A stretch of DNA of 64,000 bases, from positions 1-64,000 of the forward strand of contig NZ_BSEV01000030.1 in the NCBI RefSeq assembly GCF_027922005.1, in the 5' to 3' direction. Each line of letters begins with the position of its first letter. Positions within the stretch are counted from its first letter, which is position 1. This DNA is from Streptosporangium carneum. Lineage in GTDB: Bacteria > Actinomycetota > Actinomycetes > Streptosporangiales > Streptosporangiaceae. This document shows, in pieces, positions 1 through 64,000 of the stretch. A program made the position numbers and the translations under genes. The notes under the pieces were generated by a model that was not told the DNA's origin, ran no database searches, and worked only from the letters and a program-made list of their open reading frames with translations.

Positions 1-124
1 AGGACTCAACGTCCAGGAGCACACAGTGCTCACCTGCCGGCGGCCGCCAACCATCCCAGGAGCCTGCCCGATAGCCGACTCCTAGAACTCATTAGGATCA
101 CCGACAGCGTCCCCCCGTCGTCCT

Positions 125-612
125 CGGCTTGAACGGCTGGCGTACACCCCCCTCGAGAAGATGGTCGCGCCACGCCGCCACCTCGTCGGCGGTCGCGTGG
201 ATCGGGTGCCACAGGCCTGCCACGGTGTCGGGGGCGGGGCGGTGGCCGGCCAGTTCCCACGGGGCGGTGGCCGGCCAGTTCCCACGGGGCGGTGGCCGGC
301 CAGTTCCCAGCCGTCGGCGGTCTTGACCGGCAGGGCCGCCGGGCCGCCGGCGATCCGCCAGACCAGGCTGCGGGCGTAGGGGCCGGTGACGGGATGGTCG
401 AGGAAGTACTCGGTCACCTCACGCCAGTGCCACGTCCGTTCATGGACGATCGCCTGTTCCAGGCGGGACCTCTCGGCCGCCTGCGCCGGCTTGAGCTCCT
501 TCAGGACGGCCCGCAGATCGGACGGCTCCGCGCGCAGATCCTTCGGCAGCGACTTGACGGTCTTGCCGGCGGCGTCACGATGGACGCGGAGCCGGGGCGG
601 GCGCGGCGGAAG
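125..612 (-). pseudogene. Decayed fragment of a DUF4132-family protein
   Basis: Read on the minus strand, this stretch keeps recognisable pieces of a DUF4132 (MolR/YehI-like) protein in more than one frame. One frame gives KTVKSLPKDLR, a helical part ending in YARSLVWRI, and then DGWELAG. After the 25-bp repeat the family-like sequence resumes in another frame as LWHPIHATADEVAAWRDHLL, and a further shift gives VRQPFK, a family hallmark (usually QPFKQ). No frame stays open across the whole piece, no start codon or ribosome-binding site is seen, and family members are usually near 1000 residues, so this is a relic of under 200 residues. The family assignment rests on recalled motifs. What the ancestral protein did is not known to me. 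Confidence 0.65.
236..310. repeat. 25-bp tandem repeat, about three copies
   Basis: Copies begin near 241, 266 and 291 and contain GGTGGCCGGCCAGTTCCCAC followed by GGGGC; a partial GGGGC precedes the first copy. Because 25 is not a multiple of 3, each added copy shifts the frame. The array sits exactly where the DUF4132 relic changes frame, so repeat expansion is a likely inactivating event. Confidence 0.9.
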
Positions 613-723
613 ACGACGGCTTCCGCCGCTCGTGGACGTCGTCTCGCAAATACGGCCGCAAAGCGCCGGACAGCTCCGCTCCTGCCAGGAAAGTGAGGCC
701 TTGAAGCTGGTATTCGCGAATGT

Positions 724-1146
724 ATGGTGGTGCCTGTGACGACATTTCGGATCAGCGAGGCCGCCGCGCTGCTGGGAGTCAGCGCGGACACGGTCCGACG
801 CTGGGTTGACACGGGCAGACTGCCCGCGCGGCGCGACGAGCACGGCCGTCGGATGGTGGAGGGCGCCGACCTCGCCGCCTTCGCCCGCTCGCAGATCGCC
901 GCCGAGAGCGGCTCGGAGAGGTCCTCCGCGCGCAACCGCTTCCGCGGGATCGTGACCGAGGTGGTCCGGGACGCGGTGATGGCCCAGGTGGAGATCGCCG
1001 CGGGACCGTTCAGAGTGGTTTCGCTGATGAGCCGCCAGGCCGCCGACGAGCTGGGCCTGGAGGCGGGGGTCGTGGCGGTCGCCGTGGTCAAGTCGACCAA
1101 CGTCGTCGTGGAGATCCCCGACCACGCGCGCGTGGCGAGCCAGTGA
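724..1146 (+). CDS. HTH-TOBE molybdenum-binding regulator-like protein
   Basis: A 140-residue protein with an excisionase/MerR-like helix-turn-helix at about residues 6-50 (ISEAAALLGVSADTVRRWVD) and a TOBE/Mop domain at about 72-136 (NRFRGIVTEVV, VKSTNVVVEIP). TOBE/Mop domains bind molybdate or tungstate oxyanions. The gene leads the modABC genes and its stop overlaps the modA start by four bases (GTGA), so it is translationally coupled to the transporter. The likely role is a molybdate-sensing regulator or storage protein; whether it binds DNA is inferred from the HTH only. It is not a classical ModE, which has a LysR-like winged helix and two TOBE units. The ATG at 724 is used; GTG codons a few residues downstream are alternatives. 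Confidence 0.85.
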   Translation: MVVPVTTFRISEAAALLGVSADTVRRWVDTGRLPARRDEHGRRMVEGADLAAFARSQIAAESGSERSSARNRFRGIVTEVVRDAVMAQVEIAAGPFRVVSLMSRQAADELGLEAGVVAVAVVKSTNVVVEIPDHARVASQ

Positions 1147-1949
1147 GGAGCCCCTCGGTGTTCAGACGTCTCCGTCCGCGTGTTCTCGCGGTCCCCGCCG
1201 CCCTCGCGCTGGTCTGCGGCCTCGCGGCCTGCGGAACCGGCGCCTCCGACGCACGGGCCTCGCGCTCCCCCGGCGGCTCGGGGTCCGTGACGGTTTTCGC
1301 CGCGGCCTCGCTGACCGGCACGTTCACCGAGCTGGGCAAGGCCTTCGAGTCCGCCAACCCCGGCACGAAGGTGACGTTCAACTTCGGTTCCAGCGCCACG
1401 CTCGCCCAGCAGATCGTCCAGGGCGCGCCCGCCGACGTGTTCGCCGCAGCCAGCCCGGCCACGATGAAGACCGTCGCCGACGCCTCCCTGGCCGGGAACC
1501 CGACCACGTTCGCGCGCAACGAACTGCAGATCGCCGTGCCCGCCGACAACCCGGCCAAGGTCGACGGCCTGGCCGACCTCGCCGACCCCAAGGTGAAGAC
1601 CGCCCTGTGCGCCGAACAGGTGCCGTGCGGCGCGGCGGCGGTCAAGGCGCTGGACGCCGCCGGGCTGAAGGTCACCCCGGTCACCCTGGAACAGGACGTC
1701 AAGGCCACGCTGACCAAGGTCGAGCTCGGCGAGGTGGACGCGGCCCTGGTCTACAGGACCGACGTGCTGGCGAGCGGCGGCAAGGTGAAGGGCATCGACT
1801 TCCCCGAGGCCGACAAGGCGGTCAACGACTACCCGATCGCGGCCCTGACCAAGGCTCCCGCGGGCGCGCAGGCCCAGCGGTTCGTCGACCTGGTGCTGTC
1901 GCGGCAGGGCAGGGACGTGCTCACCAGGGCCGGCTTCGAGGCTCCCTGA
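1143..1949 (+). CDS. modA: Molybdate ABC transporter substrate-binding lipoprotein ModA
   Basis: A 268-residue extracytoplasmic solute-binding protein. The N-terminus has arginines, a hydrophobic segment and a lipobox LAAC with the acylated cysteine at residue 30. The mature part starts with VTVFAAASLTGTFTELGKAF, the typical ModA opening in which Ser residues bind the oxyanion, and continues with NFGSSATLAQQI and GAPADVFAAAS. It delivers molybdate (possibly tungstate) to the ModBC permease. The GTG start overlaps the upstream HTH-TOBE gene; modB follows after 24 bases. Length and motifs are normal for the family. Confidence 0.95.
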   Translation: MRSPSVFRRLRPRVLAVPAALALVCGLAACGTGASDARASRSPGGSGSVTVFAAASLTGTFTELGKAFESANPGTKVTFNFGSSATLAQQIVQGAPADVFAAASPATMKTVADASLAGNPTTFARNELQIAVPADNPAKVDGLADLADPKVKTALCAEQVPCGAAAVKALDAAGLKVTPVTLEQDVKATLTKVELGEVDAALVYRTDVLASGGKVKGIDFPEADKAVNDYPIAALTKAPAGAQAQRFVDLVLSRQGRDVLTRAGFEAP

Positions 1950-1973
1950 CCGTCGTGGAGACGAGGTGAACCG

Positions 1974-2801
1974 ATGACGACGACGGCGGCGCGGCCCTCC
2001 CGGCCGCAGGAGCGCGGCCCCGCGGGCCGCCTGCCATGGGTGCTGGTGCTGCCCGCCGTGATCGGCATGGCCTTCCTCGTGCTGCCGCTGGCCGGCCTGC
2101 TGCTGCGGGCCCCCTGGTCCACCCTGGCCGGGCGGTTGGCCGAGCCGAGGGTGCTCGAGGCGCTGCGCCTCTCCCTGGTCACCGCGACCGTCGCCACGCT
2201 GGCGTGCCTGCTGTTCGGCGTGCCGCTGGCCTGGCTGCTCGCCCGTGCCGCCTTTCCCGGCCTGCGGGTGGTGCGGGCGCTGGTCACCGTTCCCCTCGTC
2301 CTGCCGCCCGTGGTCGGCGGCGTCGCCCTGCTGCTGGTGTTCGGGCGGCGCGGCCTGGCGGGCCAGTGGCTCGAGGCCGCCTTCGGGGTCTCGCTGCCCT
2401 TCACCACCGCCGGAGTCGTGGCCGCCGAGGCGTTCGTCGCGATGCCGTTCCTGGTGATCAGCGTCGAGGGGGCGCTGCGCGCGGCCGACCTGCGTTTCGA
2501 GGAGGCCGCCGCGACACTGGGCGCCTCACGCTGGACGATCTTCCGCCGCGTCACCCTGCCCCTGGTCGCCCCGGGTGTCGCGGCCGGGACCGTCCTGTGC
2601 TGGGCGAGGGCGCTGGGCGAGTTCGGCGCCACCATCACCTTCGCGGGCAACTTCCCCGGCCGGACCCAGACCATGCCCCTGGCGGTCTACCTCGCCCTGG
2701 AGACCGAGCCCGAGGCCGCGATCGTGCTCAGCCTCGTCCTGCTCGCCGTCTCCGTGATCATTCTGGCCGGCCTGCGGGACAGGTGGGTGAGCGGCCCGTG
2801 A
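1974..2801 (+). CDS. modB: Molybdate ABC transporter permease ModB
   Basis: A 275-residue integral membrane protein with about five or six hydrophobic segments (first at LPWVLVLPAVIGMAFLVLPL). The cytoplasmic EAA-like loop that docks on ModC is visible as EAAATLGASRWTIFRRVTLP, followed by the ModB-typical ARALGEFGATITFAGN and PGRTQTMPLAVY. It forms the channel through which ModA-delivered molybdate enters the cell. The stop overlaps the modC GTG start (GTGA). Nothing unusual in length. Confidence 0.95.
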   Translation: MTTTAARPSRPQERGPAGRLPWVLVLPAVIGMAFLVLPLAGLLLRAPWSTLAGRLAEPRVLEALRLSLVTATVATLACLLFGVPLAWLLARAAFPGLRVVRALVTVPLVLPPVVGGVALLLVFGRRGLAGQWLEAAFGVSLPFTTAGVVAAEAFVAMPFLVISVEGALRAADLRFEEAAATLGASRWTIFRRVTLPLVAPGVAAGTVLCWARALGEFGATITFAGNFPGRTQTMPLAVYLALETEPEAAIVLSLVLLAVSVIILAGLRDRWVSGP

Positions 2802-3829
2802 CGCTGCAGGCCCGCCTCGTCGTCACCAGGCCCCGTTTCCGCCTCGACGTCACCCTGGAGGTCGCCGCCGGCCAGGTCGTCGCCCTCCTCGGCCCCAACG
2901 GCGCGGGCAAGTCCACCGCGCTGCGCGCCCTGGCCGGGCTCACCGCCCTGTCCGAGGGCCACATCACCCTGGACGGCCGCCCCCTGCACACCCTGCCGCC
3001 CGAGCGCCGCCCGATCGGCATGGTCTTCCAGGACTACCTGCTCTTCCCGCACATGTCGGCCCTGGACAACGTCGCCTTCGGCCCCCGCTGCCACGGCGCC
3101 TCGACGGCCGAGGCACGCGGCACGGCAGCCGACTGGCTGCGGCGCGTGGGCCTGGCCGAGCACGTCGGGACCCGCCCCCGGCAGCTGTCCGGCGGCCAGG
3201 CCCAGCGCGTCGCCCTGGCCCGCGCGCTGGCCGTGGGGCCGCGCCTGCTGCTGCTGGACGAGCCGCTGGCCGCCCTGGACGCCCACACCCGGCTGGAGAT
3301 CCGCTCACGGCTCCGCCGCCACCTGGCCGACTTCGACGGCGCGACCGTCCTGGTCACCCATGACCCGCTGGACGCCATGGTGCTCGCCGACATGCTGGTG
3401 GTCGTCGAGGACGGCGCCGTCGTCCAGCGGGGAACCCCGGCCGAGGTGGCACGCCGCCCGCGCACCGACTACGTCGCGCGCCTGGTCGGTCTCAACCTCT
3501 ACCGGGGCGTCGCGGCCGGCCGGAAGGTCAAGGTCGGCGAGACGCTGCTCAGCGTGACCGAATCCCTGGAGGGGCCCGCGTTCGTCGCCTTCGCGCCCAG
3601 CGCGGTCGCCCTGTACCGCACCCGCCCCGACGGCAGCCCGCGCAACCTCTGGCAGGCGCGCGTCGAGGGCGTCGAACGGCACGGCGACAGCGTCCGCGTC
3701 CACCTCGACGGACCGATCACCGCCTTCGCCGACGTCACCCCCGCCGCCGTCGCCGACCTCGGCCTGCCCCCGGGACAGCGGATCTGGGCCGCGGTCAAGG
3801 CCACGGAGACCCACGCCTACCCCGCGTGA
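2798..3829 (+). CDS. modC: Molybdate ABC transporter ATP-binding protein ModC
   Basis: A 343-residue ATPase started at the GTG that overlaps the modB stop; the frame is open further upstream, but that part is antiparallel coding noise inside modB. Walker A is GPNGAGKST, the signature is LSGGQAQRVALARAL, Walker B is LLLLDEPLAALD and the H-loop histidine lies in VTHDPLDAM. The last 75 or so residues form a TOBE domain (QARVEGVERHGDSVRVHLDG), expected for ModC and thought to sense intracellular molybdate. It powers uptake by ModB. A FAD oxidoreductase follows after 97 bases and is probably a separate unit. Confidence 0.95.
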   Translation: MTLQARLVVTRPRFRLDVTLEVAAGQVVALLGPNGAGKSTALRALAGLTALSEGHITLDGRPLHTLPPERRPIGMVFQDYLLFPHMSALDNVAFGPRCHGASTAEARGTAADWLRRVGLAEHVGTRPRQLSGGQAQRVALARALAVGPRLLLLDEPLAALDAHTRLEIRSRLRRHLADFDGATVLVTHDPLDAMVLADMLVVVEDGAVVQRGTPAEVARRPRTDYVARLVGLNLYRGVAAGRKVKVGETLLSVTESLEGPAFVAFAPSAVALYRTRPDGSPRNLWQARVEGVERHGDSVRVHLDGPITAFADVTPAAVADLGLPPGQRIWAAVKATETHAYPA

Positions 3830-3926
3830 GACGTCCTGTCCCGACTTGCGGCCGACCTCAAACGGATCTCAACTCGCGCTCAAACCGCGCACGCCAGAGT
3901 GAGGACATCCACCACGAGGAGAGATC

Positions 3927-5270
3927 ATGACAATCGGGAACGACCTGCGACGCGCGGTCAGGGGACGGGTTCTGGTCGCGGGCGACGAGGACTTCGAGCA
4001 GGCCAGGAGGGCGTGGAACCTCGCGGTGGACCAGCCGGTGCGGGCCGTGGTCGAGGCGGAGGACGCCGACGACGTGGTCGCGCTCGTCCGTTACGCCCGC
4101 CTCGCGGGGCTGACCGTCTCGGCGCAGCCCAGCGGCCACGGCGCGACCGGTGACGTGGAGGACGTGATCCTGCTGCGCACCGGACGGCTCGGCGGAGTGA
4201 GGGTCTCGCCGGGGCCGCGCACCGCCAGGGTCGGCGCGGGCGTGAAATGGGGCGAGGTGCTGACCGCGGCGAGCCCGCACGGCCTGACCGGGCTCGCGGG
4301 CAGCTCGCCCGCGCCCAACGTGGTCGGCTACACCCTCGGCGGCGGGCTGAGCTGGTTCAGCCGCCTTCACGGACTGGCCGCGGACAGCGTCCGCTCCTTC
4401 GACGTCGTCGACGCCGCGGGCGACAGGGCGACGGTGGACGCCGGGTCCGACCCCGAGCTGTTCTGGGCCCTGCGCGGCGGTGGCGGCGACTTCGCACTGG
4501 TGACGGCCATGGAGTTCGCCCTGCACCCCGCCCCCCTGCTGTACGGCGGACGCCTGATGTGGCCGGCCGAGCGGGCCCACGAGGTGCTGGCCGCCTTCAG
4601 GGAGGTCACCGCCGAGGCTCCTGAGGAGCTCGCCGTCTGGTTCGACCTGTTCGACTTCCCGCCGCTTCCCTTCCTTCCCGACGTCCTGCGCGGCAAGGCG
4701 CTGGTCGCGGTGGACACCGCCTTCCTCGGGGACGCGGACGAGGCACGGGCCCTGCTGCGCCCCTTCGACGGGATCGGCGGACTGGTGAGCGACAGCCGCA
4801 GGGTGCTGACGGTGGCCGAACTGGGGGACATCTGCGCCGAGCCGACGGAGCCGAGTCCGGGCGTCGGCCACGCGGAGCTGCTGACGGTGCTGGACGACGC
4901 GGTGGCCGAGGTGCTGCTCTCGGACCCCCTCGCCCCGCTGCTCAGCGTGCAGATCCGCCATCTGGGCGGGGCGCTGGCCCGTCCCGCGGCCGGTGGCGGG
5001 GCCTGCGGCCACCTGACGGAGCCGTACTCGCTCTACGCGATCGGCGTCGTACCCGGCCCCGAGGAGGCCGCCGCCGTCGAGGCCAGGCGGAAGGAACTCG
5101 CCGGCGCGCTGGTGCCGTACACCAGCGGCCGCAAGCCGTACACCTTCCTGGGGGTCGGGGAGCGGGCCGCGGCGGCCTTCCCCGGGGACGTCCTGGCGCG
5201 GCTGCGGGGCGTCAAGCGCGCCCGCGACCCTCACAACGTCTTCCGCGGCAACTACCCGGTCCTCGGCTAG
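3927..5270 (+). CDS. FAD-linked oxidoreductase, BBE / 6-hydroxynicotine oxidase type
   Basis: A 447-residue flavoprotein of the vanillyl-alcohol-oxidase superfamily. The FAD_binding_4 domain covers about residues 30-200 with the loop QPSGHGATGDVEDVILLR; its histidine is the probable covalent flavin site. NVVGYTLGGGLSWFSR follows. The BBE-type C-terminus ends with ARDPHNVFRGNYPV. The second cysteine used for bicovalent flavin attachment in berberine-bridge enzymes is not seen near GLAADSVRSF, so attachment is probably through one residue. Such enzymes oxidise alcohols, amines or sugars with O2; the substrate cannot be read from sequence. The ATG has a good ribosome-binding site (GAGGAGAG). The gene ends three bases from the convergent TetR gene. 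Confidence 0.85.
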   Translation: MTIGNDLRRAVRGRVLVAGDEDFEQARRAWNLAVDQPVRAVVEAEDADDVVALVRYARLAGLTVSAQPSGHGATGDVEDVILLRTGRLGGVRVSPGPRTARVGAGVKWGEVLTAASPHGLTGLAGSSPAPNVVGYTLGGGLSWFSRLHGLAADSVRSFDVVDAAGDRATVDAGSDPELFWALRGGGGDFALVTAMEFALHPAPLLYGGRLMWPAERAHEVLAAFREVTAEAPEELAVWFDLFDFPPLPFLPDVLRGKALVAVDTAFLGDADEARALLRPFDGIGGLVSDSRRVLTVAELGDICAEPTEPSPGVGHAELLTVLDDAVAEVLLSDPLAPLLSVQIRHLGGALARPAAGGGACGHLTEPYSLYAIGVVPGPEEAAAVEARRKELAGALVPYTSGRKPYTFLGVGERAAAAFPGDVLARLRGVKRARDPHNVFRGNYPVLG

Positions 5271-5273
5271 ACG

Positions 5274-5909
5274 TCAGCCCTCGAAGGTGGCGGGGTCCAG
5301 GCCGACCTCACGGGCCGTGGCGACCCTGGCGTGGTGCAGCAGCCTGCCTCGTGACATGTTGCCCGCGTGCAGGGTGTAGCGGACCACCAGGCCGTCGAGC
5401 ATCCCGTCGATCCGCTCCGCCGCGCCCTGGGGGTCGTCGCAGACGAGCTCTCCCGCCGCCACGCCCTGCGTGATCACCTCTGTCAGGATCTCGATCCAGG
5501 CGCCCTCGAGCTCCAGCAGGATGCTCCTGACGTGCGCCTCGCGCACCCCGACGGCCCAGGCGTCGAGCCAGAGGATCCAGCTCTGGTCCGACCTGGACGC
5601 CGGGATGTAGAAGCGCAGGACGCGGTCGAGCCGCTCGACGGCGGTTCCCGGCTCCGCGACGATCTCCCTGAGCCGCTGGATCTCCGACTCGCTGGTGCTG
5701 CGGAGCATCTCGGTGATGAGGTCGTCCTTGGTGGCGAAGTGATAGTGGATCAGGCCACCGCTCACGTTGGTCGCCCTGGCGATGTCCGCGACGCGGGTGC
5801 TGGCCAGCCCGCGCTCCAGCACGACCCGCCGGGCGGCTTCGAGCAACTCCGCCCGGCGCTGGTCGGCCTGGTCCGCGCGGCTGCCGCGCGCCCCTCCTCC
5901 GCTTTGCAC
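5274..5909 (-). CDS. TetR-family transcriptional regulator
   Basis: A 211-residue regulator started at GTG. The N-terminal helix-turn-helix is RVADIARATNVSGGLIHYHF (about residues 41-60), the normal TetR layout, followed by an all-helical ligand domain (LDAWAVGVREAHVRSILLEL) of the type found in BetI-like regulators. It is convergent with the FAD oxidoreductase and lies directly downstream of the GT39 gene on the same strand. A TetR-like palindrome sits 44-61 bases upstream of its start, so autoregulation is likely. Ligand unknown. Confidence 0.9.
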   Translation of the reverse strand: MQSGGGARGSRADQADQRRAELLEAARRVVLERGLASTRVADIARATNVSGGLIHYHFATKDDLITEMLRSTSESEIQRLREIVAEPGTAVERLDRVLRFYIPASRSDQSWILWLDAWAVGVREAHVRSILLELEGAWIEILTEVITQGVAAGELVCDDPQGAAERIDGMLDGLVVRYTLHAGNMSRGRLLHHARVATAREVGLDPATFEG

Positions 5910-5952
5910 TGCGCAAGACTACAACAGGGCGGCTCCCGGACCTCAATACTAC

Positions 5953-5970
5953 TGACTAGCCGTTCAGTCA
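5953..5970. promoter_or_regulatory. Putative TetR operator
   Basis: An imperfect 18-bp palindrome, TGACTAGCCGTTCAGTCA, with TGACT / AGTCA ends and the form typical of TetR-family sites. It lies in the promoter region of the 5274-5909 gene and its right end overlaps the stop codon of the GT39 gene (stop at 5968-5970). Autoregulatory role inferred from position. Confidence 0.6.
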
Positions 5971-8166
5971 ATAGCCTTCGGCCGTGGCGTCCGTGGTTCG
6001 GCCACAGCGGTAGAGGGACTGGCCGTCCTGGGCGCCGCCGTACTCGGCCGCGGTGACGGCGGTGCAGTTGGCCTGCACCCACGCGCTGACCTCCGAGCCG
6101 CCCGCGTCCGGGCCGCCCCGGCCGCCGCCGGGAATCACGTGGCGAAGCTCGCCGGAGGAGACGAGGGCCTTGAGCCGGTCGACCGTCATGGCCGGGTCGC
6201 CGCCGGTGAAACCGCCCATGGCGATGACGGGCAGGCCGGTGGACAGGATGGCCGACGAGGCGCTCTGCGCGCTGCTCACCGCGACCAGCCAGGTCGCGCC
6301 GCCCATGTTCTTCTTCAGGTAGGCGATCGCCTGCTCGCTCAGACCTCCGCCCGGCCCGCCGCGCATGCCGCCGCCGGGGAACCCCTGACGGGACCTGGTT
6401 TCGTCGCCGGGCACGCCCTCCTGCCCGTCTCGCCCGCCGAATCCGCCTTCGGGGAAGCCGCCCTGGGGGAAGCCCTCCCCGGGGAGGCCGCCCGGCATCC
6501 CTCCTGGCATGCCGCCGGGCCCCCGCATGCCGCCGAAGCCGCCGCTCCCCTCGGGGCCCGCGGTGGGGTTGGTGCCGTTGACCGCGGAGCCGAGCGGGGT
6601 CAGGGCGTAGGCCGCCGGACCGGCCAGACCCGCGACCAGCCCGGTGACCAGCGCGGCCACCGCGATCCAGCGCGCGGGACGCCGCAGGAGCCGGGTCAGG
6701 AGCAGGCCGATCACCGCGGCCGCGGCCGCCGCCGCCACCGCCCAGGCGAGCCAGGGCACGAAGTCCGGCGTACGGCGCAGCACCGTGAACGACCACGCCC
6801 CCGTGACGGCGACCCCGGCGGGCAGCACCCACGCCCAGGCGGGGGACACTCCGCGGGCCCGCCACATCAGCACCCCGCCGAGACCGGTCAGGGCCGCGAC
6901 GGCCGGAGCCATGGCGGTGGAGTAGTACGGGTGGAAGGTGCCGCTGGAGAAGCTGAACACCGCGTAGTGGACGGCGAGCCAGCCGCCCCACAGCAGCAGC
7001 GCCACGCGGGTCTGCCGAAGGGGACGGCGGGCGACCAGGATCAGGCCCGCGACCAGGGCGATCACCGCGAAGGGCAGCAGCCACGAGATCTGCCCCGCCA
7101 TGATGTCGTTGAACAGCCGTCCCGCCCCGGACTCGCCGCCGAACCCCGCTCCCCCGCCGAACCCGCCGCGTCCGTCACCGCCGCCTCCGCCGCCGAAGTT
7201 CTGGCCGAGGACACGGCCGAGGCCGTTGTAGCCGATGACCAGGTCCCAGACGGAGTTGTCCGTGCTGCCGCCGACGTAGGGGCGGCTCGCGGCGGGCCAC
7301 AGGTCGACGACGACCATCCACCACGCGCTGGAGACCACCAGCGCGACCCCTGCCGTGAGCAGGCGGCCGAGACGGCGCGGCACCGTGCCGGGGGCCATGG
7401 CGAGATAGACGACGGCGAAGGCCGGGAGCACCAGGTAGGCCTGGAGCATCTTGGTGTTGAAGGCGAGGCCGACGAGGACGGCCGACAGGGCGAGGGTGCG
7501 CGTCCGCCCCGTGCGGATCGCCTCCTGACAGCACCAGGCGGCCAGGACCAGCAGCAGCACCAGCACGGTGTCGGGGTTGTTGTCCCGGTTGATCGCCACC
7601 GTGATCGGGGTGAGCGTCATCACCAGCGCCGCGACCAGTCCCGCCGCGTGCCCGGCGGAGCCGGGCAGCGCGCGCCGTACGGCCGAGTGGACCACGCCGA
7701 CGGCCGCGACTCCCGCGACGGCCTGGGGCAGGAGCATGCTCCACGTCCCGAACCCGAGGATCCGCGCGGACAGGCCCATCACCCACAGCGCGAACGGCGG
7801 CTTGTCCACGGTGATGAACGACCCCGCGTCCAGGGCTCCGAAGAAGAAGGCCTTCCAGCTCTGGGTGCCGGACAGGATCGCCGCGGAGTAGTAGGAGTTG
7901 GCGTGGCCGTTGCGCCCGAGCGCCCACAGGTGGAGGACCGCGGCCAGCGCGAGGACCGCCCACAGGGCGGGACGCGCCCATCGAGGATCGCCGGGGGCGC
8001 CGAGCACCGCTCTGCGCGCCGCGGCGCGCGGACCGTCGCCCTTCCGTCCGCGCGGCCTCGCGTTCTCCCGGCCCTCGGTCGCGGCCGTCGCGCCGTCGGC
8101 CGTGCCGGTCGCCTCGGCCGGGGTCGCGCCCTCGGCGTGGGAGGAGCCGTGTTCCAGAGCGGTCAT
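5968..8166 (-). CDS. GT39-family (YkcB/ArnT-like) membrane glycosyltransferase
   Basis: A 732-residue multi-spanning protein. After a charged, disordered N-terminus of about 60 residues comes PALWAVLALAAVLHLWALG, then the GT39 catalytic region with the aspartate in FITVDKPPFALWVMGLSAR, and about 11 further hydrophobic segments. These enzymes transfer a sugar from polyprenyl-phosphate on the outer face of the membrane. Near residues 520-610 is a long Gly/Met/Pro-rich stretch (MPGGMPGGLPGEGFPQGG), followed by a soluble domain (ATWLVAVSSAQSASSAI, LPVIAMGGFTG), as in YkcB-type proteins. The ATG overlaps the stop of the GT2-GtrA gene (ATGA), so the pair is coupled: the GT2 loads the lipid carrier and this enzyme uses it. 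Acceptor and sugar are unknown. A longer open frame upstream is only antisense noise. Confidence 0.88.
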   Translation of the reverse strand: MTALEHGSSHAEGATPAEATGTADGATAATEGRENARPRGRKGDGPRAAARRAVLGAPGDPRWARPALWAVLALAAVLHLWALGRNGHANSYYSAAILSGTQSWKAFFFGALDAGSFITVDKPPFALWVMGLSARILGFGTWSMLLPQAVAGVAAVGVVHSAVRRALPGSAGHAAGLVAALVMTLTPITVAINRDNNPDTVLVLLLVLAAWCCQEAIRTGRTRTLALSAVLVGLAFNTKMLQAYLVLPAFAVVYLAMAPGTVPRRLGRLLTAGVALVVSSAWWMVVVDLWPAASRPYVGGSTDNSVWDLVIGYNGLGRVLGQNFGGGGGGDGRGGFGGGAGFGGESGAGRLFNDIMAGQISWLLPFAVIALVAGLILVARRPLRQTRVALLLWGGWLAVHYAVFSFSSGTFHPYYSTAMAPAVAALTGLGGVLMWRARGVSPAWAWVLPAGVAVTGAWSFTVLRRTPDFVPWLAWAVAAAAAAAVIGLLLTRLLRRPARWIAVAALVTGLVAGLAGPAAYALTPLGSAVNGTNPTAGPEGSGGFGGMRGPGGMPGGMPGGLPGEGFPQGGFPEGGFGGRDGQEGVPGDETRSRQGFPGGGMRGGPGGGLSEQAIAYLKKNMGGATWLVAVSSAQSASSAILSTGLPVIAMGGFTGGDPAMTVDRLKALVSSGELRHVIPGGGRGGPDAGGSEVSAWVQANCTAVTAAEYGGAQDGQSLYRCGRTTDATAEGY

Positions 8167-9359
8167 CGGCCCGCTCCCTTCGCGCGGCGCGGGTTGAAGA
8201 CCCAGGTGCGCATCAACAGGAAACGGACCAGGGTCGCCAGGGCGTTGGCGGCGATGACCGCGGCGGCCTGGACGGTCGCGGACGCTCCCGGCATGAGGTA
8301 GCCGAGCAGGGTCAGGCCGCCGGTGCTCAGCAGCAGCCCGACGAGGAAGGCCATGCCGCCTTCGAGCTGGTGGCGCAGAGCGCCGGTGCGGCCGGTGACG
8401 CCGAAGGTGAAGCGGCGGTTGGCCGCGGTGTTGGCCACGGCGGTGACGAGCAGGGCCACCGCGTTGGCCGCCACGGCGGGCATCACCGACCTCAGGAGCA
8501 CGAAAAGCCCCAGGTGGGCCAGGGTGCAGAGCACGCCGATCACCGCGAAGCTGGGCAGCTGACGGGCCATGCCGCTGGGCAGCTGAGCCCGCTGGACACG
8601 CGGGGGCACCGGGATCCTGGCCGCGCCGGACAGGGTCTTGCGCGCCACCCTGGCCATTCCTCTCAGGTCGTCCTTCGCGGTCCTGACGATGTCGACCCGG
8701 CTGTCCGGGTCGTCGACCCAGTCGACGGGCACCTCGTGGATGCGCAGGCCGTGCCGTTCCGCCAGGAGCAGCAGCTCGGTGTCGAAGAACCACTCCTCGT
8801 CCTCGACGGCGGGCAGCAGCGCCTGGACGATCTCGGTGCGTGCCGCCTTGAACCCGCACTGGGCGTCGGAGAAGCGGGCTCCCATCGCCGAGCGCAGCAG
8901 CAGGTTGTAGGTGCGTGAGATGAACTCCCGCTTCGGCCCGCGGACGACGTTGGACCCCCTGGACAGGCGGGTGCCGATGGCCAGGTCGCTGTGGCCGGAC
9001 AGCAGCGGGGCCACCAGCGGCAGGAAGGCGTCCAGGTCGGTGGAGAGGTCGACGTCCATGTAGGCGACCACGTCGGCGTCGCTCGCCGACCACACCCGGC
9101 GCAGCGCCCGTCCCCGTCCCTTGACGTCCAGGTGAACGGCGTGCACGTGGGACAGCTCACGGCCGAGGCCGGTGGCGACCCGCCAGGTGGCGTCGGTGCT
9201 GGCGTTGTCGGCGATCGTGATGCGGAAGCCGTAGGGGAAGGTGGCCGTGAGGTAGGCGTGCAGGCGGCGCACGCTCTCGGCGAGCACGCGCTGCTCGTTG
9301 TACACAGGGACGACGATCTCGACCAGCCGGGTACGCGCGGGTGCGGTCATCTGCTTCAC
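8163..9359 (-). CDS. GT2 polyprenyl-phosphate glycosyltransferase fused to GtrA domain
   Basis: A 398-residue protein in two parts. Residues 1 to about 240 are a DPM1-like family 2 glycosyltransferase (VEIVVPVYNEQRVL, ITIADNASTDAT, and YMDVDLSTDLDAF with the metal-binding DxD-type motif). Residues from about 265 hold four hydrophobic segments of a GtrA domain (SFAVIGVLCTLAHLGLFVLL, NTAANRRFTFG), thought to flip the lipid-linked sugar. It should make and flip polyprenyl-phosphate-sugar for the coupled GT39 enzyme. The GTG at 9359 has GGGAG upstream; the ATG at 9350 is the alternative. A pair of 10-bp direct repeats lies 54-73 bases upstream, next to the kinase stop. Confidence 0.9.
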   Translation of the reverse strand: MKQMTAPARTRLVEIVVPVYNEQRVLAESVRRLHAYLTATFPYGFRITIADNASTDATWRVATGLGRELSHVHAVHLDVKGRGRALRRVWSASDADVVAYMDVDLSTDLDAFLPLVAPLLSGHSDLAIGTRLSRGSNVVRGPKREFISRTYNLLLRSAMGARFSDAQCGFKAARTEIVQALLPAVEDEEWFFDTELLLLAERHGLRIHEVPVDWVDDPDSRVDIVRTAKDDLRGMARVARKTLSGAARIPVPPRVQRAQLPSGMARQLPSFAVIGVLCTLAHLGLFVLLRSVMPAVAANAVALLVTAVANTAANRRFTFGVTGRTGALRHQLEGGMAFLVGLLLSTGGLTLLGYLMPGASATVQAAAVIAANALATLVRFLLMRTWVFNPRRAKGAGR

Positions 9360-9412
9360 GCTGACTCCCGTGGGGGACGACTCGGATCTCTCATGTCCCC
9401 CAGGCTCGTCAA

Positions 9413-9432
9413 GTGATCTTGAGTGATCCTGA
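9413..9432. promoter_or_regulatory. Tandem 10-bp direct repeat, candidate OmpR-type operator
   Basis: GTGATCTTGA is followed without a gap by GTGATCCTGA (9 of 10 identical). OmpR/PhoB-family regulators bind such 10-bp head-to-tail half-sites. It lies between the histidine kinase stop and the GT2-GtrA start, so the neighbouring response regulator may drive the glycosyltransferase pair from here. Inference from spacing and position. Confidence 0.5.
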
Positions 9433-9440
9433 GCCGATCA

Positions 9441-10841
9441 TTAACGACTGGTGAGAAAAGGAGAGCCCGGCAACCGCATCCGCGCCAGAGCGCCGCCGCC
9501 CTCGGCGTTCTCCAGCATGACCTCTCCCCCCGCCTCCCGTACGGCCTGCGCCACGATGGCCAGGCCGAGCCCGGAGCCCGGCATGCTCCGCGCCGAGGAG
9601 GACCGCCAGAAGCGGTCGAAGACGTAGGCCAGTTCCTCCCGCGGGATGCCCGGACCGTGGTCCCTGACGGCCAGTTCCCCGCCGCCGAGCCGCACGACGA
9701 CCGAGCCCGTCGAGAACTTCACCGCGTTGTCGAGCAGGTTCACCACGGCCCGCTCCAGGGCTGCCTGGTCCCCGCGGACGTACCACGGCTCCAGGTCGAC
9801 CTCGATCGGGGTCTCCTGGGCGCGGAGCGCGGCCCTGCGCACGGCCGACTCGACCACCTCGTGGAAGGCGACCTCGACGTGCGGCTCGTGCTCGCTCTCC
9901 GAACGCGAGAGCTGGAGCAGGTCCCCGACCAGCGTGGACATCTCCTCGAACTGGGCCTTGAGGCTGGCCAGCAGTCTGCGCTTCGGGGCGGGGGCGAGCG
10001 GGCGGCCGGTGTTCTCGCTGCGCAGCAGCAGGTCGATGTTGGTGCGCAGGCTGGTGAGCGGGGTGCGCAGTTCGTGTCCCGCGTCGGCGATCAGCCTGCG
10101 CTGGCGTTCGCGGGAGGCGGCCAGCGCGGTGGTCATCGCGTTGAAGGAGGTGCCGAGTCTGGCGATCTCGTCGGTGCCCTCGATCGGGATGCGGGTGTCG
10201 AGGTCCTCGGTCCTGGCGACGTGCTCCACGGCCTCCGCCAGACGGCCGACGGGGCGCAGCGCCGTTCGGGAGATGAGCAGGCCCGCCAGCGCCGCCCCCA
10301 GGACCCCGAGCGCGGCGACTCCCGCCAGAATTCCGGCCAGCCAGGTCAGCGTCGACTCGATCTGGGTCAGCGAGCGCGACTCCATCATCGCGACGCCGGG
10401 CGCGACGTTCTCGGTCCGCACCATCACCGATTCGCCGCCGTCGGTGACGCCGTCGCGCAGCTCGGAGTCACCCCGCGTGCCCGCCGCGACGGCCCTGTCC
10501 GCCCTGGTCACCATGACCGCCGTCTGGCCGAGCACGCACCGCCTGCCGTCCGGGTAGACCAGCTGCACCAGGGGCAGGAAGGGACGCAGCCCGTCGCCGC
10601 CCGCCGGGGACGTCCGTCCGGACGCGCACAGCGCGACGAGCCTGTCGGCGTCCCGGTTCATCGGCGGCCCGTCCCCGGGCGGGCCTCCTCTCGGATGCCC
10701 CTGGAGCGTCCGCTCCACCTGGGCGTAGAGCTGGTTGCGGACGATGAGCCAGCAGGTCCCGGCGCATGCCGCGATGGCCAGGGCCACGGTCACCGCGATC
10801 AGGACGGTGAGCCGGGAGCGCAGGGAGCGGGGACCGCTCAA
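9441..10841 (-). CDS. Sensor histidine kinase, MprB-like
   Basis: A 466-residue membrane kinase. A first membrane segment (LTVLIAVTVALAIAACAGTC) is followed by an extracytoplasmic part of about 120 residues, a second segment (LTWLAGILAGVAALGVLGAA), a HAMP domain (RTALRPVGRLAEAVEHV), the phosphoacceptor helix ADAGHELRTPLTSLRTNI and a HATPase domain with AVVNLLDNAVKFS, VRDHGPGIP and GSGLGLAIVAQ. It starts at TTG overlapping the regulator stop (TTGA), so the two are coupled. Architecture resembles MprB of mycobacteria, a cell-envelope stress kinase; the signal here is unknown. Confidence 0.92.
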   Translation of the reverse strand: MSGPRSLRSRLTVLIAVTVALAIAACAGTCWLIVRNQLYAQVERTLQGHPRGGPPGDGPPMNRDADRLVALCASGRTSPAGGDGLRPFLPLVQLVYPDGRRCVLGQTAVMVTRADRAVAAGTRGDSELRDGVTDGGESVMVRTENVAPGVAMMESRSLTQIESTLTWLAGILAGVAALGVLGAALAGLLISRTALRPVGRLAEAVEHVARTEDLDTRIPIEGTDEIARLGTSFNAMTTALAASRERQRRLIADAGHELRTPLTSLRTNIDLLLRSENTGRPLAPAPKRRLLASLKAQFEEMSTLVGDLLQLSRSESEHEPHVEVAFHEVVESAVRRAALRAQETPIEVDLEPWYVRGDQAALERAVVNLLDNAVKFSTGSVVVRLGGGELAVRDHGPGIPREELAYVFDRFWRSSSARSMPGSGLGLAIVAQAVREAGGEVMLENAEGGGALARMRLPGSPFLTSR

Positions 10842-11554
10842 GGGGAGTTCCTCAGCACGTAGCCGACCCCGCGGACGGTGTGGATCACCCGGGGACGTCC
10901 CGCGCCCTCGGTCTTGCGGCGCAGGTACATGACGTAGACGTCGAGGGAGTTCGAGGACGGTTCGAAGTCGAAGCCCCAGACCTGGCTGAGGATCTGCTCG
11001 CGGGTGAGCACCTGGCGGGGGTGGACCATGAACAGCTCCAGCAGGAGGTACTCGGTCCGGGTCAGCTCGAGCGGTTCGCCCGCCCTGGTCACCTCGCGGC
11101 TGGCGGTGTCCATCCGCAGGTCGGCGTAGACGAGCACGCCGTCGTCGGCGCCGCCGTCCGCGGCCGGCACGGTCAGGGCGCCGCGACGCAGCAGCGCCCT
11201 GACCCTGGCCAGCAGTTCGTCGAGCTCGAAGGGCTTGACGAGGTAGTCGTCGGCCCCCGCGTCCAGCCCGGACACCCGGTCGCCCACGGCGTCGCGGGCG
11301 GTGAGCATGAGCACCGGCACGTGGTTGCCCGCCGCCCTGAGCCTGCGGCAGGCGGTCAGCCCGTCGACCTTGGGCATCATCACGTCGAGCAGGACCAGCT
11401 CGTACGGCTCCCGCCGCAGGAGCTCCAGCGCGGCCTGGCCGTCCTCGGCCAGGCCGACCCGGTATCCCTCGTACTCCAGGCTGCTCTGCAGCGCCTCCCT
11501 GAGCGCGGGCTCGTCGTCCACGACCAGCACACGCGCCGCCTCACCGTCGCCCAT
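10838..11554 (-). CDS. OmpR-family response regulator, MprA-like
   Basis: A 238-residue regulator from the ATG at 11554; an in-frame ATG at 11578 would add eight poorly conserved residues. The receiver domain opens with RVLVVDDEP, the phosphorylated aspartate is in ELVLLDVMMPKVDG and the conserved lysine in DDYLVKPFELDEL. The C-terminal winged helix shows LTRTEYLLLELFMVHPRQVL and YVMYLRRKTE. Partner of the overlapping kinase gene. Likely targets are its own operon and the glycosyltransferase pair downstream. Confidence 0.93.
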   Translation of the reverse strand: MGDGEAARVLVVDDEPALREALQSSLEYEGYRVGLAEDGQAALELLRREPYELVLLDVMMPKVDGLTACRRLRAAGNHVPVLMLTARDAVGDRVSGLDAGADDYLVKPFELDELLARVRALLRRGALTVPAADGGADDGVLVYADLRMDTASREVTRAGEPLELTRTEYLLLELFMVHPRQVLTREQILSQVWGFDFEPSSNSLDVYVMYLRRKTEGAGRPRVIHTVRGVGYVLRNSP

Positions 11555-11663
11555 GCCCCCACGGTAGAGGCTCATCATGAGAACCCCATGAACGCCCTCA
11601 GGCGCGCCCGCCCCGTCCCCTGCCCCGCCCCGCGTCCCCGTCCGCTCCTCTCCCCGTTCTCCC

Positions 11664-11705
11664 CGTGTCCGTGTCCATGTCCATGTCCGTGTCCGGGCCC
11701 GTGTC
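11664..11705. repeat. Hexanucleotide microsatellite
   Basis: Seven 6-bp units close to CGTGTC/CATGTC in the gap between the P450 stop and the response-regulator start, next to a pyrimidine-rich tract (about 11610-11663). No gene is seen in this 200-bp gap. Confidence 0.8.
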
Positions 11706-11761
11706 CCGACTGAGGGCCCTGACGGGACAGAGCCCGCCTCCCGCCCCGCCGCGCTCGCGCG

Positions 11762-12979
11762 TCACCACGCCACGGGAAGCGCGCGCAGGCCGAAGATCAC
11801 GCTGTCGTACTTGAAGGGCAGCTCGTCGTCCTCCCCGACGACGCGCAGGCCCGGGATCCGCTCGAAGAGCGTGCGGTAGGCGATCTCCAGTTCGGCTCGG
11901 GCGAGGTTCTGCCCGAGGCACTGGTGCACGCCGTACCCGAACGCCACGTGGTTGCGGGCCCCGCGCCGGATGTCGAACTCGTCGGGACGGTCGAAGACAC
12001 GGGGGTCCCGGTTGGCCGAGGCGCCGAGCACGAACATGCCCTCCCCCGCCCGGACGGCCTGGCCGCCGATCTCCATGTCCTCGGTCGCCACCCGGTCGAA
12101 GGCGACCCAGTCCACGATCGAGTGGTATCTCAGCAGTTCCTCGACCGCGGCGGGCCAGCCGTCGGGGTCGGCGCGGAGCGCGGCGAGCTGGGCGGGGTCG
12201 CGCAGCAGTGTGTGTACGCCCAGCGGGATCATGTTGGCCGTGGTCTCGTGGCCCGCGACGAGCAGCAGGAACGTCATGCCGACCAGCGCGTCGTGGGAGA
12301 GCTCGCCGGTCTCCCTGCGCGCGGTCACGAGCCGTCCCACGAGGTCGTCCCCCGGCTTCCGCTCCGCCTCGGCGATCAGGCCGTCGAGGTAGTCCCAGAT
12401 CTCGGTGACCGCGCCGAAGGAGTCCTCGCTCCCGCCGGGGCCCGCGCCGATGAGCTGCCTGGTCCGGCTCTGGAAGAAGTCGTGGTCGGCGTAGGGGACG
12501 CCGAGGAGCCTGCAGATGACCAGCGACGGCACGGCCAGCCCGAACGCCTCGACGAGGTCGGCCGAGGAGCCCTGCTTGAGCATTTCGTCTATGAGCAGGT
12601 CGACGGTCTCCTGGATGCCGGGGCGCATCTCCCTGATCCGCCTGACGGTGAACTCGGGGATCAGCATCCGGCGGTAGACGCCGTGCTCGGGCGGGTCCAT
12701 GTCGATGAACTGACCGGCCTGGAACCTCGTCCTGACCCGCAGTTCCTCCTCCGTGGGCGGCCGCTCGGAGAAGGCGGCCATCGGGTGCCCCGGGGTCATG
12801 GGGTCGGTGCTGACGCGGGGGTCGGTGAGCACCTGCTGCGCCTCGGCGTGCCGGGTCACCAGCCAGACGTCGCCGCCGGGCAGCCGCGTCCTGACCAGTG
12901 GCGCCTCCTCGCGCAGGCGTCCGTAGTCGTCGGGGGGAGCGAAGGGGCAGGTACGCGGGACGGGAAAGCTCTGAGCCAT
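11762..12979 (-). CDS. Cytochrome P450
   Basis: A 405-residue soluble bacterial P450. The I-helix oxygen-activation motif is LLLVAGHETTANM, the K-helix ExxR is in VEELLRYH, and the heme loop is VAFGYGVHQCLGQNLARAEL with the thiolate cysteine at residue 354. PDEFDIRRGARNHVAFGYG is typical of CYP105/CYP107-like actinomycete monooxygenases. It hydroxylates an unknown small molecule and needs ferredoxin and reductase; no ferredoxin gene is adjacent. The ATG at 12979 is chosen because GAGGAGC precedes it at proper distance. It is divergent from a TetR gene with an 8-bp-arm palindrome between them, so substrate-induced expression is likely. Confidence 0.93.
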   Translation of the reverse strand: MAQSFPVPRTCPFAPPDDYGRLREEAPLVRTRLPGGDVWLVTRHAEAQQVLTDPRVSTDPMTPGHPMAAFSERPPTEEELRVRTRFQAGQFIDMDPPEHGVYRRMLIPEFTVRRIREMRPGIQETVDLLIDEMLKQGSSADLVEAFGLAVPSLVICRLLGVPYADHDFFQSRTRQLIGAGPGGSEDSFGAVTEIWDYLDGLIAEAERKPGDDLVGRLVTARRETGELSHDALVGMTFLLLVAGHETTANMIPLGVHTLLRDPAQLAALRADPDGWPAAVEELLRYHSIVDWVAFDRVATEDMEIGGQAVRAGEGMFVLGASANRDPRVFDRPDEFDIRRGARNHVAFGYGVHQCLGQNLARAELEIAYRTLFERIPGLRVVGEDDELPFKYDSVIFGLRALPVAW

Positions 12980-13009
12980 AGGGTTGCTCCTCACAGGCCG
13001 AGTCATTTC

Positions 13010-13031
13010 ACTTACTTACATGAAAGTAAGT
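13010..13031. promoter_or_regulatory. TetR operator between P450 and TetR genes
   Basis: Perfect inverted repeat: ACTTACTT, six-base spacer ACATGA, AAGTAAGT. It lies 31 bases before the P450 start and 64 before the TetR start in a divergent promoter region, so one bound repressor could shut both genes. Confidence 0.8.
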
Positions 13032-13094
13032 TAGGAGACGTCGGCCCCTCAAGCACGGCACAAAGCAGGAAAATCAGGGAACGGCGGAACGGCG

Positions 13095-13652
13095 ATGAAT
13101 GCCCGGCGCAGCGATACCAGGGAACGGATCCAGCAGGTGGCACTGGAGTTGTTCGCCGAGCGGGGATACGAGAAGACCTCGTTGCGGGAGGTCGCGGAGC
13201 GGCTGCAGATCACCAGGCCCGCGCTCTACTACCACTTCAAGGCCAAGGAGGACATCCTCAACGGCGTCATCGAGGACCTGAACCGCTCGATCGACGAGCT
13301 CGCCGGGTGGGCCGCCGCCCAGCCGCGCACGGACGCGGCCCGAAGGGCGATCCTGGACAGGATCTCGGCGCTCCTGCAGGGCCAGTGGCGACCGCTCGTC
13401 AGGTTCGCCCAGGTCAACCAGGCCGTCATGTCCGAGCTTCCGGCCGGCGAGGAGATGCGGCACCGGATGATGAAGATCGTCTCAGTGCTGGCCAGGCCGG
13501 AGGACGAGCTCATCCGGCAGTTCGAGGCCAAGCTCGCGGTGATCGCGCTCATCATGGGCAGCGCCTCGTTCCTGCTGGGCCCGGACGTGTCCGACGAGGA
13601 ACAGGCCGCGACGGCGCTGGCCGTCGCCGTGAAGCTCGCGTCAGGCCGGTAG
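13095..13652 (+). CDS. TetR-family transcriptional regulator
   Basis: A 185-residue repressor with the helix-turn-helix SLREVAERLQITRPALYYHF at about residues 28-47, followed by a helical effector domain. It is divergent from the P450 gene and a perfect palindrome lies between them. It probably represses the P450 and itself until a ligand, perhaps the P450 substrate, is present. It ends three bases from the convergent phytoene-desaturase-like gene. The ATG at 13095 fits the family N-terminus. Confidence 0.93.
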   Translation: MNARRSDTRERIQQVALELFAERGYEKTSLREVAERLQITRPALYYHFKAKEDILNGVIEDLNRSIDELAGWAAAQPRTDAARRAILDRISALLQGQWRPLVRFAQVNQAVMSELPAGEEMRHRMMKIVSVLARPEDELIRQFEAKLAVIALIMGSASFLLGPDVSDEEQAATALAVAVKLASGR

Positions 13653-13655
13653 CGC

Positions 13656-15170
13656 TCAGGTCAGCAGCGCCATCGCGGCGTTGTGCCCGGGGATTCCGCT
13701 GACCCCGCCGCCGCGCCTGGCTCCCGCGCCGCAGAGCAGGACGCGCTCGAAGGCGGTCTCCACGCCCCAGCGGCCCGGCTCGCCGTACGGCCAGGACAGG
13801 TCGCGGTGGAAGATGTGGCCGCCGGGCAGGCCCGCCTCCGCCTCCAGGTCGACCGGGGTTTTGACCTCCAGGCACGGAGCGCCGTCCGGGGTGCGCAGCA
13901 GGCAGTCCTCGATCGGCTCGGCCAGCACCCGGTTCATCGAGGCGAACGTGGCCCGCAGCGCCGCCTCACGGGCCCCCTCCGGGTCGTCGCGGAATAGCCG
14001 GGCGGGCATGTGCAGGCCGAACAGGGTCATCGTCTGGGCGCCCGAGGCGCGCAGCTCGGGGCCGAGGACGGACGGGTCGGTCAGCGAGTGGCAGTAGACC
14101 TCGGCGGGAGGCAGCTCGGGGACGCGTCCCGCCGACGCCTCCGCGTGGGCGCGGGCGAGCTGGTCGCGGCCCTCGTTGATGTGGAAGGTGCCGCTGAAGG
14201 CCGCCTCGGGAGCGACCCTCGCGTCCCTGAGCCGGGGCAGCCGCGACAGCACCATGTTGACCTTGAGCTGGGCCCCCTCCGGCTCGAGCCCGCCCGCTCC
14301 CAGCAGGCGGGCGAGCACGGCGGGCGGCACGTTGGCCAGGATCCGCTCGCCCCTGACCGTGTGCTCCCCCGCCGCGTCGCGGAAGGCGACCTCCCCCGAG
14401 GGGTCGACGGCGACCACCTCGGCCCCGGTCAGGATCTCGGCCCCGGCGGCGCGCGCGGCGTCCGCGAGGGCTCCGGAGACCGCGCCCATGCCGCCGACCG
14501 GGACGTTCCAGTCGCCGGTCCCGTCGCCGATCACGTGGTAGAGCAGACAGCGGTTGGCCAGCAGGTCCCGGTCGCAGGGGTCGGCGAAGGTGCCGATCAG
14601 GGCGTCGGTGAGCACCACCCCGCGGACGGTGTCGTCGGCGAACCGCTCGTCGACGACCTCGCCGATCGGCCGCTCGAACAGCTCCCGCCACGCTTCGGCG
14701 CCGACGAGAGCGCGCATCGCGGCGCGGTCCACGAGAGGCTCGAGCAGGGTCGGGGCGACCCGCCGCGCGACCTCCGCGGTCATCGCGTAGAAGCGCCGCC
14801 AGGCCTCCAGGTCCGCCGAGCCTCCGGTGACCCTCGCGAAGGACTCCTCCGTACGGCCCGCGTCGTCGTTGTCCACCAGCAGGCCGGTGTCCCCGACGGG
14901 GGTGTAGGAGGCGTAGCGGCGGCGGCGCAGCTCGATTCCGAGCCCGAGATCCGTGACGATCCTGGCGGGCAGCAGGCTGACCAGGTAGGAGTAGCGCGAG
15001 AGCCTGGCGTCGACGCCGGGGAACGCCCGCGCCGACACCGCCAGGCCGCCCACGTGGTCCAGGCGTTCCAGCACGAGGACACGACGCCCCGCGCGGGCGA
15101 GGTAGGCGGCGGCGACCAGGCCGTTGTGGCCGCCTCCTGCGATCACTGCGTCATAGCGGGAACGGAACAC
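13656..15170 (-). CDS. Phytoene-desaturase-like FAD oxidoreductase (CrtI/PYROXD2 type)
   Basis: A 504-residue flavoprotein. The dinucleotide-binding fold opens with YDAVIAGGGHNGLVAAAYLA and continues VLVLERLDHVGGLA. Later are WNVPVGGMGAVSGALADAA and the C-terminal FAD-contact region VLLCGAGARRGGGVSGIPGH, both usual in the NAD(P)/FAD family with CrtI and PYROXD2. No phytoene synthase or other carotenoid gene is nearby, so a carotenoid role is not supported; it may oxidise another lipid-like substrate. Start is GTG at 15170 with no strong ribosome-binding site. The 190 bases upstream are relatively AT-rich and hold the likely promoter. Confidence 0.85.
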   Translation of the reverse strand: MFRSRYDAVIAGGGHNGLVAAAYLARAGRRVLVLERLDHVGGLAVSARAFPGVDARLSRYSYLVSLLPARIVTDLGLGIELRRRRYASYTPVGDTGLLVDNDDAGRTEESFARVTGGSADLEAWRRFYAMTAEVARRVAPTLLEPLVDRAAMRALVGAEAWRELFERPIGEVVDERFADDTVRGVVLTDALIGTFADPCDRDLLANRCLLYHVIGDGTGDWNVPVGGMGAVSGALADAARAAGAEILTGAEVVAVDPSGEVAFRDAAGEHTVRGERILANVPPAVLARLLGAGGLEPEGAQLKVNMVLSRLPRLRDARVAPEAAFSGTFHINEGRDQLARAHAEASAGRVPELPPAEVYCHSLTDPSVLGPELRASGAQTMTLFGLHMPARLFRDDPEGAREAALRATFASMNRVLAEPIEDCLLRTPDGAPCLEVKTPVDLEAEAGLPGGHIFHRDLSWPYGEPGRWGVETAFERVLLCGAGARRGGGVSGIPGHNAAMALLT

Positions 15171-15364
15171 GGGACATCCCGGGGTCTGTGAGGGCTGACG
15201 GGGCGGGGCTTCCCCGCCGGTCAGAGACCGGTCTGCCAGTGCGGCTCAGGACGGAGCAGGCTCAACCTCTCAATCGCCACCATATCCCGCACCATATAGC
15301 TAATAAGACAATCGGTCTATAATTCCCCACTTCTCCGTTCAGCCGCCCCTTTCTGTCTCCCCCG

Positions 15365-16261
15365 TCACTCCCGCGTCGCGGCGAGGGTGATCCTCAGCAG
15401 CGTGGCGGCCGGTCCCGTGGGAGTGCGGCCCCGCCGCCAGACGGCGCGCAGACGCCGCTCGAGGTCGATGCCCCGGGTCGCCACCTCGATCAGGCGGCCC
15501 GTGGCCAGCTCCCCCTCGACGGCGTACCCGCTGAGCACCGCCGGAGCCGCCCCCTCCCTGGCCGCCCCCTTGACCGCGGTGTTCGAGCCGAGCTCGAGCC
15601 GGGGCGCGGCGACCTCGTGGCCCGCCAGCGCGCGGTCCAGGGTCTCGCGGGTTCCCGAGCCCCGCTCGCGCACGACCAGCGGGGTCGCGGCCAGCTCGGC
15701 GGCCAGCAACGCCGTACGGCGGCGCGCCCACGGATGCCTCGGCGCGACCACCACGACGAGGCGGTCGGTGGCGACCACCCGGGAGGCCAGCCCCTGGGGG
15801 ACCGAGGGGCCCTCGACGAAACCGAGCTCGATGCCCCCGCCGACCAGCCTGGCCACCTCGGCCGAGTTCTGCACGTCCAGCCCGACCTGCACCTGCGGCT
15901 CACGGCTCTGCAGCTCCCCCAGCCAGCGCGGCAGCAGGTACTCGGCCACGGTCATGCTGGCCGCGATGTGCAGGTGCGCCTCCCTGCCGTGCCGTACCGC
16001 CTCCGCGCCCCGCATGAGCTCCTCTGCGGCCGCGAGCACCTGCGACGCCCAGGCCGAGACCATCACCCCCTGCGGGGTGAGCGTGGAGCCGCGCGGGGTC
16101 CGTTCGAGCAGGGGCAGCCCGAGACGACGCTCCAGCAGCGCTATCCGCTTGCTCGCCGACGGCTGGGCGATGCCCGCCGCCTTCGCCGCCTGGCCGAGAC
16201 TGCCGAGACGGTCCACGTCGACGAGCAACCGCAGGGACTCCAGATCGGGCAGATCACTCAT
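15365..16261 (-). CDS. LysR-family regulator (YeiE/CysB-like position)
   Basis: A 298-residue LysR regulator with the winged HTH at about residues 6-65 (LGQAAKAAGIAQPSASKRIA) and a periplasmic-binding-like effector domain (HLHIAASMTVAEYLLPRWLG). It is divergent from a YeiH-type putative sulfate exporter, the same pairing as E. coli yeiE/yeiH, so it probably controls that exporter in response to a sulfur or anion signal. Its own start codon lies inside a perfect palindrome with a T-N11-A core, pointing to autoregulation. Confidence 0.92.
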   Translation of the reverse strand: MSDLPDLESLRLLVDVDRLGSLGQAAKAAGIAQPSASKRIALLERRLGLPLLERTPRGSTLTPQGVMVSAWASQVLAAAEELMRGAEAVRHGREAHLHIAASMTVAEYLLPRWLGELQSREPQVQVGLDVQNSAEVARLVGGGIELGFVEGPSVPQGLASRVVATDRLVVVVAPRHPWARRRTALLAAELAATPLVVRERGSGTRETLDRALAGHEVAAPRLELGSNTAVKGAAREGAAPAVLSGYAVEGELATGRLIEVATRGIDLERRLRAVWRRGRTPTGPAATLLRITLAATRE

Positions 16262-16276
16262 AGCCCTAGGCTATGA
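16258..16276. promoter_or_regulatory. LysR box between lysR and exporter gene
   Basis: Perfect 8-bp inverted repeat TCATAGCC / GGCTATGA with three-base centre CTA. It contains the LysR-type T-N11-A signature (16261 to 16273) and covers the LysR start codon, 56 bases before the divergent exporter start. Confidence 0.75.
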
Positions 16277-16331
16277 CCTTCCAGGGAGATGACGCCTACC
16301 GACCGCTACGGCCCCCTTCGAGACTCGGAAC

Positions 16332-17531
16332 ATGACCATCTCCCCGCCTTCCGGCCGCCGTCTCACAGGTGCGGACCGCCCAGAGAACCGGCGGCTTCAC
16401 GCCGCCGGTTCGTCGACGGCCTCCTCGGATCCCGCCTCCGCCGACGCCGTCCGCGACTGGAACGTTCCCGGAGTGCGGGCACACCGGAAGGCACAGCGGA
16501 AGGCACGGTGGGAGACGCTCGGGAAGGCCGGACGGGCGCACACCGCGAGCGCCGCCGCCCTCGTCCCCGGGCTCGCCCTGACCGCCGCCGCGGTGGCCGT
16601 CTCCCTGTGGGCGAGCCGCGCGCTCCCCGGAGTGAGCGCGGCCGTGGTCGCGGTGGTCCTCGGGATCGCGCTGACCAACCTCGGCGGCCTGCGCCCCGCG
16701 TTCCGCGCCGGGCTGCGCTTCGTGAGCCGCAGACTGCTCCGCCTGGCGATCGTGATGCTCGGACTGCAGATCGCCCTGCCCGAGGTGCTGGCGCTGGGCT
16801 GGCGGGCCCTGGCGCTGATCGCCGCCTCGACCTCCTGCGCGTTCCTCGCCACGCGGTGGCTCGGGCCCCGGATCGGGGTGAGCCCCCGCAGGTCGCTGCT
16901 CATCGCGACCGGGGTCTCGATCTGCGGGGCCGCCGCGGTCGCCGCCATGCACGAGGTGGCCGACAGCGACGACGAGGACGTGGCGAGCGCGGTCGGCGTG
17001 GTGGTCCTGTACGGCAGCGCCGCGCTCGTGCTGCTGCCGTCGCTCGCGCGGCTGCTCGGCCTGACGCCGCACCAGCTCGGCATGTGGGCGGGCGCGTCGG
17101 TCCACGAGGTCGCCCAGGTGGCGGCCGTCGGCGCGGCGGCCGGGGCCGGGGTGCTCGCGAGCGCGGTGGTGGTCAAACTGGCCAGGGTCGTGCTGCTCGC
17201 CCCGATCGTCGCCCTCACCTCCGTCGCGCTGCGCCGTACCGCGGACTCCCGCGGCGGCGCGGGGACCGGACGGCGGCCGCCGCTCGTCCCGCTGTTCGTG
17301 CTGGGGTTCCTCGCGACGGTCACGGTCAGGAGCCTGGGCATGGTGCCCGCCGGGGTTACCGGCGTGCTACCTCAGGTGACGGGATTGTCGCTGGCCGCCG
17401 CACTCTTCGGGCTGGGGACGGGCGTCAATCTCAGGGAGCTGGTCCGCGGCGGGCGTTCGCTGGTGCTCGGCGGGGTGTCCACCGCTGTCATCGGCGCGAT
17501 CTCACTGATCGGCGTCGTCACCATCGGCTGA
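16332..17531 (+). CDS. YeiH/UPF0324-family putative sulfate exporter
   Basis: A 399-residue membrane protein with about ten hydrophobic segments after a hydrophilic N-terminus of about 70 residues that is longer than usual; a later start is possible. Family features seen are VLGIALTNLGGLRPAFRAGL, RLAIVMLGLQIALPEVL, ATGVSICGAAAVAAM and MWAGASVHEVAQVAAVGAAA. The family is annotated as putative sulfate (or sulfonate) exporters; direct transport evidence is thin. The divergent LysR gene supports an inducible anion-efflux role. Confidence 0.85.
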   Translation: MTISPPSGRRLTGADRPENRRLHAAGSSTASSDPASADAVRDWNVPGVRAHRKAQRKARWETLGKAGRAHTASAAALVPGLALTAAAVAVSLWASRALPGVSAAVVAVVLGIALTNLGGLRPAFRAGLRFVSRRLLRLAIVMLGLQIALPEVLALGWRALALIAASTSCAFLATRWLGPRIGVSPRRSLLIATGVSICGAAAVAAMHEVADSDDEDVASAVGVVVLYGSAALVLLPSLARLLGLTPHQLGMWAGASVHEVAQVAAVGAAAGAGVLASAVVVKLARVVLLAPIVALTSVALRRTADSRGGAGTGRRPPLVPLFVLGFLATVTVRSLGMVPAGVTGVLPQVTGLSLAAALFGLGTGVNLRELVRGGRSLVLGGVSTAVIGAISLIGVVTIG

Positions 17532-17647
17532 TCTCCGAGTAGACGTCACCCGGCAACCCACGTAACGTGCTTTTTCCGGAACAAGCAGCTCCTTTGCATG
17601 GTTGACCGGGCATCCATCCAGCCCGGACGAGGAGACAGAACCCGCTC

Positions 17648-18586
17648 ATGCGTACCACCCACCAGCCCATCGACAACGTGCTTCGTCCGTCCGACGAGGT
17701 GGCCGACGCACTGGCGCAGGGCGCCCCGGTCGTGGCGCTGGAGTCCACGATCATCTCGCACGGCCTCCCCCAGCCCCGCAACCTCGAGGTCGCGGCAGAA
17801 CTGGAGGAGATCGTCCGCGAGGCGGGGGCCGTGCCCGCGACGATCGCGGTGCTGGACGGCGTGGCGCGCGTCGGCCTGGACAGGGACGGCCTGAAGCGGA
17901 TCGCCACCGAGCCCGACCTGCGCAAGCTCGGCTTCCGCGACCTTCCCGCCGCCGCCGCGCTCGGGGTCAGCGGGGCGACCACCGTCTCGGCCACCTCGTT
18001 CCTGGCCGCCAGGGCTGGCATCCGGATCTTCGCGACCGGCGGCCTGGGCGGCGTGCACCGCGAGTGGACCACCACCCAGGACGAGTCCGCCGACCTCGAC
18101 ATGCTGAGCCGTACCCGCATCACCGTCGTCTGCGCGGGCGTGAAGTCGATCCTGGACGTCCCCGCGACCCTGCAGCGCCTCGAGACCCGCGGCGTCAGCG
18201 TCGCCGGTTTCCGCACCGACGAGTTCCCCGGCTTCTACCTGCACACCTCCGGCGAGCCGATCGACTGGCGGATCGAGACCGCCGCGGAGGCCGCGGAGAT
18301 CATGCGAGCCCAGGACGCGCTCGGCGGCCCAGAGGCCGCACTGATCGTGGCCAACCCGGTGCCGGTCGGCGAGCAGCTCGACCCCGCCCTGCACGACCGG
18401 GTCCTCGCCGAGGCCCTCGCGGCTGCGGAGCGCGAGAAGGTCAGCGGCCAGGCCATCACGCCGTTCCTGCTGGACTACCTGGTCAGGGGCACCGACGGCG
18501 CCTCGCTCGAGGCGAACCTGGCCGCCGTGCGCGGCAACGTCCGCGTCGCCGGGCAGATCGCGGCGTCGTGGAGCCGGGGAAACTGA
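17648..18586 (+). CDS. psuG: Pseudouridine-5'-phosphate glycosidase
   Basis: A 312-residue protein matching PsuG, which reversibly splits pseudouridine 5'-phosphate into uracil and ribose 5-phosphate. Family motifs are VALESTIISHGLPQPRN (containing the catalytic Glu), TIAVLDGVARVGL, GATTVSATSFLAARAGIRIF, FATGGLGGVHRE and VVCAGVKSILDVPATLQRLE. Residues near KSILD are the known lysine/active-site region. A PfkB kinase begins seven bases after its stop, the usual partner that phosphorylates pseudouridine first. Together they recycle pseudouridine from RNA turnover. Confidence 0.95.
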   Translation: MRTTHQPIDNVLRPSDEVADALAQGAPVVALESTIISHGLPQPRNLEVAAELEEIVREAGAVPATIAVLDGVARVGLDRDGLKRIATEPDLRKLGFRDLPAAAALGVSGATTVSATSFLAARAGIRIFATGGLGGVHREWTTTQDESADLDMLSRTRITVVCAGVKSILDVPATLQRLETRGVSVAGFRTDEFPGFYLHTSGEPIDWRIETAAEAAEIMRAQDALGGPEAALIVANPVPVGEQLDPALHDRVLAEALAAAEREKVSGQAITPFLLDYLVRGTDGASLEANLAAVRGNVRVAGQIAASWSRGN

Positions 18587-18593
18587 GGCGGCC

Positions 18594-19544
18594 GTGAGCG
18601 GAACCGGCCTGCTGGTCATCGGTGACGTCGTCACCGACGTCGTCGCGCTTCACGAGGGCGCGGCCCTCTCGGGTCTGGCCGTCGGAACGGACACCGCCGC
18701 CGACATCGTGCTGCGTCCCGGCGGCTCGGGGGCCAACACCGCCTCCTGGGCGGCCCACCTGGGCGCCGACGCGCGGATCCTGACCAAGGTCGGTTTCGAC
18801 ACGGGAGAGTGGCACGCCGCCGAGCTGCGTCGCGGCGGCGTCAGGGCGCACCTGCGGGTGGATCCCGAACGGCCGACCGCCGTGGTCATCGCCATGGTCG
18901 ACCCGACGGGAGAGCGTTCCATGCTCACCAACCGGGGCGCGGGCGGCAACATCGGCACCGACGACTGGGACGAGAGCCTGCTCGACGGGGTGGGCCACCT
19001 GCACCTGTCGGGCTACACGCTGTTCGCGGAGCCGGGGCTGCAGCTGTCCCGGCTGGCCCTGGCCGAGGCCACCAGGCGCGGCGTCACGATCAGCGTCGAT
19101 CCCGCCTCGACCGGTTTCCTGCGCTCCTTCGGCCCTGAGCGGTTCGTCAGGGAGACCACGGCCGCCCAGCTGATCATCCCGAACCTGGACGAGGCCCTGC
19201 TGCTGACCGGCGAGCCCTCCGCCGAGGGCGCGGCCGAGGAGCTGAGTCACCGCTACGGCGCCGCGGCCGTGAAACTCGGTTCCCGGGGCGCTCTGATGGC
19301 CAGGAAAGGAAAGTTGACCGCACGGGTTCCCGGACTCGCCACCGAAGTGGTTGACTCAACGGGAGCGGGTGACGCGTTCGCCGCCGGCCTCTTGACCGCC
19401 CTGCTGAGGGGGGCTGACGACGAGGCCGCGCTGGACACGGGACGCCGGGCCGGAGCCGAGGCCGTGACAGCGGTCGGCGGTCGTCCTCGCATTCTCGCGT
19501 CCGATTTGGGTACCAACCAGCTTTACCCTCTTAACACCAATTGA
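18594..19544 (+). CDS. PfkB-family kinase, probable pseudouridine kinase
   Basis: A 316-residue ribokinase-family sugar/nucleoside kinase. The N-terminal GG signature appears as RPGGSGANTASWAAHLGAD and the C-terminal ATP/catalytic signature as VVDSTGAGDAFAAGLLTALL, with the base Asp in GAGD. Starts at GTG with GAGGCGG upstream. Coupling with psuG makes pseudouridine the best substrate guess (PsuK role); sequence alone would also allow another ribokinase-like substrate. Confidence 0.85.
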   Translation: MSGTGLLVIGDVVTDVVALHEGAALSGLAVGTDTAADIVLRPGGSGANTASWAAHLGADARILTKVGFDTGEWHAAELRRGGVRAHLRVDPERPTAVVIAMVDPTGERSMLTNRGAGGNIGTDDWDESLLDGVGHLHLSGYTLFAEPGLQLSRLALAEATRRGVTISVDPASTGFLRSFGPERFVRETTAAQLIIPNLDEALLLTGEPSAEGAAEELSHRYGAAAVKLGSRGALMARKGKLTARVPGLATEVVDSTGAGDAFAAGLLTALLRGADDEAALDTGRRAGAEAVTAVGGRPRILASDLGTNQLYPLNTN

Positions 19545-19608
19545 TAGCTTGCGGCGTAGGCTGCACCATTAGCCACATGCGTCACTTTGGGGAGGTTGCG
19601 GTCCGCCG

Positions 19609-21246
19609 ATGGATGCCGAGTCATCGATCTGCCTGAGTGATCTGGTCCCGGCCCTGCGCTGGAGCAGGCCGCAGCAGATCGCCGAAGCCCTGACCGATCC
19701 CCGCCTGCCCGGCGGGTGGTGGTCGTCGGTCACCCTGCCGAAGGCTCTCACCACGGCCGGGCTCGACTGGGTCTGCGACCGGCTGGCCCGGCTCTCGGTG
19801 TCCCGCTGGGACCACCTGCCGCTGAGCGACGTGCTGCCCGCGCTCCACGTGCACACGGTCGACCCCACTCTGCCCGGCTGGCCCGAGCCCGCCCGCGCGG
19901 CCATCACCGGTCTCGGCGGCTGGTCGAGGCTTCGCCGCCTGACCGCGGGAGACCTGAGCGGGCCGTCACTGCCCATCACGCCGGAAGCCGTGATGACCGC
20001 CGTGTTCCGCGAGGTGCTCAGCCAGATCCCCGGGGTCGCCGAGCAGCCCGCCCAGGCCACGCGCCCCGCCGCCGAGGCCCCCGCCCAGCCGGAGCAGCAG
20101 CCGCAGCCCGAACAGCAGTCGCCGTCCGTGCCGCAGCAGGCTCCCGCGCCGCAGGCGGCTCCGGTTCCCGAGCCCCCGGTCCGCCTCAGCGACTACCCGC
20201 TGGTCGGCCTGGTGGACAACATGTTCCGCGATTGGGGCCCGCTCGAGCGCGCGGTCGCCGTCGAGCGTCTGTTCGCCGTCGACCCGATCAGCCTGCGCGC
20301 CCTCGCGCACAAGCTCAACGCCGACCTCGGCGCCCTGTCCGTCGCCCAGCGGGCGGCCGAGGAGCGCATCCTGCTCTGGCTGCGTTCCTCGGAGTCGGCT
20401 CCGCTCACCGGCCACATGTTCGGACTCACCGAGTGGCTGGGCGCCGCCGCCACCCAGGACCAGCTCGTCGGCGCCGACCCCGCCCACCCCATCGAGGTCC
20501 CCACGCTGCGCACCCCGCTCTGGCGGGTGCTGGTCACGCTCATGCCCGACCGGCGGCTGCAGGACGGCTGGCTCGTCGTCGGCGATCTGGGCGGCCTGCG
20601 GGAGCGCACCAGGCAGCTCATGGCGGGCAAACCGGCGGACGCCGACACGGTGTCGCTGATGGAACAGCGACTCGGCATCCGCACCCACTCGGCGCAGGCC
20701 TGGCTGGACGCCCTCGCCGCCAGCGCCGACGCACAGGGCGCCCCGGCCCAGGACGCGGCCTCGGACGCCGGCGCCAAGCAGCTGCCCCGCCGTACTCCGG
20801 GGGCGAACGGCCACCACCGGAGCGGCCACCCCATCCCGCAGGTGAGCGCCAGCTCCATCGACCCCCGCGCCGCCCTGGCCACGCTGTCCGCCCTGTCGGG
20901 CGGCAACACCCGGCCCCACCTGATCACCAGCCAGCGCGCCCCGCTCCACCCGCCGACCAGCCCCGCCACCGACCCCAGTCGCTGGCAGCGGATCGAGGTG
21001 ACCAGCGAGCACCTGCGGGGCGGTCCCGTGGCCGTGCCGGAGGGATACGCCACCCAGCTCGGCATGCGCCCGGGAACGCTGCTCTCGGTGACGGGTCCCG
21101 GCGACAACGCGGTGGTGCTGGTCTGGCGCGACCACCCGGTCTTCGACTCCCTGCAGCCGGTGCTGATGCGTCTGAACGCCCGCCCCGGCGACCAGGTGTA
21201 CGTCACGGTCGACGGCTATCGCCTGGACGCCCAGCTGCCCAGCTGA
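19609..21246 (+). CDS. Hypothetical 545-aa protein with Pro/Gln linker
   Basis: I do not recognise a named family. Residues 1-145 are mostly helical with many Trp (LPGGWWSSVTLPKALTTAGL). Residues about 147-187 are a Pro/Gln/Ala linker (AQPEQQPQPEQQSPSVPQQA). The middle part contains ERAVAVERLFAVDPISLRAL and WLRSSESAPLTGH, which looks like helical DNA-binding or sigma-region-like structure but is not decisive. The tail (about 480-545) is beta-rich (GMRPGTLLSVTGPGDNAVVL). No signal peptide or membrane segment. GGGGAGG lies upstream of the ATG. The gene is followed by a hairpin terminator and is probably monocistronic or the end of the psu transcript. Confidence 0.75.
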   Translation: MDAESSICLSDLVPALRWSRPQQIAEALTDPRLPGGWWSSVTLPKALTTAGLDWVCDRLARLSVSRWDHLPLSDVLPALHVHTVDPTLPGWPEPARAAITGLGGWSRLRRLTAGDLSGPSLPITPEAVMTAVFREVLSQIPGVAEQPAQATRPAAEAPAQPEQQPQPEQQSPSVPQQAPAPQAAPVPEPPVRLSDYPLVGLVDNMFRDWGPLERAVAVERLFAVDPISLRALAHKLNADLGALSVAQRAAEERILLWLRSSESAPLTGHMFGLTEWLGAAATQDQLVGADPAHPIEVPTLRTPLWRVLVTLMPDRRLQDGWLVVGDLGGLRERTRQLMAGKPADADTVSLMEQRLGIRTHSAQAWLDALAASADAQGAPAQDAASDAGAKQLPRRTPGANGHHRSGHPIPQVSASSIDPRAALATLSALSGGNTRPHLITSQRAPLHPPTSPATDPSRWQRIEVTSEHLRGGPVAVPEGYATQLGMRPGTLLSVTGPGDNAVVLVWRDHPVFDSLQPVLMRLNARPGDQVYVTVDGYRLDAQLPS

Positions 21247-21266
21247 CCTGTCCGGTCCTCGACGTT

Positions 21267-21294
21267 CCCTCCTCGGCCCGGTGACCGAGGAGGG
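21267..21294 (+). terminator. Hairpin terminator after the 545-aa gene
   Basis: Perfect 10-bp stem CCCTCCTCGG / CCGAGGAGGG with an eight-base loop, starting 20 bases after the stop. No clear T run follows, as is usual in actinomycetes. Confidence 0.7.
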
Positions 21295-21852
21295 GACGGC
21301 GGAGGAGGCCGGGCGAACACACGGCTCAGGGAGAAGGGCGTCGGCCGGACGCGCGTCTGACGCCGTGATCGGGAACATTCGGCGGTCGGGCGTCTTCGCT
21401 CGCCGTGCCCGCGTCACGCGGCGACACAGGGCGGCACAGGGCGACAGGCTGAGGACACGGCCGCTCATCGGATCGGCGTCGGCTCATCGGCGGATCCCGG
21501 GACGGCCGCCGGAAGCCGTGTCCTGACGGCTCCGCGGGCCTGTCGAGCACGCGATCCGCCGGTCGGCTCCGGCAAGGGGCCTGTTCCTCAGGCGAGGGGT
21601 CTGTTCCGAGGCCGCCCGGCTCGTCGTCGACGGCCGGCCTGGGAACGCCGTCTATCCCGCCGGGCCTCGCGATCCTTCTGGCGGGACGCGTCCGGCGGGA
21701 GGCATCCGGGTTCACCGGAGTGCGGGGGGTGCGGACGCCGGACAGGGCCGGCGAACGGGCTGTCCGGCGAAACCGGCGGCCGGGCCGCTCCCGCCCCCTT
21801 CCTCGGGGGCGACCCGGCAGGAGGGCGGGGACCGCGGCCCCCGCTCCGCCTC
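21295..21852. other. Gene-free stretch
   Basis: About 560 bases between the terminator and the DoxX stop. Several open frames exist but are Arg/Pro-rich, without ribosome-binding sites or family motifs. Short imperfect repeats occur (for example GGGGCCTGTTCC / GGGGTCTGTTCC). I see no gene here. Confidence 0.5.
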
Positions 21853-22281
21853 CTACACCGCGGTCGTGGCGTTCCGCCGCTGCCACAGGCCGTCGAGGGC
21901 GAGCAGCCCGCCGCCGCTGAACGCGACGGCCAGGGTGCCCGCGATGAGGGCGAGGACGAACTCGTAGCCACCCTTGCTCACGTCGAATCCGTTGGCCGCG
22001 TGGAAGAAGACGATCGCGCCGAGCATGTCCAGGACGAGCAGGACACCGGCGATCGGCAGGGCGGCGCCCAGGATGAGCGCGAGGCCGCCCAGGACCTCGA
22101 TCACGGCGACCACGGGCGCCGCCACACCCGACAGCGGAACACCGATCTGCTGGAAGAACGCGGTCGTCCCGCCGATCCCCATCGTCGTGAACTTCTGCAG
22201 GCCGTGGACGAGGAAGATCGCGCCGATGCCGATCCGGGCCAGCAGCAGGGCGATAGGCCGTATGCGCTCAAGGGCAAGCAT
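21853..22281 (-). CDS. DoxX-family membrane protein
   Basis: A 142-residue protein with four hydrophobic segments. The DoxX hallmark RIGIGAIFLVHGLQKF is near the N-terminus, followed by APVVAVIEVLGGLALILG and DMLGAIVFFHAANGF. The family is linked to redox or thiol stress and quinone-type electron transfer, but the biochemical role is unsettled. The ATG has GAGGAGC upstream. It is divergent from a MarR gene with a long perfect inverted repeat between the two, so MarR control is probable, as in other DoxX/MarR pairs. Confidence 0.9.
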   Translation of the reverse strand: MLALERIRPIALLLARIGIGAIFLVHGLQKFTTMGIGGTTAFFQQIGVPLSGVAAPVVAVIEVLGGLALILGAALPIAGVLLVLDMLGAIVFFHAANGFDVSKGGYEFVLALIAGTLAVAFSGGGLLALDGLWQRRNATTAV

Positions 22282-22302
22282 GAGTGCTCCTCATTTTTGT
22301 TC

Positions 22303-22338
22303 GAATTTGAACCACACCATAGTTGGTGGTTCAAATTC
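22303..22338. promoter_or_regulatory. MarR operator, 13-bp perfect inverted repeat
   Basis: Arms GAATTTGAACCAC (22303-22315) and GTGGTTCAAATTC (22326-22338) around a ten-base spacer. Each arm is itself close to a TTCAAATTC-type half-palindrome, so two dimers could bind. It lies 22 bases from each of the divergent doxX and marR starts. Confidence 0.85.
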
Positions 22339-22360
22339 AAACAACCCATACACTGGAAAA

Positions 22361-22975
22361 GTGGCTGATACGAGATGGTTGACTGAGAGTGAACTGGGCG
22401 CCTGGATGGCGTATCTCAAGGCGACGCACCTGCTGGAACGACGCGTCGAGGAGCAGCTGAAAGCGGATTCCGGACTCACCCACGCCCACTACGAGATCCT
22501 CGCCAAGCTCTCGGCCTCCCCCGACCGGCAGCTTCGCATGACCGACCTGGCGCGCAAACTGGTTGTCTCGAAGAGCGGACTCACCTACCAGATCGGCCAG
22601 TTGGAGAAGCGAGGACTGGTCGAACGGACGGCCTGCCCCTCGGACGAGCGGGGCGTGCTCGCGGTGCTCACCGGCGAGGGCATGCGCTGCCTGGAGAAGA
22701 CCGCCCCCGGCCACGTGGCCGTCGTGCGCGCCTTCCTGATCGACCAGCTGACCCCGGATGAGCTGGAGACGATGACACGCATCATGTCGAAGGCCGCCGC
22801 GGCGATGGCCGAGGACGCCGGGAACGCGGCCGAGGAGAAAGGTCGGGGCGGGCGGCTCCCGAGAACCGTCCCCCCGCCTGACACCCGCCCGGGGGGTTCC
22901 CCCTTCGGCCCCTCCCCCGACGGACGCGGCCACTCGCCCCGCTCCCGCGGCTCGTCGATCAGGACGGACGCCTGA
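22361..22975 (+). CDS. MarR-family transcriptional regulator
   Basis: A 204-residue regulator started at GTG. The winged helix is clear: LTHAHYEILAKLSASPDRQL, MTDLARKLVVSKSGLTYQIG (recognition helix) and LEKRGLVERTACPSDERGVL (wing). The last 45 residues are a Pro/Gly/Arg-rich tail that may be non-conserved read-through. It is divergent from doxX and shares the operator between them. The frame is open upstream across the doxX gene, but that part is antisense. Confidence 0.9.
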   Translation: MADTRWLTESELGAWMAYLKATHLLERRVEEQLKADSGLTHAHYEILAKLSASPDRQLRMTDLARKLVVSKSGLTYQIGQLEKRGLVERTACPSDERGVLAVLTGEGMRCLEKTAPGHVAVVRAFLIDQLTPDELETMTRIMSKAAAAMAEDAGNAAEEKGRGGRLPRTVPPPDTRPGGSPFGPSPDGRGHSPRSRGSSIRTDA

Positions 22976-23080
22976 GCCCCGGTCAGCCCGGCGGCACCCC
23001 CTCACCCGTCTCGTGCGTCCTGAGACTCTCGTGCGTCCTGAGACGGGACCATCGCGGACCCTCGATCGGCCGTCTCCAGC

Positions 23081-23415
23081 TCAGTGCTCGCACCGGACAG
23101 GCGACACCGTCGAGCCGGACCAGGCGCCGAGGGTCGACGAGGTCGTGGTGAGCGTCATCCGCGCGGGAAAGCCTCCGGGCTCGAAGAACTCGGCGAACAC
23201 CTTCCTCGCGGCCCCGAGGTCGGCGACGTCCCGGAGGCGGAGGTGCAACCGCACGAGGCCGGCGAGGTCCGCGCGCACCGAGTGCGAGGTCTCCCGCGTC
23301 GAGGTGCAGGCCGCCCTGGTCCGGCGGGCGACGTCCCGACGGGCGAATCCTCCCCGTGGTGCGACAGGAGGACGTGGTCACCGGCCGCGATCGCCGCGAC
23401 GCAGGTTTCGTCGCC
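23081..23415 (-). pseudogene. Degraded RidA/YjgF-like gene
   Basis: The minus-strand frame ending at 23081 reads VRLHLRLRDVADLGAARKVF followed by AEFFEPGGFPARMTLTTTS, which fits the C-terminal half of RidA-family proteins (reactive imine deaminases). The matching N-terminal piece (CVAAIAAGDHVLLSHHG) is in another frame higher up, so the gene is split by at least one frameshift, and no start or ribosome-binding site is visible. The rest of the 22976-23533 gap shows no gene. Family call from recalled motif patterns. Confidence 0.5.
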
Positions 23416-23533
23416 GTAATGGACCTAAAGGCAAGTCAGCACGAATGTCCCTTTTAACCGAAAAGCCATATCGGACGGCTGGAAGGCTCAATGAGAGCAC
23501 CGCCCGCGGCAAACGAAGAAACCGGGTGAATCA

Positions 23534-24067
23534 TCACTCCGCGGAGCGGGAGTCGACGATCCCCACGATGCCGGAGACCGGGACGGTCGAATCGCCGGCT
23601 CCTGCGCGGCTGCGCGAATCAAGGGAGACGTGGCGGTTGTCGCCCTGCACCCAGACGTGTCCCGGGGGAACGGTCACCGGCCCGAAGTCCAGGCGCGAGG
23701 CGGGGGGCTCCTTGATGTAGGGCTCCTGAAGGGAACGCCCGTTCAGGAGCGTCCTCCCCTGGTCGTCGCAGCACGCGACGGTGGCGCCGGGAACACCGAT
23801 GATCCGCGAGACACGGAGACCCGGCCCGCCCCATGAAGCGGGAACCCGGAAAACGATGACATCACCCGACTTGGGGACATAGCCCTCCTCGGGTGCGACG
23901 GCCGTGACACTGCTCCCCGCCCTGATGGTCGGCTCCATGGCCTCGCTGGGAATGCGATATCGCTCCTTCCCCGCGACCCGATCGCCTATTCGCCCGGCGA
24001 GACCGCATCCCACGGCCAGGGGGAGAACCAGCGCCATCGAGAGGATAAACGACCCGTAACTCTTCAT
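23534..24067 (-). CDS. Signal peptidase I-like (S26) protein lacking the usual lysine
   Basis: A 177-residue protein from the ATG at 24067 (an ATG at 24106 lies inside an inverted repeat and is less likely). An N-terminal membrane anchor (FILSMALVLPLAVGCG) is followed by the S26 serine box RIPSEAMEPTIRAGS (Ser41), then GDVIVFRVP, then RVSRIIGVPGATV where family members normally have the general-base lysine (VKRIIG-type); here serine is at position 87. The GDNRHVSLDSR box is intact. Signal peptidases I cleave secretory signal peptides with a Ser/Lys dyad. With the lysine missing, activity is doubtful or uses another residue. The cysteine in AVGC could also act as a weak lipobox. It is the last gene on this strand before the acyl-CoA operon. 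Confidence 0.8.
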   Translation of the reverse strand: MKSYGSFILSMALVLPLAVGCGLAGRIGDRVAGKERYRIPSEAMEPTIRAGSSVTAVAPEEGYVPKSGDVIVFRVPASWGGPGLRVSRIIGVPGATVACCDDQGRTLLNGRSLQEPYIKEPPASRLDFGPVTVPPGHVWVQGDNRHVSLDSRSRAGAGDSTVPVSGIVGIVDSRSAE

Positions 24068-24081
24068 TGCCCCATTATCCC

Positions 24082-24117
24082 GATAAAGCGATATCTCATT
24101 CTCCATATCGCTTTATC
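24082..24117. promoter_or_regulatory. 13-bp perfect inverted repeat
   Basis: Arms GATAAAGCGATAT (24082-24094) and ATATCGCTTTATC (24105-24117) with a ten-base spacer. It lies between the stop of the acyl-CoA dehydrogenase and the start of the signal-peptidase-like gene, both on the minus strand. It could be an operator for the latter or an AT-rich terminator for the operon before it; the even 23-bp arm spacing favours a protein site. Confidence 0.6.
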
Positions 24118-24165
24118 AGGAAGCCGCCACCCACCGCTGGAGCGCCAACGTGCGCGCCTCGCGGG

Positions 24166-25323
24166 TCAGAGGCTGGAAAGGCCCAGCTCGCGGGCGATCA
24201 GCATGCGCTGGACCTCGCTGGTGCCCTCGCCGATCTCCAGGATCTTGGCGTCGCGGTAGAAGCGGCCGACGGGGTACTCGTTCATGAAGCCGTATCCGCC
24301 GAAGATCTGGGTGGCGTCGCGGGCGTTGTCCATGGCGGCGTCGCTGGCGACGAGTTTGGCGATGGCCGCCTCCTTCTTGAACGGCTCGCCGGCCAGCATC
24401 TTCTCCGCGGCGTGGTGGTAAGCCAGGCGGGCGGTGTGAGTGCGGATCTCCATGTCGGCGATCTTGAACTGGATGGCCTGGTAGTGGCCGATCGGGTGGC
24501 CGAACGCCCTGCGCTCCCGGACGTAGCGCAGGGACTCGTCCACGCAGCCCTGGGCCAGGCCCGTGGAGAGCGCGGCGATCGCGATGCGGCCCTCGTCGAG
24601 GGTCTGCAGGAACTGCGCGTAGCCCCTGCCGCGCTCGCCGAGGAGGTTGCCCGCCGGGACCCGGCAGTCGGTGAAGGAGAGCTCACGGGTGTCGGAGCAG
24701 TTCCAGCCGACCTTGGAGTACTTCTTCGAGACGGTGAAGCCGGGGGTCCCCGCGGGCACCAGGATCGTCGAGATCTCCGGCTTGCCCCCCTCACGCCTGC
24801 CGGTGATCGCGGCGACCCCGACGACCCCGGTGATGTCGGTGCCCGAGTTGGTGATGAACGCCTTGGAGCCGTTGATCACCCATTCGTCCCCGTCGAGCAC
24901 GGCCGTGGTCTGCATGCCGCCCGGCACGTCGGAGCCGCCTCCCGGCTCGGTCAGGCCGAACGCGCCGAGCATCTCACCGGAGGCGAGGCGGGGAAGCCAC
25001 CGCGCGCGCTGCTCGTCCGTGCCGAACCGGTAGATCGGCATCGCGCCCAGCGAGACGGCGGCCTCCAGGGTGATGGAGACGCTGGAGTCGACCCTGGCCA
25101 GTTCCTCGAGCGCCAGGCAGAGCGCGAAGTAGTCTCCGCCCATGCCGCCGTGCTCCTCGGGGAGAGGCAGCCCGAACAGGCCCATCGCGCCCATCTGCCG
25201 CACGATGTCGTAGGGGAACTCCTCGCGCTCGTAGAGGTCCCCGATCACCGGGGCCACGACGTCACGGGCGAACGCCTCGACGGTCTTGCGGAGGTCTTCG
25301 TATTCCTCTTCGAGTTTGGGCAT
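24166..25323 (-). CDS. Acyl-CoA dehydrogenase (liu-type cluster)
   Basis: A 385-residue FAD enzyme. Seen are FGLTEPGGGSDVPGGMQTTA (flavin/substrate loop), WVINGSKAFITN, ATQIFGGYGFMNEYPVGRFY and RDAKILEIGEGTSEVQRMLI. It should oxidise an acyl-CoA, passing electrons to ETF, in the branched-chain amino acid route encoded by this operon. The Glu just before GTSE is the canonical base of most family members; classical isovaleryl-CoA dehydrogenases have Gly/Ala there and use another Glu, so isovaleryl-CoA is not certain. The ATG at 25323 is preferred because AAGGAG sits five bases upstream; a GTG overlapping the previous stop is the alternative. Confidence 0.9.
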   Translation of the reverse strand: MPKLEEEYEDLRKTVEAFARDVVAPVIGDLYEREEFPYDIVRQMGAMGLFGLPLPEEHGGMGGDYFALCLALEELARVDSSVSITLEAAVSLGAMPIYRFGTDEQRARWLPRLASGEMLGAFGLTEPGGGSDVPGGMQTTAVLDGDEWVINGSKAFITNSGTDITGVVGVAAITGRREGGKPEISTILVPAGTPGFTVSKKYSKVGWNCSDTRELSFTDCRVPAGNLLGERGRGYAQFLQTLDEGRIAIAALSTGLAQGCVDESLRYVRERRAFGHPIGHYQAIQFKIADMEIRTHTARLAYHHAAEKMLAGEPFKKEAAIAKLVASDAAMDNARDATQIFGGYGFMNEYPVGRFYRDAKILEIGEGTSEVQRMLIARELGLSSL

Positions 25324-25325
25324 CG

Positions 25326-26269
25326 TCACTCCTTGACGTCTCGTTCGGTCGTCAGGCCCGCTGCCAGCGCCTGCACGACCCGGGATGGGCTGGGGCGGCC
25401 GAGCTCGGTCGCCAGCCAGGTGCTCGTCTCCACCAGCGACCGCAGGTCAAGGCCTGTCTCGACGCCGAGACCGTGCAGCATCCACACCAGGTCCTCGGTC
25501 GCGAGGTTGCCGGTGGCGCTCTCGGCGTAGGGGCAGCCCCCGATGCCGCCGGTCGAGGCGTCGACCACGGTCACGCCCTCGCGGAGGGCGGCGAGGGTGT
25601 TGGCCAGGGCCTGGCCGTAGGTGTCGTGGAAGTGCACGGCGAGCCGCTCGGGGCCGCCGAACGCCCCGATGAGGGCGGCCACGTGTCCGGCGGTCCCGAC
25701 GCCGACGGTGTCGCCGAGCGACAGCTCGTAGCAGCCCAGGTCCAGGAGCCTGCGGCCGACGGAGACCACCTGCGCGACGGGCGTCGGCCCCTCCCACGGG
25801 TCGCCGAAGCACATCGACACGTACGCCCTGACGCGCAGGCCGTGCTCGAGCGCCCGCGCGACCACCGGTTCGAACATCGTGAACTGTGACTCGAGCGTCC
25901 GGTTCAGGTTCCTGTTCGCGAAGGTCTCCGTGGCGCTCGCGAAGATCGCGATCTCCTGGACTCCGTGCTCGAGCGCCCGGTCCAGTCCTCGCTCGTTCGG
26001 CACGAGCACCGGATAGCGCACGCCGGGGAGCCGCTCGACCGCGGCCAGCAGCTCCGAGGCGTCGGCGAGCTGGGGCACCCATTTGGGGTGCACGAAGCTG
26101 GTCGTCTCGATCACGCGGTGTCCCGCGGCGGCGAGCCTGGCGACGAACTCCGCCTTGACCTCGACCGGAACCACGACCGACTCGTTCTGCAGCCCGTCAC
26201 GCGGGCCGACCTCGTAGACCGTGACCCGTTCCGGCAGCCCCGCCGCCGCGACCCTGTACGGCTCCCGCG

Positions 26270-26273
<4 letters not shown>
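25326..26273 (-). CDS. Hydroxymethylglutaryl-CoA lyase
   Basis: A 315-residue TIM-barrel lyase that splits HMG-CoA into acetoacetate and acetyl-CoA, the last step of leucine breakdown. Motifs: VYEVGPRDGLQNE (catalytic Arg and metal Asp), ETTSFVHPKWVPQLADA, VHFHDTYGQALANTL (metal His pair) and GGIGGCPYAESATGNLATED with the active-site cysteine. The ATG overlaps the stop of the biotin carboxylase gene (ATGA), and the dehydrogenase gene follows directly, so the operon is tightly coupled. Confidence 0.95.
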
Positions 26274-28300
<2,027 letters not shown>

Positions 28301-28304
28301 GGGG

Positions 28305-29873
28305 TCACATCCGGAAGACGCCGTAGCCGACGGGGTCGAGGGGGGCGTTGGCCGCGGCGGACAGGGCCAGGCCCAGGACGGTGCGGGTGTCGAGGGGGTC
28401 GATGACGCCGTCGTCCCAGAGGCGGGCGGTCGAGTAGTAGGGGTTGCCCTGGTCCTCGTACTGCCTGCGGATGGCGTCGGGGTCGGCGTCGCCGACGGTG
28501 GAGAGCACGTTGGCGGCCTGCTCGCCGCCCATCACCGAGATGCGGGCGTTCGGCCACATCCACAGGAACCTGGGCGAGTAGGCCCGGCCCGCCATCGCGT
28601 AGTTGCCCGCGCCGAACGAGCCGCCGACGACGACGGTGAACTTGGGCACTCTGGCGCAGGCCACGGCGGTGACCATCTTCGCGCCGTGCTTGGCGATGCC
28701 TCCCGCCTCGTAGGCCTTTCCGACCATGAACCCGCTGATGTTCTGCAGGAAGACCAGGGGGATGCCCCTGCGGTCGCACAGCTCGATGAAGTGCGCGCCC
28801 TTGAGCGCGGACTCGGCGAACAGGATGCCGTTGTTGGCGACGATCCCGACGGGGTGGCCGTGGATGTGGGCGAAGCCGGTGACGAGTGTGGCGCCGTACT
28901 CGGCCTTGAACTCCAGGAAGCGGCTGCCGTCGACGACGCGGGCGACGATCTCCCGCACGTCGTACGGCGTGCGGGTGTCGGCGGGGACGACGCCGTACAG
29001 GTCGCGGGGGTCGTGCACGGGCTCCTCGGCCGGGACGCGGTCCCAGGGGGACGGGGTCCTCGGCCCGAGGGTGGCCACGATGTCGCGGACGATCCGCAGC
29101 GCGTGGGAGTCGTCCTCGGCGAGGTGGTCGGTGACGCCGCTGACCCGGGCGTGCAGGTCGCCGCCGCCCAGTTCCTCCGCGGTGACCTCCTCCCCCGTCG
29201 CCGCCTTCACCAGCGGCGGGCCGCCCAGGAAGATCGTGCCCTGGTTGCGGACGATCACCGCCTCGTCGCTCATCGCGGGGACGTACGCTCCGCCCGCCGT
29301 GCAGGAGCCGAGGACCGCCGCGATCTGCGGGATGCCGCGCGCCGACATGGTCGCCTGGTTGTAGAAGATGCGGCCGAAGTGCTCGCGGTCGGGGAAGACC
29401 TCGTCCTGCTTGGGGAGGAACGCGCCGCCCGAGTCGACGAGGTACAGGCACGGCAGGTTGTTGTGGAGGGCGACCTCCTGGGCCCGCAGGTGCTTCTTGA
29501 CGGTCATCGGATAGTAGGTGCCGCCCTTGACGGTGGCGTCGTTGGCGACGACCACGCACTCGCGGCCCGAGACCCGGCCGACGCCGGTGATGATCCCGGC
29601 CGCGGGGGCCTCGTCGCCGTACATCCCGGTCGCGGCCAGCTGGGACAGCTCCAGGAAGCGCGAGCCGGGGTCGAGCAGGGCGTCGACGCGGTCGCGGGGC
29701 AGCAGTTTGCCCCTGGCGACATGCCTGGCGCGCGACCTCTCGGGTCCGCCGAGCCCGGCGGCGGCGACCCGTTCCGCGAGATCGGCGACGAGCCGCTCGT
29801 TGGTCTCCGCATTGCCCTTGAAACCCTCACCGCCAGGATCGCAGGCGCTTCGCAGCACCGGCCAGCCACTCAT
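28305..29873 (-). CDS. Acyl-CoA carboxyltransferase beta subunit (MCC-beta type)
   Basis: A 522-residue carboxyltransferase with N- and C-terminal crotonase-like halves. Seen are [60 protein letters not shown] (oxyanion-hole glycines), [20 protein letters not shown] and [20 protein letters not shown]. These are closest to 3-methylcrotonyl-CoA carboxylase beta (AccD1/LiuB) rather than AccD5-type propionyl enzymes. The ATG at 29873 has a G-rich ribosome-binding site. First gene of the operon; a TetR gene is divergent upstream. Confidence 0.93.
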
Positions 29874-29916
29874 GCGAGCCCCCTTGTCCGGGCTTACCAC
29901 GACTCCGTCGTCGTGG

Positions 29917-29960
29917 GTTAACGGTCGCTAACGTCACTAGCGATGTTAGTCATCATTAAC
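29917..29960. promoter_or_regulatory. Cluster of operator-like repeats upstream of liu-type operon
   Basis: The divergent promoter region holds two 16-bp near-palindromes, GTTAACGGTCGCTAAC (29917-29932) and GTTAGTCATCATTAAC (29945-29960). Between and across them lies an imperfect 22-bp palindrome (29928-29949) with CTAAC / GTTAG ends. They sit 44 bases before the carboxyltransferase start and 14 before the TetR start, so they are probably the TetR binding sites. Confidence 0.7.
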
Positions 29961-29973
29961 GTCAGCGTCTACC

Positions 29974-30597
29974 ATGCGAGGTGTGACGACTGCCCAGACC
30001 CCTACCCGCAATCGCCGGGCACGGCGCATGGAGATCCTGGAGGCCGCGGCCGAGCTGTTCGCGGCGCGCGGCTTCCACGGCGTCTCCATCGAGGACATCG
30101 GCGGCGCGGTCGGCACCTCGGGCCCCGCCCTCTACCGGCACTTCAGCGGCAAGGAGGCCCTGCTGGCCGAGATGCTGCTCGACGTCAGCGAGCGCTTGCA
30201 CGCCGCGGGGGCGAGCCGGGTGACCGAGGCCCCGGACGCGGAGGGAGCCCTGGAGGCGCTGCTGACCGGCCAGATCGAGTTCGCCCTCAGCCATCCGTCG
30301 CTGATCACGGTGCACGACCGCGAGCTGGGAAACGTCCCTGAGCCCGCCCGCCGCCAGATCCGCAGACTCCAGCGCCTCTACGTGGAGGAGTGGGTCACGG
30401 TGCTGAGCGAGCTGTACCCCTCGTGCCCCCCGCCCCGCCTGCGCGCCGCGACGCACGCCGTCTTCGGCCTGCTCAACTCGACGCCGCACAGCGCGGGCGA
30501 ACTGCCGAGGGAGACGATGGCGGAACTGCTGCGCGACATGGCCCGCACGGCGCTCACCGCCGTCCAGGACACCGCCCAGAATCAGGCAAAAAGTTAG
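29974..30597 (+). CDS. TetR-family regulator of the liu-type operon
   Basis: A 207-residue TetR regulator. The HTH is VSIEDIGGAVGTSGPALYRH at about residues 37-56, and the core RRARRMEILEAAAELFAARG is typical of regulators next to actinomycete acyl-CoA carboxylase/dehydrogenase operons. Position and the repeated operator-like sites suggest that it represses the leucine/branched-chain degradation operon and itself. Its stop overlaps the stop of the convergent membrane-protein gene by four bases. A conserved start at the second MEILEA-side ATG is possible but would lose N-terminal contacts. Confidence 0.92.
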   Translation: MRGVTTAQTPTRNRRARRMEILEAAAELFAARGFHGVSIEDIGGAVGTSGPALYRHFSGKEALLAEMLLDVSERLHAAGASRVTEAPDAEGALEALLTGQIEFALSHPSLITVHDRELGNVPEPARRQIRRLQRLYVEEWVTVLSELYPSCPPPRLRAATHAVFGLLNSTPHSAGELPRETMAELLRDMARTALTAVQDTAQNQAKS

Positions 30598-30608
30598 TGA
30601 TTGTTAAC
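30593..30608. promoter_or_regulatory. Third copy of the 16-bp operator-like motif
   Basis: GTTAGTGATTGTTAAC lies at the 3' end of the TetR gene and overlaps both convergent stop codons. It matches the upstream GTTAGTCATCATTAAC at 13 of 16 positions and the reverse complement of GTTAACGGTCGCTAAC equally well. A distal site for DNA looping is possible. Confidence 0.5.
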
Positions 30609-31391
30609 GTTGAAGATGGAAGTCCACCAGTGCTGGAGCGCGTCGAGCGCCGGGGCGGACAGCCAGTTGCCGACGAAGCCGAGCAGGAAGGCCAGGAACA
30701 GGAACACCACCTGCTGGACGAACCCCGAACGGCTCTGCCCCCTGAAGCGCCGGTCCAGGACCCTCTCGAACGCCGTGAACGTCTCGGGGGACATGGCGGC
30801 CAGCCCCTGCTTCTCCTCCACCCGCCTGTTGAGCTCCTCGAGGAAGGCGAGCCGTTCCTGGAGGTAGCGCTCGAGCTCGTGTGACACCTCCTGCGTCTCG
30901 CGGACCATGCTCCGCAACGCCCTGACCCGCTGCGTCAACACCAGCTCACGCCGCTCCACCCGTTCTCTGCGGCGCCTGAGCAGCGCGGACGTCCCCCACG
31001 TGAGGGCGGTGACGACCGCGGCCAGCGCCGGGGCACCGAGGTAGAGCCACCAGAAGTACCGGTCCATGAACGTGTCGAACTCCGGCCCCCGCGTGGGCTT
31101 GCCCATGATCGCCGCGACGATTCCGAGAAGTCCCGCCGCGATGAACGCCCACCCGAAGAGCGCCCCCAGGACCTTGCCGAGGCTGAACCATTCCCCTTTG
31201 GCGGGATCCCCGGAACCGCCGGCAGGAGTCCCGGCGCCCTCCGCGGAATCCCCGGCGTCGGCGGGGTCTCCGGTCTCCCCCGCGGGAGCGCCGACGTCCG
31301 CGGACCGGTGGGAGGCATCGGAGGAGGGGGCCTGCGGGGGATCCGTGTCACCCGGGGATGTCACCACCTTCACAGGTTCGGCCACACCCAT
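30594..31391 (-). CDS. Membrane protein with coiled coil, function unknown
   Basis: A 265-residue protein. Residues 1-65 are acidic/Pro/Gly-rich and disordered with GDP/GAPAG-like repeats. Two membrane segments (KVLGALFGWAFIAAGLLGIV and YLGAPALAAVVTALTWG) are followed by a long charged helix of about 80 residues (RRERVERRELVLTQRV, RYLQERLAFLEELNRRVEEK) and a final membrane segment (VVFLFLAFLLGFVGNWL). I do not recognise the family. It is convergent with the TetR gene and stands alone on this strand; a strong terminator lies in the 190-base gap upstream. Confidence 0.8.
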   Translation of the reverse strand: MGVAEPVKVVTSPGDTDPPQAPSSDASHRSADVGAPAGETGDPADAGDSAEGAGTPAGGSGDPAKGEWFSLGKVLGALFGWAFIAAGLLGIVAAIMGKPTRGPEFDTFMDRYFWWLYLGAPALAAVVTALTWGTSALLRRRRERVERRELVLTQRVRALRSMVRETQEVSHELERYLQERLAFLEELNRRVEEKQGLAAMSPETFTAFERVLDRRFRGQSRSGFVQQVVFLFLAFLLGFVGNWLSAPALDALQHWWTSIFNVNNH

Positions 31392-31476
31392 AACGCAATC
31401 AACCTGTTCTCGCTTTTCGCCCCCGACTGATTCCGGTGAACCGATCGCTCATCCCAGCAGGGGGAGAGCCATGCGA

Positions 31477-31505
31477 GCGGCCCGGACGCCAGGCGTCCGG
31501 GCCGC
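31477..31505 (-). terminator. Strong hairpin terminator
   Basis: Arms GCGGCCCGGACGCC and GGCGTCCGGGCCGC around a single base (effective loop a few bases). It lies downstream of the secreted-repeat gene (stop near 31585) on the minus strand and upstream of the membrane-protein gene; short T stretches flank it. Confidence 0.75.
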
Positions 31506-31584
31506 CGTCTTTCCGGTCCGTTCGCGGGGAACGGACCCCTTTCTCTCATCGCCGGCGCGTCAGGCCGACGTCACCTCCGACGCG

Positions 31585-32964
31585 TCAGCGCCTGACGACC
31601 CTGACGTAGTCACTGGCGCTGGAGTCGCCGTAGAAGTCGTCGTCGCCCTTGAAGACGAACTTCCAGTACCCCGAGCCGTAGGTCCTGGCCCTGGTGAGGA
31701 CGCGGCCGCTCTCCGCGGCCCTGACGGTCTTCACGTACTGCCACTTGTGCGACCCCTTGGGCTTGAAGTACAGCCCGACCTTGGCTCCGTATCCCTCCCA
31801 GCCGTCGTCGTCACGGACCTGGAGGGTGCCGCCGAACCTCAGATACCGGCCGTAGCGGCCCGGCTCGGGCGAGGCGTTGAACCTGGTGATCCGGCTGTCG
31901 CCGCGCTCCGGCTCGGGAGCGGGCTTGCGGACGGTCACGTGGTCGGCGACACTGCTGGCGCCCTCGACGCCGTCGGCCCCGTCGAACTCGGCGCGCCAGT
32001 CACCGGAACGGGTGGCGGTCACGTCGACGCCGAAGCGGCCCTGGGCGTCGGTCCGGTCGGTGGCCACGTCGTTCCACCTGGACTCGCCGTCGGCACGGAA
32101 CAGGATGAAGACCTTGCGGCCCCTGTGTCCCTGCCAGCCGTGCCCGGTGTCCACCTGCAGACGGCCGCCGACACCGATCCGGTCGCCCTGGTCGACCGGA
32201 TCGGGCCCGGCGCCGAAGTCGACGATCCGGCTGTGCCGGACCGCTCCCCTGACGTCGACGCGGTCGGTCTCGCTCCTGGCGCCGAGCGTGGTCGAGGAAC
32301 CGTCGTACTCGGCCCGCCAGTGACCGGTCCTGAACGCCTTCGCCCTGAGCCAGAACCTGCCCTGGCCGTTGGTCTCGACGCTGCCGGGGAGCCGGTCGTA
32401 GGAACCGCCGAGCGGCCTGAAGGCCAGGTGGACCCTGGCGTTGGCCAGCGGGGCCCAGCCGTTCGCGCCGTTCTGCCTGAGCACGCCGCTGAGAGTGATC
32501 CGGCCGCCCTCGTCCACGGTCGAGGGGGTGGCCGCGATGTCGTCGAAGTCGGTCTCGAAGACCTGCTTGACGGTGAAGTCGGCGGACTTGGGCGCGGTGT
32601 TCGCCGTGACGGCCCTGAAGGTCCACTTGCCCGCGGCGAACTGGCGGTTGACGTCCTTGGTGTACTTCCACCGAGCCTTGCCCGAGCCGAGGTCGTCGGA
32701 CCTGGCCAGCCTGAACTCGGTCTCGACGCCGAGCGAGGGCTTGATCCAGCCGGTGACCGCGGAGGCGTCCCCGCTGGTCTCCGCGGTGAAGGTGACCTTC
32801 ACCGTCTCTGCGCCCTTGACCTCGACGGGGTTGGGGGTGACTGATACGTCGGTGACCGCGGGATCGGCCTTGGTCGTTCCCGCGGATGCCGTCGTGACCG
32901 GGCCAGCAACCAGGGTTGCGACGCCCAGCGCTGCCACGACAGCGACACGAATGCGTTTCACCAT
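31585..32964 (-). CDS. Secreted protein with repeated beta-sandwich units
   Basis: A 459-residue exported protein. The signal peptide (MVKRIRVAVVAALGVATLVA then VTTASAG) ends in an AxA site near residue 28. The mature part is a series of about four Ig-like units. Three of them end alike: HWRAEYDGSSTTLGARSET, DWRAEFDGADGVEGASSVAD and YWKFVFKGDDDFYGDSSASD, each followed by a DYVRV/DHVTV-type strand. No catalytic motif or anchor is seen. Likely a cell-surface or extracellular scaffold of unknown role. Isolated gene; the promoter region faces that of the E1 gene. Confidence 0.85.
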   Translation of the reverse strand: MVKRIRVAVVAALGVATLVAGPVTTASAGTTKADPAVTDVSVTPNPVEVKGAETVKVTFTAETSGDASAVTGWIKPSLGVETEFRLARSDDLGSGKARWKYTKDVNRQFAAGKWTFRAVTANTAPKSADFTVKQVFETDFDDIAATPSTVDEGGRITLSGVLRQNGANGWAPLANARVHLAFRPLGGSYDRLPGSVETNGQGRFWLRAKAFRTGHWRAEYDGSSTTLGARSETDRVDVRGAVRHSRIVDFGAGPDPVDQGDRIGVGGRLQVDTGHGWQGHRGRKVFILFRADGESRWNDVATDRTDAQGRFGVDVTATRSGDWRAEFDGADGVEGASSVADHVTVRKPAPEPERGDSRITRFNASPEPGRYGRYLRFGGTLQVRDDDGWEGYGAKVGLYFKPKGSHKWQYVKTVRAAESGRVLTRARTYGSGYWKFVFKGDDDFYGDSSASDYVRVVRR

Positions 32965-33060
32965 TCGGGTCTTCCGTCCTTCCCGTTTGGGTGCACGCGG
33001 CTTGAGGGTGCCACGTCATTACTTCAAGTAGACGTATGAGTCAGGCAATGGGTTGATAAG

Positions 33061-33090
33061 TCTGACAAATTGTTATGAGGAGCTGTCAGA
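33061..33090. promoter_or_regulatory. Inverted repeat in the divergent promoter region
   Basis: TCTGACA (33061-33067) and TGTCAGA (33084-33090) with a 16-base spacer, in the AT-richer gap between the secreted-repeat gene and the E1 gene. It may bind a regulator of the E1 gene; no regulator gene is adjacent. Confidence 0.4.
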
Positions 33091-33191
33091 CAAGGCCTGA
33101 CCGGCCGCCCGCGGAAGGCGATCGCCGTACACGAGGCCCCAAAGACGTCAAGGTCCGGTGCGGAAGTTGTCGATGGGGACATAATCGGGCT

Positions 33192-35402
<2,211 letters not shown>

Positions 35403-35522
35403 CCAGTCCGCGGAATCCCTCCGAACCCCTTCCCGATCGTGTTCAATTGGTGACGCACCGCTACGAATCGCTTACGTGGTTCACCGGCGGACGAGCTCCC
35501 ATCACCCCCTGCAGGAGATACC

Positions 35523-35915
35523 ATGCCCGACGTGGCGACGAAGAGCACCGGCCAGCGCGTGACGGACCTGGAGTCCTGGGCCTTCAGAACGGGCTCGGAT
35601 CTCGCCGACATCAAGGAGACTCTGGGCGAGCTCCCCGCGACCGTCCGGGAGGAGGTCATGGTGTACACCTCTCCGATGTTCGAAGAGATCATGAACAGGA
35701 TGGCCACCAAGGAGGACCTCTCCGCGCTCACCGCCAGGGTGGACGGGCTGGAGACCAGGGTGGGGAGCCTCGAGGTCAAGGTCGACCGCCTGGAGACCAA
35801 GGTGGACGACCTGGCGGCGCGGATGACCTCCATGGAGGGGCGGATGGGCTCCATGGAGAACCGGATGGGCTCCATGGAAGGCAAGATCGACCTGATCCTG
35901 GCCAAGCTCGGCTGA
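35523..35915 (+). CDS. Small coiled-coil protein
   Basis: A 130-residue hydrophilic protein. Residues 60-128 form a heptad coiled coil with runs such as LTARVDGLETRVGSLEVKVD and the short repeats GRMGSMENRMGSMEGKID. There is no signal peptide or membrane segment. The pattern resembles phage tail-fibre or laterally encoded DUF1640-like coiled coils, but no family is certain. GCAGGAG lies at proper distance before the ATG. It is followed by a hairpin terminator, so it is a short stand-alone transcript. Confidence 0.75.
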   Translation: MPDVATKSTGQRVTDLESWAFRTGSDLADIKETLGELPATVREEVMVYTSPMFEEIMNRMATKEDLSALTARVDGLETRVGSLEVKVDRLETKVDDLAARMTSMEGRMGSMENRMGSMEGKIDLILAKLG

Positions 35916-35927
35916 TCTCCGACACGG

Positions 35928-35953
35928 AGGCCTCGGCGTCGACGCCGGGGCCT
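35928..35953 (+). terminator. Hairpin terminator after the coiled-coil gene
   Basis: AGGCCTCGGCGTC pairs with GACGCCGGGGCCT with one mismatch, 13 bases after the stop codon. A tight hairpin followed by TTCCCG. Confidence 0.65.
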
Positions 35954-36272
35954 TCCCGCGTTCCGGCGCGGCGGACCCCGCCGCCCCACGCGGACGGACA
36001 CCGAACCCATCGCAGCAACAATTCACCACATAGTCGATATATCCCATTATTCGACCAAATAAATAACACTCTGCCCGTAAACACGACAAAGCCTTTACGA
36101 GACACCCGAACAGGTCGCTTTCATCGGCGAAACCGCCAATGGCGAGGAGGCGACAAAAAACGTTCCACAAAGCGGCGGATTCGGCCGACAGAAACCAGGG
36201 AACTGCTTTACCGTCTCATGGCGAAGCATGTGCTGTGTCAAGCGTTTCGTTCCACGCGTGGAGGGTCGGCCG
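35954..36272. other. AT-richer intergenic stretch
   Basis: About 320 bases without a convincing gene. From 36010 to 36140 it is markedly richer in A/T than its surroundings (for example TCGATATATCCCATTATTCG and AAATAAATAACACTC), which suits a promoter for the repeat protein downstream or foreign DNA. No clear -35/-10 pair could be fixed. Confidence 0.5.
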
Positions 36273-36962
36273 ATGGTCTCCGTCAACCAGGGTGTCTGGG
36301 TTCCGGGCAGCGATGTCTACCGGTACGGCTACGGCTGCATCCCCAACATCCCGATCGTCGGCGCGCCCTCGGACACCAACTTCCGTCGCTGGTCGATGCT
36401 GCACGACGGCGCCGGCTACCGTCTCTACGCCTTCAAGGGCAGCACCCGCGACACCCTCTACCAGTTCGCCTGGGACGGCACGTCATACGCCTACGACCAC
36501 GAGTCGATCCCGGTGCTCACCCTGACGAACGCGCCCGCCGACGCGGACAGCGGCAGCTTCTCGGTGCTGCACAGCGGTGACGCCTATCACCTCTACCTGC
36601 GCAGGATCGGCGACCCCACGGTTCTCTACCAGTTCGTCCACGTGCCGGGAACCTCGACCTACCAGTGGGCGTACGGCGACCACATCCCCGTCCTGCGGGT
36701 CACCGGCTTCCCGGAGGACACCGACTGGTCACGCTGGACGATGCTGCACGACGGCTCCGCGTACCGCATCTACGCCTTCCACCACGGGAGCAACGACGCG
36801 CTCTCCCAGGGAACGTGGAACCCCGCGACGCACGAGTACCAGTACGCCTACGACTCGATCCCCCAGCTGAGGCTCGAGGGCTACCCGTCGGGCAGCGACG
36901 CGGGACGGGTGGCGGCGCTGCACGACGGCGCCGCCTACCGGTTCTACTTCCAGGCGCGCTAG
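36273..36962 (+). CDS. Four-repeat protein of unknown function
   Basis: A 229-residue protein built of four units of about 58 residues; the last is cut short. Each has a core such as RRWSMLHDGAGYRLYAFKGS, SRWTMLHDGSAYRIYAFHHG or VAALHDGAAYRFYF, then LYQF-type and YAYDSIP-type strands. Aromatic and glycine positions are regular, which suggests a beta-propeller- or lectin-like fold. No signal peptide is seen. The ATG at 36273 has GAGGG upstream; an earlier in-frame ATG at 36228 would add a Cys/Arg-rich leader. A perfect 17-bp terminator starts four bases after the stop. I do not recognise a named family. Confidence 0.8.
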   Translation: MVSVNQGVWVPGSDVYRYGYGCIPNIPIVGAPSDTNFRRWSMLHDGAGYRLYAFKGSTRDTLYQFAWDGTSYAYDHESIPVLTLTNAPADADSGSFSVLHSGDAYHLYLRRIGDPTVLYQFVHVPGTSTYQWAYGDHIPVLRVTGFPEDTDWSRWTMLHDGSAYRIYAFHHGSNDALSQGTWNPATHEYQYAYDSIPQLRLEGYPSGSDAGRVAALHDGAAYRFYFQAR

Positions 36963-36965
36963 GAG

Positions 36966-37004
36966 GCGGTCCCCCGGACGCGAGGGGCGCGTCCGGGGGA
37001 CCGC
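36966..37004. terminator. Bidirectional hairpin terminator, 17-bp stem
   Basis: Perfect arms GCGGTCCCCCGGACGCG and CGCGTCCGGGGGACCGC with the five-base loop AGGGG. It lies between the convergent repeat-protein and corA genes and reaches the first base of the corA stop, so it can end both transcripts. Confidence 0.9.
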
Positions 37005-38143
37005 TACAGCCAGTCGCGGCGTTTGAAGACCACGTAGAGGGTCGTGCAGACGGCCGCCATCAGGAGCACGGCGAACGGATAGCCGAACGTCCAGTGGATC
37101 TCCGGCATGACGTCGAAGTTCATGCCGTAGATGGTGCCGACGAGGGTGGGGGCGAAGAGGATCGCGGCCCAGGCGGAGATCTTCTTGACCTCCTCGTTCT
37201 GGGCGTTGCTGGCTTCGGTGAGGTTGGTCATGTGCTCGTTCTGGGCCTGGGCGACCATGGTCGAGTTGACCACGAGGATGTCGTGGAGCATCTGCCGGAA
37301 GCCGCCGACCCGCTCGACCACGGTGATCGCGTGGTCGGCGACGTCGCGCAGGTGTCGCTGCACCTCCTGGTCCACGCCGTACTTGGCCGCCCCCGCGATG
37401 AGCCCCTCGATCATGGTGAGCAGGGGCTGGGTGGCCCGCTGGAACTCGATCACCTCGCGTGAGAGCTCGTAGATGCGGCGGGAGACGCCGGGCTGGTTGC
37501 CGAAGACCTGGACCTCGATCTCGTCGATGTCGTTCTGCAGTCCCGCGACCACGGGGGCGTAGCCGTCGACGACCGCGTCCAGGATGGCGTAGAAGACCGC
37601 CTGCGGGCCCTGGGCGAGCAGTTCGGGGTCGCCCTCCATCCGCCTGCGGACCTGCGACAGGTCGGGGGCCTCGCTGTGCCGTACGGTGATCACGAAGTTC
37701 TGGCCGACGAAGACGTGCAGCTCGCCGAAGTCGACCTCCTCGGTCTCGTCGAGATACCTGGCGGGACGGAGCACCACGAACAGCGTCTCGCCGTAGCGGT
37801 CGGCCTTCGGCCGCTGGTGGGCGACGATCGCGTCCTCGACGGCGAGCTCGTGAAGGTCGAACTCCTCGGCCACGTTGAAGATGACCGAGTCCTCCGGGCG
37901 GTAGAAACCGATCCAGGCCATGCTGTCCGGCGTCTTCTTCAGGAACTCGAAGGCCTCGGGCAGCGACGCCGGGGTCGCGTCCCTGCACCCGTTGACGTAG
38001 ATCGCGTTGTCGATGACGCGCGAGCGGGGCGGTGGCGGCTGGTCGTCGGCGCGGGGGTCCATCGACCTCTCGGGGGAGTCGGGGACGTCGCCGGGACGCC
38101 CGCGCACCAGGCTCAGCACGTTTCGCATTCGCCGATCAGCCAC
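37004..38143 (-). CDS. corA: CorA-family Mg2+/Co2+ transporter
   Basis: A 379-residue metal-ion channel. The large cytoplasmic N-terminal funnel ends in a long helix, followed by two C-terminal membrane helices with the signature YGMNFDVMPE between them (GMN at the pore mouth) and a short basic tail (KRRDW). CorA forms pentamers carrying Mg2+ or Co2+ inward. The extra N-terminal 50 residues are hydrophilic. Start is GTG at 38143, with GGAGAC six bases upstream. The NTF2-like gene lies upstream on the same strand with a ten-base gap, so they may be co-transcribed. Confidence 0.95.
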   Translation of the reverse strand: MADRRMRNVLSLVRGRPGDVPDSPERSMDPRADDQPPPPRSRVIDNAIYVNGCRDATPASLPEAFEFLKKTPDSMAWIGFYRPEDSVIFNVAEEFDLHELAVEDAIVAHQRPKADRYGETLFVVLRPARYLDETEEVDFGELHVFVGQNFVITVRHSEAPDLSQVRRRMEGDPELLAQGPQAVFYAILDAVVDGYAPVVAGLQNDIDEIEVQVFGNQPGVSRRIYELSREVIEFQRATQPLLTMIEGLIAGAAKYGVDQEVQRHLRDVADHAITVVERVGGFRQMLHDILVVNSTMVAQAQNEHMTNLTEASNAQNEEVKKISAWAAILFAPTLVGTIYGMNFDVMPEIHWTFGYPFAVLLMAAVCTTLYVVFKRRDWL

Positions 38144-38153
38144 ACCCGTCTCC

Positions 38154-38630
38154 TCATCCGGCCTTCATGAAGTCCTCCAGCGACTGCATGGCCCTACCCC
38201 GGATCGTCGCCCGGAACATGGGCGTCCAGCCGAACAGCAGGCCGACCGGCCTGCCCAGGGCCATCTTGGACCAGCGCCTGAAGTCGAACTCGTCGTGGTG
38301 CCGGACGATCAGGCCGTCCTCGAACCTGAACAGGGCGTCGATCTCGTTGACCACCGGCCTGCCGGTGCCGCCGAAGGTGTAGCGGGCGGTCCAGTGCGCC
38401 GTTCCGTCGTGGTCCCGCGCGGCGACGTCCTTGACGGCCACGCCGACGTCGCCGTTTCGGCCCAGCAGCATCCGCCACATGCCCATGACCCTGCTCCGGC
38501 CCTCCAGTTCCTGGAAGACGGGATCTCCGAACGTGACGTCGGGGTGGTAACACCGCTGCATGGCCTCGGTGTCGCGGCGCGCGAAGGCGTCGTAGAAGTC
38601 CCTGATGAGCCCGGCATTCCGGTCGTTCAC
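38154..38630 (-). CDS. NTF2/SnoaL-like protein
   Basis: A 158-residue protein with the cone-shaped alpha+beta fold pattern: IRDFYDAFARRDTEAMQRCY followed by HPDVTFGDPVF, then TAHWTARYTFGGTGRPVVNE and FRFEDGLIVRHHDEFDFRRW. Such proteins act as isomerases, cyclases or just bind small ligands; key residues do not settle which. The GTG at 38630 has GGGGGAAAG upstream; a GTG at 38648 is the alternative. Located directly before corA. Confidence 0.8.
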   Translation of the reverse strand: MNDRNAGLIRDFYDAFARRDTEAMQRCYHPDVTFGDPVFQELEGRSRVMGMWRMLLGRNGDVGVAVKDVAARDHDGTAHWTARYTFGGTGRPVVNEIDALFRFEDGLIVRHHDEFDFRRWSKMALGRPVGLLFGWTPMFRATIRGRAMQSLEDFMKAG

Positions 38631-38648
38631 GCACTTTCCCCCGATCAC

Positions 38649-39204
38649 GGATGTTCCGACGACTGAGTGTAATCGGCGGCGAGATCGGGCAGGCGGCTGA
38701 CGCCGTCCCGGTGCGCCAGGGCTGACCTGGGGTGACGCCCTCCCTGCCCGGTGTCCGGCGCGGGCTCGGCGCGCCGGCGCGGCGCGGGGGTCGGATCGGC
38801 GTGGAGCACGACGGGAACGCCAGGGTTCGCCGACGGTCCGCGCATGTCGCCGATCTCCTTCAGCTCGGGGTCGAAGTCACCCGACCGTGGCAGGCCTGGA
38901 GGGCGCGCCCCCTGTCGAGCGCGCCCCGCACATGGCCGATGACTCCAGGGTCGGGGTAAAAGGTGGCCGACGGAAGACATCCCGGGGTACGGCGTGCGAA
39001 GTCGGCCCCGCGTTCGCCGAGGCGGGCCGCCGCCGACTCCCCGCCCGTCCCGACCTCCCCCGGATCCCGGCCCGGGCCTCCCCCTGGCGGGGGGCGGGCT
39101 CACCGGTCTTTTCCGGAACCATGTTCCGCGTTTCGCGACTTTATCGCCAGCACACCGGATGTCATGGGACGCTTTGCTCCGACGTCGTAAAGGAGAAATG
39201 ACTG
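38649..39204. other. Gene-poor stretch with a possible coding relic
   Basis: About 555 bases between the NTF2-like gene and the M50-type gene. Minus-strand frames contain GDFDPELKEIGDMRG and, in another frame, PGVIGHVRGALDRGRALQAC, which look like real protein but change frame and have no start. They may be what is left of a decayed gene of unknown family. The promoter of the M50-type gene must lie near the right end. Confidence 0.35.
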
Positions 39205-39921
39205 TTGTCCGAGGTCTGGGTGGCTCTGACCAGAGCCCAGGAGGGGCCGCCCATGTGGGTCGTGCTGCTGTCCGCGCTGGCCGCTCTGGCCGTGGTGGTG
39301 TGGTCGACCTCGTGGCAGTTGTCACGAGGTCTGATCACGATCGCGCACGAGGGCGGGCACGCCCTGATGGCGTTGCTCACCCGGCGCAAGCTGCAGGGCA
39401 TCCGGCTGCACTCGGACACCTCGGGCGTCACCCTGACCAGGGGCAGGCCGACGGGGCCGGGGATGATCCTGACCGCCGCGGCCGGATACGTCGCCCCGTC
39501 CCTGCTGGGGCTCGGCGGAGCGTGGCTGACCTCGGCCGGTTACGTGACCGTGCTGATCACGATCATGATCGGGCTGCTCCTCTGCATGCTGCTGCTGATC
39601 CGCAACCTGTTCGGCGTGGTGAGCCTGCTGGCGACCGGTGGGGCGATCTTCGCCTTCACCTGGTACTCCGCACCCGACATGGACGCGGTCCTGGCCTACC
39701 TCGCCGTGTGGTTCCTGCTGTTCGGCGGGGTCAGGCCGATCCTGGAGCTGCGGCGCAAGCGCCGCCACGGCCACACCCCCGACTCGGACGCCGACCAGCT
39801 CGCCCGGCTGACCTTCCTGCCCGCCGGGTTCTGGATCTTCTTCTTCCTGCTGGTCGCGGGCGTCGCCCTGGTCTGCGGCGCCTACCTGTTGAGCCCGCTG
39901 CCGCTGCTGCGCCTGCGCTGA
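39205..39921 (+). CDS. M50-type membrane metalloprotease-like protein
   Basis: A 238-residue protein with about six hydrophobic segments. The zinc-binding motif HEGGHALMALLTRRKLQGI matches HExxH of M50 (site-2-protease-like, YqfA/SpoIVFB-related) proteins; the usual second-site D is not obvious. RRKLQGIRLHSDTSGVTLTRG is typical of the actinobacterial M50B group. Such proteins cleave membrane substrates, but this subgroup has no known role. It appears to start at TTG 39205, with AAAGGAG eight bases upstream; the ATG at 39253 is an alternative. Confidence 0.82.
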   Translation: MSEVWVALTRAQEGPPMWVVLLSALAALAVVVWSTSWQLSRGLITIAHEGGHALMALLTRRKLQGIRLHSDTSGVTLTRGRPTGPGMILTAAAGYVAPSLLGLGGAWLTSAGYVTVLITIMIGLLLCMLLLIRNLFGVVSLLATGGAIFAFTWYSAPDMDAVLAYLAVWFLLFGGVRPILELRRKRRHGHTPDSDADQLARLTFLPAGFWIFFFLLVAGVALVCGAYLLSPLPLLRLR

Positions 39922-40003
39922 GCGCGCCGGGCGCGTTCACGCCGCGGGGAATCGGCAGCGGAAAACTTGACTGTTCCATACTGATTAAACGCCCCACAGG
40001 CCC

Positions 40004-40024
40004 GTGTTATGGGCCCCATAACAC
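40004..40024. promoter_or_regulatory. Perfect 10-bp palindrome
   Basis: GTGTTATGGG and CCCATAACAC with a single central base. It lies in the AT-rich gap 39922-40146 between the M50-type gene and the DesK-like kinase gene. It may be a terminator stem or an operator for the lanthipeptide locus. A TTGACA hexamer occurs at 40083-40088. Confidence 0.55.
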
Positions 40025-40146
40025 ATAACGACTCGGCGTCATTCTTCGACGGCCGACTACTGCCGAGCATTGTTCTTATTCATTGACAATTAAACGTTTT
40101 TTTGACTTTATTGCCATGTATGCGCTCATCCATTGAGAGCTGGCCG

Positions 40147-40851
40147 ATGCCGCACCAACTGTACGTCGTCGTGGCGATCGCGGCCGGGATCCTGCTGGTC
40201 TCGCTGGGCGTCACCGCCGCCCTGGCGCTTCGGATCAGACGGCTGCGCGCCGAACGGGACAGAGCCGTCACCCTGGCCCAGGAGGAGCTGGCGCGCGACG
40301 TCCACGACATCGTGGGGCACTGGCTCTGGCTGGCGTCGATCAAGAGTGAACTGGCCTACCGGCGCGCGGCCGGCGACGCCAGGCTGCGCGGCGAGCTGGG
40401 CGAGGCCCTGCAGGCCGTCCGGCACGCCGCGCACGCCGTGCGCCACGTCTCGAAGGGCAACAGGCAGCTGTCCTTCCAGGGGGAGAGCACGCGGGCCGAG
40501 GCCCTCCTGGCGAGCTTCGGGATCGACTGCACGGTCCGGGTCGAGTGTTCAAGGCTGCCCAGGAACGTCAGCGCGGCGCTGGGAACCGTGATCCGCGAGG
40601 GCGTCACGAACATGCTGCGGCACAGCGCCGTCAGCAGGTGCGTGATCGAGCTGACCGAGCAGGAGGGTCTGCTGCGGCTGGCCGTCGCCAACGACGGCGC
40701 CTCCCGCCGGGAACCGCCCCACTCCCCCGGCGACGGCCTGGACAACCTGCGGCACCGCGTGGCCGGGCTCAGCGGCACGGTACGGGCCTCGACAGGCGAC
40801 GACGGCTGGTTCAGACTGATCGCCGAGGTGCCGCGAAAGTTTTCTGAATAA
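40147..40851 (+). CDS. DesK/NarL-type sensor histidine kinase of the lanthipeptide locus
   Basis: A 234-residue kinase with one N-terminal membrane segment (YVVVAIAAGILLVSLGVTAA), a HisKA_3 dimerisation helix with the phosphoacceptor histidine in ARDVHDIVGHWLWL, and an atypical short HATPase domain with REGVTNMLRHSAVSRCV (N box), VANDGA and GDGLDNLRHRVAGL. It lacks an extracellular sensor, so the membrane helix or a partner must sense the signal. No regulator gene is adjacent; the matching DesR/NarL-like regulator is at the other end of the lanthipeptide locus (49947-50603). In-frame ATGs at 40120 and earlier are alternatives to 40147. Confidence 0.85.
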   Translation: MPHQLYVVVAIAAGILLVSLGVTAALALRIRRLRAERDRAVTLAQEELARDVHDIVGHWLWLASIKSELAYRRAAGDARLRGELGEALQAVRHAAHAVRHVSKGNRQLSFQGESTRAEALLASFGIDCTVRVECSRLPRNVSAALGTVIREGVTNMLRHSAVSRCVIELTEQEGLLRLAVANDGASRREPPHSPGDGLDNLRHRVAGLSGTVRASTGDDGWFRLIAEVPRKFSE

Positions 40852-40920
40852 CTTTCACTTACGCCGCGAATCCCCAGGTGACACACGAGTTCACGATTAA
40901 ACCTGTGAGTTTCGCATGCG

Positions 40921-40946
40921 TGACTAGTGGAGTTTGTAACTAGTCA
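40921..40946. promoter_or_regulatory. Inverted repeat upstream of lanKC
   Basis: Perfect arms TGACTAGT (40921-40928) and ACTAGTCA (40939-40946) with a ten-base spacer, 53 bases before the LanKC start. The 18-bp centre-to-centre spacing suits a dimeric LuxR/NarL-type regulator such as the one encoded at 49947-50603. Function inferred. Confidence 0.65.
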
Positions 40947-40998
40947 TTTCTCGGGTTATCCGTAATTCTCTCTTCTGGAAGACAGCAGGGAGATTGCC

Positions 40999-43641
40999 GT
41001 GAATGACCAGTATGAGCTTTATTGCCTCGCGGATCGGCTCTTCTACGACACCCTTGACGGCCGCCGGGGCGAGCACCCCGATTTCCCCCAGGCGACCCGG
41101 GAGGTCCCGGAGGGCTGGAGGCACCAGGCGAGCGACACCTGGATGCACTACGCGCCGGCCGGCGGCAGGACGCCCGCGCAGGGATGGAAGATCCACGTGT
41201 CCGCGTGCGTCGAGGACGCCGAGCGCGCCCTCGACGTCGTGTGGGACTACTGCGTGCCGCGGGGCATCGCGTTCAAGTTCCTGCGCAGCCTGCCGGTCAT
41301 GTCCATGCTGAACTCCAAGGCCGCCCCCCGCGGCTCGAGCGGCAAGCTCGTGACGATCTACCCTGTGGACGACAGTCAGCTCGAACTCACCCTCAAGGAG
41401 CTCGACGGGCTGCTGCGAGGCGTCAGGGGACCCTACGTCCTCAGCGACCTCCGCTACGGCGAGGGCCCGCTGTTCGTGCGGTACGGCGGCTTCGTGCCGC
41501 GGCACTGCCTGAGCACGAGCGGCGAGCTGGTGCTGGCCGTCGAGGACGGCGACGGGCGGCTCGTCCCCGACGTGCGGGAGCCCGCCTTCACCGTGCCCTC
41601 GTGGGTGACGCTGCCCGCCTTCCTCGAACCTCACCTCGCGGCCCGCAACGCGGTCACGACGAACGGGCTGCCGTACCAGGTCGAGAGCGTGATGCAGTTC
41701 TCCAACGGCGGGGGCGTCTATCTCGGGCGCGATCTGCGCACCGGCGACCGCGTGGTGCTGAAGGAGGCCCGCCCGCACGCCGGACTCGACGCCGCGGGGC
41801 GCGACGCCGTGGCGCGGCTGGCGCACGAGCGCGACATGCTGGAGCGGCTGGCCGGGCTCGACGCGGTGCCCGCGCTGATCGACTACTTCACACTCGGCGA
41901 CCACCACTTCCTGGTGCAGGAGTTCGTCGACGGCAACCCCCTGCAGCGGCTCCTCGTCCAGAAGTACCCCCTGACCAGGGCGGACCACGACGAGGAGACC
42001 CGCGCCGCGTACACCTCGTGGGTGCTCGACACGCTCCCGAAGGTCCGGCGGGCGGTGGAGTCCCTGCACGAACGCGGCGTGGTCTTCGGCGACCTGCACC
42101 CGAACAACATCCTCGTCACCGGCGACGGACGCCTCGTCCTCATCGACTACGAGGTCGCGACCCTCGCGGAGGACCGGGCCCGCGCCGCCCTGGGGCACCC
42201 CGCCTTCGGAGCACCACGCGACCGGCACGGCGTCGACATCGACGTCTACGCCCTGGCGTGCCTGTGCTTCGGGCTGTTCGCCCCTCAGCTCACCATCATG
42301 CTCCCGCTCGACCGCGCCAAGATCCTCCAGCTGGCCGAGCTCGTCACCGAGACCTTCCCCGTGCCGCCCGAGGTGGTGGAGGAGGCGGTCCGGACCATCG
42401 TGGGGACGCAGCCGGTGGCGGCCCCCCGGATTCCCCGGCCAGGACGCGACGGCTGGCCGGAGGTCAGGGAGGCGACGGCCAGGGCGATCCTGGCGAGCGC
42501 GACCCCGGAACGCGAGGACCGCCTCTTCCCCGGCGACGTGGCCCAGTTCCGCCCCGGCGGGGGCGTCAACTTCGCCCACGGCGCGGCGGGCGTGCTCTAC
42601 GCGCTCGAACGCGCGGGGGCGGGCCGCTTCCCCGAGCACGAGGAGTGGCTGCGCCGCAGGGCGCTGGACCCCGCGCCGGGGACGGGCATCGGCTTCTACG
42701 ACGGGCTGCACGGCGTGGCCCACGTGCTGGAGGAGCTCGGGCACCGCCAAGACGCGCTCGACGTCGTGGCACGGTGCCTGCGGGAGCGGTGGGAGTCGCT
42801 GGAACTGGGCCTGTTCGGCGGCCTCGCCGGCGTCGGGCTGAACCTGTTCCACCTGGGCGAGAGGGCGGGTGAGCCCGGCCTCACCGAGCTGGCGCACCGG
42901 GTCGTCGGCATCTGCGCCGACAGGCTCGGCGGCCCGGACGACGTGCCGGAGATCAGCGGCGGGACCAACCCCAGGGCGGGGCTGATGTACGGCTCGGCGG
43001 GACCCGCCCTGCTGTTCACCCACGCCTACGAGCGGACCGGTGACACCTCACTGCTCGACAGCGCGGCCGTCGCCCTCAGACAGGACCTGCGGCGCTGCAC
43101 CCGGAACGAGGACGGCTCGCTCCAGGTCACCCAGGGCTGGCGCATCCTGCCCTACCTCGACGAGGGTTCCGTCGGCATCGCCCTGGCGCTCTCCCGCTAC
43201 CTGGCCCACCGCGACGACGAGGGCTTCCGCGACGCGCTGAAGGGCTGCGGGCTCGTCACCCGGGGAGGGTTCTACGTCCAGCCCGGCCTGTTCACCGGCC
43301 GGGGCGGCATGATCCTGGCCCTCGGCGCGGAACGGGCCTCGGCACACGACGCCCCCGGCGTCGACATCGACCTGGCCGCGCAACTGCACGGGCTCGGCTG
43401 GCACGCGCTGCCGTACGGCGGCGGCCTGGCCTTCCCCGGCGACCAGTTGCTGCGGCTCTCCATGGACTTCGCGACCGGCACGGCCGGAGTCCTGTTCGCG
43501 ATGAGCACCGTGCTGCACGACCAGCCGGTGTTCCTCCCCTTCACCGGGCCGCCCGGCGGCACAGGCTCCCTGACCAAGGCACCGCCTGTGCTTGAACCCG
43601 CCGAGCGGCTTCACTCCCACGAGCCATCGAAGGAGGTGTAG
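40999..43641 (+). CDS. lanKC: Class III lanthipeptide synthetase LanKC
   Basis: An 880-residue three-domain enzyme. Residues 1 to about 220 are the phospho-Ser/Thr lyase domain (MHYAPAGG, HVSACVEDAERAL, VPRGIAFKFLRS, SSGKLVTIYPVDD). Residues about 225-500 are a Ser/Thr kinase domain with the ATP lysine at 255 (VVLKEARPHAG), catalytic D365 (FGDLHPNNILV) and metal D383 (VLIDYEVA). Residues about 520-860 are a LanC-like cyclase without the usual zinc-ligand pattern, normal for class III. It phosphorylates and dehydrates Ser/Thr in the precursor and closes lanthionine or labionin rings. GTG start with GGGAGA upstream. The first precursor gene begins five bases after its stop. Confidence 0.96.
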   Translation: MNDQYELYCLADRLFYDTLDGRRGEHPDFPQATREVPEGWRHQASDTWMHYAPAGGRTPAQGWKIHVSACVEDAERALDVVWDYCVPRGIAFKFLRSLPVMSMLNSKAAPRGSSGKLVTIYPVDDSQLELTLKELDGLLRGVRGPYVLSDLRYGEGPLFVRYGGFVPRHCLSTSGELVLAVEDGDGRLVPDVREPAFTVPSWVTLPAFLEPHLAARNAVTTNGLPYQVESVMQFSNGGGVYLGRDLRTGDRVVLKEARPHAGLDAAGRDAVARLAHERDMLERLAGLDAVPALIDYFTLGDHHFLVQEFVDGNPLQRLLVQKYPLTRADHDEETRAAYTSWVLDTLPKVRRAVESLHERGVVFGDLHPNNILVTGDGRLVLIDYEVATLAEDRARAALGHPAFGAPRDRHGVDIDVYALACLCFGLFAPQLTIMLPLDRAKILQLAELVTETFPVPPEVVEEAVRTIVGTQPVAAPRIPRPGRDGWPEVREATARAILASATPEREDRLFPGDVAQFRPGGGVNFAHGAAGVLYALERAGAGRFPEHEEWLRRRALDPAPGTGIGFYDGLHGVAHVLEELGHRQDALDVVARCLRERWESLELGLFGGLAGVGLNLFHLGERAGEPGLTELAHRVVGICADRLGGPDDVPEISGGTNPRAGLMYGSAGPALLFTHAYERTGDTSLLDSAAVALRQDLRRCTRNEDGSLQVTQGWRILPYLDEGSVGIALALSRYLAHRDDEGFRDALKGCGLVTRGGFYVQPGLFTGRGGMILALGAERASAHDAPGVDIDLAAQLHGLGWHALPYGGGLAFPGDQLLRLSMDFATGTAGVLFAMSTVLHDQPVFLPFTGPPGGTGSLTKAPPVLEPAERLHSHEPSKEV

Positions 43642-43645
43642 ACAC

Positions 43646-43780
43646 ATGGTACTTCTCGACCTGCAGAGCCTGGAAGCCCCGACCGGCGGCGGCCACGGCG
43701 GCGGCGGTGGCAGCACGCTCACCGTTCTCGGCTGCGAATCCCACACCCCGAGCGCGCTCAGCCTCGTTCTTTGCCACTAG
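43646..43780 (+). CDS. lanA1: Class III lanthipeptide precursor 1
   Basis: A 44-residue precursor with AAGGAGG upstream. The leader begins MVLLDLQSLEAP; the LLDLQ box is the class III recognition motif bound by LanKC. Then comes a Gly/His stretch (TGGGHGGGGG, residues 13-22) and the core from Ser23 on. The core has two evenly spaced S/T-x2-S/T-x3-C units, S23-T26-C30 (STLTVLGC) and S36-S39-C43 (SALSLVLC), exactly 13 residues apart, ending in His44. Each unit can form a lanthionine, methyllanthionine or labionin ring. It differs from copies 2 and 3 at four residues (Ser8, Ala11, Thr13, Ala37). Pro12 is the only leader proline. Confidence 0.95.
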   Translation: MVLLDLQSLEAPTGGGHGGGGGSTLTVLGCESHTPSALSLVLCH

Positions 43781-43812
43781 TCCTTCCAGCTCACCAGAAG
43801 TGGAGCAACACC

Positions 43813-43947
43813 ATGGTTCTTCTCGACCTGCAGACCCTGGAGACCCCCGGCGGCGGCGGCCACGGCGGCGGCGGTGGCAGCACCCTGACCGTCCTCGGCT
43901 GCGAGTCCCACACCCCGAGCAACCTCAGCCTGGTGCTCTGCCACTGA
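43813..43947 (+). CDS. lanA2: Class III lanthipeptide precursor 2
   Basis: A 44-residue precursor with GAAGTGGAG upstream. Leader MVLLDLQTLETP, Gly/His segment GGGGHGGGGG (13-22), core units STLTVLGC (23-30) and SNLSLVLC (36-43), C-terminal His44. The protein is identical to precursor 3. The whole 135-bp gene plus its ribosome-binding region is repeated with a 201-bp period, so copies 2 and 3 come from a recent tandem duplication. Too short to be noticed by ordinary length cut-offs. Confidence 0.95.
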   Translation: MVLLDLQTLETPGGGGHGGGGGSTLTVLGCESHTPSNLSLVLCH

Positions 43948-44013
43948 GCGGCTCGCGTTTCCACCAAGCACGTCACCGGCAGTGCCCCTTTTTCCTAGAA
44001 GTGGAGTAACACC

Positions 44014-44148
44014 ATGGTTCTTCTCGACCTGCAGACCCTGGAGACCCCCGGCGGCGGCGGCCACGGCGGCGGCGGTGGCAGCACCCTGACCGTCCTCGGC
44101 TGCGAGTCCCACACGCCGAGCAACCTCAGCCTGGTGCTCTGCCACTAG
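44014..44148 (+). CDS. lanA3: Class III lanthipeptide precursor 3
   Basis: A 44-residue precursor identical in protein sequence to precursor 2; the coding DNA differs only at a silent position near the core and in the stop codon (TAG instead of TGA). The ribosome-binding region GAAGTGGAG is also repeated. A 15-bp-stem hairpin begins eight bases after the stop and separates the precursor genes from the exporter genes. Confidence 0.95.
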   Translation: MVLLDLQTLETPGGGGHGGGGGSTLTVLGCESHTPSNLSLVLCH

Positions 44149-44155
44149 TGAAGCG

Positions 44156-44196
44156 GATGCCCGGGACGGCCGGCGACGGCAGCCGTCCCGGGCATC
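44156..44196 (+). terminator. Hairpin between precursor and exporter genes
   Basis: Perfect 15-bp arms GATGCCCGGGACGGC and GCCGTCCCGGGCATC with an 11-base loop. In lantibiotic operons such hairpins act as partial terminators or 3'-end stabilisers, giving much more precursor mRNA than downstream mRNA. That role is inferred here. Confidence 0.85.
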
Positions 44197-44248
44197 GCCC
44201 GTTCTGCGAAAGACCTCTCGACGAGGACCCGGCTGCGAAGGAGGAACG

Positions 44249-45994
44249 GTGCGGGCAGCGGATCGGCTGGTGAAGCGGACCATACGACACAGCGGTCCAT
44301 GGCTGTACGTGCTGGCGTTCACCTCCGTCGCGGGCGCACTGATGGAACTGGCGCTCCCGTTCGTCCTGGGCAGGACGGTCGACAGCCTCGTCGCGGCCGA
44401 CTCGGCGAGCCCGGTCTGGCTCGGAACCTGCGCGGCCGTCGTGCTCCTCATCGCGGCCTGCGAGGTCTTCGGCGTCTGGGCCTCGGGAAGCGGCGGCGCG
44501 CGGGCCACCCAGTGGCTGCGTCTGCGGCTCCTGCGGCACGTCCTCGGGGTCGGCCCCGCGATGACCCGCCGCTTCCCCGAAGGGGAGCTCGTCACCCGGC
44601 TGGGCGTCAACGCCGAGGAGGTCGGGCGCGGCCCCGAGTCGATCGTCACCGGGGCGACGCTGGTCATCCCCACCGCGGGCGGCGTCGTGGCGCTCGTCCT
44701 CATCGACCCCTGGCTGGCGTTGACGCTGCTGGCGGGTCTCACGCTCATCGGGCTCGTGCTGCGCGCCTTCCTTCGCACGACCACCTCGATCGCCGGTGAC
44801 TACCAGAGCGCCCAGGGCGACATCGCCACCCGCCTGGTCGACGCGCTCGCGGGCGCCCGCACGATCGCGGCGGCGGGCACGGAGGACCGGGAGCGGGCGC
44901 GGGTGCTGACCGCCCTCCCCCGGCTGCGCCTGCACGCCATGGAGATGTGGCGGGCCAACGCGCGGGCGGGCGTGCGGGCGGGCGCCGTGGTGCCGCTGCT
45001 CGAGGTGGCCGTGCTGGGGGTGGGCGGCCTGCGGCTGGCCGCGGGCGACCTGTCCGCCGGAGAGCTGTACGCCGCCGCCCGCTACGTCGTGCTCGGCGCG
45101 GGCCTGGGCGCCGCCCTCGGCCACGTCAGCCGTCTGGGCAGGGCGCGGGCCGCCGCGGGCCGCCTCGTCGAGCTGGCGGAGGAGCCGCAGACGGCGTACG
45201 GCGCCCTGCCGCTGCCCGCCGGCCCCGGCGCCCTGGAGCTGCGCGGCGTCACCGCGGGCGTCCTGACCGGGATCGACCTGGTCGTCCCCGGCGGGTCCTC
45301 GGTGGCGGTCGTCGGCCGTTCCGGCGCGGGCAAGTCCCTGCTCGCCGCCCTCGCGGGCCGCCTGGTCGACCCCGACGCCGGGCAGGTGTCCCTCGACGGC
45401 GTTCCGTTGCCTGAGCTGTCCTCGGAGGCGCTGGGCGAAGCCGTCGGCTACGCCTTCGAACGCCCCGTCCTGATCGGCGAAACGGTCGCCGACGCCGTCG
45501 GCCTGGGACTCGGCGATCCCACGGAGGCCATGGAGATCACGGTGCGCGCGGCCGCCCGCGCCGCCTGCGCCGACGACTTCGTCCGCAGGCTCCCCCTGGG
45601 GTACGGCACGCCGCTCGAAGAGGCGCCCATGTCCGGCGGGGAGAGGCAGCGGATCGGCCTGGCGAGGGCCTTCGCGCACGGGCGGCGCCTGCTCGTCCTC
45701 GACGACGCCACCTCCAGCCTGGACACCGTCACCGAACACCGGGTCAGCAGGGCGCTGGCGGGTGAGCTCGGCGGCCGCACCCGCCTGATCGTGGCGCACA
45801 GGGTCGCGACCGCGGCGGCGGCCGACCGGGTGATCTGGCTGGACGGCGGGCGGGTGCGCGCCTACGACACGCACACGACACTGTGGCGGGATCCCGGCTA
45901 CCGTGCCGTCTTCCAGGTCTCCGGCCATGACCGGGCGGGTCTCCCGCCTCTGGACGAGAGCCTCTCGTCTCCGCTCGGAGCGGGCGCCTCATGA
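44249..45994 (+). CDS. ABC exporter half-transporter 1 of the lanthipeptide locus
   Basis: A 581-residue half-transporter: six membrane segments (about 1-300, e.g. LALPFVLGRTVDSLVAADS and VIPTAGGVVALVLIDPWLAL) and an ATPase domain. Walker A GRSGAGKS, signature MSGGERQRIGLARAF, Walker B LLVLDDATSSLD, H-loop LIVAHRV. The catalytic Glu after Walker B is Asp here (LDDAT), typical of the degenerate half of heterodimeric exporters. Starts at GTG with GAAGGAGG upstream and overlaps the next half-transporter by four bases (ATGA), so they form one exporter, probably of the modified peptide. Confidence 0.92.
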   Translation: MRAADRLVKRTIRHSGPWLYVLAFTSVAGALMELALPFVLGRTVDSLVAADSASPVWLGTCAAVVLLIAACEVFGVWASGSGGARATQWLRLRLLRHVLGVGPAMTRRFPEGELVTRLGVNAEEVGRGPESIVTGATLVIPTAGGVVALVLIDPWLALTLLAGLTLIGLVLRAFLRTTTSIAGDYQSAQGDIATRLVDALAGARTIAAAGTEDRERARVLTALPRLRLHAMEMWRANARAGVRAGAVVPLLEVAVLGVGGLRLAAGDLSAGELYAAARYVVLGAGLGAALGHVSRLGRARAAAGRLVELAEEPQTAYGALPLPAGPGALELRGVTAGVLTGIDLVVPGGSSVAVVGRSGAGKSLLAALAGRLVDPDAGQVSLDGVPLPELSSEALGEAVGYAFERPVLIGETVADAVGLGLGDPTEAMEITVRAAARAACADDFVRRLPLGYGTPLEEAPMSGGERQRIGLARAFAHGRRLLVLDDATSSLDTVTEHRVSRALAGELGGRTRLIVAHRVATAAAADRVIWLDGGRVRAYDTHTTLWRDPGYRAVFQVSGHDRAGLPPLDESLSSPLGAGAS

Positions 45995-47724
45995 GGGATC
46001 GCCGTCACGCCGCCGCGCCGGGCCAGGCTGGGCCGTACCGTGCCGTCCGCGCCGCGCTCCTGCGGGATCCTCGCCTGCTGCTCAGGCTCGGCGCCTGGTC
46101 CGTCGCGGAGACCGCGCCCGCGCTCGTGGTCGGCCTGGCCGTCGCGCGGGCGATCGACGAGGGCTTCGCAGCGGGCAGGCCCGGGCTCGGCTTCGCCTGG
46201 CTTGCCCTCCTCGGCGGCGCCTGGCTGACGGCCGCGGTCGGCGCGCGCCAGGTGGTGGTCGCCGTCGGCTCGATCGTGGAGCCGTTCCGCGAGGAGCTCC
46301 TCGACCACGTCGTCGACGGCACGCTGCGCCGTTCGGCCGCCGCCGGGCACGGACCCGGCGCCGCGGCGGTCGCGCGGTCGAACCTCCAGGTCGAGCTCGC
46401 CCGCGACGCCCTCGCCTCGGTCATCACGGTGGTGAGGTCCTTCGCCTTCACCGTGGTGAGCGTCGTGCTCGGCCTGACCACCCTCATGCCCCAGGTGCTC
46501 GTGCTCGTCCTGCCGCCGTTCGTCGTCGGCCTGTGCCTGTTCCTGCTGTCACTGCCCGCGCTGGCCAGGCGGCAGCGGGACTTCATCGTCGCCGACGAAC
46601 GCACCGCCGGGGCGCTGGCCGCCATGGCGGGCGGCCTGCGCGACATCGCCGCGTGCCGGGCGGGCGACCGGGTGGCCGCCGACGTCGGCCGCCAGGTGGC
46701 GCGGCAGGCGCGGGCGGGCCGTTCGCTCGCCCGGGTGACCGCGATGCGCACGGCGTCACTCGCGGTCGGCGGCTGGCTGCCCGTGCTGCTGATCCTGGCG
46801 GGCGCCCCCTGGCTGGTACGGCACGGGGCGGGGGCCGGGGTCATCCTCGGCGCCCTGGTCTACGTCACGCAGTCGCTGGCCCCCGCGCTGGGCAACCTCG
46901 TGCAGGGGCTGGGGATGAGCGGGGTACGGCTGCGGGTGACGCTCGAACGCGTCCTGCGGTCCGGCGAGCCACCCCGTCCCGTGACCGCGCGGAGCGTGCC
47001 CCGCGACGCCGCGGTCGAACTGCGCGGCGTGACGTTCGCCTACGGGCCGCACGCGGAAGCGGTGATCTCAGACCTCGACCTGTCGGTGCCCGACGGCGAC
47101 CACGTCGCGGTGGTCGGGCCCAGCGGCATCGGCAAGTCCACACTGGCCGCACTCGTCACCGGTCTCCTGCGCCCGGACTCCGGGCGGGTCACGGTCGGCG
47201 GCGTCCCCGCGGAGCGGGTCGACCAGGCGAGCCGGGTGCTGATCCCCCAGGAGGCGTACGTCTTCAGGGGCACGCTCATGGAGAACCTGACATACCTGGC
47301 CGCGGCTCCGAAACCCGCCGTGGAGGACGCGGTGACGGCGCTCGGCCTGACCTCCCTGGTCGCGCGGCTCGGCGGCTACTCCGCCGAGATCCACGCGGGA
47401 CTGCTGTCACCCGGCGAGCGGCAGCTGGTCGCCCTGGCCCGCGCCTACCTGACCCCCGCCCGGCTGGTGATCCTCGACGAGGCGACGTGCCACCTGGACC
47501 CTGCCGCCGAGGCCCTCGCGGAGGAGGCCTTCGCCCGCAGGGACGGCACGCTGCTGGTCGTCGCCCACCGGCTGACCTCGGCGACGCGGGCGCGGCGGAT
47601 CCTCGTCATGGACGGCGCCAGCGTCCAGCTGGGAAGGCATGAGGAGCTGCTCGCCTCGTGCCCGCCGTACGCGGATCTGGCGGGCCTCTGGAACCCCTCG
47701 GACTCACAGGAGCTGGTGCCGTGA
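45991..47724 (+). CDS. ABC exporter half-transporter 2 of the lanthipeptide locus
   Basis: A 577-residue half-transporter with membrane segments from about 30 to 310 (ALVVGLAVARAIDEGFAAG, GLTTLMPQVLVLVLPPFVVG) and an ATPase domain: Walker A GPSGIGKST, signature LSPGERQLVALARAY, Walker B LVILDEATCHLD with the normal Glu, and H-loop VVAHRLTSATRA. The signature has SPG instead of SGG. This matches the partner of half-transporter 1: its bad signature meets the Asp-bearing Walker B of the other subunit, leaving one normal and one degenerate ATP site. ATGA overlap in front, GTGA overlap with the peptidase behind. Confidence 0.92.
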   Translation: MRDRRHAAAPGQAGPYRAVRAALLRDPRLLLRLGAWSVAETAPALVVGLAVARAIDEGFAAGRPGLGFAWLALLGGAWLTAAVGARQVVVAVGSIVEPFREELLDHVVDGTLRRSAAAGHGPGAAAVARSNLQVELARDALASVITVVRSFAFTVVSVVLGLTTLMPQVLVLVLPPFVVGLCLFLLSLPALARRQRDFIVADERTAGALAAMAGGLRDIAACRAGDRVAADVGRQVARQARAGRSLARVTAMRTASLAVGGWLPVLLILAGAPWLVRHGAGAGVILGALVYVTQSLAPALGNLVQGLGMSGVRLRVTLERVLRSGEPPRPVTARSVPRDAAVELRGVTFAYGPHAEAVISDLDLSVPDGDHVAVVGPSGIGKSTLAALVTGLLRPDSGRVTVGGVPAERVDQASRVLIPQEAYVFRGTLMENLTYLAAAPKPAVEDAVTALGLTSLVARLGGYSAEIHAGLLSPGERQLVALARAYLTPARLVILDEATCHLDPAAEALAEEAFARRDGTLLVVAHRLTSATRARRILVMDGASVQLGRHEELLASCPPYADLAGLWNPSDSQELVP

Positions 47725-49799
47725 TCTATCCGCCCGCTGAGCGGGAGCCGGTCGTCGACCACCTCCACGGCCGCGCCGTGCCCGACCCCTACCGGTGGCT
47801 CGAGGACGCGGCGAGCCCGCGGACGCGAAGCTGGCTCGCCGCCCAGGACGAGCTGTGGCGCGGCCACGCCGCCACGCTGGCCGGGCGCGACGGATGGCAT
47901 GCCAGGGTGGCGGAGCTCACCGGCGTGGGGATGGCCGGCCCGCCGCTGTGGCGCGGGGACCGCCGGTTCTTCACGCGCCGTACGGCCGAGCAGGAACACC
48001 CCGTCCTCTACACCACCGCCCCCGGGGAGACCGACAGGGCCCTGGTCGACCCGGGAACGCTCGACCCCGGCGGCCTGACCACGCTCGACCACTGGCAGCC
48101 GGACGCGGAGGGCCGCCTGCTGGCCTACCAGCTGTCCAGGAGCGGCGACGAACGCTCGCATCTCTACGTCATGGACGTCGGCTCGGGGGAGGTCGTCGAA
48201 GGGCCGATCGACCGCTGCCGCTACTCGCCGGTGGCGTGGCTGCCCGACGGCAAGGCGTTCTTCTACGTCCGGGACCGCAGGGTCTGCCTGCACCGGCTCG
48301 GCACAGCCGCCGAGGACGACGCCGTGATCCTCCCGGACGAGCGGTCCTACGGCCTGGGAGTCAGCCCCGACGGCCGCTGGCTGACGATCTCGGCGGCGGC
48401 CGGGGGCGGCAACGACCTCTGGCTGGCCGACCTGTCCGCCTCGCCTCCCGAGCGTCCCGCACTGCGGGTGATCCAGCGGGGGACAGGCGCGGTGACGGTG
48501 CCCGCCGTCGGCCCTGACGGCCGTCTGTACCTGCTGACCACCGTGGACGCCCCCAGGGGCAGGCTGTGCGTCGCCGATCCCGAGCGTCCCGAACCGGACG
48601 GCTGGACGGAGCTGGTCGGCCCCGACCCCGAGGCGGTGATCGGCGACTTCGCGATCGCCGACGGGCCGGTGCTGCTGGTCGGCTGGACCAGGCACGCGAC
48701 CAGCGAGATCAGCCTCCACGACCTGGCCACCGGCGAGCGGCTCGGCGAGGTCCCGCTGCCCGGCCTCGGCTCGACGGGGCGGATGTCCACCCGCCCCGAG
48801 GGAGGCCCCGAGGTGTGGTTCACCTACACCGACAGCGTCACCCCCGGCAGCGTGCACCGCTACGACACGCGCACGGGACGCACCTCGCTCTGGGCCGCCG
48901 CGCCGGGCGCCGTGGAGGTGCCCGAACTGGAGACCCACCGGCTCGTCTACGCCTCGGCGGACGGCACTCCGGTGCGGATGGTCGTACTCGCCCGTCCCGG
49001 CGAGGGACCCCGGCCCACGATCCTGTACGGCTACGGCGGGTTCGGGCGGCCACTGGTCCCGTCCTACTCCAGTTACGTGCTGCCCTGGGTCGAGGCGGGC
49101 GGGGTCTTCGCGCTGGCCCAGTTGCGGGGCGGCGGTGAGGAGGGCGCCGAGTGGCACAGGGCGGGCATGCTCGACCGCAAGCAGAACGCCTTCGACGACT
49201 TCGCCGCCGCGGCGGAACACCTCATCGCGGACGGCTGGACCACCGCCGACCAGCTGGCCGCCTGCGGCGAGTCGAACGGCGGCCTGCTGGTCGGCGCGGC
49301 GCTGACCCAGCGTCCCGAGCTGTTCGCCGCCGCGGTCTGCTCGGCCCCGCTGCTCGACATGGTCCGTTACGAGCGTTTCGGAATGGGCCCCTCGTGGCGC
49401 TCGGAGTACGGCTCGGCCGACGACCCCGAGCAGTTGGGCTGGCTGCTGGGCTACTCCCCCTACCACCGGGTCGTCGACGGGGCCGACTACCCTGCGACGC
49501 TGCTGGCCACGTTCGGCGGCGACTCCCGCGTCGACCCGCTGCACGCCCGCAAGATGTGCGCGGCGCTGCAGTGGGCGACCTCGGGCTCCCGGCCCGTCGT
49601 GCTGCGCCACGAGGGCGACGTCGGGCACGGATCCAGGGCGGTCAGCCGCTCGGTGGGGCTGGCGGCCGACATGCTGGCCTTCCTCGCCCGGCACACCGGG
49701 CTCGCCGACCACCTGCCCGACCCCGGACAGGATCGGAAGCCGGAGCCGCGCGCGGTCCCCGAACCGGGCGGGCTCGGCGACCCGAGCCGCGCGCGGTGA
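47721..49799 (+). CDS. S9A prolyl oligopeptidase, probable leader peptidase
   Basis: A 692-residue cytosolic-type POP from the GTG that overlaps the exporter stop. The N-terminal seven-bladed propeller region covers about 60-400 (DPYRWLED at the start is typical); the hydrolase domain has ACGESNGGLLVGAAL with Ser518, FGGDSRVDPLHARKM with Asp601 and EGDVGHG with His636. The usual GGSNGG is GESNGG and the usual DDRV is DSRV, but the triad is intact. POPs cut after proline in short peptides; FlaP-type POPs mature class III lanthipeptides. The precursors have one leader proline at residue 12, just before the Gly/His segment, which fits. The last 20 residues belong to an 83-bp repeat. Confidence 0.93.
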   Translation: MIYPPAEREPVVDHLHGRAVPDPYRWLEDAASPRTRSWLAAQDELWRGHAATLAGRDGWHARVAELTGVGMAGPPLWRGDRRFFTRRTAEQEHPVLYTTAPGETDRALVDPGTLDPGGLTTLDHWQPDAEGRLLAYQLSRSGDERSHLYVMDVGSGEVVEGPIDRCRYSPVAWLPDGKAFFYVRDRRVCLHRLGTAAEDDAVILPDERSYGLGVSPDGRWLTISAAAGGGNDLWLADLSASPPERPALRVIQRGTGAVTVPAVGPDGRLYLLTTVDAPRGRLCVADPERPEPDGWTELVGPDPEAVIGDFAIADGPVLLVGWTRHATSEISLHDLATGERLGEVPLPGLGSTGRMSTRPEGGPEVWFTYTDSVTPGSVHRYDTRTGRTSLWAAAPGAVEVPELETHRLVYASADGTPVRMVVLARPGEGPRPTILYGYGGFGRPLVPSYSSYVLPWVEAGGVFALAQLRGGGEEGAEWHRAGMLDRKQNAFDDFAAAAEHLIADGWTTADQLAACGESNGGLLVGAALTQRPELFAAAVCSAPLLDMVRYERFGMGPSWRSEYGSADDPEQLGWLLGYSPYHRVVDGADYPATLLATFGGDSRVDPLHARKMCAALQWATSGSRPVVLRHEGDVGHGSRAVSRSVGLAADMLAFLARHTGLADHLPDPGQDRKPEPRAVPEPGGLGDPSRAR

Positions 49800-49935
49800 C
49801 CGAGCACAGACGGAGCCGGAACCCGATCCCGCGTGTGCTCCCCGAACCGGGCGGGCTCGGCGACCGGAGTCATGCGCGGTGACCGAGCACGGGCGGAGCC
49901 GGAACCCGATCCCGCGTGCGGTTCCCGAAAGCGAG
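49740..49935. repeat. 83-bp imperfect tandem repeat
   Basis: Matching stretches GAACCGGGCGGGCTCGGCGA at 49761 and 49844 and CGGTGACCGAGCAC at 49794 and 49877 define an 83-bp period, about 2.3 copies. It starts in the 3' end of the peptidase gene and ends before the response-regulator stop. It lengthens the peptidase tail (PEPRAVPEPGGLGD) and fills the convergent intergenic gap. Confidence 0.85.
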
Positions 49936-49946
49936 CGGTGCCGGGG

Positions 49947-50603
49947 TCAGGCCCGCGTGCGGTAACGGATCAGGCCGATCTTCCTGACGTCCTCCGGCCA
50001 GAGCCAGCCCGCCTCCTGGGCGATCGTGACCGCCTCGACCCTGGTCCTGGCGCCCACCTTGGCGAGGATCCGCGACAGGTAGTTGCGAACCGTGCCGCCC
50101 GACAGGAAGAGCCGTTTGGCGATCTCGTTGACCGGCTCCCCCTCGGCCGCGACCTTGAGCACCTCGAGCTCACGCGCGGTGAGGGGGTTCTCCTTCGCGT
50201 GGAGCGCGGCGACGGCGAGCTCGACGTCGATGACCCGCTCGCCGCCGGCCACCCTGCGCACGCACTCGGCGAGCTCTCCCGCGGGGGCGTCCTTGACGAC
50301 GAACCCACGGGCTCCGGCGTCCAGCGCGCGCCGCAGCGCCGTCGGCGTCGCGAGACCGGTCAGCATCACAGCCTTGCAGGCGGGCAGTTTACGGTTCAGC
50401 TCCGAGGCCGCGGCCAGGCCGTCCGTTCCGGGCAACCCGATGTCGATGAGCGCGACGTCGGGTCTGGCGCGCAGGCAGGAGGGCACCACGTCGTCACCGT
50501 GGCCGACCTCCTCGATCACCTTGATGTCGTGCTCGGCGGAGAGCAGGGCGACCATCGCTCCACGAACGAGGTGCATGTCCTCGGCGATCAGGACGCTTAT
50601 CAC
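49947..50603 (-). CDS. DesR/NarL-type response regulator of the lanthipeptide locus
   Basis: A 218-residue regulator. Receiver domain: ISVLIAEDMHLVRGAMVALL, phosphoacceptor Asp in DVALIDIGLPGTDG, conserved Lys in GARGFVVKDAPAGEL. LuxR-type HTH at about 140-205: PLTARELEVLKVAAEGEPVN and LFLSGGTVRNYLSRILAKVG. Proteins of this shape pair with DesK-like kinases; the only such kinase here is at 40147-40851 on the far side of the lanthipeptide genes, so the pair flanks the locus. Convergent with the peptidase gene. GTG start with GGGGA upstream. Confidence 0.93.
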   Translation of the reverse strand: MISVLIAEDMHLVRGAMVALLSAEHDIKVIEEVGHGDDVVPSCLRARPDVALIDIGLPGTDGLAAASELNRKLPACKAVMLTGLATPTALRRALDAGARGFVVKDAPAGELAECVRRVAGGERVIDVELAVAALHAKENPLTARELEVLKVAAEGEPVNEIAKRLFLSGGTVRNYLSRILAKVGARTRVEAVTIAQEAGWLWPEDVRKIGLIRYRTRA

Positions 50604-50653
50604 GGGTCGTGTCCCCTTTTCGGCGGCGTACTCATGTCTCCACGGCTCCGGCT

Positions 50654-50690
50654 GCTACCCGCAGGAATCATTGCGCTACCCACAGAAATC
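50654..50690. promoter_or_regulatory. Direct repeat upstream of the response-regulator gene
   Basis: GCTACCCGCAGGAATC (50654-50669) and GCTACCCACAGAAATC (50675-50690), period 21 bases (two helical turns), 51-87 bases upstream of the regulator start. This helical phasing suits binding of a regulator on one DNA face. Confidence 0.6.
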
Positions 50691-50834
50691 GCTTGCCATC
50701 CGGTATAACCCGAATGAGTACCCCGCATGCATGATTTAAGCATCGAGCGTAAAGAGTCAGAAGAAAGCATGGCAGCTTCCGGCGTCAGGCGACGTCATCT
50801 CGCCATCCCCCAGAAGGGGGACCCGTCTCCGACG

Positions 50835-51233
50835 TCAATAGGCGAACGGCTCGGGAAGCCATTTTTTGGCAGGCCCGAGCAAGTCGTTCTCCAGGCCTCC
50901 CACCAACTGCTCCGGTAGATGTCCCAGCCCTCGTCTCTCGTCCGCCATCCTGCGAAGAGTCTCGGCCTCCTCCCGCAACCGCGCGGCGATCCTTTCTGCG
51001 GCCTGGGTCATGGCGACCAGTTCCGCCTGCACCTTGTCACGGTGAGGACCGTTCCACCGCATGGGCCTCATCATGGAATGGACCGGCTTCAGAACGTCCT
51101 GAACGGCCTCCGCGAGATCATCGGCCTCACGCGCCCGGGACATCAGCTCATCGTAATCCGGCGCCCGCCCCGCCTCTCCGCGTTCCGTGAATCTTTTCAC
51201 AGGGAACCGATCAAGGACAGATTCTCTGATCAT
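50835..51233 (-). CDS. WXG100-like small helical protein
   Basis: A 132-residue helical protein with a central W-N-G turn (MRPMRWNGPHRDKVQAEL) between two long helices, as in WXG100 type VII secretion substrates, and a C-terminal extension of about 35 residues. DELMSRAREADDLAEAVQDV before and AERIAARLREEAETLRRMAD after the turn fit the helical hairpin. The ATG at 51233 overlaps the ATG of the divergent relic on the other strand (a shared CATG), which is odd; a GTG at 51200 is an alternative start. No EccC or other type VII machinery is nearby. Confidence 0.6.
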   Translation of the reverse strand: MIRESVLDRFPVKRFTERGEAGRAPDYDELMSRAREADDLAEAVQDVLKPVHSMMRPMRWNGPHRDKVQAELVAMTQAAERIAARLREEAETLRRMADERRGLGHLPEQLVGGLENDLLGPAKKWLPEPFAY

Positions 51234-52031
51234 GGAACCGGAGCGCCTGATCGCCCCGGAAGAGCTCGAGCGATTGGCCAAGCTTCTCACCGACCGACGG
51301 CAACTCGCGGAGCGGTATTACGCCCGCGCCGGTCAGATCATCGGACAAAGCGAGGCGGGCCCTCTGGTGACCGTGCTGCGCTGGGCCACGGAAACCCCCT
51401 CCGAGCCGCTCAACCGCGCCGGTGTCGCGCGTGCCGCCGAACAGGGGGAGACCCGTTCGGCGCACTGAGGACCTTCGGTCTCACCGCCGCCGTCGGAACG
51501 GTCTCCCCGGTGGAGGGAAAACGCCTGACCGCCGGCCTGAAAGCGGTCGTCGGCAACGGGAAAGGCGTCAGCCCCGAAAAGCGGGCAGCCGCCGTGCGGG
51601 CCTTCTTCAAGAAATTGAAAGCCGACGAACGGTCATGGCCGGCGGCGCACCAGGCCGGAACGGTCGGCGGTCTCGACGGCGCTCCCACCCCCGTTCGTTT
51701 CGCCGCCAACCGGCTGCTGATCGAACGGGCCCTCACCCACGAGCAGCGGGAACTCGCCCGGCTCAAGGCCGCCGCCCCCAAGAGTCCACAGGTGTCCCTG
51801 AGCGCGGCGGACCTGAAACCTCCCGCGGGCACACCGGTGTTCGCCATGCGCGCCCCGGCGACTGGGTGTCCTGTCCCCATGCCCACGGCAAGGACCCGTG
51901 AGCGGGGGCTGAGCTGGGAGGATCACCGGCTCGCGCGGCGGCGAGCCAGCTCCCGGAGCCGAGGAGAGGCTCCGCCCTGCCTCGTCACCGGCCGGCGTGG
52001 ATACGGTCCTGCTCGTCCGGGGTGCCGATGA
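51232..52031 (+). pseudogene. Frameshifted DUF1023-like effector gene
   Basis: The first frame, from the ATG at 51232, reads a helical region (LAKLLTDRRQLAERYYARAG) up to ARAAEQG at a GGGGG run near 51447, where it soon stops. The next frame continues as GDPFGALRTFGLTAAVG, then FFKKLKADERSWPAAHQ and VGGLDGAPTPVRFAANRLLI; the last resembles the N-terminal GLDG-P-R-ANR box of DUF1023 alpha/beta hydrolases, often encoded beside WXG100 genes. One added G in the run would join the frames. The catalytic hydrolase part is absent; the frame decays and stops at 52031. Either a true frameshift or a sequencing error at the G run, followed by truncation. Confidence 0.55.
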
Positions 52032-52659
52032 GCGAGGCGTCGGCCGGATCGAAGATCGCGCCGGTGTCGGCGAGCGAGGCGGGTCTGCCCGGTTGGCGGA
52101 AGGACACGAGGTGCTCGGTGTCCGGGCCGTCGACCTGGCAGCGATAGGCGTCCCGGCGGGCCCCGTTCACCAGCAGGAGGACCTTCAGCCGGGCCGCCGC
52201 CCGGCACAGCTGTTGAAGGGCCCCGAACAAGTCGTCGCCCTGAGCGATGATCTGTGGCTGGTCGAAATAGTCGATGACACCGATCTCGTCAATCTGGAAG
52301 GCCAGCGTCCACGGCTCATGCCTGCGGACGGTCACCACCGCGCGTGCGGGCTCGCCGTCGCGCAGGATGCCGATCTCCATGGGAACCCCCTGGATGATTT
52401 TCCCCCACCGCCAGCACGGCTCCGGCAGCTCGCGGTATCTGGTGTGGCACGCCAGGCACACCCACCTTTCCGGGCAAGGCGTGCAGCCGCCGAGAATGAA
52501 CAGCCCGGCCTGCAGAGCCTGTTCCAGCTCTTCGTTGTAGGTCGGGTACCCGTACAGGATCGGAACCATCCTGCTCGCGTCGCACCGAGAGCACAGCGGG
52601 TGCCCGTCCTCTCCCCTTTCCTCGACATAGTTCATTCCCCTGTCCTCGGCATAGTTCAT
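51985..52659 (-). CDS. Zinc-ribbon protein, unknown function
   Basis: A 224-residue protein. Two Cys pairs, CSRC near residue 23 and CLAC in ERWVCLACHTRYREL near 70, plus VPILYGYPTYNEELEQAL and GLFILGGCTPC between them, form a zinc-ribbon pattern known from many uncharacterised bacterial proteins. The C-terminal 120 residues (AVVTVRRHEPWTLAFQIDE, LKVLLLVNGARRDAYRC) have no recognised family. AGGAGG six bases before the ATG supports a real gene. The first 16 residues repeat (MNYAEDRG, MNYVEERG). It sits between the broken DUF1023-like gene and the transposase fragment, so it may have arrived with mobile DNA; an immunity role is only a guess. Confidence 0.75.
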   Translation of the reverse strand: MNYAEDRGMNYVEERGEDGHPLCSRCDASRMVPILYGYPTYNEELEQALQAGLFILGGCTPCPERWVCLACHTRYRELPEPCWRWGKIIQGVPMEIGILRDGEPARAVVTVRRHEPWTLAFQIDEIGVIDYFDQPQIIAQGDDLFGALQQLCRAAARLKVLLLVNGARRDAYRCQVDGPDTEHLVSFRQPGRPASLADTGAIFDPADASLIGTPDEQDRIHAGR

Positions 52660-52689
52660 CTCGGCCTCCTCAGTTCACCGATCACCGGC

Positions 52690-52920
52690 GGTGATCGTCA
52701 CGACGGTATAGACGCCGCTCTGGCTCGCCGGGTTCGCGTTGCCATACCGCGCTCGGCGATGCCGAAGGCGTCCGCAGCCCCGATGACGGGGGCGTAGCCG
52801 ACGTTGCAGCTGTGCGCGGCCAGTAGCGCGGCGACGGTGACGTTCAGGCCGGCCGGCCAGGCCTCGCCACCGGTGATGGAGGCGGACAGGTGGCACAGAC
52901 GATCGCTTACGTCCTTCCGG
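52690..52920 (-). mobile_element. Tn3-family transposase fragment
   Basis: One minus-strand frame reads LCHLSASITGGEAWPAGLNV then TVAALLAAHSCNVGYAPVIG. The second part closely resembles the conserved VSVAACLVAESCNVGLTPV-type box of Tn3-family TnpA proteins. About 75 residues remain of a protein near 1000 residues, with no start and an early stop at 52690. No terminal inverted repeats could be identified. It is a scar of a Tn3-like insertion. Confidence 0.7.
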
Positions 52921-52938
52921 GCCGGTGACGGGGGGTGA

Positions 52939-53083
52939 GCAGGCCTGTCAGCCCTTTCCGGCTTACTTGGCCTGCCCCCTGGGAGTCTTCACTCCCGGCG
53001 ATGTCACAGAAATGATCGGAAAAGCTCTCAATGCAACCGATCTCGGGAAATATGCAGCCACAGGGGGAATCAACCAGAAGTGA
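52939..53083 (+). pseudogene. 3' end of a truncated gene before the lipoprotein
   Basis: An open frame without a start reads PFPAYLACPLGVFTPGDVTE and ends MIGKALNATDLGKYAATGG plus a short tail at the TGA in 53081-53083, which overlaps the GTG start of the lipoprotein. Such coupling shows that it was a real gene end. Its 5' part is missing and replaced by the Tn3-like fragment. It may be the C-terminus of the DUF1023-like gene whose 5' end is at 51232, now split; that link is inference. Confidence 0.5.
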
Positions 53084-53607
53084 TCACTGCAACCCGGGTC
53101 CACCGCGTTCTCATCGCATTCTTCCTGGTCACATTCCTCACCGCCTGCGCGAGCACATCGGATGTCATGTCTTCAGAGCAAACCCACCAGGCCACCCCGG
53201 AGCAGTCGGGCACCATGACCCCAGAACAGTCCCACCAGAATCTCATCAACGAGGCAAAAGCCATCATTCAGGCCCTCATGCCCGACGCCAATCCCCAAGT
53301 CGTCGTGCAGAGCAAGGACACCCCCTGTGGCGGGCCTGCCGGAACCGACCGCTCCAGTGTCGAAAGCGACCTCACCGTTCATGGCTGTGCCAAAGACAAG
53401 ACGCTGACTTCCGGGGAGATGTTTCAGCAGGTCGTCGCCGTACTCAGGAAGCGGGGCCGGACGATCGACCACACCATGGACAACGTCGCCGGCGTGGGGC
53501 GCGGCGGCGTCGGAGGGATCAGTGCGGGGGTGTCGGACTCACCTGTCGGCATCAGCGTCATCGGCACCACCGAGTGCGTGAAGAACTCCATGGGACAAGC
53601 CTCGTGA
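53080..53607 (+). CDS. Secreted lipoprotein
   Basis: A 175-residue lipoprotein. The signal sequence ends in LTACASTSD with the lipidated cysteine at residue 25 or so. The mature part has a helical segment (LINEAKAIIQALMPDANPQV), a probable disulphide pair (DTPCGGPAG and VHGCAKDK), a helix (EMFQQVVAVLRKRGRTIDH) and a Gly-rich end with a further cysteine (TTECVKNS). Related small lipoproteins follow DUF1023-like genes in actinomycetes. The GTG start overlaps the stop of the truncated upstream gene. The family has no known function. Confidence 0.8.
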   Translation: MITATRVHRVLIAFFLVTFLTACASTSDVMSSEQTHQATPEQSGTMTPEQSHQNLINEAKAIIQALMPDANPQVVVQSKDTPCGGPAGTDRSSVESDLTVHGCAKDKTLTSGEMFQQVVAVLRKRGRTIDHTMDNVAGVGRGGVGGISAGVSDSPVGISVIGTTECVKNSMGQAS

Positions 53608-53690
53608 ACACGCCGACGGCGGCCGTGGGACGTCGTCGGCACGCGGCGTCAGGTCAGTGATTGTCGGGCGCAAGCCTTACGGTAGGGCGC

Positions 53691-54908
53691 GTGCCAGAGA
53701 CGAACCACGAGATCACGCTCGACTCGGCCCTCTCCGAGGAGGCCGTGCTCGCCACCTACCGGCGGATGTTCGCCGCGCTCGCGCGCGACAGCGGGGCCGT
53801 GGTCGACGAGCCCGCGTTGGTCGACATCGCCGAGACGCTGTTCGCGGCGTTCGCCGAAGCGGGCGAGGAGTGGCTGACGCACGAGCAGATGCGGCACATC
53901 TGCCGGGCCTACCCGCTGGAGCAGTTCGAGAACCGGCTGCGGGTGCTCAAGGGACTCGGCGCGATCCGTGAGGTGTTCCCCAAGCCCAACCAGCTCCGTT
54001 ACCGGGCGTCCTTCACCAGTGTGGTCGGGCTGATGTTCGTCAGGCGGATGATGGACGACGGCGGCCAGTCGGAGATGCACCGGCTTCTCGCGCTCGAGGA
54101 CCTCAACGTCGCCGACCCCCGCACGACCATGGAGGAGGCGCGCCTCAGCGCGCAGAACCTGTCGCGGGCCTTCCGGCTCTGGGCGCTCGAGCTGATCACG
54201 CTGACCAGCGGCACCATCGAGGAACTGCGCGAGCAGGCCCCCAAGCTCTGGGGCACCGAGGAGATCGCCCGCAGGGCGCAGAGCCTGCACGCCACGATCC
54301 TCACCCGCTGGCCCGACCTTGACCGCACCTGCACCGAGCTGCGCGCGGCGATCTACTCCTACAGCGACGCCTCCCGCCGGGCCGCGGGACGGCTGGCCGA
54401 CTCTGCGGGCACCACCAGGAACCTCACCCTGCTCCCCGCGGAGACCTGGCGGACCTTCGCCCAGACGGCGACCAGGGAACGGCTGGCCGCCGTGCTCGAC
54501 GGGTTCGTCTTCGACGCCCCCGCGCCGTGGCACGACCCGGCGGCGATCGTCAGGGCGGTGGACGAGAGTCCCCGCCCAGCCCCCGCCCAGCCGACGCCGC
54601 CGCGCTCGGCGCTGCCCGACCCCGGCCCCGCCGACTCCTACGAGCCGGGCGGCGGCGGTCTCGACCATCTCGCCTCCGTCGCCGAGGCCGCGCTCGCCGG
54701 GCGCGGCACGGCCCGCCTCGAGGAGCTGCTCACCGCGGACGGCGAATGGGTCTCCGCGCGCCGTCTGCTGGCCGACCTCGTCTCCGCCGACCTACGCCCC
54801 GAGTCCCCTTACCGGCTGCGCTGGTCGGACGCCCTCACCGCCGACCCGGACGGGGAGCCGACCTGGCTGTCGCACGGCCACCTGGAAAGGGCGGGCCATG
54901 ACGCCTGA
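53691..54908 (+). CDS. Kleisin-like (MukF/JetA-like) subunit of an SMC complex
   Basis: A 405-residue protein. Residues about 10-120 hold a winged-helix pattern (MRHICRAYPLEQFENRLRVL followed by KGLGAIREVFPKPNQLRYR). Residues 120-300 are long helices (EARLSAQNLSRAFRLWALEL, RTCTELRAAIYSYSDASRRA) like the helical middle of MukF/JetA. The tail after about 300 is a Pro-rich linker and a second winged-helix-like part (WVSARRLLADLVSADL). It should bridge the SMC heads and carry the KITE subunit. No enzyme motif. Start GTG 53691 (a TTG at 53661 is possible). Its 3' end overlaps the next gene by 11 bases. Assignment comes from fold-like patterns and operon order, not a family hit. Confidence 0.6.
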   Translation: MPETNHEITLDSALSEEAVLATYRRMFAALARDSGAVVDEPALVDIAETLFAAFAEAGEEWLTHEQMRHICRAYPLEQFENRLRVLKGLGAIREVFPKPNQLRYRASFTSVVGLMFVRRMMDDGGQSEMHRLLALEDLNVADPRTTMEEARLSAQNLSRAFRLWALELITLTSGTIEELREQAPKLWGTEEIARRAQSLHATILTRWPDLDRTCTELRAAIYSYSDASRRAAGRLADSAGTTRNLTLLPAETWRTFAQTATRERLAAVLDGFVFDAPAPWHDPAAIVRAVDESPRPAPAQPTPPRSALPDPGPADSYEPGGGGLDHLASVAEAALAGRGTARLEELLTADGEWVSARRLLADLVSADLRPESPYRLRWSDALTADPDGEPTWLSHGHLERAGHDA

Positions 54909-56307
54909 GCTGGCGCACGCGCGGGCCAGGGCGACCGGCCCCCTCTCGCTCGGAGTGGGCGAGCCCTCGCCCATGGGGATGACACGGCTCGGCCACGGCG
55001 ACGGAACCGGCGTCGCGCTGCCCGCGTGGCCCGACGGGGCGACCCCGTCCCTCCTGGAGGAGTACCAGGTCGCGCCGGTGAACGTGGAGCGCTCCGGAGA
55101 GACGCGGCGGGTGCTGGCCGCGGCGCTGAAGTGCTGCTGGACGGACCTGACGGCCGACCCGTGGCCGGGGAGCCCCGCGCCGGTCGAAGACGTGCTGTCG
55201 GCCTACCGGGCGCTGATCGGACGCGGCGACGACCTCATGCGCAACTGGGCCGTCGGCGCGCTGCGCCGCCTGCACGACTCGGCCTGGCTCGAGATGGACG
55301 CCGGGACCGTACGGCTCGGCCCCCGCTGCGCCTGCTGGCCCTCCGACTCCCACGCCCAGCTCAGGGAGCTGGTACGGCGCCTGCCCTCGGGAGAGGAGCG
55401 CTCCCCCGGCCTGGACGTCCTGCCCGTCGCCGGGGAGGCCTGGGACGACAGCCCGACCGGAGACGACGCGGACGGCCAGGACGGCGGGCACGACTCGGGC
55501 GGCGGGTGTTCCGCGGCCGAGGGGGACGGCGAGCGGCTCGAAGCGGACGGCGACGAGACCCACGGGCCTTCCGGAGCCGACGGCGGAGAGGCCCACGGGC
55601 GTCCCGGAGCCGACGGGCGTTCTGTGGCCGGCGGCGACGGGCGCGGGGACGGCACGGGAGGGGACGCCTTCGTGGAGGGGGCCGCGAGCGTCACGGTTCC
55701 CGACGCTGTGGACGAGGATCTGCTGGGGCCGTTCGACGAGCGCCGCAGGGCCGAGATCGTGGCGGCCTTCATGGCGGTCGAGCACGCGGCGGAGCCGGTC
55801 CACGAGGCGCGCTTCCCCGCGCTGCGCGACCCCGCGCCGCGCCGCACGCTCGCGGAGATGCTGCGCCGACGCGGCCGGACGCTGGTCCAGGATCGCGAGG
55901 CGTGGACCTCGGGTTACGCCGACGAGACGGCCGCGCTGACGGGCACGAGCCTGGGGGAGGCCGAGCGGGCGGTGCTGGTCCTCGTCCTCATCCACTCGGT
56001 GGCCATTCCCCGCGCCGAGGGCCTGCTGCCCGCCGACAGCTGGCTGTCGCCCTTTCCCGCCCAGGTGGACGAGCTGCGCAGGCACACCAGGCTGCCGGTC
56101 GGCGAGCTGGACGCGGCACTGCGGACACTGCGTCACGCGGGCCTGCTCAGCCAGGTCAAGGCGGGCGAGGAGGCCGGGGGTTACATCCCGGGGCCGCAGT
56201 TCAACCGCCTGACCCCGCAGGCCAGAAGGCGCCTGCAGGAAGAGCTGATTCTCGCCGCGGGGCCGCACACCCCGCTGGCGGCCGCCGTGAGAGCCAATCG
56301 CCGATGA
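54898..56307 (+). CDS. KITE/MukE-like double winged-helix subunit
   Basis: A 469-residue protein with two winged-helix-like regions: about 75-150 (LMRNWAVGALRRLHDSAWLE then DAGTVRLGPRC) and about 380-455 (LPVGELDAALRTLRHAGLLS, then GGYIPGPQFNRLTPQARRRL). Between them, residues about 180-265, is a Gly/Asp/Glu-rich low-complexity stretch with imprecise repeats. Tandem winged helices are the KITE pattern (MukE, JetB, ScpB), although this protein is twice as long as MukE. Overlaps both neighbours (11 bases before, ATGA after), so the three proteins are made together. No family name recognised; call by pattern. Confidence 0.55.
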   Translation: MTPELAHARARATGPLSLGVGEPSPMGMTRLGHGDGTGVALPAWPDGATPSLLEEYQVAPVNVERSGETRRVLAAALKCCWTDLTADPWPGSPAPVEDVLSAYRALIGRGDDLMRNWAVGALRRLHDSAWLEMDAGTVRLGPRCACWPSDSHAQLRELVRRLPSGEERSPGLDVLPVAGEAWDDSPTGDDADGQDGGHDSGGGCSAAEGDGERLEADGDETHGPSGADGGEAHGRPGADGRSVAGGDGRGDGTGGDAFVEGAASVTVPDAVDEDLLGPFDERRRAEIVAAFMAVEHAAEPVHEARFPALRDPAPRRTLAEMLRRRGRTLVQDREAWTSGYADETAALTGTSLGEAERAVLVLVLIHSVAIPRAEGLLPADSWLSPFPAQVDELRRHTRLPVGELDAALRTLRHAGLLSQVKAGEEAGGYIPGPQFNRLTPQARRRLQEELILAAGPHTPLAAAVRANRR

Positions 56308-59300
56308 AGGGAACGACAGGGGTGGCAGAGCAGCCGGACAGGTCCGCCGGGAGCTCGCGGGAGAGCGTGGCGAGCCTGGCGAGCGGCACGGGCGGAACAG
56401 GCCCGGCCGAAGACGCCGACACGCGGAAACGCGCCCGCGGGAACACCACGAGCGGGACGGGCCCGGCCGAAGACAGCGACACGCGGAAACGCGCCCGCGG
56501 GAACACCACGAGCGGGACAGGCCCGGCCGAAGGCGCCGACACGCGGAAACAGGCGTACGGGAGCCAGGCGAGCCTGGTGCCGGTCGAGGTCAGGGCCACC
56601 GCGCCGAGCGAGAACGTGGTCGGTGACCGCGTGCTGATCGCCGTGCAGGCGGTCAACATCTCCCGTCTGTCGACCCATCCGGTGCCCACCGTTCCCGGGA
56701 CGCTGATCGTGGTCGCGGGCGCGGGCCCCAAGGACTCGAACGGCGCGGGCAAGTCCTCGTTCATCGCGATGATCACCGCGTTGCTCGGCGACGAGCAGTG
56801 GCGCTTCGCCTCGGGCGCCAAGGCTGTCTCGGAGCTGCTGTTCAACGCCGAGCTGGCCGCGGGCGGCGGCGGCAGGACGTGGGCCAGCGCCGACCACGGC
56901 TACATCGTCGGCGTCTTCGCGGCGGCGGACGACCCGCTGGACGGCGCGAAGAGCACCGGGGGCGGCGCGACGTCCGCGAACCAGAAGGACGGCGTGAGCG
57001 GCGCGGCGTCCGCGAGCGGGGGCGGCACGGCGGGCGACGTCGCGGAGGAGGGCGTCGGCGGCGTTCGAGGCGGGGTGATGAGCGACGCGGTGACCGTGTG
57101 GCTGCGGGTCAACCAGGAGGCGCCGCACCTGGAGATCCGCTGGACCCAGGGGGTGTGCGTGGCCTCGGCGGCCTCCGAGGCCGAGCGGGTGACGCGGGCG
57201 GACGAGCTGTGGGCGACGCTGCCCCGCTCCGCGGGACGCAGGGACGTGGTGGCGCGTGACCTGACCAGGTTCCTGTACGGCGACCGGGTCAGGTGCGTTT
57301 CGTTCCTTTCGACCTCGGTGCGGAGCAAGGTCGCCACGAACCTCCTCTCCCAGCCGCTCAACGAGATCTCCCCTGAGCGGGTCTTCGAGGCGATCGCGGC
57401 GTTGACCGGTCTGGACACCGAGCTCGACCAGGAGCGGGAGGCCAGACGCGACGAGCACGCCAAGCGGGTGCGGGCGGCGCGGGCCGTCGAGCTGCTCAAG
57501 GAGTTCGAGGGCGAGTCGCGGACGCTGCTGGAGACCTTCGACCGGCGCGACCGGGCCAGGGTGCGGCTGGCGGAGGCGATGCGCTGCTGGCGGGGCCGCC
57601 TGGCGCGCAGGCTGGCCGACGCCGCGCGGCGGGACGAGGCGTTCGCCGCGGAGCTCGAGCGGGTGCGTGCGACGGGTGAGCGCGCGGCCGAGGCCGTCGC
57701 CGAGGTCAGGGCGGAGATCGCCACGCTGAAGGACGACACGCTCGAGCGCGGCCTGGCCGAGGCCCGCAAGGAGCTGGCGACCCTGCAGGCCCGCGCGGCC
57801 AAGCTGGACGCCGACCGCGCTGTCGCGGAGAACTCGGTCGACGAGTTGCGCGGGCGGATCCCGAGCCTCGAGGAGCAGCGGAGACTGGCCGACGGCCGCG
57901 ACGTGCGGACCGCGGAGAGCGAGCTGGCCCAGGCCAGGCTCAGGCTCAACGAGGCGCTGAAGGCGCTGGGTGTGGCCGACCGCGAGGCCGAGGGGGCCAG
58001 GGCGGCGCTGGACGACGCGGAGGGCGGCCCGGCCGCGGCTCAGCTCAACGCGCTCGCCGCGGCCGGACTCGGCGCGACAGGCCTGCTCGACGCGCTCGAC
58101 GTGGCCGAGCAGGCCCGCGACGAGGAGAGCGGGCGGGACCGCGCGGGACAGGCGGTGACGGCGGTCCTGGGCGCCCGCGGGTGGCCCGGGGAGCACGCCG
58201 TGATCGTGGACGCGGCCGATCTGGCGTCCGCCGCGCGAGCGCTGGCCGAGCTGCCGGGATCGGTTCTGGTCAGCTCGGCGGGCGTCACCGTCGTCGGGGC
58301 GTTCGAGGCCGTCGCGACCGGCAGGGAGGCCCGGATCAAGGCCGCCGAGCTACGGCTGCACCGGGCGCGGGACGCGCAGGAGACGGCCGCGGCGGCGGTG
58401 CGGACCGCGGAGGACGGGGTCGCCGAGGCGGGGCGGAGGCTTGAGGGGGCCAGAGCCGCCGTGCAGCTGGCCGACATCGAGCGGCGCATGGCCGAACGGC
58501 GTGAGACCCTCGTCGAACTCACCGAGGCGCTGGCCGAGGTCACGCCGAAGGTGGGAGAGGCGGAACGGCGGGCGAGCACGCTCGACTTCCGCGCCAGGAC
58601 CAGGAACATGGAGGTCGAGCGCCTGGAGGGGCGCAGAGCGAGGCACGAGGCCGAGCGTGACCAGGCCGCCGAGCAGGCGGCCAGGGTGACGACGGAGCGG
58701 CTGGCGCTCGGGATGGACGCGCTGGCCTCCGAGTGGGGCGGCACGATCGACGGGGCCCGCGAGTGGCTGGAGGCGCTGGGCGAGCAGGAGCTTCCGCTGA
58801 CGGCCGAGGAGTGGTGGCGGACCGCGGAGCGCCGCCTTGACGACGCGCTGCGCGACACCTTCCCCGGCGAGGACGACGAGATGCCCGAGGAGCTGGGCTT
58901 CCTGGTCCGGCAGCGGGCTGAGCCCGGCGCGGGACGCACCGCGCGCGAGCAGGCGACCTTCCCTGGCGTCTGCGCCGCGCTGGCGTCCTACCTGCGCGGC
59001 CAGGAGGAGTACGAACGCCACCAGCGCCGCCAGATCGAGACCCAGCTCGCCACCAGGCAGCGCGACCTGACCGCCGCCGCGAAGGGCGCCGAGGAGGCCG
59101 CGCAGTCGACCGCCGTCCACCGGGCCGCGCTGAGCGCCGCGATCAAGGCACGGCTCGCCCGGGTGGCCGAGGAGTTCGACAAGCTGGACACCTCCTACGG
59201 CGGCTACGGCGCGACGCTGGAGTTCCCGGTGCCGCCCGCGCCCGCCGACCCCGAGCAGCGCTGGGCCTGGCGGGTCACGCCCAAGTGGCGCAGGGGCGAG

Positions 59301-59693
59301 GGGCAGGGCTACGTGCCGTACAACCGCCGGGCCAACACGGCGCTGATGGACGAGAAGGCGGTCAAGCTGGTCTGCGCGGCGGCGATCGCGTCCTCCGGCG
59401 GCGGCCACCTGTGCCTGGTCCTGGACGAGCTGGGCCGCAACCTGGGCAAGGAGCACCGCAGGGAGGCCGTGGCGCTGTTCCGCAGGATCGGCGAGACCTA
59501 CGGGATCACGGTGATCGGCGCGCTCCAGGACGACATGGAGCCCTACGCGATCGACGCCTGCGGGCAGTACATCAAGTTGCGTCGTTCCTCGGACGCCATG
59601 CCGTACAACGAGCCGCCGGTGATCATCGGTCATGACGACCACGCGGAGCGCGTGCGCGCGCTCGCCTCCGCGGTGAGCAGGCAGACGGTGTGA
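56304..59693 (+). CDS. SMC-like ATPase (MukB/JetC-like)
   Basis: An 1129-residue protein. Residues 30-90 are a 20-residue repeat. The ATPase head starts with Walker A GPKDSNGAGKSS at about 141 and continues through DRVRCVSFLSTSVRSKVATN. A coiled coil (about 375-585; ARRDEAFAAELERVRATGER) leads to a small globular hinge-like part (about 597-665; VTAVLGARGWPGEHAVIVDA), a second coiled coil, and the C-terminal head with Walker B HLCLVLDELGRNLG at about 1036. The usual LSGGE signature is not seen; at its place is NTALMDEKAVKLVCAAA. SMC ATPases form dimers that hold or extrude DNA. A Gly/Ser-rich insert interrupts the first head at about 213-257. The ATG overlaps the previous stop; earlier in-frame codons are antisense-like noise. 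Confidence 0.75.
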   Translation: MKGTTGVAEQPDRSAGSSRESVASLASGTGGTGPAEDADTRKRARGNTTSGTGPAEDSDTRKRARGNTTSGTGPAEGADTRKQAYGSQASLVPVEVRATAPSENVVGDRVLIAVQAVNISRLSTHPVPTVPGTLIVVAGAGPKDSNGAGKSSFIAMITALLGDEQWRFASGAKAVSELLFNAELAAGGGGRTWASADHGYIVGVFAAADDPLDGAKSTGGGATSANQKDGVSGAASASGGGTAGDVAEEGVGGVRGGVMSDAVTVWLRVNQEAPHLEIRWTQGVCVASAASEAERVTRADELWATLPRSAGRRDVVARDLTRFLYGDRVRCVSFLSTSVRSKVATNLLSQPLNEISPERVFEAIAALTGLDTELDQEREARRDEHAKRVRAARAVELLKEFEGESRTLLETFDRRDRARVRLAEAMRCWRGRLARRLADAARRDEAFAAELERVRATGERAAEAVAEVRAEIATLKDDTLERGLAEARKELATLQARAAKLDADRAVAENSVDELRGRIPSLEEQRRLADGRDVRTAESELAQARLRLNEALKALGVADREAEGARAALDDAEGGPAAAQLNALAAAGLGATGLLDALDVAEQARDEESGRDRAGQAVTAVLGARGWPGEHAVIVDAADLASAARALAELPGSVLVSSAGVTVVGAFEAVATGREARIKAAELRLHRARDAQETAAAAVRTAEDGVAEAGRRLEGARAAVQLADIERRMAERRETLVELTEALAEVTPKVGEAERRASTLDFRARTRNMEVERLEGRRARHEAERDQAAEQAARVTTERLALGMDALASEWGGTIDGAREWLEALGEQELPLTAEEWWRTAERRLDDALRDTFPGEDDEMPEELGFLVRQRAEPGAGRTAREQATFPGVCAALASYLRGQEEYERHQRRQIETQLATRQRDLTAAAKGAEEAAQSTAVHRAALSAAIKARLARVAEEFDKLDTSYGGYGATLEFPVPPAPADPEQRWAWRVTPKWRRGEGQGYVPYNRRANTALMDEKAVKLVCAAAIASSGGGHLCLVLDELGRNLGKEHRREAVALFRRIGETYGITVIGALQDDMEPYAIDACGQYIKLRRSSDAMPYNEPPVIIGHDDHAERVRALASAVSRQTV
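56395..56562 (+). repeat. 60-bp tandem repeat in the SMC N-terminus
   Basis: Three copies with 60-bp spacing (starting at about 56401, 56461 and 56521) encode SGTGPAEDSDTRKRARGNTT-like 20-residue units; the third copy is diverged (RKQAYGS). The frame is preserved, unlike the 25-bp repeat at the left end. Confidence 0.95.
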
Positions 59694-59730
59694 GCCGACA
59701 CGGTGTGAGCGGACACGGTGTGAGCCGACA
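59686..59730 (+). repeat. 15-bp tandem repeat over the SMC stop codon
   Basis: Three copies of ACGGTGTGAGCCGAC (one with one change). The first copy contains the TGA stop of the SMC gene, so each further copy repeats the same stop. Lies in the 155-base gap before the ThrE-type gene. Confidence 0.9.
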
Positions 59731-59848
59731 GACGGGGTGCGCGGACGGCGGGCGGTGATCGGACGGGCCGTCAGAGGATAGCCTCAGCAGGAAACGAGGA
59801 CCGGCGGATCCGCGAGCCGGTGGAAGTCGGGAAGGTCAGGGAGATTCG

Positions 59849-61201
59849 GTGTCGGCGTCATCGCTGGAGCGGACACCCGCCAAGCACGACCTCTACCGGG
59901 CCATGGCGCTGGCGCTGCGCGTGGGTGAGCTGCTGCTCGGCAGCGGCGAGGGCACGGAGACCGTCGCGGGCGCCATGCGCAGGATCACCAACGCCTACGG
60001 CGTGCCGCACTGCGAGGCGGACGTCAACCTGTCGGCCATCACGCTGTCGCACGTTCCGTCGGACGGGAGCGTCCCGGTCACCGCGGAGCGCCGGGTACGG
60101 CGCTTCCTGCCCGACTACGACCGGCTGATCGCGGTCCACGAGATGATCAGGGAGACCTCGGGCGGATCCGTGCCGCTCGAGGAGGCCGAGGCCCGGCTAC
60201 GGAAGATCACCCGGCGGGTGCGGGTCTATCCGAACTGGTTCCTGGTCACGGCGCTCGCGCTGATCGCCTCCTCAGCGAGCATCCTGGTCGGCGGCGGCGC
60301 GCTGGTCGCGGTCGCCGCGTTCGTCGCGACCGTGCTGGGCGACCGGGCCAGCGCCTGGCTGGCCCGCCGGGGGGTGGCGGAGTTCTTCCAGATCACGGTC
60401 GCGGCCGTGCTCGGCTCGCTGGTCGCGGTGCTGATGGTCGCGATCGGCGCGCCGGTGCGGGCCGAGGCCGTGGTGGTCGGGGCGGTCGTCGCGCTGCTGC
60501 CCGGACGTCCGATGGTGGCCTGCGTGCAGGACGGCATCGCGGGCGAGTACGTCACCGCGACCGCCCGGTTGTTCGAGGTCTTCTTCATCCTGACGGCGGT
60601 CGTCTCCGGCATCGGCATCACGCTGTACGCGGCCGTCCGCCTCGGCGTGCCGCTGACCGTCGAGGACGTGCCCGCGGCGCCGCTGCTGATCAGGCCGGAG
60701 CAGTTGCTCGGGGCCGTCGGGGTGACGCTGTCGTTCGCCGTCGCCCTGCTGGTGCCGCTCCGCCACCTGGTCCCCGCCGCGGTCGGCGGCGCGATGGTCT
60801 GGATGGTCTTCGTACAGCTGCACGTCTGGCAGGTCCCGGTCGTCCTGGCGACGGCCGTCTCCGCGGCGGTCGTGGGGCTGTTCGGCAGCGCGTACGCGCT
60901 GCGCGCCCAGGTGCCCTCGATGGTGATCACGATCCCGGCGATCGGCTCGCTGCTGCCGGGCACCGCGCTCTACCGGGGCATGCTGGAAGTCAGCCTCGGC
61001 CACGGAGGCGCGGGCCAGGAGAGCCTGCTCCAGGCGCTGTCGACCGCTCTCGCCCTGGGCGCCGGAGTCATCCTCGGCGCGGAGATCCTGCGCGCGGTCA
61101 CCGGCTCCGACCTGACCAGGCGGGTCAGGCGGCAGGGCCCCCGGCGGGTCCGCAGGCCGTTCATCAGCCGCCCGGCGGCCCGTCGCACCCGCGGCTACTG
61201 A
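59849..61201 (+). CDS. ThrE-family threonine/serine exporter
   Basis: A 450-residue membrane protein in the ThrE form: a soluble N-terminal domain of about 110 residues (YRAMALALRVGELLLGSGEG then TETVAGAMRRITNAYG) followed by about ten hydrophobic segments in a ThrE/ThrE_2 pair (GAVVALLPGRPMVACVQDGI, VITIPAIGSLLPGTALYRGM). The latter motif is diagnostic for amino acid exporters of this type. GTG start with CAGGGAG upstream. A separate unit from the SMC operon, with its own promoter space. Substrate by family: threonine and serine. Confidence 0.9.
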   Translation: MSASSLERTPAKHDLYRAMALALRVGELLLGSGEGTETVAGAMRRITNAYGVPHCEADVNLSAITLSHVPSDGSVPVTAERRVRRFLPDYDRLIAVHEMIRETSGGSVPLEEAEARLRKITRRVRVYPNWFLVTALALIASSASILVGGGALVAVAAFVATVLGDRASAWLARRGVAEFFQITVAAVLGSLVAVLMVAIGAPVRAEAVVVGAVVALLPGRPMVACVQDGIAGEYVTATARLFEVFFILTAVVSGIGITLYAAVRLGVPLTVEDVPAAPLLIRPEQLLGAVGVTLSFAVALLVPLRHLVPAAVGGAMVWMVFVQLHVWQVPVVLATAVSAAVVGLFGSAYALRAQVPSMVITIPAIGSLLPGTALYRGMLEVSLGHGGAGQESLLQALSTALALGAGVILGAEILRAVTGSDLTRRVRRQGPRRVRRPFISRPAARRTRGY

Positions 61202-61298
61202 CCCGGCGTCCCGCCCCGCGAACCGCCGCGGCCGCGGCTGCCGACCCGGCGTCCGGGCCGACGAACCGCCGCCCGGCACCCGGTGCGCGGTGGGTGCG

Positions 61299-61871
61299 TC
61301 AACGCCCCTCCCTGACCCGCAGGCCGTCCATCACCAGCCCGAGGAGGCGGTCGGCGTCGTCCTCGGCGTGCTCGGCGGCCCAGGCGATCGCGTTGACGAG
61401 TTTCATCAGGTCGGCGCCCGTGACGTCCTGGCGGATCGCGCCCGCGCGCTGGGCGGCGGCGAGCAGCCTGGCGCCGTTGCTCCGCATCGTCTCGCACGAG
61501 GAGTACAGCTCGGAGTCCGGATCACGGAGGCTGCTCATCAGCGTCGCGGCCAGGCCCCGGTAGGCGGTCGTGTGGACGACCAGATGACGCAGCCACTCCA
61601 GGAGCGCCTCCTGAGGGGAGCCGGACTCCAGCAGTTCGCGGGCCCTCGCGTCGAGGGTGACCATGCTGTCGTGGAGCACCGCCTCCAGCAACGCCCTGCG
61701 AGTGGGGAAGTGCCGGTAGAGGGTGCCGATGCCGACGCCGGCAGCCCGGGCGACGTCCTCGAGGGAGGCCTCGGTGCCCTGCTCCGCGAAGGCGGTCGCG
61801 GCGGCGGCGAGCAGCCGCTCGTAGTTACGACGCGCGTCGGCGCGCATGGGCCGCTGGGTGGTCGTCACCAT
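61299..61871 (-). CDS. TetR-family regulator with SbtR-like C-terminus
   Basis: A 190-residue regulator with the HTH ASLEDVARAAGVGIGTLYRH at about residues 35-54 and a helical C-terminal domain (LEWLRHLVVHTTAYRGLAAT, SCETMRSNGARLLAAAQRAG) typical of the SbtR group in actinomycetes. It is convergent with the ThrE gene across a 97-base gap and lies downstream of sbcC; neighbours do not name its target. GTG at 61871 could be replaced by an ATG nearby; the exact N-terminus is uncertain by a few residues. Confidence 0.92.
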   Translation of the reverse strand: MVTTTQRPMRADARRNYERLLAAAATAFAEQGTEASLEDVARAAGVGIGTLYRHFPTRRALLEAVLHDSMVTLDARARELLESGSPQEALLEWLRHLVVHTTAYRGLAATLMSSLRDPDSELYSSCETMRSNGARLLAAAQRAGAIRQDVTGADLMKLVNAIAWAAEHAEDDADRLLGLVMDGLRVREGR

Positions 61872-61952
61872 GGCTCCTCGCTCTTCTGAGGCGTCCCCCG
61901 CAGATGGAGTGGAGCCTGCCTCCGCACAGGTTATCCCGCCGGGAACGGGTCG

Positions 61953-64000
61953 TCAGGAAGTGAAGACCGACAGGGTCGAGCCTCGGCGTTCCTTGCGGAC
62001 CCGCAGCTGCGCCGGCACACGGGTGCGCAGCTCGGTGACGTGGCTGACGATGCCGACGGCCCTGCCTCCGTCGCGCAGGCCGTCCAGGATGTCCAGCACG
62101 CCGTCGAGGGTGTCCTCGTCCAGGGTGCCGAACCCCTCGTCGATGAAGAGCGTGCCGAGCTCCACTCCCCCCGCCTCGGCGGTGACCACGTCGGCCAGGC
62201 CGAGCGCGAGCGCCAGCGAGGTGATGAAGCTCTCGCCGCCGGAAAGCGTCGCCGGATCGCGGTCGAAGCCGGTCCAGCCGTCCAGGATCCGCAGGCCGAG
62301 CCCGCCTCCCGACCTGCTCCTGTCACCCGCGGTCCGGCCGAGGCCGTGTTCGAGGAGGTAACGCCCGCCGGACATCCGGTCGAGCCGCTCGTTGGCCGAC
62401 TCGACCACCTGCCGCAGGCGCTCGCCGAGCACGTAGGCGGAAAGACGCATCTTCCACCGGTTGTCACCGGAGGTCCCGCCGGTCAGAGCCGCGAGCCCCT
62501 CCGCGAGGCGGTGCCGCCGCTCGGCGGGACGCCAGCGTTCCAGACATCCGGCCAGCTCGGCGCGGAGCGCGGCCAGCCTGGCCAGACGGGTCTCGGCCTG
62601 GTTCCTGGCGGACAGCAGGCCCGCCTGCGCGGCGTCGGCGGCGTCACGCGCGGCTCGCAGCCCCTCGAGGTCGGGCTCGGGCTCGGCGGCCGCGGCGATC
62701 AGCTCGGGGTCGGCCAGCACCGCGGCGACGGCGACGCGTTCCCTGTCGAGCTCGCGGAGCCGTTCGGCCTTCTCCTCCTGCTCGGCGGGCGGGCGGACCG
62801 CCACGCGCGCGTCGTCGATCCCGAGGAAGCCCGCCTCGACGGCGGCGGCCACGGCCGCCACCTGCGCCGCCGCCAGCTCCGTCGCGGTGGCCTGCTCCCG
62901 CTGGGTGGCCTCGACCGCCTCGGTGAGCAGCTCGGCCTCGTCGGCCAGCCGGTCCAGCCTGGCGGCGAGGGTCGGATCGTCGCCCCGTGCCGCGTCGATG
63001 CGCGCGGCCAGCCGTTCGGCGTCGGCTGTCAGCCTCTCCTGGGTCGTACGGCGGGCGGCGAGCGTCACCGCGAGCCCGCGCGAGCGCTCCTCGAGCTCGC
63101 CCAGCTCGGCCGCGACGCGGCCGGCCTCCGCCACCAGCACCGGCTCGGCTCCCGCCGACTCCCGCAGCAGGGCGAGCGCCGTCCGCGCCTCCTCCAGTTC
63201 TCCCGCGGCGTCCTCAGCGGTGAGGTCCGTCACGGCGGACGCCTCGCGGTGGGCGGCCGCCAGGTCGACGACACGGGTGGCGGCCGCGACCGCCACGGCC
63301 AGGAGCGCGGCCTCCCGGGTGAGGCGGTCCCTGCGGGCCTGGACCGTGGGGTCGGCGCCGCGCGCCGTGTCGAGGCGGACGGCCAGCCGGTCGTGCTCCG
63401 CCCGCCATTCCGCCCGTCTGGCACGGCCCTCGGCCAGCGACCGCTCGGTCTCCGCCGCCCGGGCTCTCACGGCGTCCAGCTCGGCCGCGAGGCGCTCCGA
63501 CTCCGCGGCGAGCTCCGTCTCCACGCTCGCGGCGGAGACCAGCTCGGCCAGTGTCCGCCCGGCCTCGCCGAGGGCCTCCTCCGCCTGCCGCGCGCTCAGC
63601 TCCCCCGCGGCGGCGAGAGCCTCCTGCAGCCGTGAGGCCAGGGCGGTGACGGCGTTCTCCGCAGTTCCGCGCCGCTCGGCGGCGGCGTCGTAGGCGCTCT
63701 GCGCCGCGCGTTCGTCCTCGGCGGTCGAGGCCTGCCGTGCCGGGGCCGCGGGGGCGGGGTGCTCGGGCGAGCCGCAGACCGCGCAGGGCTCGCCGGGAGC
63801 GAGTTTGGCCGCCAGCTCGGCGGCCATGCCGTCGATCCTGGCCTGCCGGAGATCCTGATGGCGGTCCCTGGCCAGCTGGGCGAGATCGACCGCCTCGGCG
63901 CAGACCGTCCTGGCGGCCTCCAGCTCGGCGCGGAGGACGTCACGCCGCCCGGCCGCCTCGAGCAGGACGGTCGCGGCGTCCACACGCGCCCGCGCCGCGG
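61953..64000 (-). CDS. sbcC: SbcC-type exonuclease subunit, 3' part, runs off the right edge
   Basis: The frame is open to the end of the window, so at least 682 residues and the start are beyond it. Seen from N to C in this part: a coiled coil, the zinc-hook CAVCGSPEHP (about 75 residues into the visible part), a long Ala/Arg/Glu-rich coiled coil, and the C-terminal ATPase head with MSGGRYLLEHGLGR, ATLSGGESFITSLALALGLA (signature), GTLFIDEGFGTLDEDTLDGV (Walker B and D-loop) and GIVSHVTELRTRV (H-loop). SbcC with SbcD nuclease processes hairpins and blocked DNA ends. The signature motif is normal here, in contrast to the SMC gene at 56304-59693. The sbcD partner is expected beyond the right edge. 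Confidence 0.95.
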   Translation of the reverse strand, partial: AARARVDAATVLLEAAGRRDVLRAELEAARTVCAEAVDLAQLARDRHQDLRQARIDGMAAELAAKLAPGEPCAVCGSPEHPAPAAPARQASTAEDERAAQSAYDAAAERRGTAENAVTALASRLQEALAAAGELSARQAEEALGEAGRTLAELVSAASVETELAAESERLAAELDAVRARAAETERSLAEGRARRAEWRAEHDRLAVRLDTARGADPTVQARRDRLTREAALLAVAVAAATRVVDLAAAHREASAVTDLTAEDAAGELEEARTALALLRESAGAEPVLVAEAGRVAAELGELEERSRGLAVTLAARRTTQERLTADAERLAARIDAARGDDPTLAARLDRLADEAELLTEAVEATQREQATATELAAAQVAAVAAAVEAGFLGIDDARVAVRPPAEQEEKAERLRELDRERVAVAAVLADPELIAAAAEPEPDLEGLRAARDAADAAQAGLLSARNQAETRLARLAALRAELAGCLERWRPAERRHRLAEGLAALTGGTSGDNRWKMRLSAYVLGERLRQVVESANERLDRMSGGRYLLEHGLGRTAGDRSRSGGGLGLRILDGWTGFDRDPATLSGGESFITSLALALGLADVVTAEAGGVELGTLFIDEGFGTLDEDTLDGVLDILDGLRDGGRAVGIVSHVTELRTRVPAQLRVRKERRGSTLSVFTS

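Follow-up and report, generated by a model that had tools for sequence, protein, structure and literature searches.

We propose that a three-gene operon of Streptosporangium carneum encodes an SMC-kleisin-KITE complex of the JetABCD superfamily which, in its own clade, acts without JetD. We put the probability of this reading at roughly 0.63, a modest margin in its favour. The complex of this clade is most likely a chromosome-acting, condensin-like machine related to a defence system; that role is inferred. The stretch of DNA that was analysed, called the window here, is 64,000 nt long (assembly GCF_027922005.1, contig NZ_BSEV01000030.1, positions 1 to 64,000, forward strand). The features of the operon are as follows:

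53691-54908, + strand: gene A, putative kleisin (MukF/JetA-like), 405 aa, GTG start
54898-56307, + strand: gene B, fused B1, linker and B2, 469 aa
54898-55401, + strand: B1, N-terminal half of B, a single confident winged helix (residues 66-161) in the AlphaFold2 model
55402-55698, + strand: low-complexity linker between B1 and B2, pLDDT < 50 at residues 173-246
55699-56307, + strand: B2, C-terminal half of B, predicted tandem winged helix, KITE-like (ScpB/JetB-like), from the model, Foldseek and hhalign
56304-59693, + strand: gene C, SMC-like ATPase with a head-coil-hinge-coil-head layout, up to 1129 aa
56387-56550, + strand: 60-bp tandem repeat, 2.7 copies, in the N-terminal tail of C
56607-59690, + strand: conserved core of C
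56724-56759, + strand: Walker A, GPKDSNGAGKSS
57924-58526, + strand: putative hinge with flanking coil, core residues 440-640, from hhalign to JetC
59334-59357, + strand: NTALMDEK at the ABC signature position
59412-59429, + strand: Walker B, CLVLDE, with the catalytic glutamate

The gene content is shown. Genes A and B overlap by 11 bases and genes B and C by 4, and the order across relatives is A-B-C or A-B1-B2-C. Among the 80 loci drawn from named genomes, 73 include gene A and the remaining 7 are truncated by a contig edge; all four parts are present in 14/14 loci of a second family and, among the 14 more distant loci fetched, in 13. The operon at locus L154 is visibly broken. The 3' neighbour of the window operon is ThrE (PF06738, E 2.5e-61), which we rejected as an operon partner as it adjoins only 10 of 74 loci. 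Scanning the window for Rfam families and tRNAs gave no matches.

C is likely an SMC-like split ATPase, with JetC/MksB as its nearest relatives. A split head, with Walker A in the N-terminal and Walker B in the C-terminal part joined by long coils, is present in C, as judged without a 3D model. The lysine of Walker A is kept in 13/13 C proteins from outside the core clade, and the D and E of Walker B in 12 of those 13, with one gap; since Walker A and the Walker B D/E are invariant in all 81 core-clade C proteins, the reading of these motifs goes beyond chance. The N-terminal tail of about 100 residues is variable. The canonical [LK]SGG[QE] signature is missing from both clades of the family, with [STG]A[QLR] in place of SGG: the residues are N-T-A-L-M in 81/81 core-clade proteins, N-[TSG]-A-[QR] in 12 of the 13 from outside that clade (the thirteenth has a gap there) and NTAQM in 14/14 loci of the second family. 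In profile-profile comparison, NTALM is placed without gaps on the K-SGG[QE] of JetC, where MukB has LSTGE; this alignment is weak (6% and 3%).

The N-terminal head of C reaches 62% against JetC-I by hhalign (0.1% when reversed); the C-terminal head half alone gives 3% against JetC. SMC_N spans both head halves in 2 of the 3 distant C proteins tested (L209 and L210), at E 3e-4 and below the Pfam gathering score. The hinge region with its coil matched Wadjet-I JetC at 63% over 202 columns (reversed 0.4%), a match that we discount, as narrower cuts without flanking coil score only 0.2-2.1% (2.1% for 470-600, 0.2% for 480-580 and 0.3% for an earlier cut). The hinge is visible as layout only and is inferred. 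We also discount the full-length C-JetC score, as reversed profiles still give 60-78% and coiled coil makes up much of it. PDB searches with the C sequence and with C and A profiles returned coiled-coil or chance matches only. The first hhalign profile sets, which yielded the 6% signature alignment and the 0.3% hinge cut given above and the values given below for B1-B2 (46%), SbcC (2.3%) and the MukB N-head (26%), contained a few wrong ORF rows; the later set, used for the other JetA, JetC and MukB/E/F comparisons, was rebuilt from the longest ORF.

The assignments of A as kleisin and B as KITE rest on models and are to be read as predictions. In 22 of the 80 loci B1 and B2 are encoded by two genes rather than one; they match each other at 46% (E 2e-4). 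B is a fusion of these two paralogous, predicted winged-helix proteins, two ancestral subunits of which B2 is KITE-like in its model. Foldseek with the B model places ScpB (6juv) at ranks 1 and 2, with E-values of 0.003 and 0.015, both above 0.001, and the JetABC chain 8dk1_E at rank 32. In second-look structure rows, ScpB chains stand at ranks 10 and 22 amid many unrelated winged-helix proteins, and because these rows span almost only residues 327-457, the comparison barely probes B1. Winged helices are a common fold. B2 aligns with JetB type III at 17.5% (reversed 0.2%). The ScpB profile gives 3.5% for B2 and 0.2% for both B1 and A, a test that carries no information, since it misses known KITE pairs too (JetB-I against ScpB, 0.3%).

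The AlphaFold2 model of A is weak (mean pLDDT 60, pTM 0.36), and the domain limits were taken from its element order: a helical N-terminal half, long helices at 147-239, a linker at about 280-322 and a C-terminal winged helix at about 323-400. From this model we predict a resemblance to MukF/JetA-type kleisins. Chains of MukF, MukEF and MukBEF take ranks 1, 2, 3, 6, 8, 10 and 14 of 50 in the second-look (VIA) comparison (Z 8.5-9.9), with rmsd above 12 A in the three best rows. A scores 17% against Wadjet-I JetA (reversed 0.1%) and 0.2% against MukF, and for neither A nor B did the probability against known JetA, JetB, MukF or MukE profiles exceed 26%.

A preliminary description of the operon, made from sequence alone, can be set against these results. 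Its three overlapping genes in mukFEB-like order held, as did its intact Walker A and B motifs with ALMDEK where LSGGE is expected, subject to the weak alignment to the JetC signature. Its 1129 residues for C held in part, since the count includes the variable tail, as did head-coil-hinge-coil-head, for which the hinge finds no match without flanking coil. What it called a double winged-helix protein, B, is corrected to a fusion of two proteins. Of the checks it had suggested, profile searches gave weak results for A and B against MukF/JetA and MukE/JetB and a better one for the N-head of C, and structure prediction, run for A and B, ranked MukF-type chains and ScpB first, with no Foldseek match reaching E 0.001.

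The distribution of the operon is shown and differs between the two clades of the family, the core clade that includes the window and a distant, sporadic one. The operon is a single-copy core gene set in two genera, present in 53 of 54 genomes of g4 (41/41 of good quality) and in 12/12 of g302; in the window's own genus, C is carried by 14 of 16 genomes and missing from 2. Some genome scans scored no more than the two top candidates in each genome, so their presence and copy counts are lower bounds, and one scan of the window's own genome scored 41 of 107 candidates. The C tree largely tracks genera, without a formal comparison with a species tree. The operon of the window's clade has sbcC on its downstream side, encoded on the other strand, in 34 of 73 loci, which counts in favour of the main reading. 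Purifying selection on the window clade operon is likewise shown, with pN/pS of 0.10-0.26 against four close relatives, rising to 0.25-0.62 against two distant ones. No confirmed copy was found on viral contigs searched with both C profiles, which gave pattern matches only, and no plasmid copy was seen because the sole plasmid record, NZ_LT559118.1, is an 11.85-Mb Nonomuraea sequence.

JetD was not found beside the window operon, nor beside any of the 80 core-clade operons (56 of them with at least 5 kb on both sides) or the 14 of the second family. Of the 14 distant loci, 9 have a JetD-family gene adjoining the operon, with E and DxD kept in 9/9, and the absence of JetD therefore holds for the window's clade only. 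In the distant clade the nuclease is next door in 8 of 9 loci, L208 being without it; L216 carries JetD within an otherwise JetD-less clade, the sole exception among three basal loci on the tree. Forms with and without JetD co-occur in one bacterial family, and together in two genomes. We dropped a single loss of JetD as an account of this pattern, because at least two changes are required on the tree, whose root is unknown. We infer that JetD was lost in the window clade rather than gained by the other, with the direction unsettled.

Gabija or DISARM genes adjoin 3 of the 4 JetD-bearing loci tested (GajA E 1e-181, GajB E 5e-190, DrmA E 2e-194). PD-T4-6 matches were dropped as defence evidence, as the same models match an ordinary kinase beside a core-clade operon. 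JetD and these neighbours favour a defence role for the distant sister clade, apparently a fourth JetABCD type. For the window clade, near-universal single-copy presence in two genera, a tree that largely follows genera and the absence of JetD together favour housekeeping. The preliminary description had left housekeeping and anti-plasmid defence open, and its choice is narrowed accordingly; its observation of ThrE next door and no JetD held, yet the survey for a fourth gene found JetD in relatives. Its distinct condensin-like family is supported by an SMC-like head, a KITE-like B2, an A that is weakly MukF/JetA-like and the lack of a known family covering all three genes in Pfam, NCBIfam or PADLOC.

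In the mechanism we propose, C would be the SMC ATPase, A the kleisin and B a fused pair of KITE-like/winged-helix subunits of a fourth, so far unnamed JetABCD (Wadjet) type. Two C subunits would join at the hinge, with A and B bridging the heads, and the complex would use ATP, at heads with a non-canonical signature, to translocate on chromosomal DNA or extrude it in loops. Without JetD it may, like MukBEF and MksBEF, have a structural activity (folding, segregation, topology or repair). Complex assembly, loop extrusion and the chromosomal role are all inferred. A bolder reading, which we would not yet back against the alternatives, is that a fourth Wadjet type with two KITEs and a non-canonical signature lost its nuclease and became a fixed chromosome organiser. 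It would cover at least two actinobacterial families and mean that an immune SMC complex was domesticated separately from MukBEF and MksBEF, and it cites armed and disarmed forms within one bacterial family, in two cases within one genome.

It remains possible that the window clade continues to act against plasmids or phages, with a nuclease or effector supplied in trans (e.g. by its own Wadjet-II JetD) or with silencing that does not cut; human Smc5/6 reportedly silences DNA without cutting. The JetD and defence neighbours of the sister clade speak for this, as do a Wadjet-II JetC (TIGR02680) in the window's own genome (G000:C2:468641-472621) and a BnzB-like gene beside the operon in Herbidospora (locus L073). 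Against it stands the near-universal single copy in two genera, a pattern that differs from Wadjet, which is spread sporadically. Within three genes of the operon, each neighbour family is limited to at most 18 of 74 loci, on gene calls from a home-made GC3 method, and PADLOC showed only generic ATPase and weak regulator matches, with no specific defence gene, among the 9 genes around the window operon. TIGR02680 is without a match in 9 of the 14 C-bearing genomes of the window's genus, and Wadjet-II JetD in trans therefore cannot be general.

Two further readings fare worse. That C is a Rad50/SbcC-like repair ATPase, acting with the neighbouring SbcCD while A and B are accessory winged-helix proteins and neither kleisin nor KITE, is very unlikely. 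In its favour, sbcC is the downstream neighbour in the 34 loci mentioned above, the head of C is RecF/SMC-like (the SMC_N matches above) and the hinge is not shown independently of coil. However, C matches the window's SbcC fragment at only 2.3% by hhalign, the best model matches are MukF-type chains for A and ScpB for B2, with JetB lower down, and relatives have JetD and the gene order A-B1-B2-C, which agrees with JetABCD. A decaying, inactive Wadjet remnant is all but excluded: the missing JetD, the degenerate signature and the broken L154 operon could suggest it, but the low pN/pS among close relatives, the invariant Walker residues and the presence in nearly every genome of g4 and g302 argue otherwise, and the JetD-bearing clade lacks SGG as well.

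How SMC complexes shift between chromosome care and immunity is an open question (see also the 2023 review PMC10586767). The pattern described here suggests that a defence machine became, or was retained as, a caretaker of the chromosome, its unarmed form being fixed in the tested genera alongside Smc-ScpAB. Armed and unarmed forms of one protein family lie within one bacterial family, and the transition is therefore testable. The family-wide absence of SGG also raises what an SMC needs for head engagement.

Among known systems, Lamassu LmuB and SbcC-Rad50 are likewise coiled-coil ABC ATPases, and the PADLOC LmuB model matches coil of C (E 5e-4); unlike in Lamassu, no LmuA or LmuC model matches A or B, and SbcC is set apart by the 2.3% given above. 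The first rank of ScpB for the B2 model points to Smc-ScpAB, but a separate ScpB exists in the same genome and the B2-ScpB profile score is low. Eukaryotic Smc5/6 has an Nse1/Nse3 architecture, and the likeness, one of architecture alone, would be a pair of distinct KITE-type proteins, provided that B1 is a KITE. MukBEF and nuclease-less MksBEF are SMC-kleisin-KITE complexes without a nuclease, as we propose for the window's clade, and are likewise kept vertically, and the A model ranks MukF-type chains first; in sequence, C scores 1.8% against MukB, its Walker A stretch alone 9-26%, and E. coli MukB, MukE and MukF reach at most 9% against every part in the later run (N-head 26% in the earlier one), with no match of the Pfam Muk families to window A, B or C.

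The closest likeness is to Wadjet JetABCD types I-III (= MksBEFG), for which EptABCD is an alternative name. The PADLOC and NCBIfam JetA, JetB and JetC models recognise neither the window proteins nor distant A (L209, L210, L213), B1/B2 (L210) and C (L209, L210, L213), and the PADLOC models miss the A, B and C proteins of this family; their sole JetC1 matches are coil stretches of C (E 4e-4 to 8e-4). The term 'type IV Wadjet' was not found in the open-access literature searched (most subscription papers and bioRxiv preprints lay outside it), and the best-matching open-access papers for Wadjet with Streptosporangium, Nonomuraea or Actinomadura do not mention Wadjet. The best profile matches of the family are JetA-I, JetB-III, JetC-I and JetD-I. 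It shares with Wadjet the order of putative kleisin, KITE and SMC genes in one operon and, in the sister clade, the JetD-family Toprim nuclease. It differs in having two winged-helix/KITE-like genes rather than one and no SGG signature, and the window clade differs further in lacking JetD and in its spread as a core gene set in g4 and g302 rather than sporadically in defence islands.

We read the window's operon as a member of an SMC-kleisin-KITE family in the JetABCD (Wadjet) superfamily, with two winged-helix partners, a non-canonical signature motif and an inferred chromosomal role; we put the probability of this reading at roughly 0.63. The operon comprises three genes:

53691-54908, forward strand: A, putative kleisin gene, overlapping B
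54898-56307, forward strand: B, fused winged-helix halves B1 and B2, overlapping A and C
56304-59693, forward strand: C, SMC-like ATPase gene, overlapping B

None of the three has a family match in Pfam, NCBIfam or PADLOC; among the library matches below cut-off are some to the coiled coil of C (SMC_prok_B, E 2.6e-7; LmuB, E 5e-4). The genome is 9.8 Mb in size, and the closest relatives of its C are found in Streptosporangium species. A 15-bp tandem repeat (3.1 copies, 59685-59730) spans the stop codon of C, and tandem repeats of 21 bp and 33 bp occupy the low-complexity linker between B1 and B2 (55513-55616).

Profile comparisons, given as hhalign probabilities, connect C with JetC, the Wadjet SMC subunit. 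The N-terminal head of C scores 62% against type I JetC (0.1% with the reversed profile) and the C-terminal head alone 3%. The middle part including the coil reaches 63%, but narrower cuts give 2.1% and 0.2%, so that a hinge in C remains unproven by homology. SMC and JetD parts of the known types do match one another (e.g. JetC-I versus MukB, 96%). Known pairs of the other subunits score no higher than the new proteins (JetA-I versus MukF, 0.7%; JetA-I versus JetA-III, 0.6%; JetB-II versus MukE, 0.0%), and low scores are therefore normal among these families.

The model of A (64 rows, mean pLDDT 60) has no significant Foldseek match. In a second structure search, chains from MukF, MukEF and MukBEF entries make up seven of the first 14 rows (Z 8.5-9.9), and a Wadjet-II JetABC chain at rank 37 spans A residues 124-404. 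These chains were assigned to MukF by length, only 1t98 being titled as such; the rmsd exceeds 12 Å in three of the seven rows and is 25.6 Å in one (rank 8). Since the tool cautions that helical models with Z below 13 may match by chance, the matches are a lead only. Profile scores add to this MukF/JetA-type lead: A scores 17% against JetA-I (reversed, 0.1%) and 26% against the first JetA profile set, a score that none of 40 column shuffles reaches.

Judged by element order, the model of B (88 rows, mean pLDDT 79) has a single winged helix in B1 and two in B2, joined by a disordered linker. No Foldseek match to B falls below E 0.001. Archaeal ScpB (6juv) holds ranks 1 and 2, 1t6s, which we take to be ScpB, rank 4, and ScpAB rank 5; most further matches are other winged-helix proteins, and rank 32 goes to 8dk1_E, a JetABC chain that we take for JetB. 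B1 and B2 match each other at 46% (E 2e-4; 0 of 40 shuffles reach the score), and B2 matches JetB-III, a profile of two rows, at 17.5% (reversed, 0.2%).

A tblastn search, limited to one genome per species, returned 180 relatives, of which the best 80 loci (L031-L110) were used; they span Streptosporangium, Planobispora, Planomonospora, Nonomuraea, Herbidospora, Microtetraspora, Actinomadura, Thermomonospora and others. A was detected in 73 of the 80, the contig beginning within or just ahead of B in the remaining seven. B is a single gene in 53 loci, is cut in five and is separated into B1 and B2 in 22, from Actinomadura, Thermomonospora, Bailinhaonella and two metagenome bins. Among the distant loci, B1 and B2 are split in L152, L153, L208-L212 and L216-L218 and fused in L213-L215, a fusion likely to be independent of that in Streptosporangiaceae. 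Because B1 and B2 are fused on two separate branches, we infer that they act side by side. L154 (G196:C82) is a broken operon, with C interrupted, B1 not found and a weak JetD C-terminal fragment left.

JetD, the Wadjet nuclease, was found in none of the 80 core-clade loci, 56 of which are flanked by 5 kb or more in each direction, and at nine of 14 distant loci examined. Pfam JetD_C lies beside L209, L210, L211 and L213 (E 1e-12 to 1e-17) and DUF2399 beside L153 (E 7e-9); an HMM from these five genes also detects JetD at L212, L214, L215 and L216. It was not found at L152, L208 (where an AMP-binding enzyme adjoins C) or L217; L154 has only its fragment (E 0.05), and the L218 sequence stops within C. 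An acidic E and DxD, which we take to be the Toprim site, are invariant in all nine proteins. JetD lies downstream on the same strand (L153, L216), convergently (L209-L212) or upstream of A (L213-L215). PADLOC calls JetD at L153, L210 and L213 (E down to 4e-13); it called none of the tested distant A, B1 or B2 Jet proteins, and matched C by coil stretches only. With 41 of 107 candidates scored against the distant-clade JetD profile, the window's genome showed no match, and weak matches occurred in 3 of 41 genomes, one (G008) in its genus.

In a 93-row tree of C, the Nonomuraea, Actinomadura, Herbidospora, Microtetraspora, Sinosporangium and Spongiactinospora rows each cluster together, and Streptosporangium, Planobispora and Planomonospora share a 13-row clade, except for one Streptosporangium strain (L061). 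A 30-row tree built with careful settings, for which the program flags long branches and odd composition, places a long branch between the window's clade I and the distant clade II; JetD occurs in 8/9 of clade II and 1/21 of clade I (L216). This distribution requires at least two changes; the tree is unrooted, leaving the order of loss and gain unresolved. Against L065, L082, L084 and L032, A, B2 and C have a pN/pS of 0.10-0.26; the range for L037 and L094 is 0.25-0.62.

C was found in 21 of 60 relatives (G016 only at E 9.5e-4). In family f1 it occurs in 133 of 297 genomes, covering 29 of 68 genera (a few of these matches are fragments or weak). Across the phylum, the first profile detects it in 3 of 396 genomes; across the class, the clade II profile detects it in 31 of 374 (four only at E 1e-4 or worse). 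This class-wide search uncovered a second family, f21, with 14 genomes, each of which has A, B1, B2 and C and no JetD. Genus g4 has C in 53 of 54 genomes, the sole miss being 63% complete, and double matches there are complementary pieces; genus g302 has a single match in each of 12. In three g302 genomes (G495, G509, G538) a DUF3375 (MksF/JetA-I) match, weak in G509, occurs in addition to the new family. NZ_LT559118.1, an 11.85-Mb Nonomuraea gerenzanensis sequence in a plasmid collection, is evidently a chromosome.

Within the window's genus, 14 of 16 genomes have C, seven have Wadjet-II JetC, and nine have C without the latter. The two lacking C (G010, G014) have three and two Wadjet-II JetC matches, some being pieces of one gene. 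The window's genome has a separate Wadjet-II JetC (G000:C2:468641-472621, L137; TIGR02680 above cut-off), with a conserved gene downstream at the JetD position. In G650 and G613 a core-clade C coexists with a distant C accompanied by JetD (L209, L215). Because the window's genome also encodes ScpB, the complex is additional to Smc-ScpAB. We think the window operon is best understood as a nuclease-less, fixed form of the new family; a chromosomal role is likewise the interpretation we favor, inferred rather than demonstrated.

Neighboring defence genes were counted at L210, L211, L214 and L215 only. Those directly beside JetD-bearing operons are:

L211:13000-16964: Gabija GajA and GajB, with PDC-S06 also matched
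L210:2528-4471: Gabija GajB
L214:11986-16951: DISARM DrmA and DrmB

The two neighbors at L215 have no defence match. As a control, the nine genes beside the window operon gave only generic ATPase matches and one weak regulator match. Among ten neighbors of four other JetD-less loci, the single specific defence match is BnzB (Herbidospora); the remaining matches (kinase, oxidoreductase, weak regulator) look generic. This BnzB-like gene (E 1e-97, L073:12177-13565) adjoins the operon. Downstream of the window operon, sbcC lies on the opposite strand (61956-63983). The same arrangement occurs at 34 of 73 related loci; the operon and the closest edge of the sbcC match are 0.03-8.6 kb apart, and the intervening genes vary.

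Every row of C with letters at these positions retains the Walker A lysine and both the D and the E of Walker B. At the signature, in the alignment of the C-terminal heads, NTALM aligns without gaps opposite K-SGG[QE] of JetC. Counted over 81/81 core rows and 12/13 others (one gap), N and A never vary, S or G sometimes replaces T, and the second-glycine position is L, Q or R; family f21 has NTAQM in 14/14. Four rows, L143, L144, L145 and L188, lack a clear motif (L144 and L188 are wrongly picked ORFs); all other JetC-I, JetC-II and MukB rows carry SGGQ, SGGE, SAGE or STGE at this position.
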